From: a virus
Virus record (IMG/VR): IMGVR_UViG_3300035665_000085
Span: 1-41,584 of that record
Strand: one strand, 5' to 3'
Length of the DNA: 41,584 bases
Shown here: in pieces, positions 1 through 41,584 of the stretch
Position numbering within the stretch: position 1 is the first letter of the stretch
Layout of the letters: each line of letters begins with the position of its first letter
Program-made: the position numbers and the translations under genes
The notes under the pieces: generated by a model
The model's input: only the letters and a program-made list of their open reading frames with translations
What the model was told of the DNA's origin: nothing
Databases searched by the model: none

Positions 1-241
1 TTCGTATTAGTTCTGCGGGACAGACGTTTATCGTGCAGAAAGCAAGAGTCGGTGACACTACAACGCCGACTGCTTTGTTGCATCTCAAAGCAGGTACAAC
101 TGCTGCGACAACGGCTCCTCTCAAGTTCACCAGTGGCAACCTAATGACTGCTGCAGAAGCAGGTGCTGTCGAGTTCCTTACTGATAAAGCATATTTGACT
201 ATCACCACTGGAACATCGCGTAAGGAACTAGCGCTCAACGA
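1..241. repeat. Imperfect terminal direct repeat (circular junction), left copy
   Basis: This segment repeats at 41344-41584. Bases 1-127 are identical; mismatches lie at 128 (C/T), 143 (A/G), 185 (T/C), 191 (A/C) and 215 (A/C). All five fall on third codon positions of the fibre gene and are silent. The reading frame continues perfectly across the join. The simplest reading is that the contig is circular with a unit of about 41343 bp, and that the two ends come from two strain variants. An exact stretch of 127 bp equals a common assembler k-mer size, which also fits an assembly-end overlap. Confidence 0.9.
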
Positions 242-665
242 TGCGGCCCTGACCGCTGGTCAGCAGCCAACAACCACAACCAACGGGCGGCTGACAAACA
301 GCAACAAGTACAGCATCTACGCCACAGGTACAACCAACGGCACAGCGGGCTCTGCGGTCAATCTGACGCTGTTCACGCTACCCAACAACGGCGACCTCCG
401 CTTCTTGCGCATCACCGTCAAAGCCAAGTCCGCGGCAGCCATGCCTGACATCTTTGGCCGCACGCTTGACGCGATGTGGGGCAACGGCGCTGGCGTGCTG
501 ACCCAAGTTGGCGCAGACCAACTCGGCACAGCGCTCACTGTCGGCAACTTGGCAGCAGCGACTATTGCAACGACAGCAGCAGGTACTACACTCCGCGTCA
601 CCTGCACAGACGTGACGGGTTGCGCAGCGGTCGTCACTTGGGAAGTCTTCGGAGAGTACTACTAG
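1..665 (+). CDS. Tail fibre protein, C-terminal part (continues from 40158 over the junction)
   Basis: This is the 3' end of the fibre gene whose start is at 40158; the frame is open from base 3. Joined across the 41343-bp circle the protein is about 616 aa. This part holds a repeat-type fibre segment seen in many phage fibres (TAPLKFTSGNLMTAAEAGAV) and a Thr/Ala/Gly-rich C-terminal domain ending in a beta-rich stretch (VTWEVFGEYY). It is expected at the distal end of the tail, where it would contact the host surface. No enzymatic motif is seen. The role is inferred from composition and from its position at the end of the late block. Confidence 0.75.
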   Translation, partial: RISSAGQTFIVQKARVGDTTTPTALLHLKAGTTAATTAPLKFTSGNLMTAAEAGAVEFLTDKAYLTITTGTSRKELALNDAALTAGQQPTTTTNGRLTNSNKYSIYATGTTNGTAGSAVNLTLFTLPNNGDLRFLRITVKAKSAAAMPDIFGRTLDAMWGNGAGVLTQVGADQLGTALTVGNLAAATIATTAAGTTLRVTCTDVTGCAAVVTWEVFGEYY

Positions 666-673
666 GAGCTACC

Positions 674-868
674 ATGGAAGTATCTATCGTCATCAAGTTG
701 TCTGACGGCAGCACTCGCGTCATCGAGTTGAAAGACGCCAGTTTGCAGACCAGCTGGGCTCACATCACGCAAGGGTACGACCCTGCCAATCCGACTCCTC
801 CGCAACTTGTCGGCAACTTGGTTCTTCAGGGTTCTATCAAGGACACCGACCTGGTAGGGGTGACCTGA
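674..868 (+). CDS. Small hypothetical protein behind the tail fibre
   Basis: 64 aa, starting at ATG 674 eight bases after the fibre stop; AGGAG at 664-668 is an adequate ribosome site. It begins MEVSIVIKLSDGSTR and has a beta-rich look followed by a Pro-rich middle. It has no signal peptide, membrane segment or recognised domain. The stop overlaps the next start (TGATG at 866-870), so it is translationally coupled to the lipoprotein gene. Small genes in this place are often fibre chaperones or fibre-associated proteins, but nothing in the sequence proves it. Confidence 0.6.
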   Translation: MEVSIVIKLSDGSTRVIELKDASLQTSWAHITQGYDPANPTPPQLVGNLVLQGSIKDTDLVGVT

Positions 869-1044
869 TGCGTTACCTATTGGCAGCCTGCATCTTGTGC
901 GCAGCTTGCGGTCCTACGCAGTGCAAGCGCACACCTATCGTCATCACCTCGCACCCAACCCTGCCCAAGCCCGCAGGCCGCGTGACTATCGGCTGCGACG
1001 GCAAGGTGCAGACGGAAATCCTCGCCGACAACGTCGAGTACTGA
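868..1044 (+). CDS. Small lipoprotein, outer-membrane spanin (Rz1-like) candidate
   Basis: 58 aa, beginning MRYLLAACILCAACGPTQCK. The N-terminus is a lipoprotein signal peptide with a possible lipobox at LAAC (Cys8) or CAAC (Cys14), so the mature protein would be lipidated and anchored in a membrane. The rest is short, with a Pro-containing segment and two more Cys residues. Known o-spanins are short Pro-containing lipoproteins of this size, made late with the lysis genes, which fits the late strand. The usual inner-membrane partner is not adjacent; membrane/coiled-coil proteins at 18026 and 39016 are candidates. Superinfection exclusion is another possible role. Confidence 0.6.
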   Translation: MRYLLAACILCAACGPTQCKRTPIVITSHPTLPKPAGRVTIGCDGKVQTEILADNVEY

Positions 1045-1050
1045 GGCAGC

Positions 1051-1293
1051 ATGAGTCTGAAAGATCTTGCCCGCAGGGAAGCAGGCGACGTCAAGCCTCT
1101 GCATCTGGATGCAGAACGGCTCAAGTCGGAGATCGGGATCTACGCACTGCCGTATGCGCAGCAGCTGGGCATCGAACCTGCACTTGCTGTAGTGCTGGTC
1201 GAGTACCTGGCTAGTCTGGCTGTTGCGCTTGTTGCGGATGCACAGGTCGATCGGATTCAGTCCAAGACTGTGACTGTAGTAGACGAGCGTTGA
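1051..1293 (+). CDS. Hypothetical protein, last gene of the late strand
   Basis: 80 aa, starting ATG 1051 six bases after the lipoprotein stop, with GAGG at 1044-1047 close in front. The N-terminal half is charged (MSLKDLARREAGDVK) and the C-terminal half is hydrophobic (ALAVVLVEYLASLAVALVA, about residues 47-65), which could be one membrane helix or an amphipathic packing helix. No family recognised. It is the last gene before the convergent early block, and the minus-strand gene at 1211-1429 overlaps its last 83 bp. Confidence 0.55.
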   Translation: MSLKDLARREAGDVKPLHLDAERLKSEIGIYALPYAQQLGIEPALAVVLVEYLASLAVALVADAQVDRIQSKTVTVVDER

Positions 1294-1429
1294 TTTCCAG
1301 TTGCTCCTTCAGGTCCTTCTGGAGCAACTCTACTTCATCGCACAGTCTTCGGACAGGCTCGGACAGCTCATGCCTGTGTGCATGCGAGGCCATCGAGCGC
1401 CAACGGGTCAGGTCGTAAGGTCTTACCAC
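1211..1429 (-). CDS. Small helical hypothetical protein at the end of the early block
   Basis: 72 aa if read from GTG at 1429, which overlaps the methyltransferase stop by 7 nt; an internal ATG at 1393 would give 60 aa. The middle (VRRLCDEVELLQKDLKEQL) has a coiled-coil heptad pattern with alternating charge, which favours real coding. The last 83 bp overlap the convergent gene ending at 1293 and a 9-bp hairpin lies within it, so transcription may stop before its end. Function unknown. Confidence 0.4.
   Translation of the reverse strand: MVRPYDLTRWRSMASHAHRHELSEPVRRLCDEVELLQKDLKEQLEINARLLQSQSWTESDRPVHPQQAQQPD
1299..1329. terminator. Hairpin between the convergent gene ends, possible terminator
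   Basis: A perfect 9-bp inverted repeat, AGTTGCTCC at 1299-1307 and GGAGCAACT at 1321-1329, with a 13-nt loop. It lies just past the stop of the plus-strand gene ending at 1293, where late and early transcription converge. No T-run follows on either strand, so it is not a canonical intrinsic terminator. It also lies inside the candidate minus-strand gene 1211-1429. Confidence 0.4.
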
Positions 1430-2157
1430 GGCAAGTCATCCTGTACCAGCACCTGTGCAGGTGCAAACAGGCTCTGTTGATTTATCGCCAAGCGCAGCCT
1501 GTCTAGCGCTTTGGTGTAGGTGTCCTTGTCGCACTCTGCGCCTACCGCATGCCGACCCAGTTCACCCGCTGCAAGCAGCGTAGTCGCGCCGCCCGCACAA
1601 GGGTCGCAGACAATGTCTCCTTCCCTGCTGTAATCTGACACAATCTTCTTCATCAGGTCGAGAGGTTTTCCGCCGATGTGCATTTTCTCTGTGGCAGGGT
1701 AGTACGGTCCGTACCAAGGCGGGTTGCTCCACCCACCTTGGAACTTGCGGGACTTCGGCCTCGACACCATCAGGTATACCAACCCGCTACCAGGACCATC
1801 GCCTGTAAGCCTGGGATGGTACGTCAGCACACCTACGGGAGCGAAGTCGTACCTACCCGCGTCTGCATACGCCTGCCGCCACACGGGTATCAGGTCGTCG
1901 CTTGTCATGCAGGCCATCCAGCCTCTGCATCTGGGTGCCCAGTGCGCGACAAACGCGCGCACATCGTCAGGCGTCCAGTGGGTATAATGCAGATCGGCTC
2001 GCGTCTTCTGGCCTGTTGCGCTGCGCACCTGGTCGCTTGCCTTGTTGTGTCCTTTGTGCGTCCTCGCACCGTAAGGCGGATCGCAGATCACGGCATCGAC
2101 TTCGCCGATGTCGGCAAGCACTTCCTGCCACTGGCCGCAGCGAAAATCCAAGTTCAC
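1423..2157 (-). CDS. DNA methyltransferase, beta-class (N6-adenine or N4-cytosine)
   Basis: 244 aa from GTG 2157, chosen because GAGG lies five bases upstream and GTGA overlaps the stop of the transglycosylase gene by 4 nt. Catalytic motif IV is DPPY at residues 26-29. The AdoMet-binding motif comes near the C-terminus (VCDPCAGGATTLL, about 183-195). Motif IV before motif I is the beta-class order of amino-methyltransferases. It would transfer a methyl group from S-adenosylmethionine to adenine N6 or cytosine N4 in phage DNA, probably to evade host restriction. No cognate endonuclease gene is adjacent. The target sequence cannot be read from the protein. Confidence 0.88.
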   Translation of the reverse strand: MNLDFRCGQWQEVLADIGEVDAVICDPPYGARTHKGHNKASDQVRSATGQKTRADLHYTHWTPDDVRAFVAHWAPRCRGWMACMTSDDLIPVWRQAYADAGRYDFAPVGVLTYHPRLTGDGPGSGLVYLMVSRPKSRKFQGGWSNPPWYGPYYPATEKMHIGGKPLDLMKKIVSDYSREGDIVCDPCAGGATTLLAAGELGRHAVGAECDKDTYTKALDRLRLAINQQSLFAPAQVLVQDDLPW

Positions 2158-2465
2158 AGCGACCTCGCCAGACGCAGCACCCTGTTGGCATAGGCGGTAC
2201 CGCACTTGCCTTTCAGCCCATTCCATCCGCAGTTGTACGCAGCCAGCGCTTTGCCCCAGTCGTTGCCGCCTTGGCGGTACCAGTACCGCAGCAGCCGTTC
2301 GCCCTCGCGGCGGTTTGTCGCAGGGTCGTAGAGCTCGTCAGGCGTGCAGTGCGCCCACCGCGTGCATACCTGCATCAGCCCGCGGAAACAGCCGCTGGTG
2401 GCAGTCGGCACGCCGCGCGACTCGACCCAAATCAGGGCGGAGATGATGGCTTCAATACCTGGCAT
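2154..2465 (-). CDS. SLT-type lytic transglycosylase
   Basis: 103 aa, about the size of a minimal SLT domain. It shows the family pattern in order: the catalytic Glu (WVESRG, Glu15), GLMQV (residues 29-33) and ALAAYNCGW (residues 73-81). Such enzymes cleave the MurNAc-GlcNAc bond of peptidoglycan by forming 1,6-anhydro ends. There is no signal peptide or membrane segment, so it must be exported by a holin or act from within a virion. GAGG precedes ATG 2465 by four bases. It is odd that it lies on the early strand next to a methyltransferase instead of with the late lysis genes. Confidence 0.85.
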   Translation of the reverse strand: MPGIEAIISALIWVESRGVPTATSGCFRGLMQVCTRWAHCTPDELYDPATNRREGERLLRYWYRQGGNDWGKALAAYNCGWNGLKGKCGTAYANRVLRLARSL

Positions 2466-2518
2466 GTGTCCTCGTCTGTGTTTGACGTCGCTGGCCGCTT
2501 GGAAGCCGTGTGCGCCCG

Positions 2519-2608
2519 TCAGGCTGTCGCGCCCACCGTGGGCGTCGATTGTGTCTGCACGGTATCGTTGCCGATGTTATCGTGCAGGGTCGCTTTATTA
2601 CGGCGCAT
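2519..2608 (-). CDS. Possible 29-aa peptide
   Basis: An open frame beginning MRRNKATLHDNIGND and ending at TGA 2519, filling most of the gap between the 75-aa gene and the transglycosylase. Its start overlaps the end of the upstream gene. The only ribosome-site-like sequence (GGAGG) abuts the ATG, which is too close to be efficient. No domain recognised. It may be non-coding leader sequence. Confidence 0.2.
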   Translation of the reverse strand: MRRNKATLHDNIGNDTVQTQSTPTVGATA

Positions 2609-2825
2609 CCTCCTCGATACCGACCAGCCGCCGTGCAGCCTCTCTTGCCACCTTGACCTCAGTGTGACCGCAGTCGCACGGGTAATCTGCGCGGATATTG
2701 CACCACTGTTCGTGGATCGAAGCGGGCCACAGTGCGATTGCCTCCCGCAGCCGTCGCAGGCGATCCAGCTCGGGCCACGTCTCGACGGCCTCTCGCAGTG
2801 CGGCACAGTCCATCGGCTTGCCCAT
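2598..2825 (-). CDS. Small early protein with Cys pair
   Basis: 75 aa from ATG 2825, which overlaps the preceding stop (TGATG) and lies five bases after AGGAG. Helix-rich and Trp-containing (TWPELDRLRRLREAIALWP), with a CDCGH motif near residue 52 that could bind metal together with the nearby Cys42. No family recognised. It belongs to a tightly packed set of small early genes with overlapping stops and starts (2598-4212), presumably co-transcribed and coupled. Confidence 0.6.
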   Translation of the reverse strand: MGKPMDCAALREAVETWPELDRLRRLREAIALWPASIHEQWCNIRADYPCDCGHTEVKVAREAARRLVGIEEDAP

Positions 2826-3007
2826 CACATCTCCTTTAGCGCCGCGTCGATACCGTCGCGCAACTCACGCAGTCGCAAATAGATTTCCTGCGTTGCTTCC
2901 GATTTGCTGGCTGCTTGTGCTTGCAGGATCCACACACCGTTGCGGCGGGCAACTGCTAACCATCCCAGCGCAATACGTCTGATCTCGACCTCGATCGTCT
3001 GCTTCAT
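2825..3007 (-). CDS. Small hypothetical early protein (60 aa)
   Basis: Begins MKQTIEVEIRRIALGW at ATG 3007, which overlaps the upstream stop by 4 nt (ATGA); GGAGG lies eight bases upstream. The N-terminal half looks like two beta strands and the C-terminal half is an amphipathic helix (EIYLRLRELRDGIDAALKEM). No motif for a named family. Typical small accessory gene of an early phage operon. Confidence 0.6.
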   Translation of the reverse strand: MKQTIEVEIRRIALGWLAVARRNGVWILQAQAASKSEATQEIYLRLRELRDGIDAALKEM

Positions 3008-3375
3008 GGCGCGGCCTCCTTGCCCTCGTAGGGCGTCCCGCAATGCAGGCACACCGATCGCCCGCTGTCGTACGCGACAACCGTACGAGGATCGGCGCGC
3101 TGGTATTCTTCGAACGCATGCCGGGCATCCAACGCCAGCTCCTGCGCGTCTGGCCCCAGTCGGGCAATCCTTGCCAGCGCCTGCATGATTGCCGACGCAG
3201 CCACCTGCTTGTCCCCGCGCTTGGAGTAGCTCGCGCAGACCTTGTGCTGCTCCGCCCACGTCTGCACATGGATGGAGAAGTCCTTGGCGCTCAGGGGCAG
3301 CTTGATTGGCTCGCGTTTGCCGCAGGCTTTGCACCACATATCGCTGCCCTGCACCACCACATGATCCGTGTTCAT
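3004..3375 (-). CDS. Zinc-ribbon-like early protein
   Basis: 123 aa from ATG 3375, chosen because GGAGG sits nine bases upstream and the longer frame above it lacks a start signal. An N-terminal pair (CKACGKRE, about residues 16-23) and a C-terminal pair (CLHCG, about 112-116) could together bind one zinc ion. Between them is a helical segment. The start of the protein (DHVVVQGSDMWCKACG) resembles small zinc-finger proteins common in phage early regions. Function unknown; an adaptor or DNA-contacting role is only a guess. Starts and stops overlap on both sides. Confidence 0.65.
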   Translation of the reverse strand: MNTDHVVVQGSDMWCKACGKREPIKLPLSAKDFSIHVQTWAEQHKVCASYSKRGDKQVAASAIMQALARIARLGPDAQELALDARHAFEEYQRADPRTVVAYDSGRSVCLHCGTPYEGKEAAP

Positions 3376-3605
3376 GTCCCCACCTCCTCGATCAGGTACT
3401 TGAGCGTCGCGCTGGCATCCAGCAGCGCACGCAGCTTGTCTGGCCCGTGTCCGATCAGCAATGCGCCATGGCGCAAGCGTGTCGTGCCGTCGAGGTAGTG
3501 GATCTTCTCCCCCAGCAGCACTACCCATCGCTCCGACGACCCGCAGCAGTCGCACTCGAACGGCTCCAAGTCGTCGCGGACGACCTCAATCGCGAGTCCT
3601 TTCAT
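3372..3605 (-). CDS. Small early protein with CxCC motif
   Basis: 77 aa, begins MKGLAIEVVRDD at ATG 3605 after GGAGG (six-base spacing). A CDCCGSS motif at about residues 18-24 could take part in metal binding but lacks a clear second pair, so a zinc site is uncertain. The stop overlaps the next gene's start by 4 nt and the start overlaps the previous stop by 4 nt. No known family recognised. Confidence 0.6.
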   Translation of the reverse strand: MKGLAIEVVRDDLEPFECDCCGSSERWVVLLGEKIHYLDGTTRLRHGALLIGHGPDKLRALLDASATLKYLIEEVGT

Positions 3606-3850
3606 TTGGCCTCCTTGCGTTTTGCCTTGCAGGACGGGCAGTAGTCCCAGCCCCTCTCGTCCGCCACCCGCACAAGCTCCCATCCCGGCGCGGGCTTGCG
3701 GTCGAGGAACCATGCGGCAGGTGCGCCGATGCCCCGCTGGCTGTACACCGTCCGTCGCAAGCCGCATCCGTCGCACACGATGCACGGCTCGGTCGGTTCC
3801 ACGCGGAGGACGGCTGCCATCGTTCCTGTGATACCTACCCGATAGCTCAT
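3602..3850 (-). CDS. Zinc-ribbon protein (82 aa)
   Basis: Two cysteine pairs of zinc-ribbon type, CDGCG (about residues 26-30) and CPSCK (about 71-75), flank a Trp- and Pro-rich core containing APAAWFLDRKPAPGWE. This is the usual layout of a small treble-clef or ribbon fold. ATG 3850 overlaps the preceding stop. Its function is unknown. At least five Cys-pair proteins lie in this early stretch, suggesting a cohort of small host- or nucleic-acid-binding proteins. Confidence 0.65.
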   Translation of the reverse strand: MSYRVGITGTMAAVLRVEPTEPCIVCDGCGLRRTVYSQRGIGAPAAWFLDRKPAPGWELVRVADERGWDYCPSCKAKRKEAK

Positions 3851-4212
3851 GGCGCTGCCTCTAGTGCGGCGACAAGCGCTTCGATCTCAGAGTTCCCCCA
3901 AGCGCAGTGCGTCCAACCATGCAAAGGAACCAATCGCACTTCCCAGTTGGTATGACTTCTCGGAATACACACAGCCAATGTATCGCCCCAAGCCTCCCGC
4001 ACCAGCGCCAGCAGGCAGCCCAGCGTCGCGGGGTCGTCGAGGTTGGGTATGGCCTTACCGTCTGTAATTTCAACCAAATCAAACTCGTCGTCCAACACAA
4101 TCAACGATGCGTGTCCGACGCTTACAACTCGCATTTCACTTGTGGTAAGCATCCCCTGCATCCACGCCCAGTGCTTGCAGGCCACGGCCCGCTTTGCCAG
4201 TTCCTCGTTCAT
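3847..4212 (-). CDS. Conserved phage hypothetical protein (121 aa)
   Basis: Begins MNEELAKRAVACKHWAWMQGM, a start recurring in small early proteins of many phages. ATG 4212 is preceded by GGAGGAGGAG. It contains DLDDPATLGCLLALVREAWG-type text in the middle, a mixed alpha/beta protein without membrane segments. Function unknown. It heads the run of overlapping small genes that continues down to 1211. Confidence 0.65.
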   Translation of the reverse strand: MNEELAKRAVACKHWAWMQGMLTTSEMRVVSVGHASLIVLDDEFDLVEITDGKAIPNLDDPATLGCLLALVREAWGDTLAVCIPRSHTNWEVRLVPLHGWTHCAWGNSEIEALVAALEAAP

Positions 4213-4319
4213 TGTCTCCTCCTCCGTCCCCGCCGTGCGGTGCCGACACCTTGCCTACACCGCAGGCGGGACACATCCCCGCAGTTGTTCCGACCTATGT
4301 GCGATTGGGCTGGCCAGAT

Positions 4320-4679
4320 CTACGGGGCGATCGGCGCGCTCGACGCCGTCGGCTTGGACCACCCGCACCGCAGGCAAACACCAGCCTTGGTGTAGACGTG
4401 CTTCTTTCCTTCTTCACACGGAGGGACTGGCTTTGGATACCCGTTGCCTTCAGTGCGGCGCCACTTCTGGTAGTGCTTCCAGCACAGGCTGCGGGCAATC
4501 GTGTTGACGTCGCCGCACACTGTGCATTCCGTCACCTTGGGTGGGCGACCTGGACGGCGTGCTTTGGTTTGTTCGTAGTAGTCCTTGTAGTAGTGCGACC
4601 TGCACATGCCCTTGCGAAAGGCCATGTGTTTGCAGCCTTCCTTCTCGCAGTACACAATCTTGCTGAAGTCAATAGTCAT
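4320..4679 (-). CDS. Cys/His-rich protein with AT-hook-like motif
   Basis: 119 aa. Three Cys/His clusters (CEKEGCKH with CRSHYYK; CTVCGD with CWKHYQK; CEEGKKH with CLRCG) resemble repeated zinc fingers. Between the first two lies RRPGRPPKV (about residues 41-49), which matches the AT-hook core Gly-Arg-Pro flanked by basic residues and could insert into the minor groove of A/T-rich DNA. DNA binding is therefore likely. The start overlaps the stop of the upstream 48-aa gene by 4 nt. A transcriptional or packaging-related regulator is possible; no family name is certain. Confidence 0.65.
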   Translation of the reverse strand: MTIDFSKIVYCEKEGCKHMAFRKGMCRSHYYKDYYEQTKARRPGRPPKVTECTVCGDVNTIARSLCWKHYQKWRRTEGNGYPKPVPPCEEGKKHVYTKAGVCLRCGWSKPTASSAPIAP

Positions 4680-4822
4680 AGCACTACCTCACAGCGGCCT
4701 TCTTCTACAGCCTGCAAGATACCGAGCAGGCCAAACCGCAACTCGTCAGAAGTTCCTGCGCACGCCAGTACAGGTTCTTGCGTAGCAAGCAGCGCTTGCA
4801 GCCAGATCGCCAGCCCGATCAC
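4676..4822 (-). CDS. Small hydrophobic protein (48 aa)
   Basis: Read from GTG 4822, placed after GAGG with a seven-base gap and overlapping the stop of the 34-aa gene by 4 nt (GTGA); an upstream ATG at 4864 is possible but lacks a ribosome site. The N-terminal part (VIGLAIWLQALLATQ) is hydrophobic and may be a short membrane helix; the rest is mildly acidic (LQAVEEGRCE). Its coupling to another tiny membrane protein suggests a pair acting at the inner membrane. Function unknown. Confidence 0.5.
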   Translation of the reverse strand: MIGLAIWLQALLATQEPVLACAGTSDELRFGLLGILQAVEEGRCEVVL

Positions 4823-4923
4823 CGCAACACCTCGTACGCAACAACTGCGAGCATGCCAGCCCACAGTGCAATCGACACAGCAAACTCAGTGGGGAACAGC
4901 AACAACGCCAACAAGTCTTTCAT
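4819..4923 (-). CDS. 34-aa membrane peptide
   Basis: Begins MKDLLALLLFPTEF at ATG 4923 after a perfect GGAGG with five-base spacing, which makes real translation likely despite the size. Nearly the whole peptide is hydrophobic (AVSIALWAGMLAVVAYEVLR follows), consistent with a single transmembrane helix with a Pro kink. It is translationally coupled to the next gene (GTGA overlap). Early phage membrane peptides of this sort often interfere with host envelope or signalling; that is inference. Confidence 0.6.
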   Translation of the reverse strand: MKDLLALLLFPTEFAVSIALWAGMLAVVAYEVLR

Positions 4924-4971
4924 CTTGACCTCCATCGTCATCATGACCTGACACTACGCCATTGTCAAGGA

Positions 4972-5502
4972 CTACACCATGCTCTGCGATGCGGTCCAAG
5001 CCACAGCCAGTGCAGCCCTTGCATGCGGCTTGCCAGTCAGGCAGGCAAACGGGCCGACCTTGCGGCCATCTGCCTTGCCGCGTCCACCGTGGATGTCGAT
5101 AAGCGCAGCCCATACACCGCCGTCGCTGCGTACGAGCTGGCCCATGTGGCCGCTGAGCAGCGCGCATACAGTCGAGCGGTACACAGCGTAGCCATAGACA
5201 GAACGCTTCTTCAGCCAGACAGGCGCAGCATCTGGGATGGACCTGGCACCAAGCGCCCACCACAGCATGCCGCACTGTGCGATCGTGTCGGCCACATCGT
5301 TGCCTGCCTTGGCGTAGATGCGGGGCCACTCGATGGCTACGATGGATGCGCCTTGCGCAACCCAACTGTCTACGATGTTCATCACCTGCGGCAGTTGTTC
5401 ATCGCCAGCTTGCACCTGGTACGCATCCAGTGCGCAGGCGTTGTCCTTGTCGTACAGCACAAGACCTATTGTCTTGCCTGGGTCAATGCCGATGATCTTC
5501 AT
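4972..5502 (-). CDS. RuvC-like Holliday junction resolvase
   Basis: 176 aa. The N-terminus MKIIGIDPGKTIGLVLYD is the RNase H-fold first strand with catalytic Asp7; a second acidic residue is Glu58 in VAIEWPR; the C-terminal segment has HARAALAVAW, the position where RuvC-like phage enzymes place their last active-site helix. It would cut four-way DNA junctions and resolve branched replication or recombination intermediates before packaging. ATG 5502 follows GGAGG by six bases. It fits with the ERF, YqaJ and SSB genes just upstream in the same transcript. Confidence 0.85.
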   Translation of the reverse strand: MKIIGIDPGKTIGLVLYDKDNACALDAYQVQAGDEQLPQVMNIVDSWVAQGASIVAIEWPRIYAKAGNDVADTIAQCGMLWWALGARSIPDAAPVWLKKRSVYGYAVYRSTVCALLSGHMGQLVRSDGGVWAALIDIHGGRGKADGRKVGPFACLTGKPHARAALAVAWTASQSMV

Positions 5503-5686
5503 CGTCTACCTCCACTACGCTTCGGTACGCCTTGAGTTCTGCGGTCAACTCGCGGATGTCTGCGGTCGCATCCATCACGCCGTGCATATCTCCTTTGCCT
5601 AGCTGCAACATCATGTAGTCAGTCATGGTCTTCAGGTCTGCTTCAACAATACGCATGCGGATCTTGATTTCTTCTTTGCTTAGCAT
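5483..5686 (-). CDS. Small helical early protein (67 aa)
   Basis: Begins MLSKEEIKIRMRIVEADL at ATG 5686 after GGAGG with six-base spacing. Predominantly helical and charged, with a heptad-like pattern through about residue 55 and an acidic, His-containing end (VDDEDHRH). Overlaps the resolvase start by 20 nt, so the two are likely coupled. No family recognised; a coiled-coil dimer is plausible. Confidence 0.6.
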   Translation of the reverse strand: MLSKEEIKIRMRIVEADLKTMTDYMMLQLGKGDMHGVMDATADIRELTAELKAYRSVVEVDDEDHRH

Positions 5687-5713
5687 CTGTCACCTCCGTC
5701 TTTGCGCCCTTGA

Positions 5714-5726
5714 CGCCGGGGCGGCG
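5714..5726. other. GC-rich hairpin upstream of the 67-aa gene
   Basis: CGCCG-GGG-CGGCG, a perfect 5-bp stem with a 3-nt loop, 27 nt upstream of the ATG at 5686 on the minus strand. It lies in the 3' part of the structured 5687-5982 intergenic region. Confidence 0.4.
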
Positions 5727-5748
5727 GGTCTTTGTCTCACCAGAGTTA

Positions 5749-5847
5749 GGCTGCAGTTATTGTTTCGTGCAGCCACATATCATCGGGTTTCGATCCCGCC
5801 TCCCGTCCTCACTAGAGCCTCGACCACCGAGCAGGTTTCGCTCCTGC
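5749..5847 (-). ncRNA. Hairpin cluster in the SSB downstream region
   Basis: Three hairpins in the 296-nt gap between the SSB stop and the 67-aa gene: GGCTGCA/TGCAGCC with a 12-nt loop (5749-5774); CGGG/CCCG around a 7-nt loop (5784-5798); GCAGG/CCTGC around a 7-nt loop (5831-5847). Read on the minus strand the two 7-nt loops are ATCGAAA and AGCGAAA, close to tRNA T-loops with position 54 changed. The GCTGCA stem also occurs beside the tRNA-like elements at 11772 and 12553. No open frame with a ribosome site is seen in this gap. Confidence 0.4.
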
Positions 5848-5853
5848 GACTAG

Positions 5854-5917
5854 TCGGGCCACAGGATTTGCACCTGTGATGACATCCCCCAATGTCAACA
5901 GCACCTTGCTGGCCCAA
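5854..5917 (-). ncRNA. Compact tRNA-like cloverleaf with 8-nt anticodon-type loop
   Basis: On the minus strand the ends pair as a 7-bp acceptor-like stem (TTGGGCC with GGCCCGA, one wobble). Next to it is a T-arm (ACAGG-TGCAAAT-CCTGT) that keeps T54, C56, A57 and A58 of the T-loop but has G at 55. An anticodon-type arm (TGACA/TGTCA) has the 8-nt loop TTGGGGGA, and a minimal D-type arm is AGCA-AGG-TGCT. At 64 nt it is shorter than a normal tRNA, the D-loop has 3 nt and no CCA is encoded. It may be a decayed tRNA-Pro(GGG) or a tRNA mimic processed by host RNases. Confidence 0.4.
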
Positions 5918-5982
5918 TAGCGCACCCCGTATCGCTCTGTGCCGCGCCCGCGCATGTCTGGCCGCGCAGGACTCGCCGTCAC

Positions 5983-6381
5983 TTAGAACGGGATGTCGTC
6001 AGGGTCGATAACGATGTCTCCCGCTGGGTCCTTGCGTGCCATGCGCTCGATGTACCGCTCGACGACCTCGATGTCCTTGAGCGTCCACACCAGCTTGCGC
6101 TTGGTCATGCCGTCCTTGTCGATCCACTGGTCAGTGCTGCCCCACGCAGTCGCCTTGACGTGATCGCCTTTCTTGGGATTGACCGCCAAGAAACTGTCAG
6201 AGTTCTTGTTCCACACCTTGAGTTCGAAGAACGAGGTGGGCTTGAACTGGTCAGTCTTCTTGTCCTTGCCGTGCAGCACCTGCAGCACAAGAATTGACGG
6301 TCCTTTGTCTGCATGCTTGAGGTCATGCACCCGCGCCGACAGCGTAAGGTCTGCGCCAAACATGATGCGGTCGCCGTTCAT
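5983..6381 (-). CDS. ssb: Single-stranded DNA-binding protein
   Basis: 132 aa with an OB-fold-like beta-rich body (SFFELKVWNKNSDSFLAV, KGDHVKATAWGSTDQW) and the acidic C-terminal tip DPDDIPF, the hallmark by which SSBs recruit partner proteins. It would coat single-stranded DNA during replication and annealing. ATG 6381 overlaps the ERF stop by 4 nt, tying it to the recombination genes. Somewhat shorter than E. coli SSB because the linker is short (RMARKDPAGDIVI). Confidence 0.85.
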   Translation of the reverse strand: MNGDRIMFGADLTLSARVHDLKHADKGPSILVLQVLHGKDKKTDQFKPTSFFELKVWNKNSDSFLAVNPKKGDHVKATAWGSTDQWIDKDGMTKRKLVWTLKDIEVVERYIERMARKDPAGDIVIDPDDIPF

Positions 6382-6977
6382 TTCACACCTCGCTCGTCCA
6401 TCTGCTTGCGCAGCTTGGTTCCTTCAGCGATCAACTCCTGCTCGCTGAGTCCGTTGTACTCTCCGACCTGCAGGTTCAGCGCTTGGCGCATCTGCTGCAA
6501 GCGGTCGACAATCCGCTGACGCCCTGCGTCGCTGCTTGGATGACGCGCAGGTTGCGGTTGGCCAGTCGGCGCACCGCGCGCAGCCTGTCCGTCGTCATCC
6601 TCAGGTGCCAGACCGAGCAGCGCCATCAGGCCGTACCGACGCATGTACGTCTGAGCCGACCCGACGCTCTGCGCGTCTCCCGCATTGGCGGCGCAGGAGG
6701 AACTGCACGCCATCCACTGTCCCGATGCGGCATGCACCAAGCGCGTCTCGATTGCCACGACGCCCGACTCATGGTCGAGCGATGGCGCCTGGAGAAGCAC
6801 CAGTCCAGCCGATACGCAGGCATCACGCACCTCCGAGATGACGGCGTCGAGCGTGGCGTACTTGTACACCCTGCGTCCCGCGTCAGCCTTTGCATCCTTG
6901 GTTACGCCGCTGACCTTGCCCTGCACTTGCAGGATGGCCTTGGCAACCTCGACAATCTCTGTGCTACACATCAACAT
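6378..6977 (-). CDS. ERF-family single-strand annealing recombinase
   Basis: 199 aa. The ERF core is recognisable: YKYATLDAVISEVRDAC (residues about 38-54), then ETRLVHAASGQWM, then QSVGSAQTYMRRYGLMALLGL with an acidic tail EDDDG (about 103-128). A Pro/Gln-rich linker follows, with a helical C-terminus. ERF proteins anneal complementary single strands exposed by an exonuclease, here probably YqaJ encoded next door, with help from SSB. They circularise or concatemerise phage DNA. ATG 6977 is preceded by GGAGG at six bases. Confidence 0.9.
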   Translation of the reverse strand: MLMCSTEIVEVAKAILQVQGKVSGVTKDAKADAGRRVYKYATLDAVISEVRDACVSAGLVLLQAPSLDHESGVVAIETRLVHAASGQWMACSSSCAANAGDAQSVGSAQTYMRRYGLMALLGLAPEDDDGQAARGAPTGQPQPARHPSSDAGRQRIVDRLQQMRQALNLQVGEYNGLSEQELIAEGTKLRKQMDERGVK

Positions 6978-6998
6978 GTTGTACCTCCAAGCGTTCTA

Positions 6999-8045
6999 TC
7001 AAGTACGAAGGACGCGGAACGCAGCGCCTTCCTTCGTGTACTCTGCTGCGATCGTCGGGTAATCGCGGCGGAGCCGTTCTGTGTCGATCATTGTGCGGCC
7101 TTTCTGCATCTTGTAACTGATGCTCTTGCCGTTGCGCAGATAGATCAGGTCCGCATCCTTGCTTTGCTGGCTCCATTCCCAGAGCAGTTCGCTCTTGATT
7201 GTGCGCACCATGTTCTCTGCGTGTTCCAGGCTCTGCTCTGCAATGCCAAGCTGCATGACCAGCGACTCGATCTTGTCTGGGTCTTTGAGGGTTTCTGCAC
7301 GCACAGTCTTGTCTGCGCCTGACTCCATCCAAGTTGACTTCATGCGCTCCAGATCCTTGCCAGACACCTCAGGCTCGACGCCAAGCACTATGTGCCTGTC
7401 GTACCAGGCCTTGATGTACTGGTGCAGTTCGTTGGCGTGGCTGCGCTCGATGACGTAGCACTGCACGTTCAGCAATTTGTGCGTCAGCAGGCTGCGCATC
7501 AACTGCTGCCCCTCATGACGGATGATGACGTTCTCGTTGCCGAGCATCTCATCCAGCAACTTGGGCATGTCAGTCACAGCCACCAGCACTGCATACTTCG
7601 CGCGAGGGATGCACCGCAGTTGCCACTGCACCTGCTCGACGTAGTAGTTGGGCACACCCTTGAACCAAGGCTGGCTGCTGGTCTTGTACTCCACTAGGTA
7701 CATGTCGTCGTTGCCGTCCATGCAGATAGCGTCAGGGCTGCACGCCATCCAATCCTCTGGGCCTACGATAGGTGCGTCACCGTGACGCAGACCTGGCATG
7801 TGCGCCATCGGCGGCACGGTGTCGTAGCCGTTCATGACGTACCAGTCATCCAGCACATCCTCTGCAGCGGTGCCACGGCGCATGGCCGCAGTCTCAGGCT
7901 GCTGCTCGTTGTGCTTCTTGCGCATCCACACATCACGCGGCGACTGCCACGGCGACAGGTTGAGGATTGCAGCGACGTCGCTTGCGGTGATGAGTTCACT
8001 GCGCGGCTTGGTGCTGCGTTCGAACTTCAGGTCTTGCAGCTTCAT
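6999..8045 (-). CDS. YqaJ/lambda-exonuclease-type recombination nuclease
   Basis: 348 aa from ATG 8045, after GGAGG and overlapping the upstream stop (TGATG). The restriction-like fold is shown by Glu62 in GTAAEDVLDDWY, Asp105 in MACSPDAI, and Glu119-x-Lys121 in LVEYKTSS, followed by a Gln-rich helix (YYVEQVQWQLRC). These residues bind metal and cut one strand 5' to 3', producing the single-stranded tails that ERF anneals. The C-terminal third (about 230-348) is helical and not part of the nuclease core. Together with ERF, SSB and RuvC it forms a complete recombination set. Confidence 0.9.
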   Translation of the reverse strand: MKLQDLKFERSTKPRSELITASDVAAILNLSPWQSPRDVWMRKKHNEQQPETAAMRRGTAAEDVLDDWYVMNGYDTVPPMAHMPGLRHGDAPIVGPEDWMACSPDAICMDGNDDMYLVEYKTSSQPWFKGVPNYYVEQVQWQLRCIPRAKYAVLVAVTDMPKLLDEMLGNENVIIRHEGQQLMRSLLTHKLLNVQCYVIERSHANELHQYIKAWYDRHIVLGVEPEVSGKDLERMKSTWMESGADKTVRAETLKDPDKIESLVMQLGIAEQSLEHAENMVRTIKSELLWEWSQQSKDADLIYLRNGKSISYKMQKGRTMIDTERLRRDYPTIAAEYTKEGAAFRVLRT

Positions 8046-8299
8046 CAGAACTCCTCCGCGAAGGCTACGCTCAGCGCGCTGTTGAGGTTGAGCATGAGCT
8101 GCTCGACCTGGTCCAAACTTGTCACCCACAACGTGATGTGGCCGTAGCCGTTGTTTGTCTTGGTCATGACCATCAGGCTAATTCTGCGCTTCTTGTGATC
8201 GGCAATGATCATGATTTCGCCTGCGTCACCAATGAGCTGCGTCCAATCTGTCTTCTGTTCCACTGGCTCCTCCGTGCGGGCGCTCCCCCGCTTGCTCAA
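8045..8299 (-). CDS. Small hypothetical protein between helicase and exonuclease
   Basis: 84 aa if started at TTG 8299, which overlaps the DnaB stop by 4 nt (TTGA). The sequence MSKRGSARTEEPVEQ leads into a beta-rich core (GEIMIIADHKKRRISLMVM, then GHITLWVTSLDQVEQLML). Its coupling to dnaB and the exonuclease suggests a replication or recombination accessory role, not demonstrable here. The TTG start is inferred from position; the first ATG in frame is near residue 30. Confidence 0.55.
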   Translation of the reverse strand: MSKRGSARTEEPVEQKTDWTQLIGDAGEIMIIADHKKRRISLMVMTKTNNGYGHITLWVTSLDQVEQLMLNLNSALSVAFAEEF

Positions 8300-9603
8300 G
8301 CAACATAGCTTGACTTGTTGACACTGTCAATAGGCTTTGTGTCGTCGGCGTCAGAATATCTGTACGTCGCGCCGTGCCAGTGCAATCGAAACCTGCCCTT
8401 GGCGCCGTGCCTGTGCTTTGCAATGTCGATTTCTGCGTACCCTTCTGGATAGCTGCTGCCTTGGGCTGGCTGCCACAGGAAGGCGATCCAGTCTGCGTCC
8501 TGTTCGATCTGACCAGACCCGCGCAGGTCGCTCATGCGGTAGCGTCCGTCGCCGCGAACCTCTGCCGCACGGTTGGGCTGTGCGATAAGTATGAACGGAA
8601 TACCCAGCAGTTTGGCCAGGTTCTTGCTGCGGGTAGTGTGCTGGCCGATACTCAGATCATCGCGCTCTGCACCTGTGCTGGGGAGCAGCTGCAGGTAGTC
8701 GAGGATGACCATGCCGAGCGGCTTCGTCTCGTGCTGCGCACACAGCCACTGCACCACCTCGTCGTAGCTGCGCGGCGGCCTGTCCCAGATTTCGTAGTCC
8801 CATCCAGCCATCTGCGCGTAGGCATCTCGCAATGCGGCAGCCTCCGTAGGTGTCGCAGCCCTCGACCCGAGCAGCGGGACTCCCGAGAGGTAACTTGCCA
8901 GCCTGCGGTGCAGTTCGCTCGCCTCCATCTCCAGCGAAACGAACATGACCCGTTTGCCAGCCCTGCATGCGGACGCCATCATCGCCAGCGCCAACGAGGT
9001 CTTGCCGCCACCAGGTCGAGCGCTCAGGATGTACAACCTGTTCGCACGGAAGCCCCCAGCCATTGCGTTGTCCAAGCAGCGCAGCGAGGTCGACACGGGC
9101 GGCAGCTTCTCGACACCCGACACATCCTCTGCGAAGAGTTCGGCCAGCAGCGTAGCTTTGTCCTTGCTTGCTTGCCCGTCGATGCGCGGGACATGCACCG
9201 CCTTGGCTGCGCTCAGTGCGTCGAGCCTGTCTTCGGGACTGCGTGCCGTAGCTGCTGCCCACATGTGCTGCTGGATCGCGATCATGGCTTCGCGCTGCTC
9301 ATGGTGTACGCGGATACTGCGCAGGTAGGGTGCGCAGTCTGCAACGTCGAGGTGCAGGTCTGCCATCACGCGGTCGCGTTCCTGATCTAGCAACGTCGCT
9401 GTAGCGTCGAGCAATCCTGCCGTCTTGCGGATTGCGTAGGCATCCAGCCACGCGGACACGGCTTTGCGGACCACGCTGTCCGTCAGCATGTCCACAGTGC
9501 ATCCCGACGATTGCCACGCCTTGGCTGCGTGTTCGCCGTTGGCCACCATCGTAGCCAGTACCACGCGCTCTGCCGTCACGTCGCACACATCTGCGATGTT
9601 CAT
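8296..9603 (-). CDS. dnaB: Replicative DnaB-type helicase
   Basis: 435 aa. N-terminal helical domain (1-150), then a RecA-like ATPase: Walker A RPGGGKTS (Lys201, Thr202), catalytic Glu225 in SLEM, Walker B MVILDYLQLL (Asp302), and the DLRGSGQIEQDAD segment. The C-terminal KHRHGAKGRFRL matches the arginine-finger/beta-hairpin region. It is a hexameric 5'-3' helicase that opens the fork for host primase and polymerase, since the phage encodes neither. No separate loader gene is evident; the adjacent initiator may load it. ATG 9603 overlaps the initiator stop by 4 nt. Confidence 0.93.
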   Translation of the reverse strand: MNIADVCDVTAERVVLATMVANGEHAAKAWQSSGCTVDMLTDSVVRKAVSAWLDAYAIRKTAGLLDATATLLDQERDRVMADLHLDVADCAPYLRSIRVHHEQREAMIAIQQHMWAAATARSPEDRLDALSAAKAVHVPRIDGQASKDKATLLAELFAEDVSGVEKLPPVSTSLRCLDNAMAGGFRANRLYILSARPGGGKTSLALAMMASACRAGKRVMFVSLEMEASELHRRLASYLSGVPLLGSRAATPTEAAALRDAYAQMAGWDYEIWDRPPRSYDEVVQWLCAQHETKPLGMVILDYLQLLPSTGAERDDLSIGQHTTRSKNLAKLLGIPFILIAQPNRAAEVRGDGRYRMSDLRGSGQIEQDADWIAFLWQPAQGSSYPEGYAEIDIAKHRHGAKGRFRLHWHGATYRYSDADDTKPIDSVNKSSYVA

Positions 9604-10613
9604 TGCACGTCCTCCAGCATCTCGGGTTCAGGCTTGCGCGACCAGTCCAGTACGATCCGCGTCTCCCTGCCGTGTTCGCGCAGCATCCATGCAGCAAGTT
9701 GGGCGTGTACCTTCTCGATGTTCGCCCTGCTGCACCACTCCGTCATCGTCCAAACCCTGACCTGGGCATGCTGTCCGTAGGGCAGGCCAGCGTAGTAGGG
9801 CAGGTTGTCTTTGCTGTACTCGAACAAAGTCTGCAAGTACCTGATGTTCCCAAGCGCAGCCACTACGGTAGCCACGTTGCGTGCGTTCAGCTTCATCCAC
9901 GCAGCGTCTGCCTGCACAGGCGCATTGGGCGGCACCATAGTCTGCGACCAACGCTTTGCCGCCTCAGACGCGAGTTTCCTGTGGAGGATAGCCTTGGCCT
10001 GCTTCGCGCCCGTATCGCGCGTCCTAGGGGCATCTGCTGCGTCGAGCAGCGTACCCTGCTTGCTGCCCATGTCTGCCACAAGCCGATCCCAATCGTCGGC
10101 GGCTGCGTCAGCAGCATGCGATAGATAGTACGAAGTACTATCTGTATCTGTATCCTTATCCTTACCTACCCCACCCCTGGGGTAAGGGGTGGGGGTAGGG
10201 GTGGGGGGAGGGGTGGGGTAAGGGGTGGGGGGTCTGAGTTGAATATCTTCAGCGAGTTGCTGACCGAAGCTAGCCCAGTGGTAGTCAAGAACTTGGCGTG
10301 ACCATGCCTTGTGGTGGGCAAGATGTCGGGGAAATTCGTGCCGCATTCTTGCTGGGCAGTAGGCAAGAGTCGGCGCTGCGGCGTTGTCGAGCATGATGAG
10401 ATTGCGCTCGACGAGCGTCTGCAGAGCGGGGCGCAGCGCCTGCAGGGATACCTGCAGATCGTCGGCAAGCGCTCGCATGCGCATCGGCGTGACGGGGAAT
10501 GCTCTGGCGTCGGGGCCTGCAGCAAGCCTGAAGTACAGCGCCTGGGATAGCGCGCTCGTACCTGCTAGCTGCGGCCAGATGTCAGCGTAGACTAGACGGA
10601 AAGAGGGAGGCAT
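9600..10613 (-). CDS. Replication initiator / helicase-loading protein (lambda O-like organisation)
   Basis: 337 aa. Residues about 15-75 look like a winged helix-turn-helix (ALSQALYFRLAAGPDA, then RALADDLQVSLQALRPAL), followed by a Pro-Thr-Pro-Tyr linker (about 127-146), a short acidic Lys/Asp/Thr run, and a C-terminal helical domain (about 170-337). A DNA-binding head, a flexible linker and a helicase-contact tail directly upstream of dnaB match the layout of phage initiators such as lambda O. The linker is encoded by repeats that could serve as origin iterons. GGAGGG precedes ATG 10613. Confidence 0.65.
   Translation of the reverse strand: MPPSFRLVYADIWPQLAGTSALSQALYFRLAAGPDARAFPVTPMRMRALADDLQVSLQALRPALQTLVERNLIMLDNAAAPTLAYCPARMRHEFPRHLAHHKAWSRQVLDYHWASFGQQLAEDIQLRPPTPYPTPPPTPTPTPYPRGGVGKDKDTDTDSTSYYLSHAADAAADDWDRLVADMGSKQGTLLDAADAPRTRDTGAKQAKAILHRKLASEAAKRWSQTMVPPNAPVQADAAWMKLNARNVATVVAALGNIRYLQTLFEYSKDNLPYYAGLPYGQHAQVRVWTMTEWCSRANIEKVHAQLAAWMLREHGRETRIVLDWSRKPEPEMLEDVQ
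10123..10232. other. Candidate replication origin inside the initiator gene
   Basis: Three repeat blocks lie side by side: a perfect 9-bp inverted repeat (AGATAGTAC, 3-nt gap, GTACTATCT; 10123-10143), tandem hexamers (TCTGTA twice, then TCCTTA twice; 10141-10164), and a G-rich tract (10179-10232) holding a 17-bp direct repeat (10179-10195 and 10215-10231) with many runs of four or more G. Lambda-type phages keep their origin inside the initiator gene, so this is the best origin candidate. The G-runs could form quadruplexes on the plus strand. Confidence 0.45.
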
Positions 10614-10728
10614 CTGCCCTCCACCGCATAGCGGACTTCACGGGAGGTAGCGTCCGTCCCTGCGCGTAGCCAGTAGCGCGCAGTCGGCAACCCGTGAAGT
10701 CCGCTATACTTTGGAGGTTCTTGTTCAC
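10582..10728 (-). CDS. Possible 48-aa leader protein before the initiator
   Basis: Starts GTG 10728 with AGAGG seven bases upstream and a hairpin (CGCTG-CGCTAC-CAGCG, 10746-10761) just before that ribosome site, as at other early genes. It reads MNKNLQSIADFTGCRL and overlaps the initiator start by 32 nt. However, a perfect 17-bp inverted repeat lies inside it, so the region may be structured leader RNA instead. Confidence 0.3.
   Translation of the reverse strand: MNKNLQSIADFTGCRLRATGYAQGRTLPPVKSAMRWRADASLFPSSLR
10628..10707 (-). promoter_or_regulatory. Large hairpin in the leader of the replication initiator
   Basis: Perfect 17-bp inverted repeat (10628-10644 with 10691-10707) enclosing a second stem, CTGCGCG/CGCGCAG (10660-10666 with 10677-10683). 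It ends 14 nt before the initiator ATG, immediately upstream of GGTGGAGGG. The inner strand contains CTACCTCCC, complementary to that ribosome site, so alternative folding could block translation. It could also be a cruciform operator. Confidence 0.6.
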
Positions 10729-10774
10729 TGGCTTTCCTCTGCCATCGCTGCGCTACCAGCGGGTGGCGGGGTCT

Positions 10775-10802
10775 ATGATACAGGCGGCGGCGTAGGTGTC
10801 AA
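10775..10802 (-). promoter_or_regulatory. Sigma70-like promoter for the replication/recombination genes
   Basis: On the minus strand TTGACA (10802-10797) is separated by 16 bp from TATCAT (10780-10775). It overlaps the stop codon of the Dps-like gene and would start RNA near 10768, giving a leader of about 150 nt before the initiator. It lets replication genes be expressed independently of the upstream early genes. Confidence 0.65.
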
Positions 10803-11260
10803 CCTTTCCGCATGCGCTGCTTGAGCATGCCGCCTGAGTTCTCGTGGGTATCGGCTAATCCTTGCAAGAAGTTGTCCATGCCAATTGATAGCTTATCTTC
10901 ATTCTTGAGAGAAGTCCGAACCGCGTCGATGACATCCTGCAGGCCCTCTTCGAGCATGTAGGAGCGCTTGACCAAGTCACTGCTCGCTTCCTTGGCGCGC
11001 TTGCAGATAGTGTCGATGCGTCCAGCCTGATCGACGGCATCGACGGCGTCGTTTCCGTACAGGCTAACCAACTTCTCTGCAAATTTATCTGCTTCGCCGA
11101 CAAGCCCGCCGTAGAGGCGCTCGAACAGCAGGTGATCCTGGTAGGACGTCTCGCCGCTGGCTTGCAGGTGTGCGGTGTGGTGCAGCAGGTGCATCGCTCG
11201 CAACATGGCCAGCAAATTCTTGCACTTGGTCTTGCAGTCTGTTCCCTTGGGCGCTTCCAT
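10799..11260 (-). CDS. Dps/ferritin-like protein
   Basis: 153 aa, the usual Dps size. His31, His43, Asp58 and Glu62 have exactly the spacing of the Dps ferroxidase site (12, 15 and 4 residues, as in E. coli His51/His63/Asp78/Glu82), in the matching context HLQASG, QDHLLFERLY and EADKFAEKL. Dps proteins form 12-subunit shells that oxidise and store iron and can bind DNA, protecting it from Fenton damage. The N-terminus has few basic residues and the C-terminus ends RMRKG, so DNA binding is uncertain. It lies in the early block, so it would act in the infected cell. GAGG precedes ATG 11260. Confidence 0.75.
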   Translation of the reverse strand: MEAPKGTDCKTKCKNLLAMLRAMHLLHHTAHLQASGETSYQDHLLFERLYGGLVGEADKFAEKLVSLYGNDAVDAVDQAGRIDTICKRAKEASSDLVKRSYMLEEGLQDVIDAVRTSLKNEDKLSIGMDNFLQGLADTHENSGGMLKQRMRKG

Positions 11261-11322
11261 AACTACCTCGCAGCGGCGGCGTAGGCAATATCATGCGGGC
11301 GCATGTGCCCATATGCAAGAGG

Positions 11323-11577
11323 CTACCTGCCCTTGCGTGACGGGTGCAGGCTGTACCAGCTGGACCCAGACGCCAGACGCACAAGCTCTTGCGCATGCTT
11401 GGCACGCGCCAGGTTGCGAGCGGTCACGCTGGCATTGCGTCGCCTGTCATCAGGCAGCAAGCCTAGCAGTTTGCGCCACGCCTTGTCAGTCTCAGGCCAG
11501 TCGCCGATAGGTGTGTCCAAGTAGTCTTGCAGTGCGTGTTGCTGGTTTACTGTAAGGTTTACAAGTTGCAGGTACAT
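11323..11577 (-). CDS. Small basic early protein (84 aa)
   Basis: Begins MYLQLVNLTVNQQHALQDYL at ATG 11577 behind AGGGGG. Helical, with a basic C-terminal half (DDRRRNASVTARNLARAKHAQELVRL) that could contact nucleic acid. No recognised domain. It lies between the first zinc-ribbon/membrane peptide gene and the Dps-like gene in the same direction. Confidence 0.55.
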   Translation of the reverse strand: MYLQLVNLTVNQQHALQDYLDTPIGDWPETDKAWRKLLGLLPDDRRRNASVTARNLARAKHAQELVRLASGSSWYSLHPSRKGR

Positions 11578-11586
11578 AGTCGCCCC

Positions 11587-11760
11587 CTAGTCGCGCACAA
11601 AGATGTAGATAAACAGCGCCGCCAGAATGAGATAGACCACGGCGCCGATGTCGAGCGAGCGGTTGATCCTCGCGGCTGCGTCGTCGCAGTCTTGGCACAG
11701 GTAGCCGCGCCCGCGTGCGTGGGCACGCAGGCAATTGGGACACTGGTTGCGGATGATCAT
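11587..11760 (-). CDS. Zinc-ribbon membrane peptide, copy 1
   Basis: 57 aa: MIIRNQCPNCLRAHARG starts a CPNC...CQDC zinc-ribbon (Cys7, 10, 22, 25), followed by an Arg-containing link and one transmembrane helix (GAVVYLILAALFIYIFV, about residues 38-54). A cytoplasmic metal-binding head on a membrane anchor is the expected topology. The product at 12349-12513 is a clear paralogue with the same layout. A tRNA-like element lies just upstream of each copy. Function unknown; a membrane-tethered inhibitor of a host complex is a guess. Confidence 0.65.
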   Translation of the reverse strand: MIIRNQCPNCLRAHARGRGYLCQDCDDAAARINRSLDIGAVVYLILAALFIYIFVRD

Positions 11761-11771
11761 GGCGCCACCAT

Positions 11772-11835
11772 CGCTGCAGATGCAGCGGCTGCGTGACCAG
11801 GGATCGCACCTGGACTGGCCCACTAGGGCACGCAG
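11772..11835 (-). ncRNA. tRNA-like three-way element, copy 1
   Basis: Minus-strand order: 7-bp stem strand (CTGCGTG, pairing CACGCAG), hairpin CCC-TAGT-GGG, T-arm CCAGG-TGCGATC-CCTGG, closing strand, then hairpin CGCTGCA-TC-TGCAGCG (11772-11787). The T-loop keeps T54, C56, G57 and A58. The anticodon arm is absent. The element ends 11 nt before ATG 11760. The same order of helices with different stem sequences occurs at 12553-12617. Confidence 0.45.
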
Positions 11836-11842
11836 TGTGTGG

Positions 11843-12058
11843 CTACAATGCCCAAGGGTGGGCGGTGTCGTACGCGTCAACGCCTTGGCCGTGTCGCAGG
11901 TAGGCTGTGCGTCCCAAGTCAGCGCCTTTGCGTCGCAGGACTCGCACCTTTGTGCGCAGTGCGTCGAGGCTGCGCGCCGATATGAACTGGCTACGGTCTG
12001 CAGTGTAAGCCAGCCAGTCGCCTTCGCGCGGCGGCGACATGTAGCTACAACGCAGCAT
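11843..12058 (-). CDS. Small hypothetical early protein (71 aa)
   Basis: ATG 12058 is chosen over GTG 12070 because GGAGG lies five bases in front of it. It begins MLRCSYMSPPREGDWLAYTA and continues with a basic segment (RTKVRVLRRKGADLGRTAYL). It looks like a small mixed fold with no metal or membrane motif. Its start lies inside the end of the 87-aa gene upstream (14-nt overlap), so coupling is likely. Confidence 0.55.
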   Translation of the reverse strand: MLRCSYMSPPREGDWLAYTADRSQFISARSLDALRTKVRVLRRKGADLGRTAYLRHGQGVDAYDTAHPWAL

Positions 12059-12308
12059 CTCGACCTCCACGGTGCAGGTAGATCTTGATGGTGCGCGTGC
12101 CTCCCTCTGTCCACCCGTCTAGTGTCATGACGTCGCCGTCGTAGTAGTGGTCGGAGTCTGGCTCGCCGTCGTAAACGGCAAACTTGCGCCATTCTGTTTC
12201 AATAATTCGACGCGCTGCGTCAACGTCTGCGCAGTGGTAGATATGCTGCGGCATGTTGTGCCGACAACTGTCGTGCACGGCACGGATCAACTGGTCAACG
12301 TAGGTCAT
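12045..12308 (-). CDS. Small acidic early protein (87 aa)
   Basis: Begins MTYVDQLIRAVHDSCRHNMP at ATG 12308, with AGGAG seven bases upstream and a start-associated hairpin (12320-12337) before that. Rich in His, Asp and Tyr (HIYHCADVDAARR; DSDHYYDGDVM), so metal binding is possible but no known pattern fits. The C-terminal half looks beta-rich (TRTIKIYLHRGG). Function unknown. Confidence 0.6.
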   Translation of the reverse strand: MTYVDQLIRAVHDSCRHNMPQHIYHCADVDAARRIIETEWRKFAVYDGEPDSDHYYDGDVMTLDGWTEGGTRTIKIYLHRGGRDAAL

Positions 12309-12319
12309 GGGATACTCCT

Positions 12320-12337
12320 GCGCTTATATGCTGGCGC
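12320..12337 (-). promoter_or_regulatory. Start-associated hairpin Z1
   Basis: Minus strand GCGCC-AGCATATA-AGCGC: four of five base pairs around an 8-nt loop, 11 nt before ATG 12308, with the ribosome site between. Member of a family with 12530, 13774 and 14069. Confidence 0.5.
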
Positions 12338-12348
12338 CAGCGTAGACG

Positions 12349-12513
12349 TTAGCGGATTGCGACCAGGACAAGGCCAAGCAAGGCGACGATGGCAAACGCA
12401 ATCGCAGTGCCTGCAGCGTCAGCGATAGCCTGGCGACGGTCGCAGGTAGGGCACAGACCGCGCGCGGTAGTGTGAACGGCAAGGCACTGCGGGCACTGGT
12501 GACGCATGATCAT
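12349..12513 (-). CDS. Zinc-ribbon membrane peptide, copy 2
   Basis: 54 aa beginning MIMRHQCPQCLAVHTTARG, with Cys7/Cys10 and Cys21/Cys24 (CPTC) forming a zinc-ribbon and one transmembrane helix (TAIAFAIVALLGLVLVA, about residues 36-52). It is paralogous to 11587-11760: same metal ligands at almost the same positions, same RRQAIADAAG-type link and same anchor, but diverged sequence. GAGG lies seven bases before ATG 12513. Too short for usual gene-length cut-offs, but the duplicated architecture makes it convincing. Confidence 0.65.
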   Translation of the reverse strand: MIMRHQCPQCLAVHTTARGLCPTCDRRQAIADAAGTAIAFAIVALLGLVLVAIR

Positions 12514-12529
12514 AGTGTGACCTCATTGT

Positions 12530-12547
12530 GCGCCGATAATCTGGCGC
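12530..12547 (-). promoter_or_regulatory. Start-associated hairpin Z2
   Basis: Minus strand GCGCC-AGATTATC-GGCGC, perfect 5-bp stem with 8-nt loop, 16 nt before ATG 12513 with GAGG in between. Confidence 0.55.
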
Positions 12548-12552
12548 GAGTT

Positions 12553-12617
12553 GCTGCAGGATTGCAGCGGATCCGCGTCGCGGAGTCGGACCGCGACAAG
12601 CCCACCGGGGCGCGGAT
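12553..12617 (-). ncRNA. tRNA-like three-way element, copy 2
   Basis: Same helix order as 11772-11835 with changed stems: ATCCGCG/CGCGGAT outer stem, hairpin CCC-CGGT-GGG, T-arm-like hairpin TCGCGG-TCCGACT-CCGCGA (loop T54, C56, G57, A58 kept), then hairpin GCTGCA-ATCC-TGCAGC. Compensating changes in the outer and T-type stems argue for selection on structure. It precedes the second zinc-ribbon membrane peptide gene. Confidence 0.45.
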
Positions 12618-12628
12618 TGCAGTCTAGC

Positions 12629-13378
12629 CTAGGCTCCGATGCGCAGCGAATTAGCTGCACGCTTGGCGACCTTGGCGCTAGCGCCGTGGTCCTCGATCGA
12701 CACACTAGGACGGCGACTGCCGCGCGCGTTGCCGTCGCACAAGCCGCAGCGATTGCAATCGATGGCATTGGCGCGAGTAGACTCAGCAGACGCGGGACAC
12801 TGGATCTCGCCAGCAAGCAACGGCGAGCCGACTGGACGCACGCGGAAATATCGCCAGCCAGCCGCGCGCGCTGCCGCAGCGTCCTCGACAGTCTCGACGC
12901 TGGCCATGTGGTCGACGGCAAGATCGGGACGCGTGCGCCATGCGTGAGTGTAGCCTAGTGGCGCAAGGTCGTACTGCGCGCGGATGGCGCGCCAGCGTTC
13001 CAGCACCTCCAAGGGCAACGCTGCGGCGTCGCCGAATGCCGCAGACCGCGCGCGACGGACGCGCTTGGATGGCGTGACCGTGTCGCAACTGCGCGCCTTG
13101 ACGATCGACGCAGCGCCAGCAGTCAGTACCTGCGACGCGCCAGCATGGGTGTAGCAGCGTCCGTCCTGCAACGGGCAATCGCCACACGTTGACGCGCTAC
13201 CGTGGGCCTTGATCAGCGCCCACGGATTGGCGCCGCCGTCTGCAGTGTCGGGTAGGATCCACAGCGTGAGCGCCGGTCCCGTCTTTGCGTTGCCCGTTGC
13301 TTCCGCGATAAGCGCTTGGATGTCGTTGCCTGAATATGCACCGCCGATCGGAGCTCCGCGGTAAAGTATCTGGCTCAT
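12629..13378 (-). CDS. Cysteine-motif early protein of a family widespread in phages
   Basis: 249 aa from ATG 13378 (the frame is open far upstream but only this ATG has a ribosome site, GAGGG, and a start hairpin). The order TGNAKTGPALTLWIL, then STCGDCPLQDGRCY (Cys65, 68, 75), then a C-terminal cluster with Cys pairs (IDCNRCGLCDG) matches a family of phage early proteins of unknown function that share the CGDCP...CY signature. The Cys clusters suggest a metal or Fe-S site. Helical basic region around residues 105-140. Believed to act early, in the cytoplasm. Confidence 0.6.
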   Translation of the reverse strand: MSQILYRGAPIGGAYSGNDIQALIAEATGNAKTGPALTLWILPDTADGGANPWALIKAHGSASTCGDCPLQDGRCYTHAGASQVLTAGAASIVKARSCDTVTPSKRVRRARSAAFGDAAALPLEVLERWRAIRAQYDLAPLGYTHAWRTRPDLAVDHMASVETVEDAAAARAAGWRYFRVRPVGSPLLAGEIQCPASAESTRANAIDCNRCGLCDGNARGSRRPSVSIEDHGASAKVAKRAANSLRIGA

Positions 13379-13391
13379 GTTGTACCCTCTC

Positions 13392-13408
13392 GCGCCCGCT
13401 ACAGGCGC
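13392..13408 (-). promoter_or_regulatory. Start-associated hairpin with TGTAGCG loop
   Basis: Minus strand GCGCC-TGTAGCG-GGCGC, 13 nt before ATG 13378. The 7-nt loop is identical to that of the hairpin before the gene at 14420, where the stem bases differ. Confidence 0.55.
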
Positions 13409-13414
13409 ACTGTG

Positions 13415-13474
13415 GGAGCGTATGCACTCCGATCTACCCTGCAAGCACAGGCCTGCAGGGCAGCACGGAATGCA
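13415..13474 (-). ncRNA. Riboswitch-like leader element Y, copy 1
   Basis: A 34-nt core (13433-13466) is identical to 14114-14147 and contains an internal 7-bp stem CCCTGCA/TGCAGGG. It is enclosed by a 9-bp helix (TGCATTCCG with CGGAGTGCA, one wobble) whose sequence differs from copy 2 while pairing is kept. One strand of that helix can instead form GGAGT-GCATAC-GCTCC (13415-13430). Two exclusive folds upstream of a start-site hairpin and gene are typical of cis-acting RNA switches. No promoter or ligand is known. Confidence 0.55.
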
Positions 13475-13478
13475 CAAG

Positions 13479-13760
13479 CTAGGGGCATAGGATAGCGTCG
13501 AATTCGATAAACTCACCGCTCTCAGTCTCGTGGCTACCCTCGACGCGCACACTGAGGTCGTCCGATGGTGCACTGCGAAAGAACGTGCCTTGGTACTGTG
13601 TGATGCGCATCCATTCCCGATAGAACAGATCGGGAGTGTCGCGGAAATCGCATCCCGTGACGGTTTGTGTCGGGCCGCGGATGCCTGCGTCAATGATAGC
13701 GTGGATCGCCTCGACGCGACCGAGCATGGATGAAGGAAGAACGTGGGAATTGGTAGGCAT
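13479..13760 (-). CDS. Small acidic early protein (93 aa)
   Basis: Begins MPTNSHVLPSSMLGRVEAIH at ATG 13760, with CGGAG seven bases in front and hairpin Z3 upstream. The middle (GCDFRDTPDLFYREWMRITQYQGTFFRS) is aromatic-rich and the C-terminal third is acidic with beta character (RVEGSHETESGEFIEFDAIL). No domain recognised. It is one of five independently led small genes at the head of the early block. Confidence 0.6.
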   Translation of the reverse strand: MPTNSHVLPSSMLGRVEAIHAIIDAGIRGPTQTVTGCDFRDTPDLFYREWMRITQYQGTFFRSAPSDDLSVRVEGSHETESGEFIEFDAILCP

Positions 13761-13773
13761 GGTGTACTCCGAT

Positions 13774-13791
13774 GCGCCGATATGCCGGCGC
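13774..13791 (-). promoter_or_regulatory. Start-associated hairpin Z3
   Basis: Minus strand GCGCC-GGCATATC-GGCGC, 13 nt before ATG 13760; the stem can extend to 6 bp by pairing the first and last loop bases. GCTAGC directly precedes it, as at Z4. Confidence 0.55.
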
Positions 13792-13811
13792 TAGCTAGGG
13801 TTGACGGACAA

Positions 13812-14054
13812 CTAGGGCAACTGATCTTGCTCAATGCCGTAGTGGTCGCAGATAGTGGCGAGATCGGACATGACATCGTCGCGCCGGTCGCCGTCGGGCA
13901 GTTGCTCTGCGATTGCGTACAATTCGGCAATCGCTCGCTTTGTCGCGACCTTGCCTAGCAGCCCGTGAACAACGGCAAGGTATGCCGCAAAGACGCGTTC
14001 CTCGTATCCTGAGCAAAGGTTGCGCAATTCGTAAGTATCGCGGATGTCATTCAT
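13812..14054 (-). CDS. Small helical early protein (80 aa)
   Basis: Begins MNDIRDTYELRNLCSGYEER at ATG 14054; AAGGAG lies in the right place and hairpin Z4 stands before it. The sequence is almost entirely alpha-helical (AAYLAVVHGLLGKVATKRAIAE, then LPDGDRRDDVMSDLATICDH) and soluble. No motif. It is preceded by the second copy of the riboswitch-like element, which suggests its expression is controlled like that of the gene at 12629-13378. Confidence 0.6.
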   Translation of the reverse strand: MNDIRDTYELRNLCSGYEERVFAAYLAVVHGLLGKVATKRAIAELYAIAEQLPDGDRRDDVMSDLATICDHYGIEQDQLP

Positions 14055-14068
14055 AGCAGTAACTCCTT

Positions 14069-14086
14069 GCGCCGATGTGCTGGCGC
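14069..14086 (-). promoter_or_regulatory. Start-associated hairpin Z4
   Basis: Minus strand GCGCC-AGCACATC-GGCGC, 14 nt before ATG 14054 with AAGGAG in between. Confidence 0.55.
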
Positions 14087-14095
14087 TAGCTGTGG

Positions 14096-14154
14096 GGTGC
14101 TGGTCTGCACCGGTCTACCCTGCAAGCACAGGCCTGCAGGGCAGCACCGGTACA
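14096..14154 (-). ncRNA. Riboswitch-like leader element Y, copy 2
   Basis: Core 14114-14147 identical to copy 1. The enclosing helix is TGTACCGG with CCGGTGCA (8 bp with one wobble), and the alternative hairpin is GGTGC-AGACCA-GCACC (14096-14111), again a 5-bp stem with 6-nt loop. Both helices differ in sequence from copy 1 yet keep pairing. It lies between the stop of the 87-aa gene and hairpin Z4. Confidence 0.55.
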
Positions 14155-14156
14155 GG

Positions 14157-14420
14157 CTAGCCGCGATTAGCATAGCTCGTTTCCGCCTCTGCGAGAGTCT
14201 CGCAGTAGCGGCCACTGTACAAGGCAAGCTTGCCGGTGCGATACGGATGCGGCGCCGCGTACCACGTCGCAAACGGATGCAGGTTGTTGAAACGGCGAGC
14301 GCCAAGGACGATCCAGCCGTCGCCGCTTGGGCGCATGGCGAGCAGCTCCACGCCGTGATCTGGCGAGTAGGTGCGGACCTGATCAGGTATGAAGGCGAAG
14401 GTTTGGACGGTGTCGATCAT
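14157..14420 (-). CDS. First gene of the early block, hypothetical (87 aa)
   Basis: Begins MIDTVQTFAFIPDQVRTYSP at ATG 14420, first gene behind the early promoter. Beta-rich, aromatic core (GDGWIVLGARRFNNLHPFATWYAAPHP) and a helical end (LAEAETSYANRG). TGGAG precedes the ATG by eight bases. Being transcribed first it is likely the earliest product after DNA entry, the usual place for host-takeover proteins, but no family is recognised. Confidence 0.6.
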   Translation of the reverse strand: MIDTVQTFAFIPDQVRTYSPDHGVELLAMRPSGDGWIVLGARRFNNLHPFATWYAAPHPYRTGKLALYSGRYCETLAEAETSYANRG

Positions 14421-14433
14421 GACTGGCTCCAGT

Positions 14434-14448
14434 GCCCCGCTACAGGGC
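14434..14448 (-). promoter_or_regulatory. Start-associated hairpin with TGTAGCG loop, second copy
   Basis: Minus strand GCCC-TGTAGCG-GGGC, 13 nt before ATG 14420. Same loop as 13392-13408, different stem. Confidence 0.5.
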
Positions 14449-14482
14449 CAAGTGACAGGGCATCAGCGCCCCGACGATCATC

Positions 14483-14511
14483 AGTCTAGGACTACCGTAA
14501 ACCAGTGTCAA
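14483..14511 (-). promoter_or_regulatory. Early sigma70-like promoter
   Basis: Minus strand TTGACA (14511-14506), 17-bp spacer, TAGACT (14488-14483). RNA would begin near 14476, about 55 nt before the first early gene. It is the most upstream recognisable promoter of the early block and should be read by host RNA polymerase, since the phage encodes none. Confidence 0.7.
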
Positions 14512-14520
14512 GAACTTTCT

Positions 14521-15200
14521 ACAACGCCAGCAAATAAAGTTGCAAGCTATCTATATCACAAGCAATTGTCGGCTAGTGTCGCGTCGCACGGTACCAGAGA
14601 ACGCAGGGCAGGGTAGGGCAGGTAGGGGGTAGGGCATGGGGTCAGCGTCAGGGTAGGACGGCACCCTGGAGCAAGCCTACAGTACCCTGATTGCCGCCTT
14701 TCCACCACTGCACTATATAATAAGGAATACCGATCCCAATTCCCTGCCGACGACAGCACTAGGACAGGGTGGCATAACTCTAGGGGAGGGACAGAGTACG
14801 ACTAGACCAAGGACAGTGGCAGAGGGAGGGAGGGACAGAGGGACAGAGGACAGCTAAGGGGGAGGGGGGAGGCTAGGGTATAAGGGGAGGTTGGTTCTGG
14901 CTTTGTCTTCTTTATTGTCGAGCCCCTCTCACACACTGTATCTGCTGCCAGATTTGTTTTTTTTTGCTGTGTTGTGTCGTTTGGAAGCAGGCTGTCGTTC
15001 TCAGGACATGGACCGTCGTTCTAACGACCGACCCCTATACCCCCGCCGCGTACACATCCTAGAAGGAGTCTTGTCTGGGATAGTCAACACTCGCGACGTG
15101 ACTTGTTGCTACGCAACTTCGTCCCTGCTAGTGTTGCGGAGATTGGATGCGTACTGCCTCCCCTCCGCGCTGCGCTAAGGTTCCCCCCCTGTAGCATACT
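14521..15200. other. Intergenic region between early and late blocks, G-rich plus strand
   Basis: No convincing gene in about 680 bp. From 14600 to 14890 the plus strand carries many runs of three or more G and repeats of GGGACAGAG type (around 14785-14855), with a GGGTAGGG-like array at 14605-14642 able to form quadruplexes. Past 14900 it turns pyrimidine-rich. A TATAAT at 14718-14723 lacks a good -35 box at normal spacing. The region may hold operators, a packaging signal or an origin; the sequence alone does not decide. Confidence 0.5.
14940..14965 (+). terminator. Possible intrinsic terminator
   Basis: Hairpin ATCTG-CTGC-CAGAT followed by TTG and nine T (14957-14965). The stem is only 5 bp, so efficiency is doubtful. 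It would stop plus-strand RNA arising in the G-rich region before the late promoter. Confidence 0.4.
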
Positions 15201-15228
15201 TTGAGAAAAAAAGGAATAGGCGTATTCT
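15201..15228 (+). promoter_or_regulatory. Candidate late promoter
   Basis: TTGAGA (15201-15206), 16-bp spacer, TATTCT (15223-15228), placing the start near 15236 and giving a leader of about 45 nt before the terminase genes. The boxes deviate from consensus, as expected for a promoter needing activation, though no phage activator is identified. Confidence 0.45.
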
Positions 15229-15279
15229 CGATTGCGGAGCAGTATGCGTGCAGATAGATCTGTCAAGGAGGTTGTACCT

Positions 15280-15627
15280 ATGGGCCGTCGAGTCAAAGAG
15301 GTTGAAGAGGTTGAGGAATCGGACGCAGAAGTGCTTTCCCAGCTGCATTCTGTAGAGGGTGCGTTTGCGGAAGTAGGGTATCCAAATAGGGCGATGCAGG
15401 CTCTTGCGGAGCTTGCGATGCTTGAGTACAGGAAGGCCGACAGGGCTATAGACAGGAGCAAGTGGTTCTCTTCGCTGTTGCAGGTAGCCAAGGTCTGCGG
15501 CAATCTAGGGGAAGAGGAGCTGGAGGAGAGGGCGGGTTCTGTACAGCAGGAAGAGCGGTTGCCTGCGGGCAAGCAGGAACAGATGCTGTACGAACTCGAC
15601 TTTACGGGCTTCGACGACGAAGAGTAG
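15280..15627 (+). CDS. terS: Small terminase subunit (probable)
   Basis: 115 aa from ATG 15280, chosen because AAGGAGG (15265-15271) lies eight bases upstream. A charged Val/Glu-rich start (MGRRVKEVEEVEE) is followed by helical segments (LSQLHSVEGAFAEVG, MQALAELAMLEYRKADRAI) and an acidic end (LDFTGFDDEE). Size, helical content, acidic tail and position two bases before the large terminase gene fit a small terminase, which recognises phage DNA and feeds it to the motor. No clear helix-turn-helix is visible, so the call rests largely on context. Confidence 0.65.
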   Translation: MGRRVKEVEEVEESDAEVLSQLHSVEGAFAEVGYPNRAMQALAELAMLEYRKADRAIDRSKWFSSLLQVAKVCGNLGEEELEERAGSVQQEERLPAGKQEQMLYELDFTGFDDEE

Positions 15628-15629
15628 GC

Positions 15630-17978
15630 ATGCCCAAGGAACACAAGTTCCGCTTCAAGAGGCTTACGCGGGCGGAGGAAGCTCCGTATCTCGCGATGGG
15701 CATGCAGTATGTGCGCAAGCCAGAAGTAGACGACGATGCGGAAGAGACGAAGTACTACGGCAAGCCCCCGCAGTCGAGGTTCGACAAGGTAGTCTACGAG
15801 ACTCTGCTTATGTGCATGCGGGTGCGCGGGTACTGGTGCAACAGGGATGTGCGGTGGTGCAAGCATGCCGTTCGCAAGATGGTAGAAGGCGAGCGGCTCG
15901 GCAACCTCGCAAGGGCCAGGAAGATACAGCGCAGGGAGGCGGCAGTGGAGAACAAGCGTTCGATCCTCACGACGAACAAGGAAATCCGCGCGATGATCCC
16001 CGATGCAAGGCTAGGGCCCGAACTTGCCAAGCAGATGCGCGATGTAAGCATGTCCATGGTGCAGGAGAACCTGCCCAAGCGGCAGTGCCTCGCAGATGTA
16101 CCTGGTCTGTCCAAGCGCGACATCCGCCGCATCCTGCTCAACAACTTCCGCGAGTTCTGCCTCAAGTGCAAGATCGAAGGCAAGGACGGACGGATGGTGC
16201 AGTTCGTCTGGAACAGGCCTCAGCGCCAGTTGGCCAAGCTCCTGTGCGTCAGGCTGGTCACGGGCAAGCCTGTACTCGGTGTGGTCGCCAAGGCGCGCAA
16301 GTGGGGCTGCTCGCTGCTCATCGTGCACTGGATGGCGTGGATGATGCTGCGCAGCCCGAATACGCGCATCATGCTCGTCCTGCACCACAAGGACTACCTC
16401 GGCGAGTTCAGACGCCGCTACAAGCAGGTGTTCCTGTCGCTGCCGCAGTGGTTTGCACCCAAGGTAGTGATTGACAACGCTTCGCAATTGTGCCTCGACA
16501 ACGGCTCGCTTGTGGATTTCTACACTGCTGGTACAAAGCAGACTGCCGACTCCGTAGGCCGATCGACGGGCTACCAGTGGGCACACTTCACGGAGGTCCC
16601 GTTTTGGCACGCACCCGACCAGACCTTCATTGCAGCGCTGTCTTCCGTCTATCTCAATTCGAATACAGGGGTCGTCGTCGAGAGTACGCCGCAGGGCGCC
16701 TACGGCAAGTTCTACACGATGTACCAGGAGGCCAAGCAGGGCTTGTCCGACTACTTCGCGTACTATGTGCCGTGGCACGCTGTGAACGACTACGTTCTCA
16801 CGGCAACCGTAGACCAACTGCACTTCTGGCAGTTGTGGCGGGACACAGGGGATGACAAGTACCGTATCGCCATGGGCACTACGGCGACGGGCAAACCCAT
16901 CGTCTTGGAAGACATAGAGAACCGCATCGTACGCTTCGGCCTGACCTGCCAGCAGTACTTGTGGTGGTGCGATACCCTGCGCAACAGGCACGGCGGCAAC
17001 ATCCTGTCCATGAAGCAGGAGTACGGCGACGACGATGTATCGTGCTTCCTCACTGCTGCGCGTCTTGCCTACGAGCATGAGGAAATCGACGCCATCAAGA
17101 AGCAGTGCGACGCCATGCGCGACCAGATGGTCAACTGCGGCCTGTCCTACGACAGCAACGGCAGCCTGCACATGGACATGGATATGCGCGTCTACAAGGT
17201 GCGCGAGAAGCCTGACCCCAAGGTCATGGAAGAGAACCGCTATCTTGCAGTCATGGACACCAGTTTCGGCGGTTCTGCCCAAGCAGACTGGTCTGTCATG
17301 AAGATCTACAGGCGCGAAATGGACTCTTTCGTGCTGTGCGCCAAGATCAAATCCAAGCTGCAGCCGTCGCCTTTCTGCGACTTGTGCGAGCGTCTGCTGT
17401 CCTGGTACGGCCTGCCGCTGCTCGCAATCGAGGCCAACAAGGGCGAAGCGCACATCAACGAGTTCCGCAACCGCAACTACCCAAAGCTCTTGCGCAGGCC
17501 GCGCATCAACGTCATCGATGGCAGCAAGCTGGAGGACGCAGTCGGCTTCTGGATGTCGGAAAGCAACCGCGCTGTGTGCCTCGCTACGCTTGACAGGTAC
17601 ATCCGCGACGGCAGGCTGGTCGACCCCGATGACGATCTGTACTCGGAGATGCACACGTTTATCGTCAACGAGACTACGGGCAAGAAGGAAGCGGCCAAGA
17701 ACTGCAACGACGACCATGTCATCTGCACAGCTATCGCTTGCCACCTGGACGACGCGTTCCCGCTCGATGCGGGCAAGACCCGCCACCAGGTCAACAACGC
17801 CCGTCAGGAAGCCGTCAAGGACGCCATGGCTGCAATCGCCCCTCGCGACATGTCCTCAGTTGTCCAGCGCATGCCCGATCGTTCGCTCATCTCTCCAGTA
17901 GCCGTCGACGACGGCAAGCTGCCTGGCGGCGGCAACGCTTGGTGGTCAGGAACAAACCACGTTTACGACAACGATTAG
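15630..17978 (+). CDS. terL: Large terminase subunit (packaging ATPase and nuclease)
   Basis: 782 aa from ATG 15630, two bases after the small subunit stop; the longer frame upstream is not used. The ATPase has a Walker A-like KARKWGCS (about 221-228) and Walker B ending in Glu322 (AHFTEVPFW). The RNase H-fold nuclease has Asp543 (AVMDTSFGG), Glu601 (LAIEANKGE) and Asp694/695 (NDDHVICTA). It pumps DNA into the prohead at the portal and cuts the concatemer. It is longer than most TerL proteins because of an N-terminal extension of about 150 residues rich in charged and basic segments. Confidence 0.92.
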   Translation: MPKEHKFRFKRLTRAEEAPYLAMGMQYVRKPEVDDDAEETKYYGKPPQSRFDKVVYETLLMCMRVRGYWCNRDVRWCKHAVRKMVEGERLGNLARARKIQRREAAVENKRSILTTNKEIRAMIPDARLGPELAKQMRDVSMSMVQENLPKRQCLADVPGLSKRDIRRILLNNFREFCLKCKIEGKDGRMVQFVWNRPQRQLAKLLCVRLVTGKPVLGVVAKARKWGCSLLIVHWMAWMMLRSPNTRIMLVLHHKDYLGEFRRRYKQVFLSLPQWFAPKVVIDNASQLCLDNGSLVDFYTAGTKQTADSVGRSTGYQWAHFTEVPFWHAPDQTFIAALSSVYLNSNTGVVVESTPQGAYGKFYTMYQEAKQGLSDYFAYYVPWHAVNDYVLTATVDQLHFWQLWRDTGDDKYRIAMGTTATGKPIVLEDIENRIVRFGLTCQQYLWWCDTLRNRHGGNILSMKQEYGDDDVSCFLTAARLAYEHEEIDAIKKQCDAMRDQMVNCGLSYDSNGSLHMDMDMRVYKVREKPDPKVMEENRYLAVMDTSFGGSAQADWSVMKIYRREMDSFVLCAKIKSKLQPSPFCDLCERLLSWYGLPLLAIEANKGEAHINEFRNRNYPKLLRRPRINVIDGSKLEDAVGFWMSESNRAVCLATLDRYIRDGRLVDPDDDLYSEMHTFIVNETTGKKEAAKNCNDDHVICTAIACHLDDAFPLDAGKTRHQVNNARQEAVKDAMAAIAPRDMSSVVQRMPDRSLISPVAVDDGKLPGGGNAWWSGTNHVYDND

Positions 17979-18025
17979 TTGCATTTTGCGGCAGTATTGC
18001 TGCACACTGCATCGCGAGGTGGGTC

Positions 18026-18310
18026 TTGAACGACTTGTACCAGATTGCCGCTTTCGTCTCCGCATCAGGCGTTTTCCTGCTGCTCTGCCTTGAAATCTAC
18101 CGCCTGCGCGGGCAGATCAAGGTCGCAGATACGCAGTTGCAGGACGCCATGCGCGACTCCAAGAACGAGCGCGAACGGCTTATCGCTGTGCTTGCCGCAG
18201 TCCAGTCCGACAAAGTGCAGAAGCATCTGGGTTTGATGACCGACTCCGACCTGCGCAAGAAGAACGAAGAACTCGCGGCGCTCAAAGCGTCGTTCCAATC
18301 TAGCGACTGA
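18026..18310 (+). CDS. Membrane-anchored coiled-coil protein (i-spanin-like?)
   Basis: 94 aa from TTG 18026, the only start placed after GAGG (six-base gap). It has an N-terminal transmembrane helix (IAAFVSASGVFLLLCLEIY, about residues 6-24) and then a long charged coiled coil (QLQDAMRDSKNERERLIAVL; LRKKNEELAALKASFQ). This is the layout of an inner-membrane spanin, which would pair with the lipoprotein at 868-1044 to fuse the membranes at lysis. It sits between the terminase and virion genes, an unusual place for a lysis gene, so another membrane-linked role is possible. Confidence 0.5.
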   Translation: MNDLYQIAAFVSASGVFLLLCLEIYRLRGQIKVADTQLQDAMRDSKNERERLIAVLAAVQSDKVQKHLGLMTDSDLRKKNEELAALKASFQSSD

Positions 18311-18320
18311 GGGGTGACGT

Positions 18321-20537
18321 ATGGCTGTCGATCTGGATCCGAGCAAGAACGTCGGGCAGTGGCTTGAGATTATCGGCCAAGGCGGGACCAAGGGTTACCG
18401 TAATTCCTTGACTGGCGCACAGATTACCCCGCAGCAGTTTGGAGAGCTTGTTGCAGCCGCAAAGAACGCAGTCCAATCCAAGAGGATTGACCCATTGGGG
18501 CCGTTTGGACAAGAAATCCACCCTAGCGTAGAACAGCTTGCACAGATTGATACCAAGCGGATTCCAGGGTACAAGCCTGAAACGCGAGTCCTTATGGATT
18601 CCCCGATGCTCCCAGGTGGAGGCAGGGTGTTGGCAGATATTGCTCCGCGCGCAGCACAGATGCTTTCGGCCCGCAAGGCAATGATCCAAGGGCGGCCAGC
18701 ACCGGGTAGCGCTGGCGCTTTGCCAGCTCCCAAGGTGCGCTTTCCACAAAACAGTCCAAGCGACGTCCAAGGCACCGTCTATGTTGACGCTATGGGCAAC
18801 GTCCGTCCACAAGGACAGATGGTCCCAGTCGACAGGGTCCGTGGAACAGCCAATACTGTCGGTCAACAAGGCCCCATCCCGCAGCCTGCGTATGGCACAC
18901 CTCCATCGCATCAGCTGCCTCCACCTTGGTATCTACAAAAGGGCGCACCCACAGGCGCTGCATCGCCACCGACAAGCCCTCCAAGCCTTCCCAATGTTCC
19001 CAATCTACCGCCCATGCCCCCCAATAAAGTCGGAGTGCCGCCATCCCTTGCTGCAAATGCAGCGGGTATGGCCGCGGCGGCAGCAGCCACACAGCAATCT
19101 GATGCCAATAAAAAGGCGACATCGGCGGGCGCTGGAAGCAATTGGGGTAAACCGGAAGACTGGGAATACGTTCGCGCCTCAGACACTCTTGACTCGTCCG
19201 ATTACATGTTCAACAAAAGAACAGGGAAAATAGCTTCTGTTACGGAGTTTCAAAAAGCTTTCAAACCTAGTGGTTCTACCTATTCTGGGAAGGACCTTGC
19301 TTCTGATTATTTGAATTTGACGCAGGGTGCCGCGGGTTTGCCCCCGCCCTTGAGAAAGGCTGTTGAGCTTGGGCAATCTGTTGCCGGTGCAATCAGAAAT
19401 CAATTTGCACCACAACAGCCTGCAGCAAAACAACCTGCAGCCAAAACGCCACAACAGCCCTCTGTTGCAGCGGTAAGTCCGAGCGACCAGTACGATCCGT
19501 CGCAAGACCCGATGTACCAGAATTTGATGCCGTCGTTGCCTACCGCTGGCGTTGCACCTACGCAGGCTGCACCGACGTCAAAGCAGGGTAAAGGCACAGC
19601 GGGCAAGGCGATGAGCGCTCGCGATGCGGGCGCTCTTGCTGCCGCCCAGTCCGCCGCTTCAATTGCGCAAAGCTCGCAAAAAGGTGCTGGAGCGGCTCCA
19701 GCCCCCACAGACACAAGCGTCGTCCCCAACACGTCGTCTGGCCGTCCCGACTACAAATACTACGCGGACATGCTGAACGCCGCGGACAGCAACGACGCCT
19801 ACTACCGCGACTTCCTGAACCTGCGCAACCAAGCCCGTGCTGCTGCGCGCGAAGCCGCCGCATCCAACATGCGCTACCAGTTCGTGCCGATCCGCGACGA
19901 CCGCGCCAACCGCATCTACTTCGTCAACGCAGACGGTTCGGACGTCGTCCTCGACATGGGCAAGCCTGAAGATGTGCGCGAGTACCGTCGGGTTGCAGAG
20001 AAGATCGGCATCGACATCAACCACATGTCGGACTGGATGGACCGCGCGTCCAAGCCGCTGGCACGCTACAACATGCCGCCTGGAACCAATGCCGACACAT
20101 CGCCCGACTTCGGATTCTGGCGCAAGTTGCCGTCGACCAATGCAGATGGCGCCGTTGCTGCAGCGCCTCGCACCTCTGGCGAACCAGGTGGCCAGATGCA
20201 GAATCCGTTGCAGCGGATGCGTGACTTTCCGCTTGAGCAACTCGGAGAGCGTATCGGCAGTGTAGCGAAAGACTTTTCTAGATTTGACAGGCCATCCGAT
20301 CCATCCAAGATGCGTCAAGATCGCAAGCAGATGCTTGCAGAAATTGATGCAGAGAAGATTGCGCAAGCCCAACCTCCTGCGACACCCACAATGCCTATGC
20401 AACAGCCTGCTGTTGCCGCTGTTGCTCCAACCCAACCGATGCCCACACCTCGGGTTGCAAGTTACATGCCGCGAGTAAATCCTGAGGATGAAGACGATCC
20501 CAACCTCAAGCCAAATAAATATTACGTTCCGAAATAG
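18321..20537 (+). CDS. Large Pro/Ala/Gln-rich virion-associated protein
   Basis: 738 aa. N-terminal third is mixed (VGQWLEIIGQGGTKGYRNSL), followed by a long low-complexity region rich in Pro, Ala and Gln (for example SPPTSPPSLPNVPNLPPMPP, about residues 215-235) and, near residues 480-590, a compact charged domain (YYRDFLNLRNQARAAAREAA). The third codon position and base composition shift between the conserved part (GC-rich) and the low-complexity parts (more A/T). Its place before the portal gene and its composition suggest an internal or ejection protein. No known family recognised. Confidence 0.5.
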   Translation: MAVDLDPSKNVGQWLEIIGQGGTKGYRNSLTGAQITPQQFGELVAAAKNAVQSKRIDPLGPFGQEIHPSVEQLAQIDTKRIPGYKPETRVLMDSPMLPGGGRVLADIAPRAAQMLSARKAMIQGRPAPGSAGALPAPKVRFPQNSPSDVQGTVYVDAMGNVRPQGQMVPVDRVRGTANTVGQQGPIPQPAYGTPPSHQLPPPWYLQKGAPTGAASPPTSPPSLPNVPNLPPMPPNKVGVPPSLAANAAGMAAAAAATQQSDANKKATSAGAGSNWGKPEDWEYVRASDTLDSSDYMFNKRTGKIASVTEFQKAFKPSGSTYSGKDLASDYLNLTQGAAGLPPPLRKAVELGQSVAGAIRNQFAPQQPAAKQPAAKTPQQPSVAAVSPSDQYDPSQDPMYQNLMPSLPTAGVAPTQAAPTSKQGKGTAGKAMSARDAGALAAAQSAASIAQSSQKGAGAAPAPTDTSVVPNTSSGRPDYKYYADMLNAADSNDAYYRDFLNLRNQARAAAREAAASNMRYQFVPIRDDRANRIYFVNADGSDVVLDMGKPEDVREYRRVAEKIGIDINHMSDWMDRASKPLARYNMPPGTNADTSPDFGFWRKLPSTNADGAVAAAPRTSGEPGGQMQNPLQRMRDFPLEQLGERIGSVAKDFSRFDRPSDPSKMRQDRKQMLAEIDAEKIAQAQPPATPTMPMQQPAVAAVAPTQPMPTPRVASYMPRVNPEDEDDPNLKPNKYYVPK

Positions 20538-20546
20538 GAGGACACC

Positions 20547-20924
20547 ATGTTCACGCAGAAAGTCAAACTGGAAAAGACTGGTGAGGACTGGTCCGACAAG
20601 CTGGTCAACAAAGGCTTGCCAATTGCTGGCGCTGTTGCTGGAGGAATTATTGGCGGCAAAATGGGTGGTCCTACTGGTGCTGTTAGTGGTGCTCAAGCTG
20701 GTCAACAGCTTGGCAGCGCGCTCGGCGGCTTGATTTCGGATGACCCCTACAGCACCGCCAAGACTCAACAGAGTCTGTACGGCGCCGCCCCTGGCGCTGC
20801 CAACGTGTACGAAGAGTACTTGCGGCGCAAGGCCAACGAAGGACAGACCAACCTCAACGTCGGCCAACCTCAACAGCCCAATCTATATCCTACCCGCGCA
20901 AGCCGTTACGGCACGTCGCCATAA
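20547..20924 (+). CDS. Glycine-zipper protein, probable ejection or membrane-active virion protein
   Basis: 125 aa from ATG 20547 behind AGGAGG. The core (LPIAGAVAGGIIGGKMGGPT, continuing GAVSGAQAGQQLGSALGGL; about residues 23-63) is a glycine zipper, a repeat of small residues that packs membrane helices tightly. The C-terminal part is polar with a Gln/Asn/Pro-rich stretch. Similar proteins in podoviruses are carried in the virion and inserted into the cell envelope during DNA entry. Location directly before the portal supports a virion role. No catalytic motif. Confidence 0.55.
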   Translation: MFTQKVKLEKTGEDWSDKLVNKGLPIAGAVAGGIIGGKMGGPTGAVSGAQAGQQLGSALGGLISDDPYSTAKTQQSLYGAAPGAANVYEEYLRRKANEGQTNLNVGQPQQPNLYPTRASRYGTSP

Positions 20925-20937
20925 TAAGGAGTCCTAG

Positions 20938-22938
20938 ATGGCACAGGGCAAGACGAAATCGCCGCCCATTACCAAGGGCTACGAGGGCGCAGAGACAAAG
21001 TCGCTTGCGCCCAGCGCAGGCGAAATCACCCAGTGGATGCGCACCTGCGAGACTGGACTCTTGCCTATCGCCACGGACTGGTTGCAGAACAAGCTGTTCT
21101 CCAAGGGTCTGCAATACCTGGCTAGCGCTGGTGACCACACCATCATGCTGGCTCCTGTCCCGCAGAACGCCAAGCGCATCACGGTCAACGTCTTCTCTGA
21201 CAAGCGCCGTACGCTCATCTCCAAGTTCACGGCACAACAGCCTATCCCTGTTGTGACGCCAGCGACGTCTTCTTCGGACGACCGCGCTACGGCCCGCGCA
21301 TGCGAACACCTGCTGCGCTGGTACTGGCGCAAGAACGAACTGTCGCGCGAGCTCGATTACATGGCGGGAGACGTTGTCGATTGTGGCGGCGGCTGGTGGC
21401 ATATCTACTGGGATCCGACCGCAGGCGAAGAGAAAGAAGTCGTTGTCGCACCCAACGTGATGGATCTGTCCGTCGAGCAGCCCAAGACCGAGAAGGTCAG
21501 GACTGGCGACGTTGTCTGCCACTTCGTGTCCAACTTCGAGATGCGCGTTGATCCTGCCGCTATGCGCCTGCGCGATGCCATGTGGATCATGCGCGTGTCG
21601 TACATGTCCACAGAGGTCGCTGAGCGCCGCTGGGGCAAGAGCGTCTACGCCGATGCCGCAGGTACCCGCCCGTCCATCCTGACTCCAGATTGGCTGCTCA
21701 ACCCGCAGCGCCTGCTTGCAGACGACGTCTGCCGCATCATCGAGTGCTGGTACAAGCCGTGCGAGCAGTACCCGACAGGGTTCTACGCCGTCATCAGCGG
21801 CTCCAACGTGCTGCACTTTGAAGACGAACTCGTGGGCGGCGAGTTCCCGTTTATCTACTGCGAGTTCGATCCCGACTGCGACAACTTCTACGGTACGACG
21901 CCCATGACCTATGCGCGCCGTCCGCAGATCGAGTTGAACGGATTGCTGTCGCAACTGTCCGATGGCCGCGCACGCGGTATGTTCGGCGCTTGGGTCCAGC
22001 CCCGCGGCGCCAACATGGACATCCCTACGGGTGCGCCACACGAAGTCCTTGGCTACAACGACACGTCTGGCAAGCCCACCTTTGTACAGCCGCAGCCTAC
22101 TTCGGATTCTGCCTACCGCATGATCGATACGTTCCATGCGCTGCTAGGACAGACCTCGGGCGTGACGGACACGGAGCAGGCTACAAGCGGCAAAGACCGC
22201 CTGTATGCAGCAGAGCAGGACAACACCAAGCTCGGACCTGCACTGCGCAGCCTGCACTCGTTTTTGAAGCGTTCGGCGATGAAGATCCTGAACCTGTACC
22301 GCGACAATGCACAGTTTGACCTGCTGTACGCAGTCTCCGACCAGAACGCAGAGAGCGATGTGCGCGCATTTGTCGCCAATGAGATCAAGTACAGCGACGT
22401 CGAGATGAGCATCGACTCTGCGTTGCCGCTGAACCGTCAAGCCAAGCGCGAGCAGATCCTCCTGCTGTACCAGGCAGGCATGCTCGACAAGGACCGCGCA
22501 CTCAAGCTTATGGAGTTTGGTGACGTGCAGGATGCCATGGGCAGCAGCAACCTCGACCGTGAGCGTGCGCGCAACGAAAACCTCATGCTGACCGTGCAGA
22601 TGGTTGGCGTCGAGGAGTTTGAAGATCACGCCGCACACTTGGAAGAGCATCTGTCGGAGATGAAGCAGGAAAAGTGGTACCTGTACGACGAAGAGATCAA
22701 GAACAACTACAGAAACCACATCAACCTGCACCGCCAATTTGTCCAAGCGCAACTTGGAATGGGCCAAGCACCACCAAACGGCTTGACAAATCAAGAGGGT
22801 GGTCAAGACAATGCGGTAGGCGCCATGGCAGAAGTACCTGCCGCTAACGCGTCGAATGCTGTCATCCCGATCAATGCCCCTGTGAGCGAAAGGGATAACG
22901 CGGCGCTCGGTGTCATCAACGCAACAACAATGGAGTAG
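20938..22938 (+). CDS. Portal protein
   Basis: 666 aa, the size of P22-like portals. After a short N-terminal tail it shows TDWLQNKLFSKGLQYLA, a wing-type region (LRWYWRKNELSRELDYMAGDVVDCGGGWWHIYWDP, in two parts) and FEMRVDPAAMRLRDAMWIM, then stem-like and crown-type helices (ETEQATS-region around 22170, and LMLTVQMVGVEEFEDHAAHL near the C-terminus). Portals form a 12-subunit ring at one capsid vertex through which terminase pumps DNA and onto which the connector binds. Position between packaging and scaffold genes agrees. GGAG precedes ATG 20938. Confidence 0.85.
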   Translation: MAQGKTKSPPITKGYEGAETKSLAPSAGEITQWMRTCETGLLPIATDWLQNKLFSKGLQYLASAGDHTIMLAPVPQNAKRITVNVFSDKRRTLISKFTAQQPIPVVTPATSSSDDRATARACEHLLRWYWRKNELSRELDYMAGDVVDCGGGWWHIYWDPTAGEEKEVVVAPNVMDLSVEQPKTEKVRTGDVVCHFVSNFEMRVDPAAMRLRDAMWIMRVSYMSTEVAERRWGKSVYADAAGTRPSILTPDWLLNPQRLLADDVCRIIECWYKPCEQYPTGFYAVISGSNVLHFEDELVGGEFPFIYCEFDPDCDNFYGTTPMTYARRPQIELNGLLSQLSDGRARGMFGAWVQPRGANMDIPTGAPHEVLGYNDTSGKPTFVQPQPTSDSAYRMIDTFHALLGQTSGVTDTEQATSGKDRLYAAEQDNTKLGPALRSLHSFLKRSAMKILNLYRDNAQFDLLYAVSDQNAESDVRAFVANEIKYSDVEMSIDSALPLNRQAKREQILLLYQAGMLDKDRALKLMEFGDVQDAMGSSNLDRERARNENLMLTVQMVGVEEFEDHAAHLEEHLSEMKQEKWYLYDEEIKNNYRNHINLHRQFVQAQLGMGQAPPNGLTNQEGGQDNAVGAMAEVPAANASNAVIPINAPVSERDNAALGVINATTME

Positions 22939-22941
22939 CCC

Positions 22942-23910
22942 GTGGCTGATAACAACGTCCAGACCAGCACTAGCGAAAGCAGCGGAAGCGAACAGTTTTC
23001 GTGGCGCAACCTACCCAACGGCGACGAGTTCGCGTCGGGAATGGCAGAGTTTGCGCGCGGCACGCAAGGAGAGGATTCGGACAGCGACCTCGGCGAGCAT
23101 ATGCGCGCAGAGGACTACAGCGACGAAAGCGATTCCAGCGAAAGCGAAGTCCAAGTCGAGCAGCCTGTCGGCAAGCCCGCCAAGACTGGACCTGTGGACA
23201 TGCAGTCGCTGATGCTCCAGATGCAGCAGCAGCAACTGCAGATGTTCCAAGAGATGCAGCAGCAACTCGCTTCGACGCAGACCAACCAGGTCGCCGCTGC
23301 GGTGCAGGCTGCTCTTGCTCAGATGGGCCTCGGCAGGCAGGAGCAAGTGCAAGAGGAAGTCGATCCGATTGCAGCGCTCGACCCCGATGACCCCGACTAC
23401 TTCTTCAAGAAGACCGATGCGCACATCGCCAAACTGGAGAAGCAGAACCGCATGCTCATGGAGCGCCTTGAAGGCGAGCGCATGCAGCAGCAGCAGGCTG
23501 TCCAGCAGCAGCAGGCGCAGCAAGCGCAACAGGCGTTTGTGTCGTCGGTGAGCAACGACCTTGGCCGTGCAGTCGACTACATCTTCCAAGGATGGCCCGA
23601 CTCGCCCCAAGTGCAGTCGCTCAAGAACATGGCAGCGAACACTGTGGATGCAGAGTGGCACGCCCACGGGTACAAGCCCGAAGGCTACGCTATCGGCATC
23701 CGCAAGGCTCAGGAAATGCTCAAGAGCATGGAGCCGCTCAAGCACAATTTCGCCCCGCGCGCCAAGACGCCAGGGCCAATCGGTCGCGGGAACAATCCTC
23801 CGTCGTCCATGCCAGAGCCGCAAGGCCTCTCTTGGCGGCAGATGTTTGATACGACCCGCAAGAATGATGCCTCTGCCCTTCGGGAGGCAATCAAGAATGG
23901 TCTGCACTAG
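22942..23910 (+). CDS. Scaffolding protein
   Basis: 322 aa from GTG 22942. Very acidic, Ser/Glu-rich N-terminus (EDSDSDLGEHMRAEDYSDES), a long Gln/Met-rich coiled coil (LMLQMQQQQLQMFQEMQQQL and KLEKQNRMLMERLEGERMQQ), then a basic C-terminal segment (LKHNFAPRAKTPGPIGRG), as in scaffolds that bind the capsid inner surface through a positively charged tail. It would guide capsid assembly and leave before or during packaging. Placement between portal and major capsid genes is the standard order. Confidence 0.85.
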   Translation: MADNNVQTSTSESSGSEQFSWRNLPNGDEFASGMAEFARGTQGEDSDSDLGEHMRAEDYSDESDSSESEVQVEQPVGKPAKTGPVDMQSLMLQMQQQQLQMFQEMQQQLASTQTNQVAAAVQAALAQMGLGRQEQVQEEVDPIAALDPDDPDYFFKKTDAHIAKLEKQNRMLMERLEGERMQQQQAVQQQQAQQAQQAFVSSVSNDLGRAVDYIFQGWPDSPQVQSLKNMAANTVDAEWHAHGYKPEGYAIGIRKAQEMLKSMEPLKHNFAPRAKTPGPIGRGNNPPSSMPEPQGLSWRQMFDTTRKNDASALREAIKNGLH

Positions 23911-23936
23911 CGCGGTGCTAGGAACGATCATTGTAG

Positions 23937-23953
23937 TGGGTCCGTGTGACCCA
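23937..23953 (+). promoter_or_regulatory. Hairpin directly before the major capsid ribosome site
   Basis: TGGGTC-CGTGT-GACCCA, a perfect 6-bp stem, immediately followed by AGGAG and ATG 23965 (11 nt away). It could shield the 5' end of a processed capsid mRNA or keep the ribosome site open. It matches the spacing of the early start-associated hairpins. Confidence 0.55.
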
Positions 23954-23964
23954 AGGAGCGTGTG

Positions 23965-25323
23965 ATGGCTACTCCTATTACCGCGTTTGAGGGTGTCAAT
24001 ACCGTACCCAATCTACTCAAGCGCCGTTACGGTAAGGTCGCCCAGACCATTCCGTTGAAGTTTGACCTGTACAAGTGGCTGGACGCTGCGCCGTCCTTCG
24101 ACTTCAAGGGACGCGATTTCGTGTTCCCCGTTATCACTGGCCCCGGTGGCGGCTTCACGGCCTACGCGGAAGGCGGAAAGTATCCTGGTGCGGTCAAGCC
24201 CGTCATCACGGATGCCACCCTGCCCATCACGCAGATCGCGACGCTGGTGGCGTTCTCGAACCTCGACATGATGCTCGGTAAGAGCGATGCCGATGGCTTC
24301 CTGCGCAACACCGACAAGATCGTCCAGCTCGCGGTTGAGAACTTCAAGCGCAAGCTGAACATTGAGCTGTACGGCCTGCACCCGTTCAAGAAGAGCAACG
24401 GTGCTGCGCTGGCTCCCGGTGAGCAGTCGCTCAACGGCGTGATCAACCAGATCACTGGTGTTGCTGGTGGCCCTCCCGTCACCACCATCACGGTCAGCCG
24501 TCCGCTGGGCTATGACATCAACGACTTGGGTGCGCAGCGCTTTACGCGCTATCTCATCCCGGGCGACGTGCTGTCGTACGGCACCATTTCGGGCAGCGTG
24601 TACACCGTCAAGGGTCACCTGCAAATCAACAGCGTGAACCGTTCGGCCAACACGGCGAGCATCACCGTGCTGTCGAGCACTGGTGGTCAGCCCGCGGCTG
24701 ATGACTGGATGTGCTACGCTGACGTCGATCTGGCGACCAACAACAGCTACGGTCGTATGCCGCAGGGCCTCGGCACCATCCTGTACCAGCAGGACCTCGG
24801 TGGCGTTGCCCAGTCGATCGAAGGCGTGACTGTGACCAGCAACGACCCGCTGGGTTGGTTCTCGCAGAAGATCCAGTCGGCTGGTCCGTTCGACCAGACT
24901 GATTGGCACCAGCTGAACCGTAACATCGAGATCGTGTCGCAGGGTCCTGAGACGGCTATCGTCAACGACCCCACGATGAAGGACACCTACGCTGGTACGA
25001 TCATCCCCGATCAGCGTCTGGTTGCGCAGGAGGCGAAGGGCGGCTTCAAGGAGCCTGAGTTCGCCAGTGGCCGTCCGATCAAGATGATCTACGACATGCA
25101 CTGCCCCTACGGCATCACCTTCTTCCTGTCGAAGGAAGAGGTGTTCTGGCTCAAGACGATGGCTGAGCCTGGTTGGGACAATGCTGGTGGCGGTCAGTGG
25201 AAGTCGTTCCAGCAGCAGGATGCCGTGTACGGTGCCTTCAAGTGGTACTTCAACATGGGCTTCCAGAACCTGAACAGCCACGGTGCGGTCAAGGGCATCC
25301 AGATTGCCAACGCCCCGCTGTAA
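23965..25323 (+). CDS. Major capsid protein (HK97 fold)
   Basis: 452 aa from ATG 23965 (not GTG 23962), with AGGAG six bases upstream. N-terminal helix (VPNLLKRRYGKVAQTIPLKF), an E-loop-like region (FDFKGRDFVFPVITGPGGGF), then VVAFSNLDMMLGKSDADGF-type spine helix and beta-rich domain. Codon use here is the most biased in the genome (many GGT, GCT, CGT), as for a highly expressed gene. It forms the icosahedral shell. Order portal, scaffold, capsid fits, and capsid-type domains follow the standard pattern even though exact relatives cannot be named. Confidence 0.88.
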   Translation: MATPITAFEGVNTVPNLLKRRYGKVAQTIPLKFDLYKWLDAAPSFDFKGRDFVFPVITGPGGGFTAYAEGGKYPGAVKPVITDATLPITQIATLVAFSNLDMMLGKSDADGFLRNTDKIVQLAVENFKRKLNIELYGLHPFKKSNGAALAPGEQSLNGVINQITGVAGGPPVTTITVSRPLGYDINDLGAQRFTRYLIPGDVLSYGTISGSVYTVKGHLQINSVNRSANTASITVLSSTGGQPAADDWMCYADVDLATNNSYGRMPQGLGTILYQQDLGGVAQSIEGVTVTSNDPLGWFSQKIQSAGPFDQTDWHQLNRNIEIVSQGPETAIVNDPTMKDTYAGTIIPDQRLVAQEAKGGFKEPEFASGRPIKMIYDMHCPYGITFFLSKEEVFWLKTMAEPGWDNAGGGQWKSFQQQDAVYGAFKWYFNMGFQNLNSHGAVKGIQIANAPL

Positions 25324-25348
25324 CTGTAGACTCAGGCTGCGTGCCGAC

Positions 25349-25407
25349 AGGAGGGGGTGGGTGCTGTACCTGCCCCCTCCTAGCTCGGCCTTCCCTTTGG
25401 GCTGAGC
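25349..25407 (+). promoter_or_regulatory. Two hairpins after the major capsid gene
   Basis: First: AGGAGGGGG/CCCCCTCCT, perfect 9 bp (25349-25381). Second: GCTCGGCC/GGCTGAGC with one wobble (25383-25407), 15 nt before ATG 25423 and its GAGG. No T-run follows, so they probably set the mRNA end or a partial attenuation step that keeps capsid mRNA more abundant than downstream RNA. Confidence 0.55.
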
Positions 25408-25422
25408 CCCAACGAGGACGCC

Positions 25423-25866
25423 ATGATTGTCAATCACAACGTCAAGAAGAATCAGTTTGTCGGCCTGCAGCGCGCGTACTTCGACGTCGCTGGCGCTGGC
25501 GATGCCACCATTGAATTCCCGCTCACTGGCCCTAAGCAGATCCGCAAGATTGCTGTGGTCACCGCTAACAACAGCGCTGCTGTCGGACCCCTGACGCTTG
25601 CCGTCAAGCAGGGTGCCGCATCGCTGACCAACATTGTCGGTGGCTTGAACATCAAGCAACTTGCCAACACCTACGTCGTTGCTGACGAGGCTGCTCTGGA
25701 CAAGAACTTGGTCAAGATGAGCGCCTCGTTCAACGGCATTGCGTTCGCTGTCGACAACGCCGCTGGCGCTGATAGCTGGTCGTTCCGCGTTGAGGTCGTC
25801 TACTCGGCTCGCACCAACGTGAACGACAACGTGTACGTTGACGAAAAGATCGAGGGTATCCTGTGA
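25423..25866 (+). CDS. Capsid decoration or head-completion protein (probable)
   Basis: 147 aa, codon use as biased as the capsid gene, implying high copy number. It is beta-rich (AYFDVAGAGDATIEFPLTGP, then KIAVVTANNSAAVGPLTLAV) with a Tyr/Val C-terminus (VYVDEKIEGIL) and no membrane or catalytic motif. Small, abundant, beta-rich proteins encoded directly after the capsid protein are usually decoration (cement) proteins stabilising the shell; that is the inference. Its stop overlaps the next start by 4 nt (GTGA). Confidence 0.55.
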   Translation: MIVNHNVKKNQFVGLQRAYFDVAGAGDATIEFPLTGPKQIRKIAVVTANNSAAVGPLTLAVKQGAASLTNIVGGLNIKQLANTYVVADEAALDKNLVKMSASFNGIAFAVDNAAGADSWSFRVEVVYSARTNVNDNVYVDEKIEGIL

Positions 25867-26294
25867 ACGAGAGTGCATACACGATCTTGCACAACATGGC
25901 CCATCTACGCCGTGGGATTTACTACGGCTTTGATGCTGACGAACTGTCCGTCATCAAGGACGAGTTCCCAGGCGTAGAGGTCATGTGGAATCTCAGGACT
26001 GAAAAGATGGAACTGTGGTCCATCGGCGAAAGCGGCAAGCTGCCGCTCCGCTTCTTGGATGACATTCCTCGCGAAGACATGTACAAACTGCACGATACGC
26101 TACGCGAAATGCGTGCAAACGCGATGCGGTACAAAGAAGGCATGTACGCCGAAATCGAGCGGAAGAAGCTGCAGGAGCAACACGACCAGCAGGTCAAGGC
26201 TACTGTAGAAGCAATCGACCCCGACAAGGTACGCAGCGCCTTCAAAGAAATGCGCGGTGACATCAAGCCGGTATCGGTGTCCGCGACAGACTAG
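25863..26294 (+). CDS. Hypothetical protein downstream of the decoration gene
   Basis: 143 aa from GTG 25863. N-terminal alpha/beta part (LRRGIYYGFDADELSVIKDE, then FPGVEVMWNLRTEKMELWSI) and a long charged helix (YKEGMYAEIERKKLQEQHDQ) likely forming a coiled coil. The stop and start overlaps on its 5' side imply coupling to the decoration gene. Role unknown; a head-assembly or completion factor would fit the location. No database family recognised. Confidence 0.55.
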   Translation: MNESAYTILHNMAHLRRGIYYGFDADELSVIKDEFPGVEVMWNLRTEKMELWSIGESGKLPLRFLDDIPREDMYKLHDTLREMRANAMRYKEGMYAEIERKKLQEQHDQQVKATVEAIDPDKVRSAFKEMRGDIKPVSVSATD

Positions 26295-26311
26295 GCCGGC
26301 AGGGGTAAGCC

Positions 26312-27064
26312 ATGAACCTTGGCGAAGCTCGGGCGCTAGTCCGCATGTACATCAACGAACCCAAGGCGCAGACTTGGAGCGATGCCCAATTGAACGGCAT
26401 CATCCAAGAGGCTAACCGCGAGGTGTACAACCGCCTTGTGTCGATCTGCCCGCAGTGGTTTGCCAGTGAGAAGCAGTTCACCTGGCCAGCCATGACGCCA
26501 AAGATCAACATCCCGACTAGGCTTGATTCTACGGGCAACGCCATTGGCGACGTGCGCCGTGTCCTTGGCGTGTTCGTCTTGCAGAAGATCGGCAACGTCA
26601 ACGTGGATAACCCGCCGTACCCGATGATTCCCAAGACGCGCATCTCCGACCTGTACGAGGTCAAGTTCAACAACTACACGGTTGTGCCGTCTATCGCGAC
26701 CAGCTATCCCAGCAACCTGTCGGCGAGCATCACATACAGCTACTGCCTGCTTGGCCCTGACATCTACTGCTGGCCTGTGCCTCAGACCGACCTCATCATC
26801 AGCTTGTTCCAAATCCCGACAGTCGCCACGCCGACTGCGGACAACAACGAGTTGCTTGTACCAGGGCGGTTTACCAATCCGACGCAGTTGTTCGACCACC
26901 ACGAGCTTGTGCCGCTGCTTGCTGCGGTCAAGGCGAAGACGGCTGTCGGCGACCCCGACAACCACTTGTCGAGCATCTTCGACTCGCGCATGGAGTCGAG
27001 CAAGCAGTCGCTGGCAATTGACCAGCAGATCCAGAACCCTGTCCAAGTCCGCGGGGTGGGCTGA
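26312..27064 (+). CDS. Head-to-tail connector (adaptor) protein
   Basis: 250 aa. The N-terminus MNLGEARALVRMYINEP and SDAQLNGIIQEANREVYNRL resembles helical adaptor proteins of the P22 gp4/HK97 gp6 type that bind below the portal. The middle is beta-rich (SASITYSYCLLGPDIYCWPV) and the C-terminus helical (SKQSLAIDQQIQNPVQV). It would close the portal and carry the nozzle. Directly followed by the tail nozzle gene (stop and start share one base, TGATG), the typical podovirus pair. Confidence 0.65.
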   Translation: MNLGEARALVRMYINEPKAQTWSDAQLNGIIQEANREVYNRLVSICPQWFASEKQFTWPAMTPKINIPTRLDSTGNAIGDVRRVLGVFVLQKIGNVNVDNPPYPMIPKTRISDLYEVKFNNYTVVPSIATSYPSNLSASITYSYCLLGPDIYCWPVPQTDLIISLFQIPTVATPTADNNELLVPGRFTNPTQLFDHHELVPLLAAVKAKTAVGDPDNHLSSIFDSRMESSKQSLAIDQQIQNPVQVRGVG

Positions 27065-29205
27065 TGGCTATCGTAAACTACCAGCCGCAGCAAGGCTCGA
27101 TGCAGTTGTCCGTTGCAGAGCAGCGGCCAATGGACTGGTCCTTGCTGGTCAACGGGCGCATCGTCGATGGCGTCTTGCAGACGCGCCCAGGTTGGGAAGT
27201 GCTGAACGCGCCGAAGACGTACACCGCAGTTGCGGACCCGTCTTCGCCAGACGGCTTTGCCTATCAGGTAGGCGACTACGAGAACGCAATCAACGACTCA
27301 AGCAAGCCGCTGGGTTCGTTTTTGTTCTCTGCACCTACAGGTGACGAATGGATCTTGAGCATCCGCAACGACGGAGCTCCGTTCAACAAGTTCGACATCT
27401 GGACCACTAGCGGACAGAAAGTTACCGACAACGCCAACCTTGCGATCGGACTGCTTGTGCCCGCAGAGAACGGCGCCTTGTACGGCAGCTTTGACGACAT
27501 GCTTGCGGACCCGACAGACAAGACGTATTGCTTTGCGCGGTTTGTCGACACGGTGTTCTTCTGCAACGGCGGGTACCTGTGGCGCTGGGAACCCCTGCGC
27601 TCGATCCACCGCCCAGAAATCATCTCTGCCTTTCGCAACACCAACAACGGCACTGCGGGCAACTACGCTGTAGGACCCATCTACGGCGCCAGCATCGTCA
27701 CTTTCCACCTTGAGTCGCTCGTCCTTTCTGGGTTTGCCCAAGGAACGACAATTGCTTTCGACAAAACAGTCAAGGCCAACAACTCGGCTGCGCCAGTCCG
27801 CAACAATCCAAGCGTACCTGGTCCAGTGTTGATCACGCCAGACGACAACGGTGTTGTGTTCAATCCGTACTACATCATGGTTTCGGACGCACTGTCTCCA
27901 AACTGCTTTCAAGTTTCAGGAACTTATCAGGTGCCGTTGGCTTCTCCTATCTCGGCGATGGCTTCGCACACTGGACGGCTTGTCGTCTGGTCGCAATACG
28001 AAATGGGCGTTCTGTCTGGCGCAATCGACATTGCCAACCAGATTTCGTTCCAGATTGTCTCGACAAACATCGGGTGCATGGGCAAGCGTGCTTTCTGCCA
28101 GACTACGCAAGGAGCTTTGATATTCCTTGGTGACACAAACGTCTATGGCTGGGATGGCAGCGGCATCCCCCAGATTGTGTCCGAGCAGATCCAGACGCTG
28201 TTCCGAGAAGGCACACAGGGCTTCTGGCGGTGGAACTTCAACACGCCGACATACGACATCGGCCAGATTGCGGCCATGCCTTTTCGTGCGCTGACCACGA
28301 AGTCAGACGACGCATGTGCGGTGTTCAACGCGGCCAACAACTACGTCGCGATTGCTGTTACTTCTGGAACGCAGAAGGAAGGAAACGACTTGGTGTTGTG
28401 CTGGAATCCGACCAGCAACCAGTGGTGGCTGGATTCTGTCGAGCCTGCTACGCCAGAGTTCCAGATTGCTGGCGTCGCTCCCAACGAGTACTGGCAGCAG
28501 AACTTCAGTTCGCCCAAGAGCGCTGCTGTAGGCCGCCACACCCTCATGGTGTCGGAAGCAGATCCTACCCTGCTGTTTGCCCAGTGCTACGCATACGAGA
28601 GCTACACGACCGACTCGCCGATGCTTTCTATTTGCGTCCTTCACGGCGACACAGATGACGCTTTCAGCTACCAAACCACTACCGCTATTGACAAGAACCG
28701 ATTCGCCTTCTTGGCCATCTCGGCGCCAGTGTTCCTCGGTGATAGCGAACACAAGCTGCAACGCCGTTTGTTCATGCGCACGATGGGTGTCCGTCCCAAC
28801 GAAGTGGACATATTGATCCCTGAATTGACGTTGCACATCATTCCCGAAGACGGGCACACGGACATCGTCAACAGCACAGACACGACTTCTGTGACCTCAG
28901 AGCAAGCGCTCAGCACTTGGCGCGAAAGCCAGTTGGGAGCTTCGTATTGGCAGTCTGCACCAGGTGTGCCTGACTCAGGCATGTACGGTGGCACAGGAAC
29001 CTTCCCGCCCGGGTGGAACAACACTTGGATCAAGCGCTGGTATCCTCTCGCACCTGTAGACCGCCGCATCGATATTCCGTCGCGCGTGACGCAGTGGTTC
29101 CGCATTGCCTTGTCCAAGGTCGTCCTTGAGGAGAACTCGTCGCCGACCCTCATCATGTCCACGTCTGTCGAGATGGTGCCCAACTACGGCACGCGGAGGG
29201 GATAG
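27064..29205 (+). CDS. Tail nozzle / DNA stabilisation protein
   Basis: 713 aa, almost wholly beta (for example LLVNGRIVDGVLQTRPGWEV and KRAFCQTTQGALIFLGDTNV with periodic Gly, Trp, Asp), compatible with a beta-propeller platform. Its size and place after the adaptor resemble P22 gp10 and the T7 gp12 nozzle, which plug the portal and carry fibres. It should form a hexamer at the end of the tail tube. No enzymatic motif. The exact family cannot be fixed without a profile search. Confidence 0.6.
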   Translation: MAIVNYQPQQGSMQLSVAEQRPMDWSLLVNGRIVDGVLQTRPGWEVLNAPKTYTAVADPSSPDGFAYQVGDYENAINDSSKPLGSFLFSAPTGDEWILSIRNDGAPFNKFDIWTTSGQKVTDNANLAIGLLVPAENGALYGSFDDMLADPTDKTYCFARFVDTVFFCNGGYLWRWEPLRSIHRPEIISAFRNTNNGTAGNYAVGPIYGASIVTFHLESLVLSGFAQGTTIAFDKTVKANNSAAPVRNNPSVPGPVLITPDDNGVVFNPYYIMVSDALSPNCFQVSGTYQVPLASPISAMASHTGRLVVWSQYEMGVLSGAIDIANQISFQIVSTNIGCMGKRAFCQTTQGALIFLGDTNVYGWDGSGIPQIVSEQIQTLFREGTQGFWRWNFNTPTYDIGQIAAMPFRALTTKSDDACAVFNAANNYVAIAVTSGTQKEGNDLVLCWNPTSNQWWLDSVEPATPEFQIAGVAPNEYWQQNFSSPKSAAVGRHTLMVSEADPTLLFAQCYAYESYTTDSPMLSICVLHGDTDDAFSYQTTTAIDKNRFAFLAISAPVFLGDSEHKLQRRLFMRTMGVRPNEVDILIPELTLHIIPEDGHTDIVNSTDTTSVTSEQALSTWRESQLGASYWQSAPGVPDSGMYGGTGTFPPGWNNTWIKRWYPLAPVDRRIDIPSRVTQWFRIALSKVVLEENSSPTLIMSTSVEMVPNYGTRRG

Positions 29206-29885
29206 TGCGGTTCCCCAGCAACAGGAATGTCGGCAACGTCTTTCCGTCTTCACCGCTGCCGACAGGCAACCTGTCTGTCGATACAGCGTTGCGCGCACTG
29301 TTCCAAGACCGCCTCCGCTTGCGCAACATGGTAGGGGTTGTCTGCGCACCGTCTGACGACCTTGTAAACATGTTCAGGGCCTGCAACGACGGGGACACGA
29401 TCTTGCTGCTGCCAGGTATCTACGACGCGTACAGCACAATCACCGTAGACCGCAGCATCAACATCTTGGGCTTGGGTGCAACGATTCGCGGAGAAGGCCT
29501 CTTGCTTGACCTACAAGCCGATCAATGCGAGATCCGCAACGTCGGCTTCGAACGCACTACTCGCGTGGCTGCAGGGCCTACTAGCGCCGCTGTACTGGTA
29601 TCTGGCAACGCAGCGCTCGTAGACGGTTGCGTCATCTCGACACCTGGGCCAAGGGGCTTGCAGGTGGACGGAGACTACTGTTCGGCGCAGAACAACAGGT
29701 TCCTTGAAAACGCGAGCAGGGTAGCAGGTGACAGCGACGTGTACTGGGCAGACGGCGCGATCTGGGGCACGGCATGCGGCAACATGTGGAGTCGCACTGT
29801 CGGCAGTTTTGTTCTAGACTACCGTTGGGTTGATAACCTGACTGAGTCTGCAAACGGCAACGCGGGTATCGTCAACGTGAGATAG
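29205..29885 (+). CDS. Right-handed beta-helix tail protein
   Basis: 226 aa from GTG 29205, which overlaps the preceding stop by one base. The sequence MFRACNDGDTILLLPGIYD, then SINILGLGATIRGEGLLLDL and NVGFERTTRVAAGPTSAAVL shows repeating beta-helix coils of the pectate-lyase/NosD type (about residues 55-185). Such proteins in phage tails form tailspike or appendage trimers that bind or cut polysaccharide. No acidic catalytic cluster is obvious, and it is short for a full tailspike, so a structural or binding role is more likely. Confidence 0.6.
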   Translation: MRFPSNRNVGNVFPSSPLPTGNLSVDTALRALFQDRLRLRNMVGVVCAPSDDLVNMFRACNDGDTILLLPGIYDAYSTITVDRSINILGLGATIRGEGLLLDLQADQCEIRNVGFERTTRVAAGPTSAAVLVSGNAALVDGCVISTPGPRGLQVDGDYCSAQNNRFLENASRVAGDSDVYWADGAIWGTACGNMWSRTVGSFVLDYRWVDNLTESANGNAGIVNVR

Positions 29886-29896
29886 CGGAGGGACAG

Positions 29897-30481
29897 ATGG
29901 CATACGGGCCGAAGCTGCAATTCATCAAGGCGGGCGATGCGCTAGTCGCAGACACCGTCATGCAGAACTTCCAGTCCATCGTGGACTTCCTGCGCGCTAT
30001 CCCCTCCAACAACTTGCTGCAGTACAAGTACACTTGGTCTGGTCAGGGTAACGTCGGCCCGCTTGGTCCAGGTGCTGCAATTGCCTACGGTGGATACCAG
30101 AAGGTCGATGCAGGTGGCACGCCTGTGGGCATGGAGATTACCGCCAGCCTCGGTCTTGCTGGCGCTGGACCGCTTGCCGCAGGTCAGAGCGTCGTAGTGA
30201 AGTGGCAAAAGACTACACCTTCCAACAGCAGTGGCCCAAAGGCCATTGACGTGTGGGTAGACCTGCCTCTTTTCATCACCTTCAACGCGGGCAACACCAC
30301 GTTGGCCGATCGGGTTGCAGATCCCGCGTACGACTTGTACTGCCAGACTGCCGTCTTGAACAACCTGCCCGCTTTGGCTGATGGCGACTGGGTCCGCGTA
30401 AAGGTGGAAACCATCGGCGTTGGAACTGCCATTGACGTCTGCATGTCGCAAATCAACATCAAGAACCCGCTGCGTTCGTAA
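29897..30481 (+). CDS. Virion or tail protein of unknown function (194 aa)
   Basis: Begins MAYGPKLQFIKAGDALVADT after GCGGAGG. N-terminal helix (MQNFQSIVDFLRAIPSNNLL) followed by beta-rich sequence with many Gly (QGNVGPLGPGAAIAYGGYQK). No signal peptide or membrane helix. Placed between the beta-helix protein and the ejection-type proteins, it is likely a tail or internal component. No recognised family. Confidence 0.5.
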   Translation: MAYGPKLQFIKAGDALVADTVMQNFQSIVDFLRAIPSNNLLQYKYTWSGQGNVGPLGPGAAIAYGGYQKVDAGGTPVGMEITASLGLAGAGPLAAGQSVVVKWQKTTPSNSSGPKAIDVWVDLPLFITFNAGNTTLADRVADPAYDLYCQTAVLNNLPALADGDWVRVKVETIGVGTAIDVCMSQINIKNPLRS

Positions 30482-30491
30482 GAGGTGCAAA

Positions 30492-31886
30492 ATGGCACTG
30501 TTGGACCCCCGCAAGACTGGACTGAGCAACGGCATCGCCCAGCAAGAAGGCTATCCGACTTCTGGCGAAACCAGCGCCAACGCAGGGCGTCTTCCTGCGC
30601 AGCGCGCGCAGGCGCCGTTTGACCAGAAGCGTGCGCAGACCAACATCCCGACGCCAAGCACCGCTCCTATGGGGCGCGGCACGCTCAACGGCGGAGCTGT
30701 CCAAGGCGCACAGTACAAGACCGCTGCGCAACCGATGTCGCCGTCTGTTGCTGGGTTTGTCGCCATTCCGAGCGTGTCTACGATGTTTTCGCAGCCTGGT
30801 GGCCCTTCGCTACCAGGGACAACGCCCATCAAGATGAACCAGCAGGGTGGCGCTAGCTTCTTTGGCGGCGGTCAACAGGGATTTGCTCCTACAGAGCCCG
30901 CTCAATCATCAGCTCAACCACAGCAGCAGGCGCAACCCACCGCGCCACAGCCGTCCAAGCAGACCCCTCCGCAGCCCACAACACCTCCGACACCAGAATT
31001 GAAAACTCTCGGCCCTGGTGGTTTCTTGCCGTCTGGACAAGGACCTGCATATTCTGGAGGAGGAACCTTTCCGCAGGGACAAGGCGGATTTGACTTTGAC
31101 ACACAAGCCATTATGAAGAAGCAGGCAGAAGAAGCTGCTGCAAAGACAGCTCCTGCTGGTGGTGCCGCTCCGACGCCGACAGCGACTGGGTACAACTACC
31201 TAGACGAAATCAACAAGATGGGCCAGCAGTACAACGTCGGCGGGGAGTTTGATGTTGCACAACGCCGTCTGCTTGACGAAAAGATCCGCCAGCAGAACAT
31301 GATGATGTCGGCACAGAGCCGTCTTGCTGGCCGTGGCGGCAACATTGCGCAAGTGTCGCAGAACTACGCCAACCAGTTGGCTGGTCTTCAGTATGAAGCC
31401 GAGCGCGCACAGTTGGAGCAAGGTGCCAAACAGCAGCAGTTTGCCAACCAGATGGCTTATGCAAACGCTGTGGTAGATACAAAAACCAAAATGATGGCTT
31501 TGGCAAAAGACCTTGGCTTGAGCGTTGACGACATGGACTTCAACAAACTGGCTGCCGATGCCGTCAACCAGTACGGGCCAAATCTCACTGCGGGACAATG
31601 GCTTGAGTCTATCAACGCCACGCTCAGCGGAGCCGCCAGCGAAAAAGATATTCAACTGAAAAACACCGCTGGACAAATCCGAGAATGGCTCAACTCATAC
31701 TCTGCGGACGCGGAAGGCTGGATTGTCAACGCCTTTCAAACGATGCCAAAACAGACTCTCAAGAATCTGGCGCAGACATATCCGAACATTATTCAAGAAG
31801 TCTTGGCAGACACTTGGGGCGACGACAACGAAGCTATCTTGGACGCGCTCAACGGGGCTGGAGTTGATACAACCGCCTTTGAATAG
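30492..31886 (+). CDS. Pro/Gln-rich internal (ejection) protein candidate
   Basis: 464 aa from ATG 30492 with AGAGG upstream. The first 200 residues are low complexity with Pro, Gln, Gly (PQPSKQTPPQPTTPPTPELK region); the next part is a helical domain (YNYLDEINKMGQQYNVGGEF; GGNIAQVSQNYANQLAGLQY) with coiled-coil character. Such composition and the position before two further large helical proteins resemble the internal core or ejection proteins of podoviruses, which leave the head with the DNA. Similar Pro-rich layout to 18321-20537. Confidence 0.5.
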   Translation: MALLDPRKTGLSNGIAQQEGYPTSGETSANAGRLPAQRAQAPFDQKRAQTNIPTPSTAPMGRGTLNGGAVQGAQYKTAAQPMSPSVAGFVAIPSVSTMFSQPGGPSLPGTTPIKMNQQGGASFFGGGQQGFAPTEPAQSSAQPQQQAQPTAPQPSKQTPPQPTTPPTPELKTLGPGGFLPSGQGPAYSGGGTFPQGQGGFDFDTQAIMKKQAEEAAAKTAPAGGAAPTPTATGYNYLDEINKMGQQYNVGGEFDVAQRRLLDEKIRQQNMMMSAQSRLAGRGGNIAQVSQNYANQLAGLQYEAERAQLEQGAKQQQFANQMAYANAVVDTKTKMMALAKDLGLSVDDMDFNKLAADAVNQYGPNLTAGQWLESINATLSGAASEKDIQLKNTAGQIREWLNSYSADAEGWIVNAFQTMPKQTLKNLAQTYPNIIQEVLADTWGDDNEAILDALNGAGVDTTAFE

Positions 31887-31900
31887 GACAGGGGGAACAG

Positions 31901-32809
31901 ATGGCACTCACGCGCACCAACGAAGAAGTTGCAGAGGACGCACAACAGCGCCAGATCCTCGCTCAGCAGCAGATGCAAGCAGCCTCGCAAGAGGCCGCTA
32001 CGCTCAGGCAGCTTGCTGACATCCAGCCCCTTGCTCCACAGCAGCCGACCAGGTTGCCTATCGACTGGCAGCATGGCGCCGACAGGGCTGCTGCACGGGC
32101 TGCAAACCTCGAGCAGATGCAGTTGCAACACCAGCAGCGCCTTGCGGAAATCGCGGCGCAAGAGCAGGCGGATCGCGAGAGCTTGGCGTACAAGATGCAG
32201 ATGCAGGCCAAGTACGCTCCCAAGCGCACAGGCGGTGGCGGAGGCGCTGGCTACTTGAGCAAGCTGCAGAAAGAGTACATGGACACCTTTATCAATATGC
32301 CTGCTGAGCCGACCCAAGCACAGCGAACCGCCAACAAGCTCTCAGCTTTGGAAGCATCCATCAAGCGCAGTGGAGCAAGCGGAAGGCAGTTCTTGGAGGA
32401 CTTCCACGCTGGTTCTGCGCGTGGGTATGTCCCGTCTGGCGTTGGAACTAAAGCTCAACTTAGCGAAAGGTCAGAAGAAACAAAGGCAAAGACTGCTTTG
32501 GAAGTTGCGGCTGCTCGCAAAGGACAAGAGCAAACTGGGGTCAGAGATAGTGACCGCATCAGGGCACTTTCTGCTGTTGTGCGGGCTGCCGACAAAGACT
32601 TCAGCCAAGAGGCCAGAAAACGAGCGCAAGAAGCAGCCGCAGAATTGCAGAGAATCGGTGTTACCACAGCAGCGCCCGCAACGGCTCCAGCAGCACCAGC
32701 AAGAACTGCTCCTTCTCAAACTGTTCAATTGCCGCCAGTAACAGAAACAAAGACAATCAACGGCAAGAAGTACGAGAAACGCGGTGGAAGCTGGTATTCA
32801 GCAGACTAA
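31901..32809 (+). CDS. Gln/Ala-rich helical internal (ejection) protein candidate
   Basis: 302 aa beginning MALTRTNEEVAEDAQQRQIL. Highly helical with Gln, Ala, Glu and Arg (LEQMQLQHQQRLAEIAAQEQ; KDFSQEARKRAQEAAAELQR). It ends in a Pro/Ala/Thr-rich tail and a small folded end (TINGKKYEKRGGSWYSAD). Likely forms extended helices of an internal core. The stretch 32440-32800 is richer in A and T than its surroundings. GGGGGAACAG precedes ATG 31901. Role inferred from composition and neighbours. Confidence 0.5.
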   Translation: MALTRTNEEVAEDAQQRQILAQQQMQAASQEAATLRQLADIQPLAPQQPTRLPIDWQHGADRAAARAANLEQMQLQHQQRLAEIAAQEQADRESLAYKMQMQAKYAPKRTGGGGGAGYLSKLQKEYMDTFINMPAEPTQAQRTANKLSALEASIKRSGASGRQFLEDFHAGSARGYVPSGVGTKAQLSERSEETKAKTALEVAAARKGQEQTGVRDSDRIRALSAVVRAADKDFSQEARKRAQEAAAELQRIGVTTAAPATAPAAPARTAPSQTVQLPPVTETKTINGKKYEKRGGSWYSAD

Positions 32810-32818
32810 GGTGATGAT

Positions 32819-35800
32819 ATGCCGAAGGTCACAGATCCAAGTATTCTTGAACAACTAGAAGGGAAACCCAGCGCAAAGGTTTCTGTTCCTTCTGCTGTGA
32901 CCGATCCAGAACTTATCAAGCAACTGAACGCTGCTCCACCCGCTACTCCACTTGCTGCAACGCCCGCACAACAAAAGCCGTCTGCGCTGCAAGAGCAGGA
33001 GCGGGAACTCGAAGAGTTCGAACTCTTCGGCATCCCTGTAGGCAAAGGCATCCAGCGGGTCCGCGAGCTTGTGTCTGGCGAGACAGTAGCGCAACTGCCG
33101 TCGTTGATAGCTCCGCAAGAGAAGAGCGGCGCCCAGGCATCAAGAGATTTGCAGTCTACAGTCCGTAGTCCGCTTGTCCCAGAGTACCGCAAACTGGAAG
33201 GCGGTCCCGTTCGGGAGGCCGTGCAATTCGGTGCAAACGTAGCTGCTGGTGCCATTGGCGTGGCGGGCACGGTTGTATCTCTTCCTTTGGAGTTGGGCAT
33301 CGTCGGAAGACGCGTAGCGGCTGGCGCAGCAGCAACGGGCTTGACCGATGCGGCAACTGTTTTGTACGACAGTGGCATGCCTTGGTTGTCAGAAAAACTG
33401 TTTGGCAAGCTGGGCGCTGAATCTCTTTCCAAGCAGCGGGCTAAGGGTCAAACACAGTTGGCAAAATTCGGAGAAGAAACCAAAGAGGCTACCGCAGAGC
33501 TTGTACAAGGATTGGCGTTTGGATATTCCCCAGCAGCCTACACATACGTTGAAGGCAAACTGAAAGGCGACCCCAACGCTGGAAAGAAAGCGCTTGAGGC
33601 GTTGTACGCCTACCCGCTTGAGAGCATCCTGCCTGTTTGGCACGGCGCCAAATGGGGCATGACCCGCAAGGGTACGCCTGTTACGGCAAAGCCCACTGTG
33701 GAGCGTCCTGTGGCTCCAAGCGATGCGCCCGTAGTTCCAGTCGACGCAGAGGTTGTGCGCACGGTCAAGGGTGAGCCGTTGCTGCTCAACGAATTCGGCA
33801 AGACTGTCTACGAGCCACTGACCAAACTGTCGAAATACGACACCAAGATCCGCGAAAAGCTTGGCGACACTGTCGGCGACATCTTGGAGCGCGGCAAGAC
33901 CGTAGTTGAGCCCAAGTGGCAGGAGCTCGCCTTTGATGCCGTGACGCAGCGCAAGCTGGAACTGCAACGCGGCATCGCTGCTGCACGTTCTCCGCAGAAC
34001 CAGGTGTCCAGTCCCGTCGTCGACAAGCTGAAGAACGCAGTAGTTGACTACAACTTGCTGCGGGACATCGAGACGGAGCTTGCAGATCCTGCGTTCAAGG
34101 GTGCTACTGAGCTTGAGAAGTTCCAAGCCATTGAAGGCACGCTGGGCCAGACGGAGACTATCTACAACGTCCCTGTCTTGGACAAAGACAGCAGGGCAAT
34201 TGCAACTGCCTTGGGCGAGAACCTCGTTGCCAGAGGCATGCCTGTCGATACGGCGCAGTTGGCCATCCCGTACATCGTGCTGGAGACTGTCCGCGCCAAC
34301 AAGAACACAGGTCAAGACATCAACCCGTTGAGCGGCCTCACGGACATGCTCAACAAGTTGAACACGCTAGACGACCAGCAGGCTGCGGCGCTCGTAAAGA
34401 CTACAGCAGACTTTGTAGAGGCGCGCAAAGCAGACCCAAACTTCTTGGCCGCAGCAGACATGCAGTGGTCTGGCAAGGAATACCGCTGGGTGCCTGGTGC
34501 AGATGTGCGCAGCCGAGACGGCTACGTCCGCGCCTTTGAGCAGATCAGGAAGAACGATGCCGCGAACGGCAAACCTACGTTCGACATCAGCATCCCTGAG
34601 CTAGGCGAACTCCGCAAAGACTACGTCTACCAGCTGTACCAGAACATAGTTGACGACATGCGCACAAGCCCACAAGGCCAAGAGCGTGTGTTGCAGTTGT
34701 TGCGGTCTGCTCCGCTGTCACGCATGGCTGCAAACCCTACCGCTCCCGCACATGTCAAAGCGCTTGCCGCTTGGTCTAATCAACCTGGTGGAAAGCGCAG
34801 GCAGCTCGTAGACCTGATGAACCAAGCTGGTCTTGAAGCATCGCAGAACTACGGATACGACCCCTCAGTCATTGCCAAGCGGTTCGACCGCTATCTGTCT
34901 CGCGCGTTTACGGATGCCATCGAAGCAGATGCCCGCATGACCAATTTCTTGGACCAACTGGAAAGCGAAGCGCCTGCTTTCAAGGATGTCTCGCGTCTTG
35001 TGCAAACGCCTCGTTTCAAGCGAAAGCTGTCTGAAACCAAGAGCAACGATCGCTTTGTCGACTTGGTCAACAAAGGCGACATTTCGTTGCACGATGCACT
35101 GGCTGCAACAGTCACAACGACTATGGCGGTCAACAAGCACTTGGCCAACATGGATTTCATTTACAACAAGCTGTCTGAGCTTGGAATGATTTCCGACGAA
35201 CCCAAGGCGGGATATATCCAGCCGTGGCAACGCAGGGTTGCAGAGAAAGGAAAGGCGGCGAGCAACGACCCGTACAACTTTGTGTACGGCAAGCTCGGCG
35301 ACAAGTACATCCGCGAAGACTTGGCAAACCAGTTGAACATGACAAGGACTTGGTTTGAGAAAGCCGTAGACACCAACGGAAAGTTGAAGGTAATCGCTGA
35401 CCTTGGTGGTGAAGTGCTCAGGTTCAACCGCTTTACGCACACCATGCTCAACCAGCCTGGGTATCTTGTGCGCAACGCCCTGACGGATCCGACACTTACT
35501 ATCGTGGCTAGCGGACTGACGCCATACAAAGGCGAAGGCAAGAAACTGCTGCTTGAAGCTCAAGCTGTTTCTGACAGATTTGACAGGACTGCTGCCAGCC
35601 CAGAAGGCGCCGTGCTTTCGCCGATGATGCGCGAGATGGAGCAGCAGGGTTTCAATCTCCGCGTCGGCCCTGTACTCAACGACTTGCCGCTTGATATGCG
35701 CAACGCTGTCATGAAGCAAGGCGACTACATCTACAAGGCGACGACCAAGGCTGCAGACCCGATGGATCGTGTCGGCGCTATGTCCAGGGCTGCCGCCTAC

Positions 35801-37516
35801 ACGCGGGCGTATGCCAGCACAGTGAAGGCTGGAACGCTTGCGACTTGGAAGGCGTTTAACGACACCAAGTTCACCCGCAACTTCGAGAAAATCATGCTGC
35901 AGAACCAGCATGAAATCGAGGTAGCGCAACTCAAGTTGCAAGAAGCGCGAAGCAAGCTGTCTACGGCAAACGAGTACAAGAACAAGGCTGCTGCGGACGC
36001 AGCAAGGGCAGAGGTTGCAAGGCTTGAGCAGGTAAAGGACAAGGCCCAGCGCCGTCTTGACCAGACAATCCAGCAGTCTCGCGCTGCGAACTACAGGGTC
36101 GACGACCCCGACAGGCCGACTATCTGGCCATCGCAGTACATGGCGCACCTCAACAGGTATCTCAACGAGACTGCGATCACCTACGCCGCTGCCAAGATGG
36201 AGCGCGAGCGCGCTATCTGGTCGTACACGATTGCCCGCAAGAAACTCGGCCTCGACCCTGAGCGTGCGGCAATCTTCGTCAAAGAGCATGTGTACGGACA
36301 CGAACGCGCACCCGAAGCCGTGCGCGACCTCGCGAACAATCCACTTGCTCTTGTCGGCGCACCGCTGTTTGTCAACTACGGCTTGTGGCAGACAAGCAAG
36401 TACACCAGACGCGTTCTCAATGAGCCTACCCTGTGGGGCGCTTACGTCTTGCAACAGGGCCTGAACGCCATGAACGAGCATGAGATCCTGAATGAGGATT
36501 CAGGCGAAAGCGCTCTGCGTGGCCGTCTTGCCAAGATCCACCTGCAGCGCAGCTCCATCCCAGAAGTAGGCCTGTCTACTGTCGGTGAGTTCCAGAGCGC
36601 GCTGAAGGCTATGGGCTGGCCTGAGTCTTGGGTCAAGGCCTTTGGCAAGCCAGACGACGTGTTCACCTTCAACATGACAGACCCTATTGGCGGTCAGACG
36701 TTCTTGCACCAGATCAACCCAGACAGGGCTGGCAGCGACTACTTCTTCCAGTTTGGCGTATACGGTCCTGCCGTCTCGCAAGTTTTCGATGCAAACTACA
36801 GGAACTTCAACGACCCAGGTTCGATGCCCATGCCTGGTGACCCAGGGCTGACTGGCAAACCGCTGGCAACGCTGCGGTCTATCCTGCTTGCTACGTTTCC
36901 CTCGACGATGCACGTCAAGAACATCGGCTTTACGAAAGACGTGCCGCTTGTCATGCCGTTTGGCCGTGCGCTCACGTCCGCGACTCAGCAGGTCAAAGCC
37001 AAGATGGAGGGTAAGCCTGTCTACAAGAACATGTACGGCGCAGAGGTCAGCCCTCTAGATCCGATCGGCAAAGAAGTCGGGTGGGTCATGCCCAACCCTG
37101 TAGACTCTGCCGCCTACATCGCCTCGTTGCACCGCCAGATGGAACACAAGGCCAACGTCATCAGCGACGCAGAGCGCATGTTCAACAGCCAGCTTCCGCC
37201 CAATATGGCAGATCAGATCCGCGCAGCTACCATCAGCGAGGCGCACATCAACGCCACCATCAAGACAGCCCAGATGCGCTTGAACTACGGCTGGCCGATG
37301 AACTTCATTTCGCGAGACGAAGCCCGCGATGAAGCTATCAGGTTGGAAAAGATGCGCGTTGATGCTATCAAGGCGTTGAAAGAGAACAAGCCTAACGGCG
37401 AAATTCTCGTACACATGTTCGACAACCCCAGGATCAATGGCTTCTACGACATGATGGTTGGGCTTGAAAGAGAAGCCCTAGAAGACATTGAAGGCGACGA
37501 CGACCAGGAGGATTGA
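32819..37516 (+). CDS. Giant internal virion / DNA ejection protein (1565 aa)
   Basis: By far the largest gene. A hydrophobic segment lies near residues 136-175 (NVAAGAIGVAGTVVSLPLEL, then VGRRVAAGAAATGLTDAATV), long helical domains follow, a coiled coil at about 1020-1090 (VAQLKLQEARSKLSTANEYK), and a conserved-looking C-terminal part containing ERAAIFVKEHVYGHERAPEA and LALVGAPLFVNYGLW. Size, helicity and gene order match the large ejected core proteins of podoviruses (such as T7 gp16), which form a channel through the cell envelope. No transglycosylase Glu motif is visible here, in contrast to some relatives. Confidence 0.55.
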   Translation: MPKVTDPSILEQLEGKPSAKVSVPSAVTDPELIKQLNAAPPATPLAATPAQQKPSALQEQERELEEFELFGIPVGKGIQRVRELVSGETVAQLPSLIAPQEKSGAQASRDLQSTVRSPLVPEYRKLEGGPVREAVQFGANVAAGAIGVAGTVVSLPLELGIVGRRVAAGAAATGLTDAATVLYDSGMPWLSEKLFGKLGAESLSKQRAKGQTQLAKFGEETKEATAELVQGLAFGYSPAAYTYVEGKLKGDPNAGKKALEALYAYPLESILPVWHGAKWGMTRKGTPVTAKPTVERPVAPSDAPVVPVDAEVVRTVKGEPLLLNEFGKTVYEPLTKLSKYDTKIREKLGDTVGDILERGKTVVEPKWQELAFDAVTQRKLELQRGIAAARSPQNQVSSPVVDKLKNAVVDYNLLRDIETELADPAFKGATELEKFQAIEGTLGQTETIYNVPVLDKDSRAIATALGENLVARGMPVDTAQLAIPYIVLETVRANKNTGQDINPLSGLTDMLNKLNTLDDQQAAALVKTTADFVEARKADPNFLAAADMQWSGKEYRWVPGADVRSRDGYVRAFEQIRKNDAANGKPTFDISIPELGELRKDYVYQLYQNIVDDMRTSPQGQERVLQLLRSAPLSRMAANPTAPAHVKALAAWSNQPGGKRRQLVDLMNQAGLEASQNYGYDPSVIAKRFDRYLSRAFTDAIEADARMTNFLDQLESEAPAFKDVSRLVQTPRFKRKLSETKSNDRFVDLVNKGDISLHDALAATVTTTMAVNKHLANMDFIYNKLSELGMISDEPKAGYIQPWQRRVAEKGKAASNDPYNFVYGKLGDKYIREDLANQLNMTRTWFEKAVDTNGKLKVIADLGGEVLRFNRFTHTMLNQPGYLVRNALTDPTLTIVASGLTPYKGEGKKLLLEAQAVSDRFDRTAASPEGAVLSPMMREMEQQGFNLRVGPVLNDLPLDMRNAVMKQGDYIYKATTKAADPMDRVGAMSRAAAYTRAYASTVKAGTLATWKAFNDTKFTRNFEKIMLQNQHEIEVAQLKLQEARSKLSTANEYKNKAAADAARAEVARLEQVKDKAQRRLDQTIQQSRAANYRVDDPDRPTIWPSQYMAHLNRYLNETAITYAAAKMERERAIWSYTIARKKLGLDPERAAIFVKEHVYGHERAPEAVRDLANNPLALVGAPLFVNYGLWQTSKYTRRVLNEPTLWGAYVLQQGLNAMNEHEILNEDSGESALRGRLAKIHLQRSSIPEVGLSTVGEFQSALKAMGWPESWVKAFGKPDDVFTFNMTDPIGGQTFLHQINPDRAGSDYFFQFGVYGPAVSQVFDANYRNFNDPGSMPMPGDPGLTGKPLATLRSILLATFPSTMHVKNIGFTKDVPLVMPFGRALTSATQQVKAKMEGKPVYKNMYGAEVSPLDPIGKEVGWVMPNPVDSAAYIASLHRQMEHKANVISDAERMFNSQLPPNMADQIRAATISEAHINATIKTAQMRLNYGWPMNFISRDEARDEAIRLEKMRVDAIKALKENKPNGEILVHMFDNPRINGFYDMMVGLEREALEDIEGDDDQED

Positions 37517-37845
37517 TGCGCAAGTTCTCGTTCGATATGCAAGGCCAAGCGATTCCGACCTCTAAAGCGGTGAGCGACGGACGCCATGCTTGCGTCGAGT
37601 ACGGCATCAACACGGTTGCCAACACTCCCTATGGGCATGTGTTCGGGTACCTCCTCCGACTGGTCGAGGACAAGGATGCAGAAATTGCTGCAATCAAGCA
37701 GGAAATTGCTACACTCAAGTCCGCGCAGCCTCAAGCCGCGCTAGTGGATGTGCAGGCTGAGTACAATCCTGACGGTACGAAGAAGTCGTACCGCAACATG
37801 ACTGCGGAAGAGCGCGCTTCTTACCGCAAGACCAAGGGGGCGTGA
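37516..37845 (+). CDS. Small virion-associated protein with coiled coil (109 aa)
   Basis: ATG 37516 (not TTG 37513) overlaps the stop of the giant gene and follows GGAGG by four bases. N-terminal beta-like part (FSFDMQGQAIPTSKAVSDGR) then a helix YLLRLVEDKDAEIAAIKQEI and a basic end (MTAEERASYRKTKGA). No known family; it may be a small tail or head accessory protein. The stop overlaps the next start (TGATG). Confidence 0.55.
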   Translation: MRKFSFDMQGQAIPTSKAVSDGRHACVEYGINTVANTPYGHVFGYLLRLVEDKDAEIAAIKQEIATLKSAQPQAALVDVQAEYNPDGTKKSYRNMTAEERASYRKTKGA

Positions 37846-38204
37846 TGAGTACTCCGCATTCACAGTGGCAACGGCTGCTCACTGACCAAGGCCAAGAGGC
37901 CGTCGTCAATGTTGCCGTCAATCAGTCGGCACCCAACCCGACTAACAAAGTCGGTGTGCTTTGTGCCAACCGCCGCAAGTTGACGATCCGTTCGTTCAAC
38001 ACTGCAGGCGTGGGAAGTTTCGATGTCGAGGTGTTCCTGCAGTACGCAGTGGACGAACCCTGGTTCTCTCGTATCGCGTCGGTCAACGTCACGACGAGCA
38101 ACTTCTCGACTATCGAGGCGACGGGAGCAATCCGTGCTTTCGCGCTTGTGGACAACTTTGCCGGCGGCGCGGTCGCGAACGTCCGGATTAGCGGTGGCGA
38201 CTAG
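37845..38204 (+). CDS. Beta-rich virion protein (119 aa)
   Basis: From ATG 37845. It contains RKLTIRSFNTAGVGSFDVEV and VNVTTSNFSTIEATGAIRAF, a repeated beta-strand pattern, and no membrane or catalytic motif. Likely a small structural or fibre-associated protein; the gene lies between the ejection genes and another beta-rich protein. Function unknown. Confidence 0.5.
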   Translation: MSTPHSQWQRLLTDQGQEAVVNVAVNQSAPNPTNKVGVLCANRRKLTIRSFNTAGVGSFDVEVFLQYAVDEPWFSRIASVNVTTSNFSTIEATGAIRAFALVDNFAGGAVANVRISGGD

Positions 38205-38222
38205 CCACATCTGGAGCGTGCC

Positions 38223-38867
38223 ATGTCTGATTTTATCGCAGGACCCATTACCGATCCGTTGACCCAGCGCCTGACTGCTGCCAGCACCACCTTGGTGGAC
38301 GCTGCCAATATTGCCCTTGATGCTTCTCTGGGCGATGTGTTTGTCGTCACCCTTGGCGGCAATCGTGTGCTTTCTGCTCCGACCAACCCGAAGGGTGGCC
38401 AGCGTTTCACGCTGGTGGTCAAGCAGGATGCTGTCGGTGGTCGCAGCCTGACGTTCAATGCGGCGTATACCGACACCAATGGTGTTGTGCTGTATCCGAC
38501 GGCCGACGCAGTTACGGTGCTGAACTTCGTCACCGTTGTCTCGCCTGCTGGCGTGTTCAGCCATGCTTGCGTTGGGGCGTCGACGACTTCTCCGCTGCTT
38601 GGCCGAGTCATCAGCGGCATCGCCACGATTGCCAACGCAGCCTCGTCGGTTACCGTCTCTGTGGGCGCCACGTTTGACAACAAGCCCGTCAACTGCACCA
38701 TCATCTGCGCTGCTGGCGTCAAGCAGTTCAGCGCAATCGGTGTTGTTGCTGCGCAGATTTCTGGCGGCAACCTTGTCATCCACGCGGTCAACCCTGGCAC
38801 TGGCGCCGCTGTCACCGCGGATCCTGCTCTCGGTGTGAAGGTTGCCTACACCATCGACGGGCGCTAA
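38223..38867 (+). CDS. Beta-rich virion protein, high-expression codon use (214 aa)
   Basis: Begins MSDFIAGPITDPLTQRLTAA. Almost entirely beta and small residues (DVFVVTLGGNRVLSAPTNPK; ATIANAASSVTVSVGATFDN). Codon choices (GGT, GCT, GTT) resemble the capsid and decoration genes, suggesting an abundant structural protein, for example a head fibre or decoration protein. The first half resembles beta-sandwich repeats (SAPTNPKGGQRFTLVVKQD) seen in phage fibre proteins. Family not certain. Confidence 0.5.
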   Translation: MSDFIAGPITDPLTQRLTAASTTLVDAANIALDASLGDVFVVTLGGNRVLSAPTNPKGGQRFTLVVKQDAVGGRSLTFNAAYTDTNGVVLYPTADAVTVLNFVTVVSPAGVFSHACVGASTTSPLLGRVISGIATIANAASSVTVSVGATFDNKPVNCTIICAAGVKQFSAIGVVAAQISGGNLVIHAVNPGTGAAVTADPALGVKVAYTIDGR

Positions 38868-38882
38868 TAACAGAGGGCTGTC

Positions 38883-39032
38883 ATGATTGAAAAATCAGGC
38901 AGTCAATACCAGGTCAAGTCCGAGAGCGGGAAACCCATGGGGAAGTACCGCTCTCGGGCTGAGGCCGCCTTTCGCTTGAGGCAGATCGAGTACTTCAAGC
39001 ACAAGGACAAACGCCATGACAACTCCAAGTGA
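38883..39032 (+). CDS. Short conserved phage protein (49 aa)
   Basis: Starts MIEKSGSQYQVKSESGKPMG at ATG 38883, with AGAGG upstream; the text KYRSRAEAAFRLRQIEYFKH follows. This small basic beta-hairpin plus helix is like short proteins found beside lysis genes in many phages. Too short for length filters but well supported by its ribosome site and by the 17-nt overlap with the following gene. Confidence 0.6.
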   Translation: MIEKSGSQYQVKSESGKPMGKYRSRAEAAFRLRQIEYFKHKDKRHDNSK

Positions 39033-39267
39033 AGGCTGGGCAGCAAAGACGAACACGATCGTCGCCATCGCTGGCCTACTGTTCGTGCTGTTCACTACCG
39101 TCGCTACGGTTGCCATGTACCAAGGCCGCATCGAGGAGAAGGTCAACGTCGTTGATAAGCGCCTTGAGCGGATGGAAGGCAAGCTCGACCTGATCGCACC
39201 TCCGACTGTACGCATGGGCTACACTGGTCCGCAGATGTCGGCACAGCCTGTCGCGAGCAATCCATGA
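39016..39267 (+). CDS. Holin-like membrane protein with coiled coil (83 aa)
   Basis: One transmembrane helix (TIVAIAGLLFVLFTTVATVAM, about residues 14-34) followed by a charged helix (RIEEKVNVVDKRLERMEGKL) and a Pro-rich end. This resembles haemolysin XhlA-type or phage class III holins. Its start lies within the preceding gene and its stop overlaps the endolysin start by 4 nt (ATGA), so it is tightly coupled to the endolysin. The best holin candidate together with the protein at 39730. An inner spanin is an alternative. Confidence 0.55.
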   Translation: MTTPSEGWAAKTNTIVAIAGLLFVLFTTVATVAMYQGRIEEKVNVVDKRLERMEGKLDLIAPPTVRMGYTGPQMSAQPVASNP

Positions 39268-39746
39268 ATCTGTCAGAAATCTTGGAAGGCGCACAGACCT
39301 GGGCAAAGACCCGCCGCGACATCAAGTACAAGATGGGCGGCGAGGACATCCGTGAGAACGGATCCCTTGACTGTTCTGCGTTTGTCTGGCAGGTGCTTGG
39401 CGAAAAGAAGTTCGACGGCAAGGCGTGGCGCAACACGGACTGGATCCGTGCAGACGCGCTCAACCGCAAGACCCGTTTCCGTCCGATTGCCAAGCCTGTA
39501 CCAGGCTGCATCGCAGTCTACGGTGGGCGGGTACAGAAATTCCCAGACGGCACATCCAAGCGCCACGCAGGCCACATAGGATTTGTCGTCGACCCTGAGA
39601 AGAAGCTAGCTATCGACTGCTCTTCTTCACAGAACGGCATCCGCTTGCATAGGCAGGTGGTGCTGTTCAACGGTCCTTCCGACAAGCGCTCGGCGGGGCT
39701 GATCTTCTGCGTCCCTGTGGAGGCTACCGATGCACCAGCATGTTGA
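39264..39746 (+). CDS. NlpC/P60-type endolysin (cysteine peptidase or amidase)
   Basis: 160 aa. The catalytic Cys37 lies in LDCSAFVWQVLG, the classic start of the papain-like NlpC/P60 core helix; His104 lies in HAGHIGFVVD, the second catalytic position; a polar residue near 118-120 (AIDCSS) completes the triad. It would cut peptide cross-links of peptidoglycan to lyse the cell. No signal peptide or SAR helix is visible, so release needs a holin. Flanked by two membrane protein genes that overlap it on both sides, a compact lysis cassette. Confidence 0.8.
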   Translation: MNLSEILEGAQTWAKTRRDIKYKMGGEDIRENGSLDCSAFVWQVLGEKKFDGKAWRNTDWIRADALNRKTRFRPIAKPVPGCIAVYGGRVQKFPDGTSKRHAGHIGFVVDPEKKLAIDCSSSQNGIRLHRQVVLFNGPSDKRSAGLIFCVPVEATDAPAC

Positions 39747-40098
39747 GTTCGTTGTCCTGGTACTGCTTGTCACCAACGCCGTTGTCTGCGCCTCTGTGCC
39801 GCAGTCGGTCAAGGACAAGGTGCCGCTCTTGTTTGAAGTCCTCGACGCCATCGCCGTCAACATCGGCCATGCCAAGAACGAAGGCAGCAAGGCCAAGCCT
39901 TGGCACCTCGGCGTCACGACCTCTCTTGTCGCTGCCCTCTTCGGCTACGCGAGCTATGTCGTCCGAGCTCCTGTGCAGCTGCACATCGAACCTAGCGCCG
40001 AAGTGTCGCCAGTTTCTGACGTCGCAGACGGCGTTTCGCTTTCCGACGCCGTATCGCCCGCACAGGACGTTTCTGCTGTTTCGCCTACCGCTGACTAG
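39730..40098 (+). CDS. Membrane protein of the lysis cassette (holin candidate)
   Basis: 122 aa from ATG 39730, overlapping the endolysin end by 17 nt. Hydrophobic segments at about residues 6-24 (EFVVLVLLVTNAVVCA) and 62-80 (GVTTSLVAALFGYASYVV), followed by an acidic, Ser/Asp/Val-rich tail. Two helices with both ends on one side fit class II holins, although the tail is unusually acidic. An alternative frame in the same region (39740-40111) lacks membrane segments and is rejected. Confidence 0.5.
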   Translation: MHQHVEFVVLVLLVTNAVVCASVPQSVKDKVPLLFEVLDAIAVNIGHAKNEGSKAKPWHLGVTTSLVAALFGYASYVVRAPVQLHIEPSAEVSPVSDVADGVSLSDAVSPAQDVSAVSPTAD

Positions 40099-40157
40099 GC
40101 TGGGCGCATAAACGCGCGTCCTAGGGCAAATGTGGAGGTCGATTTTCTGGGGGTGTC

Positions 40158-41584
40158 ATGATCAACCGCAACCGCGTCAACTTCGACACCGCTGGACAGC
40201 GGGTGATCATCAACCCAGGTGAACTGACCAACACGGGCGGCGACAATTGGGACATCACGCCGTCAGGATATGTACCCCTGACGAGCGTGACTCCCAACGA
40301 CATCCCCAACACCATCCCTGAGCGTGACGCCAATTGCGGTTTCTCCGTAGGCAACCTGCAGATCGACCTGACTCCGCCAGTCGCACAGACTGCGGACGTC
40401 GGCAAGATGGTGTGGAACGATACAGACGGCACCATCGAGTTTGAACTCAAAGGTGGCAACGTCTCGATCCCTATTGGCGAGAAAGAAGTCATCCGCTGCC
40501 GCAACATTGATGCGGCTCCGATGGTAAAGGGACAGGTCGTCTACATCACGGGCAGTTCAGGAAGCCACAAAGAGATCAAGCTGGCCAACGCCACGACTGA
40601 GGCCACCTCGGCTGGCACAATCGGCATCGTTGCTGAACCGATTGCCGTCAACCAAGAAGGCTATGTCACAACGACTGGCTTGGTCAAAAACATCAACACG
40701 TTGGCTCTTACGCAAGGTGCGCCTATCTGGCTCAGCACCGTATCTGGCCAGATGACGACAACGCGGCCAAACGCTCCAAACCACGGGGTGTTGCTGGGCT
40801 TCTGTGTCCGTCAGCATGCGACAGTCGGCGTAGTCTACGTCAAGGTGGACAACGGCTGGGAGCTAGACGAACTGCACAACGTGTACATCACGTCGCCTGC
40901 TACTGGCGACTTGCTTGTGTATGATGCCGTCAACAAGTACTGGAAGAACCTGCCGACAGCTTCTCAACCTTGGGTGCTGAAAGCTGGCGACACGATGACT
41001 GGCAACTTGAATATCACAACAGGAAATCAGATGTTCCTGCAGGGCGCAGGAAACCTACGATTTGGTGTAGGGTTTTCAACGGGTAGTTTTTCTTCTGCCA
41101 ATGCAGTTGTAGAGTTTAAACCAAACGCATCTACAAGATTCACTTTTTTGAATAACGTAATTGGAGTGTTGAACAACCCAGTTTTGTCTCTTTGCGACTT
41201 GGATGCAACGGGCAGATGCATGGCTTTGTACGCAGACACGACTTCGTCTGCGTTTATTTACAGCAACAACGGAAACTTTGACATTACCAGCGACACCAAA
41301 GCCAATATTCAAAATGGAACATTTGGCAGTGGTGTTTTGAACTTTCGTATTAGTTCTGCGGGACAGACGTTTATCGTGCAGAAAGCAAGAGTCGGTGACA
41401 CTACAACGCCGACTGCTTTGTTGCATCTCAAAGCAGGTACAACTGCTGCGACAACGGCTCCTCTCAAGTTTACCAGTGGCAACCTGATGACTGCTGCAGA
41501 AGCAGGTGCTGTCGAGTTCCTTACTGACAAAGCCTATTTGACTATCACCACTGGAACCTCGCGTAAGGAACTAGCGCTCAACGA
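40158..41584 (+). CDS. Tail fibre protein, N-terminal part (continues at 242-665)
   Basis: Starts ATG 40158 behind GGGGGTG and stays open to the window edge, then continues in frame at base 242. Residues about 1-275 are likely the attachment domain (MINRNRVNFDTAGQRVIINP; IGIVAEPIAVNQEGYVTTTG), followed by LKAGDTMTGNLNITT, a common phage fibre segment. The stretch 41040-41340 is clearly richer in A/T than the rest, suggesting a swapped receptor-binding module. Fibres bind the host surface; host range would depend on this part. No chaperone domain or catalytic residues are seen. Confidence 0.75.
   Translation, partial: MINRNRVNFDTAGQRVIINPGELTNTGGDNWDITPSGYVPLTSVTPNDIPNTIPERDANCGFSVGNLQIDLTPPVAQTADVGKMVWNDTDGTIEFELKGGNVSIPIGEKEVIRCRNIDAAPMVKGQVVYITGSSGSHKEIKLANATTEATSAGTIGIVAEPIAVNQEGYVTTTGLVKNINTLALTQGAPIWLSTVSGQMTTTRPNAPNHGVLLGFCVRQHATVGVVYVKVDNGWELDELHNVYITSPATGDLLVYDAVNKYWKNLPTASQPWVLKAGDTMTGNLNITTGNQMFLQGAGNLRFGVGFSTGSFSSANAVVEFKPNASTRFTFLNNVIGVLNNPVLSLCDLDATGRCMALYADTTSSAFIYSNNGNFDITSDTKANIQNGTFGSGVLNFRISSAGQTFIVQKARVGDTTTPTALLHLKAGTTAATTAPLKFTSGNLMTAAEAGAVEFLTDKAYLTITTGTSRKELALN
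41344..41584. repeat. Imperfect terminal direct repeat, right copy
   Basis: Partner of 1-241. The five silent differences begin 127 bp into the repeat (at 41471). Both copies lie in the fibre gene frame, so joining the ends restores one gene. Confidence 0.9.

Follow-up and report, generated by a model that had tools for sequence, protein, structure and literature searches.

Mimicry of tRNA is known from the ends of plant virus RNAs, from tmRNA, from Y RNAs and from one riboswitch. The tRNA-like domain of tmRNA joins an acceptor stem, a T-arm and a D-loop without an anticodon arm, as does the element described here, and in mascRNA, menRNA and the tRNA punctuation of mitochondrial transcripts, tRNA-like bodies mark cut sites in longer transcripts. 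The closest known systems are the minimal RNase P substrates (AT1/pMini) and the RNase P cuts in M3 RNA, C4 RNA and T4 gene 32 mRNA. The 12-bp stack of acceptor stem and T-arm is the measuring device of RNase P, hairpins consisting of these two parts alone are good substrates, the GGU of the RNase P RNA pairs with the 3′ RCC, and non-tRNA substrates of the enzyme include phage and messenger RNAs (PMC11143913). The cyanobacterial RNase P RNA lacks the GGU and disfavours CCA (PMC4264200).

Here we describe a tRNA mimic of a known kind whose architecture, position and phage-wide spread appear to be new. Like the minimal RNase P substrates, it has an acceptor/T-arm stack, a T-loop and a phage RNA context, and the RCC-like tail of most members may be a further likeness (PMC11143913); unlike them, it is natural, conserved, intercistronic and widespread, with a mini D-arm and elbow of its own, and its cutting is a prediction. 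The yjdF riboswitch also places a tRNA-like elbow in an mRNA leader upstream of the Shine–Dalgarno site (PMC9142559), but its aptamer, a homologue of tRNA-Lys, keeps a tRNA-like anticodon stem and recognizes azaaromatics, and it serves bacterial genes, whereas our element is a shorter structure from the gaps between phage genes and has no anticodon arm; the yjdF Rfam model does not match it. YrlA (RF02553) is likewise a tRNA mimic with a T-arm and a D-arm and without an anticodon arm, but its module, which stands on a stem that binds Ro60, is circularly permuted, with T-arm, acceptor-like hairpin and D-arm enclosed by an outer stem, whereas the acceptor stem of our element is outermost; with the YrlA model, the window gave nothing at E values of 10 or less. 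Unlike tmRNA, the element has no mRNA-like domain, tag or CCA end, and ARAGORN calls it neither a tRNA nor a tmRNA. It differs from mascRNA, menRNA and mitochondrial punctuation in belonging to bacterial viruses, in its unrelated sequences and in the missing anticodon arm. No Rfam 15 family matches it at gathering or permissive thresholds. In the openly licensed literature we found no prior description of the element, which may exist elsewhere, and none of tRNA mimicry as a recurrent inter-gene spacer in DNA phages.

Two copies in a leftward phage operon

The window, that is, the whole stretch analysed (41,584 bases of an IMG/VR phage record), holds two copies of one structure, E1 and E2, on the minus strand in the small-gene gaps of a leftward operon. 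Each is a three-way junction. Its acceptor-like stem (P1) measures 6–7 bp and encloses, in order, a mini D-arm of 3 bp (P2, CCC-YRGU-GGG), the linker CNNG and a T-arm (P3), whose loop of 7 nt reads UNCGAYY. P1 closes immediately on P3, and one more hairpin (P4) lies downstream. The parts and flanking genes are listed below, with letters given 5′ to 3′; R1 and R2 are covariance models.

11784–11835, minus strand: E1 core (R1 63.6 bits; R2 48.0 bits, E 3.4e-11; fold)
11834–11829 and 11795–11790, minus strand: 5′ and 3′ strands of E1 P1, with a seventh pair 11835/11789 (CTGCGTG and CACGCAG with that pair)
11828–11819, minus strand: E1 mini D-arm, CCC-TAGT-GGG
11818–11815, minus strand: E1 linker, CCAG
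11814–11796, minus strand: E1 T-arm, TCCAGG-TGCGATC-CCTGGT, loop at 11808–11802
11789–11785, minus strand: E1 tail, GCCGC
11772–11787, minus strand: E1 trailing hairpin P4, CGCTGC-ATCT-GCAGCG (sequence, fold)
11587–11760, minus strand: gene after E1, 57-aa zinc-ribbon/membrane peptide MIIRNQCPNCL... (open reading frame; DZR_2 matches weakly at E 0.012, short of the cutoff)
11843–12070, minus strand: gene before E1, 75 aa (open reading frame), its stop codon ending 7 nt ahead of the E1 core (11835)
12566–12617, minus strand: E2 core (R1 62.3 bits; R2 57.3 bits, E 8.5e-14; fold)
12617–12611 and 12577–12571, minus strand: E2 P1, ATCCGCG and CGCGGAT
12610–12601, minus strand: E2 mini D-arm, CCC-CGGT-GGG
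12600–12597, minus strand: E2 linker, CTTG
12596–12578, minus strand: E2 T-arm, TCGCGG-TCCGACT-CCGCGA, loop at 12590–12584
12553–12568, minus strand: E2 trailing hairpin P4, GCTGCA-ATCC-TGCAGC (sequence, fold)
12349–12513, minus strand: gene after E2, 54-aa zinc-ribbon/membrane peptide MIMRHQCPQCL... (open reading frame; weak DZR_2 match, E 0.013)
12629–13378, minus strand: gene before E2, 249 aa, MSQILYRGAPIGG... (open reading frame; start re-chosen from the conserved N-terminus common to the relative L004), its stop codon ending 11 nt ahead of the E2 core (12617)

For both copies the minimum free energy fold (ViennaRNA) is the three-way structure, with modest z-scores of −1.4 and −2.3; thermodynamics by itself would not prove it. 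The core pattern, allowing up to three mismatches, occurs in the window at E1 and E2 only, against 0.15 places expected. In E1, two U residues face each other at the outermost position of the T-stem. An earlier note on this DNA gave the coordinates, helix order and loop residues of both elements correctly, to be read on the minus strand; the 7-bp outer stem that it described is present in the window copies, but in the family at large this stem is as a rule 6 bp long and the seventh acceptor pair is not kept.

The peptides encoded after E1 and E2 are paralogues (58% identity over 26 amino acids), so the earlier note was right to place genes of one family behind both elements. Its further suggestion, a duplicated module of RNA element plus gene, fits the window but does not carry over to the family, whose elements sit between unrelated genes. 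Neighbours there include capsid proteins, amidoligases, sliding-clamp-like and kinase-like proteins, zinc ribbons, membrane peptides and a riboswitch peptide. In L004 the element precedes genes other than those in the window, and in L002 homology to the window stops exactly at the stop codon before E1: L002 has the same element behind another gene. Overall, the element belongs between cistrons and is no leader tied to a single family of genes.

A covarying family with a tRNA-like elbow

The terminase relatives of the window are L002 and L003 (97–99%) and L004 (72%). The further copies in L004 have entirely different stem sequences and the same architecture, one of them with a canonical UUCGAUU T-loop. 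A strict pattern built from three sequences matched 24 phage contigs, and three relaxed patterns together with the covariance model R1 brought the family to about 30 uncultivated phage contigs, more than the earlier note had supposed. Most contigs carry one to four copies, and the two to four copies within one genome have different stems. In 84,980 bacterial and archaeal genomes the strict pattern matched one place only, so the element is mainly a phage feature. That place (L030, 1324–1375, plus strand), an element-like structure, lies in an Azoarcus metagenome-assembled genome beside an rtcR-like gene and directly before tRNA-Ala; a weak YrlA match next to it (26.5 bits, cutoff 69) was rejected on helix order. 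Pattern matches in L007 and L009 and weak model matches within genes of L086, L088, L089, L090 and L101 were set aside as chance. A nucleotide search with the whole window matched no named phage, and the named phages reached through flanking proteins (Omegavirus, Arthrobacter and Geobacillus) gave no convincing element. In some relatives the mini D-arm is weak or different. Shorter variants (L062, 2013–2060 and 2494–2541; L063, 1983–2030; L099, 8481–8529; L104, 5416–5462) retain P1 and the T-arm, and all that is left of their mini D-arm is a loop containing GG or GA (AUGGUCGUA, AUUGGAU, GUGAGCGUA).

Alignment A5 comprises 22 elements and leaves out the phage family of the window. Standard pairs fill 98.8% of its paired cells, as opposed to 67.5% after shuffling, two-sided changes occur at all 15 of the 15 pairs, and the covariation score is 0.860 versus 0.209 in shuffled and at most 0.176 in slid controls. 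The covariance model R2 was made from these other phages only, and its detection of E1 and E2 (scores listed above) is therefore independent of the window sequences; the next best match in the window reached 13 bits (E 0.19). The pairing is thus kept among other phages, and covariation in unrelated phages lends strong support to the earlier note's proposal of a conserved tRNA-like structure that lacks an anticodon arm. A P4-like hairpin of at least 5 bp follows the element in 21 of 34 relatives, compared with 22% in shuffles.

A column-pair analysis of 25 non-redundant elements reveals the elbow. The nine strongest covarying pairs of columns are base pairs of P1 and P3, and the tenth joins position 12 of the P2 loop to position 29 of the T-loop (Fisher p 3e-6, 25 elements). 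All elements in correct alignment have A:G, G:U or G:C at these two positions; two rows included in the run were out of register (L003 and L013 8061), which weakened the signal and did not create it. Positions 13 (G) and 30 (C) are invariant in the first 18 aligned elements. In tRNA numbering, 12/29 and 13/30 correspond to 18–55 and 19–56, the contacts between D-loop and T-loop. Since the window phage has both types at 18–55 (A:G in E1, G:C in E2), the covariation is not only a split between lineages. Together with the invariant G19:C56, it indicates that P2 probably acts as a mini D-arm. No aligned member has an anticodon arm; the element thus falls outside the definition of a tRNA, with its four arms and 7-nt anticodon loop, and the Rfam tRNA model has no match in the window. 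It is a tRNA-like structure in the broad sense, with 12 bp in P1 plus P3, the UNCGAYY loop, G19:C56 and covariation at 18–55.

The 3′ tail follows the consensus RCYR, with R, C, Y and R in 21, 20, 19 and 20 of the 25 elements, and is found in most members outside the cyanophages; the window tails read GCCG and TCCG, not RCTA. The cyanophage elements end in ATTTGG, ATTGG or ATTGCC and have no RCYR tail.

The cyanophages were reached through L097, where a glutamine-II riboswitch (11288–11342, minus strand) and a short peptide lie just before the element, and whose DNA led to T7-like cyanophages. The same riboswitch and peptide precede the capsid gene of cyanopodoviruses, also in L131, L132, L133, L137, L139 and L140, and several of these loci then carry the element. 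Divergent versions occur in the cultured phages P-SSP7, P-SSP2, P-SSP3, P-GSP1, S-TIP37, S-SBP1 and S-TIP28, which makes the family directly testable. In P-SSP7, P-SSP2, P-SSP3 and P-GSP1 the element has the corresponding position ahead of the major capsid gene, with a P1 of GAGTA/TACTC, a T-loop of UGCGAGU or UGCGAUU and a longer P2 whose loop contains or adjoins the stop codon of the peptide. In S-TIP37, P1 is AACUGA/UCAGUU, the D-loop is stemless and contains GG, and the 5′ strand of P1 finishes with the UGA stop codon of the peptide; other versions again occur in S-SBP1 and S-TIP28. A loose descriptor run on these loci hit only the place of the element. NATL2A-133 and S-RIP2 have no element before the capsid gene and have candidates elsewhere, the one in NATL2A-133 overlapping a methyltransferase stop codon. 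The cyanophage versions may descend from one element or may have arisen repeatedly from tRNAs. After the element, L131 (1660–1730), L133, L140 and relatives share a second conserved block (GCCCTCC..GGAGGATACC..GCCGTCTAGACGGTGGGATAGACCACA) with no Rfam match.

Position in the message and possible readers

The element holds a nearly fixed position between genes. In 33 cases the median distance from the upstream stop codon to P1 is 8 nt (interquartile range 7–9) and that from the 3′ strand of P1 to the next start codon is 45 nt (interquartile range 38–50). The slot that holds the element in L004 is filled in the window by a different hairpin. This hairpin, a second intercistronic type that resembles RNase III sites, has a CCCUGCA/UGCAGGG stem with a GCUG/UAGA internal loop and occurs twice in the window (13417–13480 and 14099–14161, minus strand); it is the slot of the 13417–13480 copy that the mini-tRNA element takes in L004. 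In L029 a self-cleaving type II hammerhead ribozyme (613–678, minus strand; 54.7 bits) lies about 240 nt upstream of an element in the same phage operon.

We give roughly even odds to the reading that RNase P recognizes the element and that such sites punctuate the polycistronic mRNA of phages; processing signals for RNase P were already among the readings offered by the earlier note. P1 and P3, with 6 bp each, make up the 12-bp acceptor/T stack of an RNase P substrate, with T-loop and elbow in place. From this, we infer that host RNase P would recognize the stack, the elbow between T-loop and mini D-loop and, outside the cyanophages, the RCYR tail, and would cut just 5′ of P1. The message ahead of the cut would thereby be parted from the one behind it, whose new 5′ end would be stably base-paired, and expression would presumably be affected. 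As P1 begins 7–9 nt past the stop codon or overlaps it, a ribosome ending the upstream gene would cover P1, and cutting would thereby be coupled to translation. The fuller picture, in which widespread intercistronic mini-tRNAs let host RNase P cut the messages of unrelated phages at set points, gated by a ribosome terminating 8 nt upstream, has in our estimate a little less than an even chance. RNase P is favoured over a general structural role because the cyanophage elements lack the tail, matching a cyanobacterial enzyme without the GGU; this agreement between tail and host enzyme, though indirect, is the best argument for RNase P. The context also suits processing, given the hammerhead upstream of one element and the slot exchanged with another hairpin. 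Against RNase P, the first P1 column at the predicted cut is A in 11, G in 6, T in 4 and C in 4 elements, so that G+1 is not enriched, nor is U at N−1; the window tails depart from RCTA; the substrate shape varies with the mini D-arm; and the compactness of phage genomes could explain the tight spacing.

The main rival, unlikely but serious, is a tRNA-like leader that boosts downstream translation by contacting the ribosome, a mode of action with experimental precedent in yjdF and in genuine tRNAs. The conserved elbow and the location upstream of the Shine–Dalgarno site, at a fairly constant distance from the start codon, would suit such a leader, and cis-tRNA leaders upstream of a Shine–Dalgarno site raised expression 2–6.3 fold (PMC9142559). 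It leaves unexplained, however, both the 7–9-nt spacing to the upstream stop codon and the tail difference between cyanophages and the other phages; the element has no anticodon arm with which to reach the decoding site, and P4 stands between it and the start codon. Rather improbable is an element that acts in cis on stability, its folded body blocking exonucleases and insulating the cistrons from each other without recognition by any tRNA enzyme. The GC-rich, intercistronic character, the additional hairpin downstream and the plain hairpins that take the same slot in other phages all accord with this, but a generic hairpin needs no invariant G19:C56, no 18–55 covariation and no UNCGAYY loop.

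The acceptor/T stack is also what RNase Z, tRNA modification enzymes, EF-Tu and other factors bind, and the element could be a decoy or substrate for one of these or for a defence system that targets tRNAs, and might be set free as a small RNA. U54, C56 and A58 of the T-loop are kept and several copies occur per genome, as might be expected of a decoy, but for one acting in trans the distances to stop and start codons need not be fixed, and the tightness of the spacing makes this reading less likely; position 55 is often G and so carries no pseudouridine, and a free 3′ CCA is absent. We regard it as decidedly improbable. Stimulators of readthrough are known at a similar distance from the stop codon, and a structure about 8 nt past the stop could in principle yield an extended protein; of 33 elements, 17 leave the upstream gene's own frame open beyond the stop, compared with 16 and 22 for the two other frames, which is no excess, and this very improbable reading was rejected. 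The T-arms look like those of tRNAs, and the 3′ ends of tRNAs are often present in phage attP sites, but a chance fold, a tRNA relic or an attP fragment is contradicted by the compensatory changes that unrelated phages show in every helix, by the retrieval of both copies with R2, by the multiple copies with different stems within single genomes and by the lack of ARAGORN or Rfam tRNA matches, and is barely credible.

Were RNase P to read the element, it would have a natural role in mRNA processing comparable to that of RNase III in T7, and the tail difference between cyanophages and other phages would amount to viruses tuning an RNA to the RNase P type of the host.

Other repeats in the window

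Repeated GCGCC...GGCGC hairpins stand just before the Shine–Dalgarno sites of small genes (12306–12346, 13767–13797 and 14061–14090), and in L002 and L003 such linkers bound exchanged gene cassettes. At 10618–10717, before the gene at 9600–10613, a 27-nt inverted repeat (89% complementary, arms 46 nt apart) encloses an inner hairpin and is a possible origin or regulatory structure.

Follow-up and report, generated by a model that had tools for sequence, protein, structure and literature searches.

Tall RNA hairpins and tRNA-like elements in the gaps between phage early genes

Two copies of a structured element with an identical core stand in different gaps of one early operon of an uncultivated phage. 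What does such an element do between genes? We addressed this question in IMG/VR record IMGVR_UViG_3300035665_000085, whose 41,584 nt of phage DNA are the window. The portal protein is distantly related, at about 22% identity, to those of phages of Arthrobacter and Microbacterium, and blastn against annotated phages with the region of the two copies returned no match. A sequence-only reading of this DNA had proposed that the copies are cis-acting RNA switches. Here, we compare that proposal with other roles, using the folding of the element, its position in the operon, its evolution in related phages and the structures that occupy equivalent gaps.

Two tall hairpins in a leftward early operon

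Both copies are read on the minus strand and lie within a leftward early operon (Table 1). Copy A is located between the 87-aa and 80-aa genes and copy B between the 93-aa gene and gene B, with the tall hairpins close behind the stop codons of the upstream genes; the gap preceding the 93-aa gene contains a start hairpin alone, without a large structure. Downstream of the promoter-like site at 14511, the next promoter-like site on the minus strand is found at 10802, both being consensus matches only, and the consensus scan revealed none at or just upstream of either copy. Because no promoter-like site stands just upstream of them, the copies are intercistronic and not 5' leaders of transcripts of their own. 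Neither copy has the stem followed by a U-tract that makes an intrinsic terminator, the scan having given a single terminator-like match, at 12415.

Table 1. Positions of the features discussed; those without a contig name refer to the window.
Feature	Position	Strand	Description
Promoter-like site TTGACA-17-TAGACT	14483-14511	minus	Sigma-70-like, operon head; consensus match only
87-aa gene	14157-14420	minus	upstream of copy A
Tall hairpin, copy A	14105-14155	minus	10-bp lower helix, one bulged G, 13-bp upper helix, CUGU loop
34-nt core, copy A	14114-14147	minus	identical to core of copy B
H2 of copy A	14096-14111	minus	GGUGC AGACCA GCACC; excludes lower helix
Start-associated hairpin GCGCC..GGCGC, 80-aa gene	14069-14086	minus	further copies at 13774-13791, 12530-12547 and 12320-12337
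80-aa gene	13812-14054	minus	downstream of copy A; missing in relative G001
93-aa gene	13479-13760	minus	between 80-aa gene and copy B
Tall hairpin, copy B	13421-13476	minus	11-bp lower helix, 2x2 internal loop (UG/AU), 13-bp upper helix, CUGU loop
34-nt core, copy B	13433-13466	minus	identical to core of copy A
H2 of copy B	13415-13430	minus	GGAGUG CAUA CGCUCC; excludes lower helix
Start-associated hairpin, gene B	13392-13408	minus	variant GCGCCUGUAGCGGGCGC
Gene B	12629-13378	minus	downstream of copy B; PHROG 2554, function unknown
tRNA-like element T2	12571-12617	minus	no anticodon arm; upstream of small Cys-rich gene (12513-12349)
tRNA-like element T1	11789-11835	minus	no anticodon arm; upstream of paralogous gene (11760-11587)
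G003 tRNA-like element	L024 2393-2438		in gap syntenic to that of copy B
G003 tRNA-like element	L024 3844-3890		intercistronic gap
L056 tRNA-like elements	8096-8051, 9103-9058, 9753-9708, 10155-10112	minus	all four between successive genes
G007 tRNA-like elements	L028 9236-9190, 7279-7230, 6689-6648	minus	last two weak or descriptor-only matches
G007 tall hairpins	L028 8446-8391, 7911-7856	minus	z-scores -7.8 and -6.4

The two copies form a direct repeat of 38 nt with one mismatch (13429-13466 and 14110-14147), and a repeat search bore out the 34 identical nt on which the sequence-only reading had been built. A 24-nt core with up to three mismatches recurs in the record at these two sites only, with none expected from 100 shuffles. 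The whole hairpins, core included, have 23 pairs in copy A and 24 in copy B, and refolding thereby gave more pairs than the sequence-only reading had described. The outer helices were rightly described as differing in sequence while keeping their pairing: they extend over 10 bp (A) and 11 bp (B), and flanks taken at random from the record reach at least 10 bp at a frequency of 0.0007.

Counting the pairs of 75-nt folds across the full genome proved too permissive, and folding energies were ranked instead. Among 20,764 56-nt segments covering both strands, the two hairpins rank first and second (-44.4 and -43.7 kcal/mol), and the best segment in 100 dinucleotide shuffles of the 3.7-kb operon region reaches -37.6 kcal/mol. 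The corresponding z-scores are -4.8 for copy A and -6.6 for copy B.

The folds are also biased towards one strand. The sense folds have -43.7 and -42.9 kcal/mol versus -27.8 and -30.2 kcal/mol for the antisense, and across three versions of the hairpin (the two copies and that of a relative) the antisense sequences fold 4 to 16 kcal/mol more weakly. All nine non-Watson-Crick pairs in these versions (4, 3 and 2) are G.U on the sense strand, and none is A.C. Since G.U pairs of the sense strand would be A.C on the opposite strand, this distribution favours hairpins that would act as gene-sense RNA over a DNA palindrome or cruciform. A coding origin of the hairpin is unlikely, as the loops of copy B and its orthologue in the relative differ by one base with no other indel in the hairpin, which breaks any shared frame.

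Structure, core sequence and alternative pairing among relatives

A degenerate search of IMG/VR with the core matched one relative, G001 (3300034062_006926), in which both copies are present and unchanged. The 80-aa gene is missing there (window 14054-13812 versus L001 11500-11600), so that copy A stands right before the 93-aa gene. The junction falls in the start-site hairpin repeat, which may be a gene-swapping point. Six further contigs matched in this search (L014-L019) have no common flanking structure and were taken as chance.

A second relative, G002 (3300033571_015411), has one copy, which precedes its gene B orthologue and has an outer helix resembling that of copy B. The upper helix, CUGCCCUGCAGGC/GCUUGCAGGGUAG in the window, is CUGCACACUAGGC/GCUUAGUGUGCAG in G002 and pairs equally well. 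Compared with the window, five of the 24 pairs are changed on both sides and still paired, four in the upper helix and one in the lower, and one lower-helix pair is lost (C.C). In the covariation alignment, whose five rows amount to three independent versions, this count of compensatory changes was matched in 0 of 500 shuffles. The core is replaced in G002 with the pairing kept; therefore it is the structure that is conserved and not the core sequence, and the core is no conserved aptamer. In L178/L179, which hold a distant homologue of gene B (32% identity), the leader of this gene is different and the element is absent from it.

Each copy stands ahead of a start-site hairpin and a gene, as had been noted from the sequence. 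The motif GCGCC..GGCGC has four matches against 0.41 expected, all of them just upstream of minus-strand start codons, giving a layout of four or five start hairpins, two of which have an inverted repeat upstream. This layout resembles the SAS-type elements known from cluster K mycobacteriophages (PMC3203893) and cluster EF Microbacterium phages (PMC7302621), in which repeats at the start codons of several non-structural genes are joined, in a subset, by an inverted repeat further upstream (PMC3203893, PMC7302621). The sequences are different: the 13-bp consensus GGGATAGGAGCCC that SAS have at start codons gave one match with two mismatches, which is not above chance (0.61 expected). The relative G003 has its own start-associated repeat, CGCACTGAGGTAGACAATG, ahead of three successive genes (L024 1738-2491), and this sequence is unlike that of the window.

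The parallel raises the possibility that a phage or host protein binds the core, either as an RNA hairpin or as a DNA palindrome, and regulates the downstream gene as ESAS might. Its position relative to the start-associated repeat and the fact that the core is identical in both copies of the window phage and of G001, and different in G002, are consistent with such a protein. However, ESAS, the consensus of which differs between cluster K subclusters, show departures that do not preserve RNA pairing (PMC3203893), and the ESAS of Adephagia contain SigA-like promoters (PMC11373665), whereas in the phage hairpin pairing is kept by compensatory change and no promoter-like sequence was matched at copy A or B. 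Together with the G.U pairs, which favour sense RNA, these differences leave regulation by a core-binding protein as an unlikely explanation, if one of some weight.

In all three versions, the 3' strand of the lower helix overlaps an alternative hairpin (H2), so that the two pairings are exclusive. The sequence-only reading had recognised both alternative hairpins of the window, though with 5 bp in copy B, where there are 6 bp and a 4-nt loop; in G002, H2 reads GGAGCG-CAUA-CGCUCC. Exclusive folds are what a cis-acting RNA switch would need, whether a riboswitch, a thermosensor or a translation-coupled attenuator, to gate access to the Shine-Dalgarno sequence. G002 offers some encouragement for this idea, as its H2 fold is 2.8 kcal/mol better than the tall fold (-62.3 versus -59.5) and the 5' strand of the lower helix then pairs with the Shine-Dalgarno sequence over 9 bp and sequesters it. 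In the window phage, however, forcing H2 costs 6.4 (A) and 11.1 (B) kcal/mol relative to the tall fold, covariation for H2 by itself is weak (one pair), and the replacement of upper helix and loop in G002 leaves no ligand-binding core conserved among the homologues. The element shares structured leader RNA and alternative pairing with Rfam riboswitches; unlike them, it has a core that varies between relatives and no Rfam match at the gathering threshold, permissive thresholds giving chance hits only (mir-504 and similar, far under the cut-offs), which agrees with the earlier remark that the core was not recognised as a known riboswitch class. Of the switch originally proposed, the structured RNA, the compensatory changes and the exclusive pairings are supported, and the riboswitch logic is not. 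A ligand switch is possible, yet not needed, and control by exclusive folds in general appears rather improbable.

tRNA-like elements without an anticodon arm

The more distant relative G003 has a gene B that is 79-80% identical to that of the window. In its gap preceding gene B, syntenic to the gap of copy B, a tRNA-like element replaces the tall hairpin. This element combines an acceptor-like helix of 6 bp with a short hairpin whose loop is GGU, then UU, and a T-arm that has 7 bp and the loop UUCRANY; the anticodon arm is absent. The same contig has another such element and the window itself has two (Table 1), and neither ARAGORN nor Rfam reports them. The occurrence of a tRNA-like element in the same gap argues for a shared punctuation role of the two structures and against ligand sensing.

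In organelle transcripts, tRNAs (tRNA punctuation) or t-elements stand between cistrons and are cut by RNase P and RNase Z. The phage elements are likewise tRNA-like structures between cistrons, but they have no anticodon arm and no encoded CCA right after the acceptor-like helix, and their processing is hypothetical. Our search of the open-licence literature, with subscription journals and preprints mostly outside its range, found no description of phage tRNA mimics that lack the anticodon arm.

A pattern search turned up this architecture, alongside chance matches, in many viral contigs that are not related to the window phage, and a covariance model added copies beyond the pattern selection, such as three of the four in L056. 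Over 21 distinct sequences, pairing holds in 92.9% of cells and 13 of the 17 pairs are changed on both sides; the covariation score was reached by 0 of 500 shuffles. This alignment was fitted to the structure, which biases the counts in this direction; a MAFFT alignment of six seed sequences, themselves selected for this geometry, agrees with it. Members of the class also occur in L184, L185, L028, L041, L080, L078, L032, L060, L037 and L082, and in viral contigs up to four copies stand between successive genes and often overlap or abut the upstream stop codon. With strict filters, a survey of one phylum (150 genomes) and one class (59 genomes) found none beyond the two genomes on which it was centred, and this near-absence from the surveyed prokaryotic genomes makes the elements look viral. 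In blastn searches of annotated phages with the tRNA-like loci, L056 and L028 were unmatched and L029 matched through its repressor gene only.

Several scattered occurrences were also observed. One tRNA-like sequence, GACTAACCAGGTGGTTTGCTTAGGTTCGAGTCCTAAATAGTC, is common to viral contigs of isolates (L029, L047, L053, L059, L079 and L083) and to Lentilactobacillus loci (L092, L094, L100, L110 and L157), and may be prophage DNA or an attachment-site relic. An element in an Aeriscardovia assembly (L144 2740-2693, minus strand) is followed by a terminator-like hairpin with a U-tract, and an archaeal genome (G019, Halobacteriales) has three matches, in L136 and two other places.

The use of both structures in gaps is not confined to the relatives of the window phage. 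In an unrelated 116-kb contig (G007), tall hairpins and tRNA-like elements take turns in the gaps that separate successive genes of a minus-strand operon, and one of these hairpins starts at the stop codon of the upstream gene. In addition, a hairpin of 6 bp with a 4-nt loop lies directly behind the tRNA-like element in all four cases of the window and G003; overall it accompanies 12 of 25 elements versus 22% expected, a modest enrichment (p = 0.004, with related elements not independent of each other). The two structures can take each other's place in one kind of gap, which suggests a common job for the gap. The tRNA-like class is probably more surprising than the hairpins and the part most worth following.

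Proposed intercistronic processing and RNA punctuation

The early mRNA of phage T7, about 7 kb in length, is cut by RNase III at five sites (PMC4858673), and one of these, R1.1, lies in an early intergenic region and forms a hairpin of 60 nt that has a 4/5 internal loop (PMC6121014). We folded T7 sites for comparison with the phage hairpins. Without any claim of sequence similarity, R1 and R1.1 and the elements described here are alike as imperfect, sense-oriented hairpins in early-gene gaps, upstream of the next ribosome binding site. Copies A and B have the helix of at least about 20 bp with a loop or bulge, kept in structure rather than sequence, that is expected of such a site, and gene order together with the promoter scan places them between genes of what would be one polycistronic early transcript. 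The phage hairpins differ from R1 and R1.1 in being taller (23-24 pairs), in having a 3' strand that can form a second hairpin downstream, in the start-associated hairpins that follow them and in their tRNA-like replacement in a relative, and cleavage at them is predicted from this comparison.

The likeliest reading makes the hairpins a novel variant among intercistronic processing hairpins. The specific reading in which the copies punctuate a single polycistronic early transcript as processing hairpins of the RNase III type is, in our estimate, about an even bet. Each gene cassette would consist, in order, of a large RNA structure, H2, the start-site hairpin, a Shine-Dalgarno sequence and the gene. 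The tall hairpin, with about two helical turns and an internal loop or bulge, would be the substrate of a ribonuclease for double-stranded RNA, RNase III being an example. Once the hairpin is cut, its lower helix would no longer hold and the 3' strand of this helix could fold into H2, which may then cap the 5' end newly made on the mRNA of the downstream gene. On this view, the RNA would have one of the two exclusive folds until cleavage and the other afterwards, and no ligand would be involved. Two points call for caution: RNase III tolerates many hairpins, and a fold alone does not prove cleavage; furthermore, the core is identical in A and B though their lower helices differ, which could mean sequence-specific recognition.

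Very stable hairpins close behind stop codons could also stabilise the transcript or act as a REP-like barrier to ribosomes or RNA polymerase, guarding the upstream mRNA at its 3' end with no specific cut being made. We consider this quite improbable, since a simple barrier would need neither the internal loop or bulge that recurs at one position nor the overlap with H2, and replacement by a tRNA-like element points to the substrate of an enzyme. Two copies with identical cores and the swapping of gene cassettes between relatives might also suggest a palindromic repeat, mobile or selfish, that spreads through the phage without function; this is highly improbable given that both copies share their orientation and an equivalent gene-leader position and that pairing is maintained in G002 despite a different core sequence.

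The processing reading may extend beyond this operon. As a tentative generalisation, which we hold at somewhat below even probability, many phages may punctuate their polycistronic operons with interchangeable tall hairpins and tRNA mimics, from which RNase P, RNase Z and RNase III would cut per-gene mRNAs. With similar reserve, the mimics could be regarded as a so far unnamed class, in which the acceptor-like helix, the T-arm and a D-like hairpin whose loop contains GG are kept and the anticodon arm is missing. If this is true, operons would be split at the RNA level by exchangeable cassettes in which each gene has its own cutting signal, and it would explain how small genes are swapped within an operon without disturbing their neighbours. 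The tRNA mimics would then be expected natural substrates of tRNA-processing enzymes inside phage mRNAs, and would provide a simple and testable handle.
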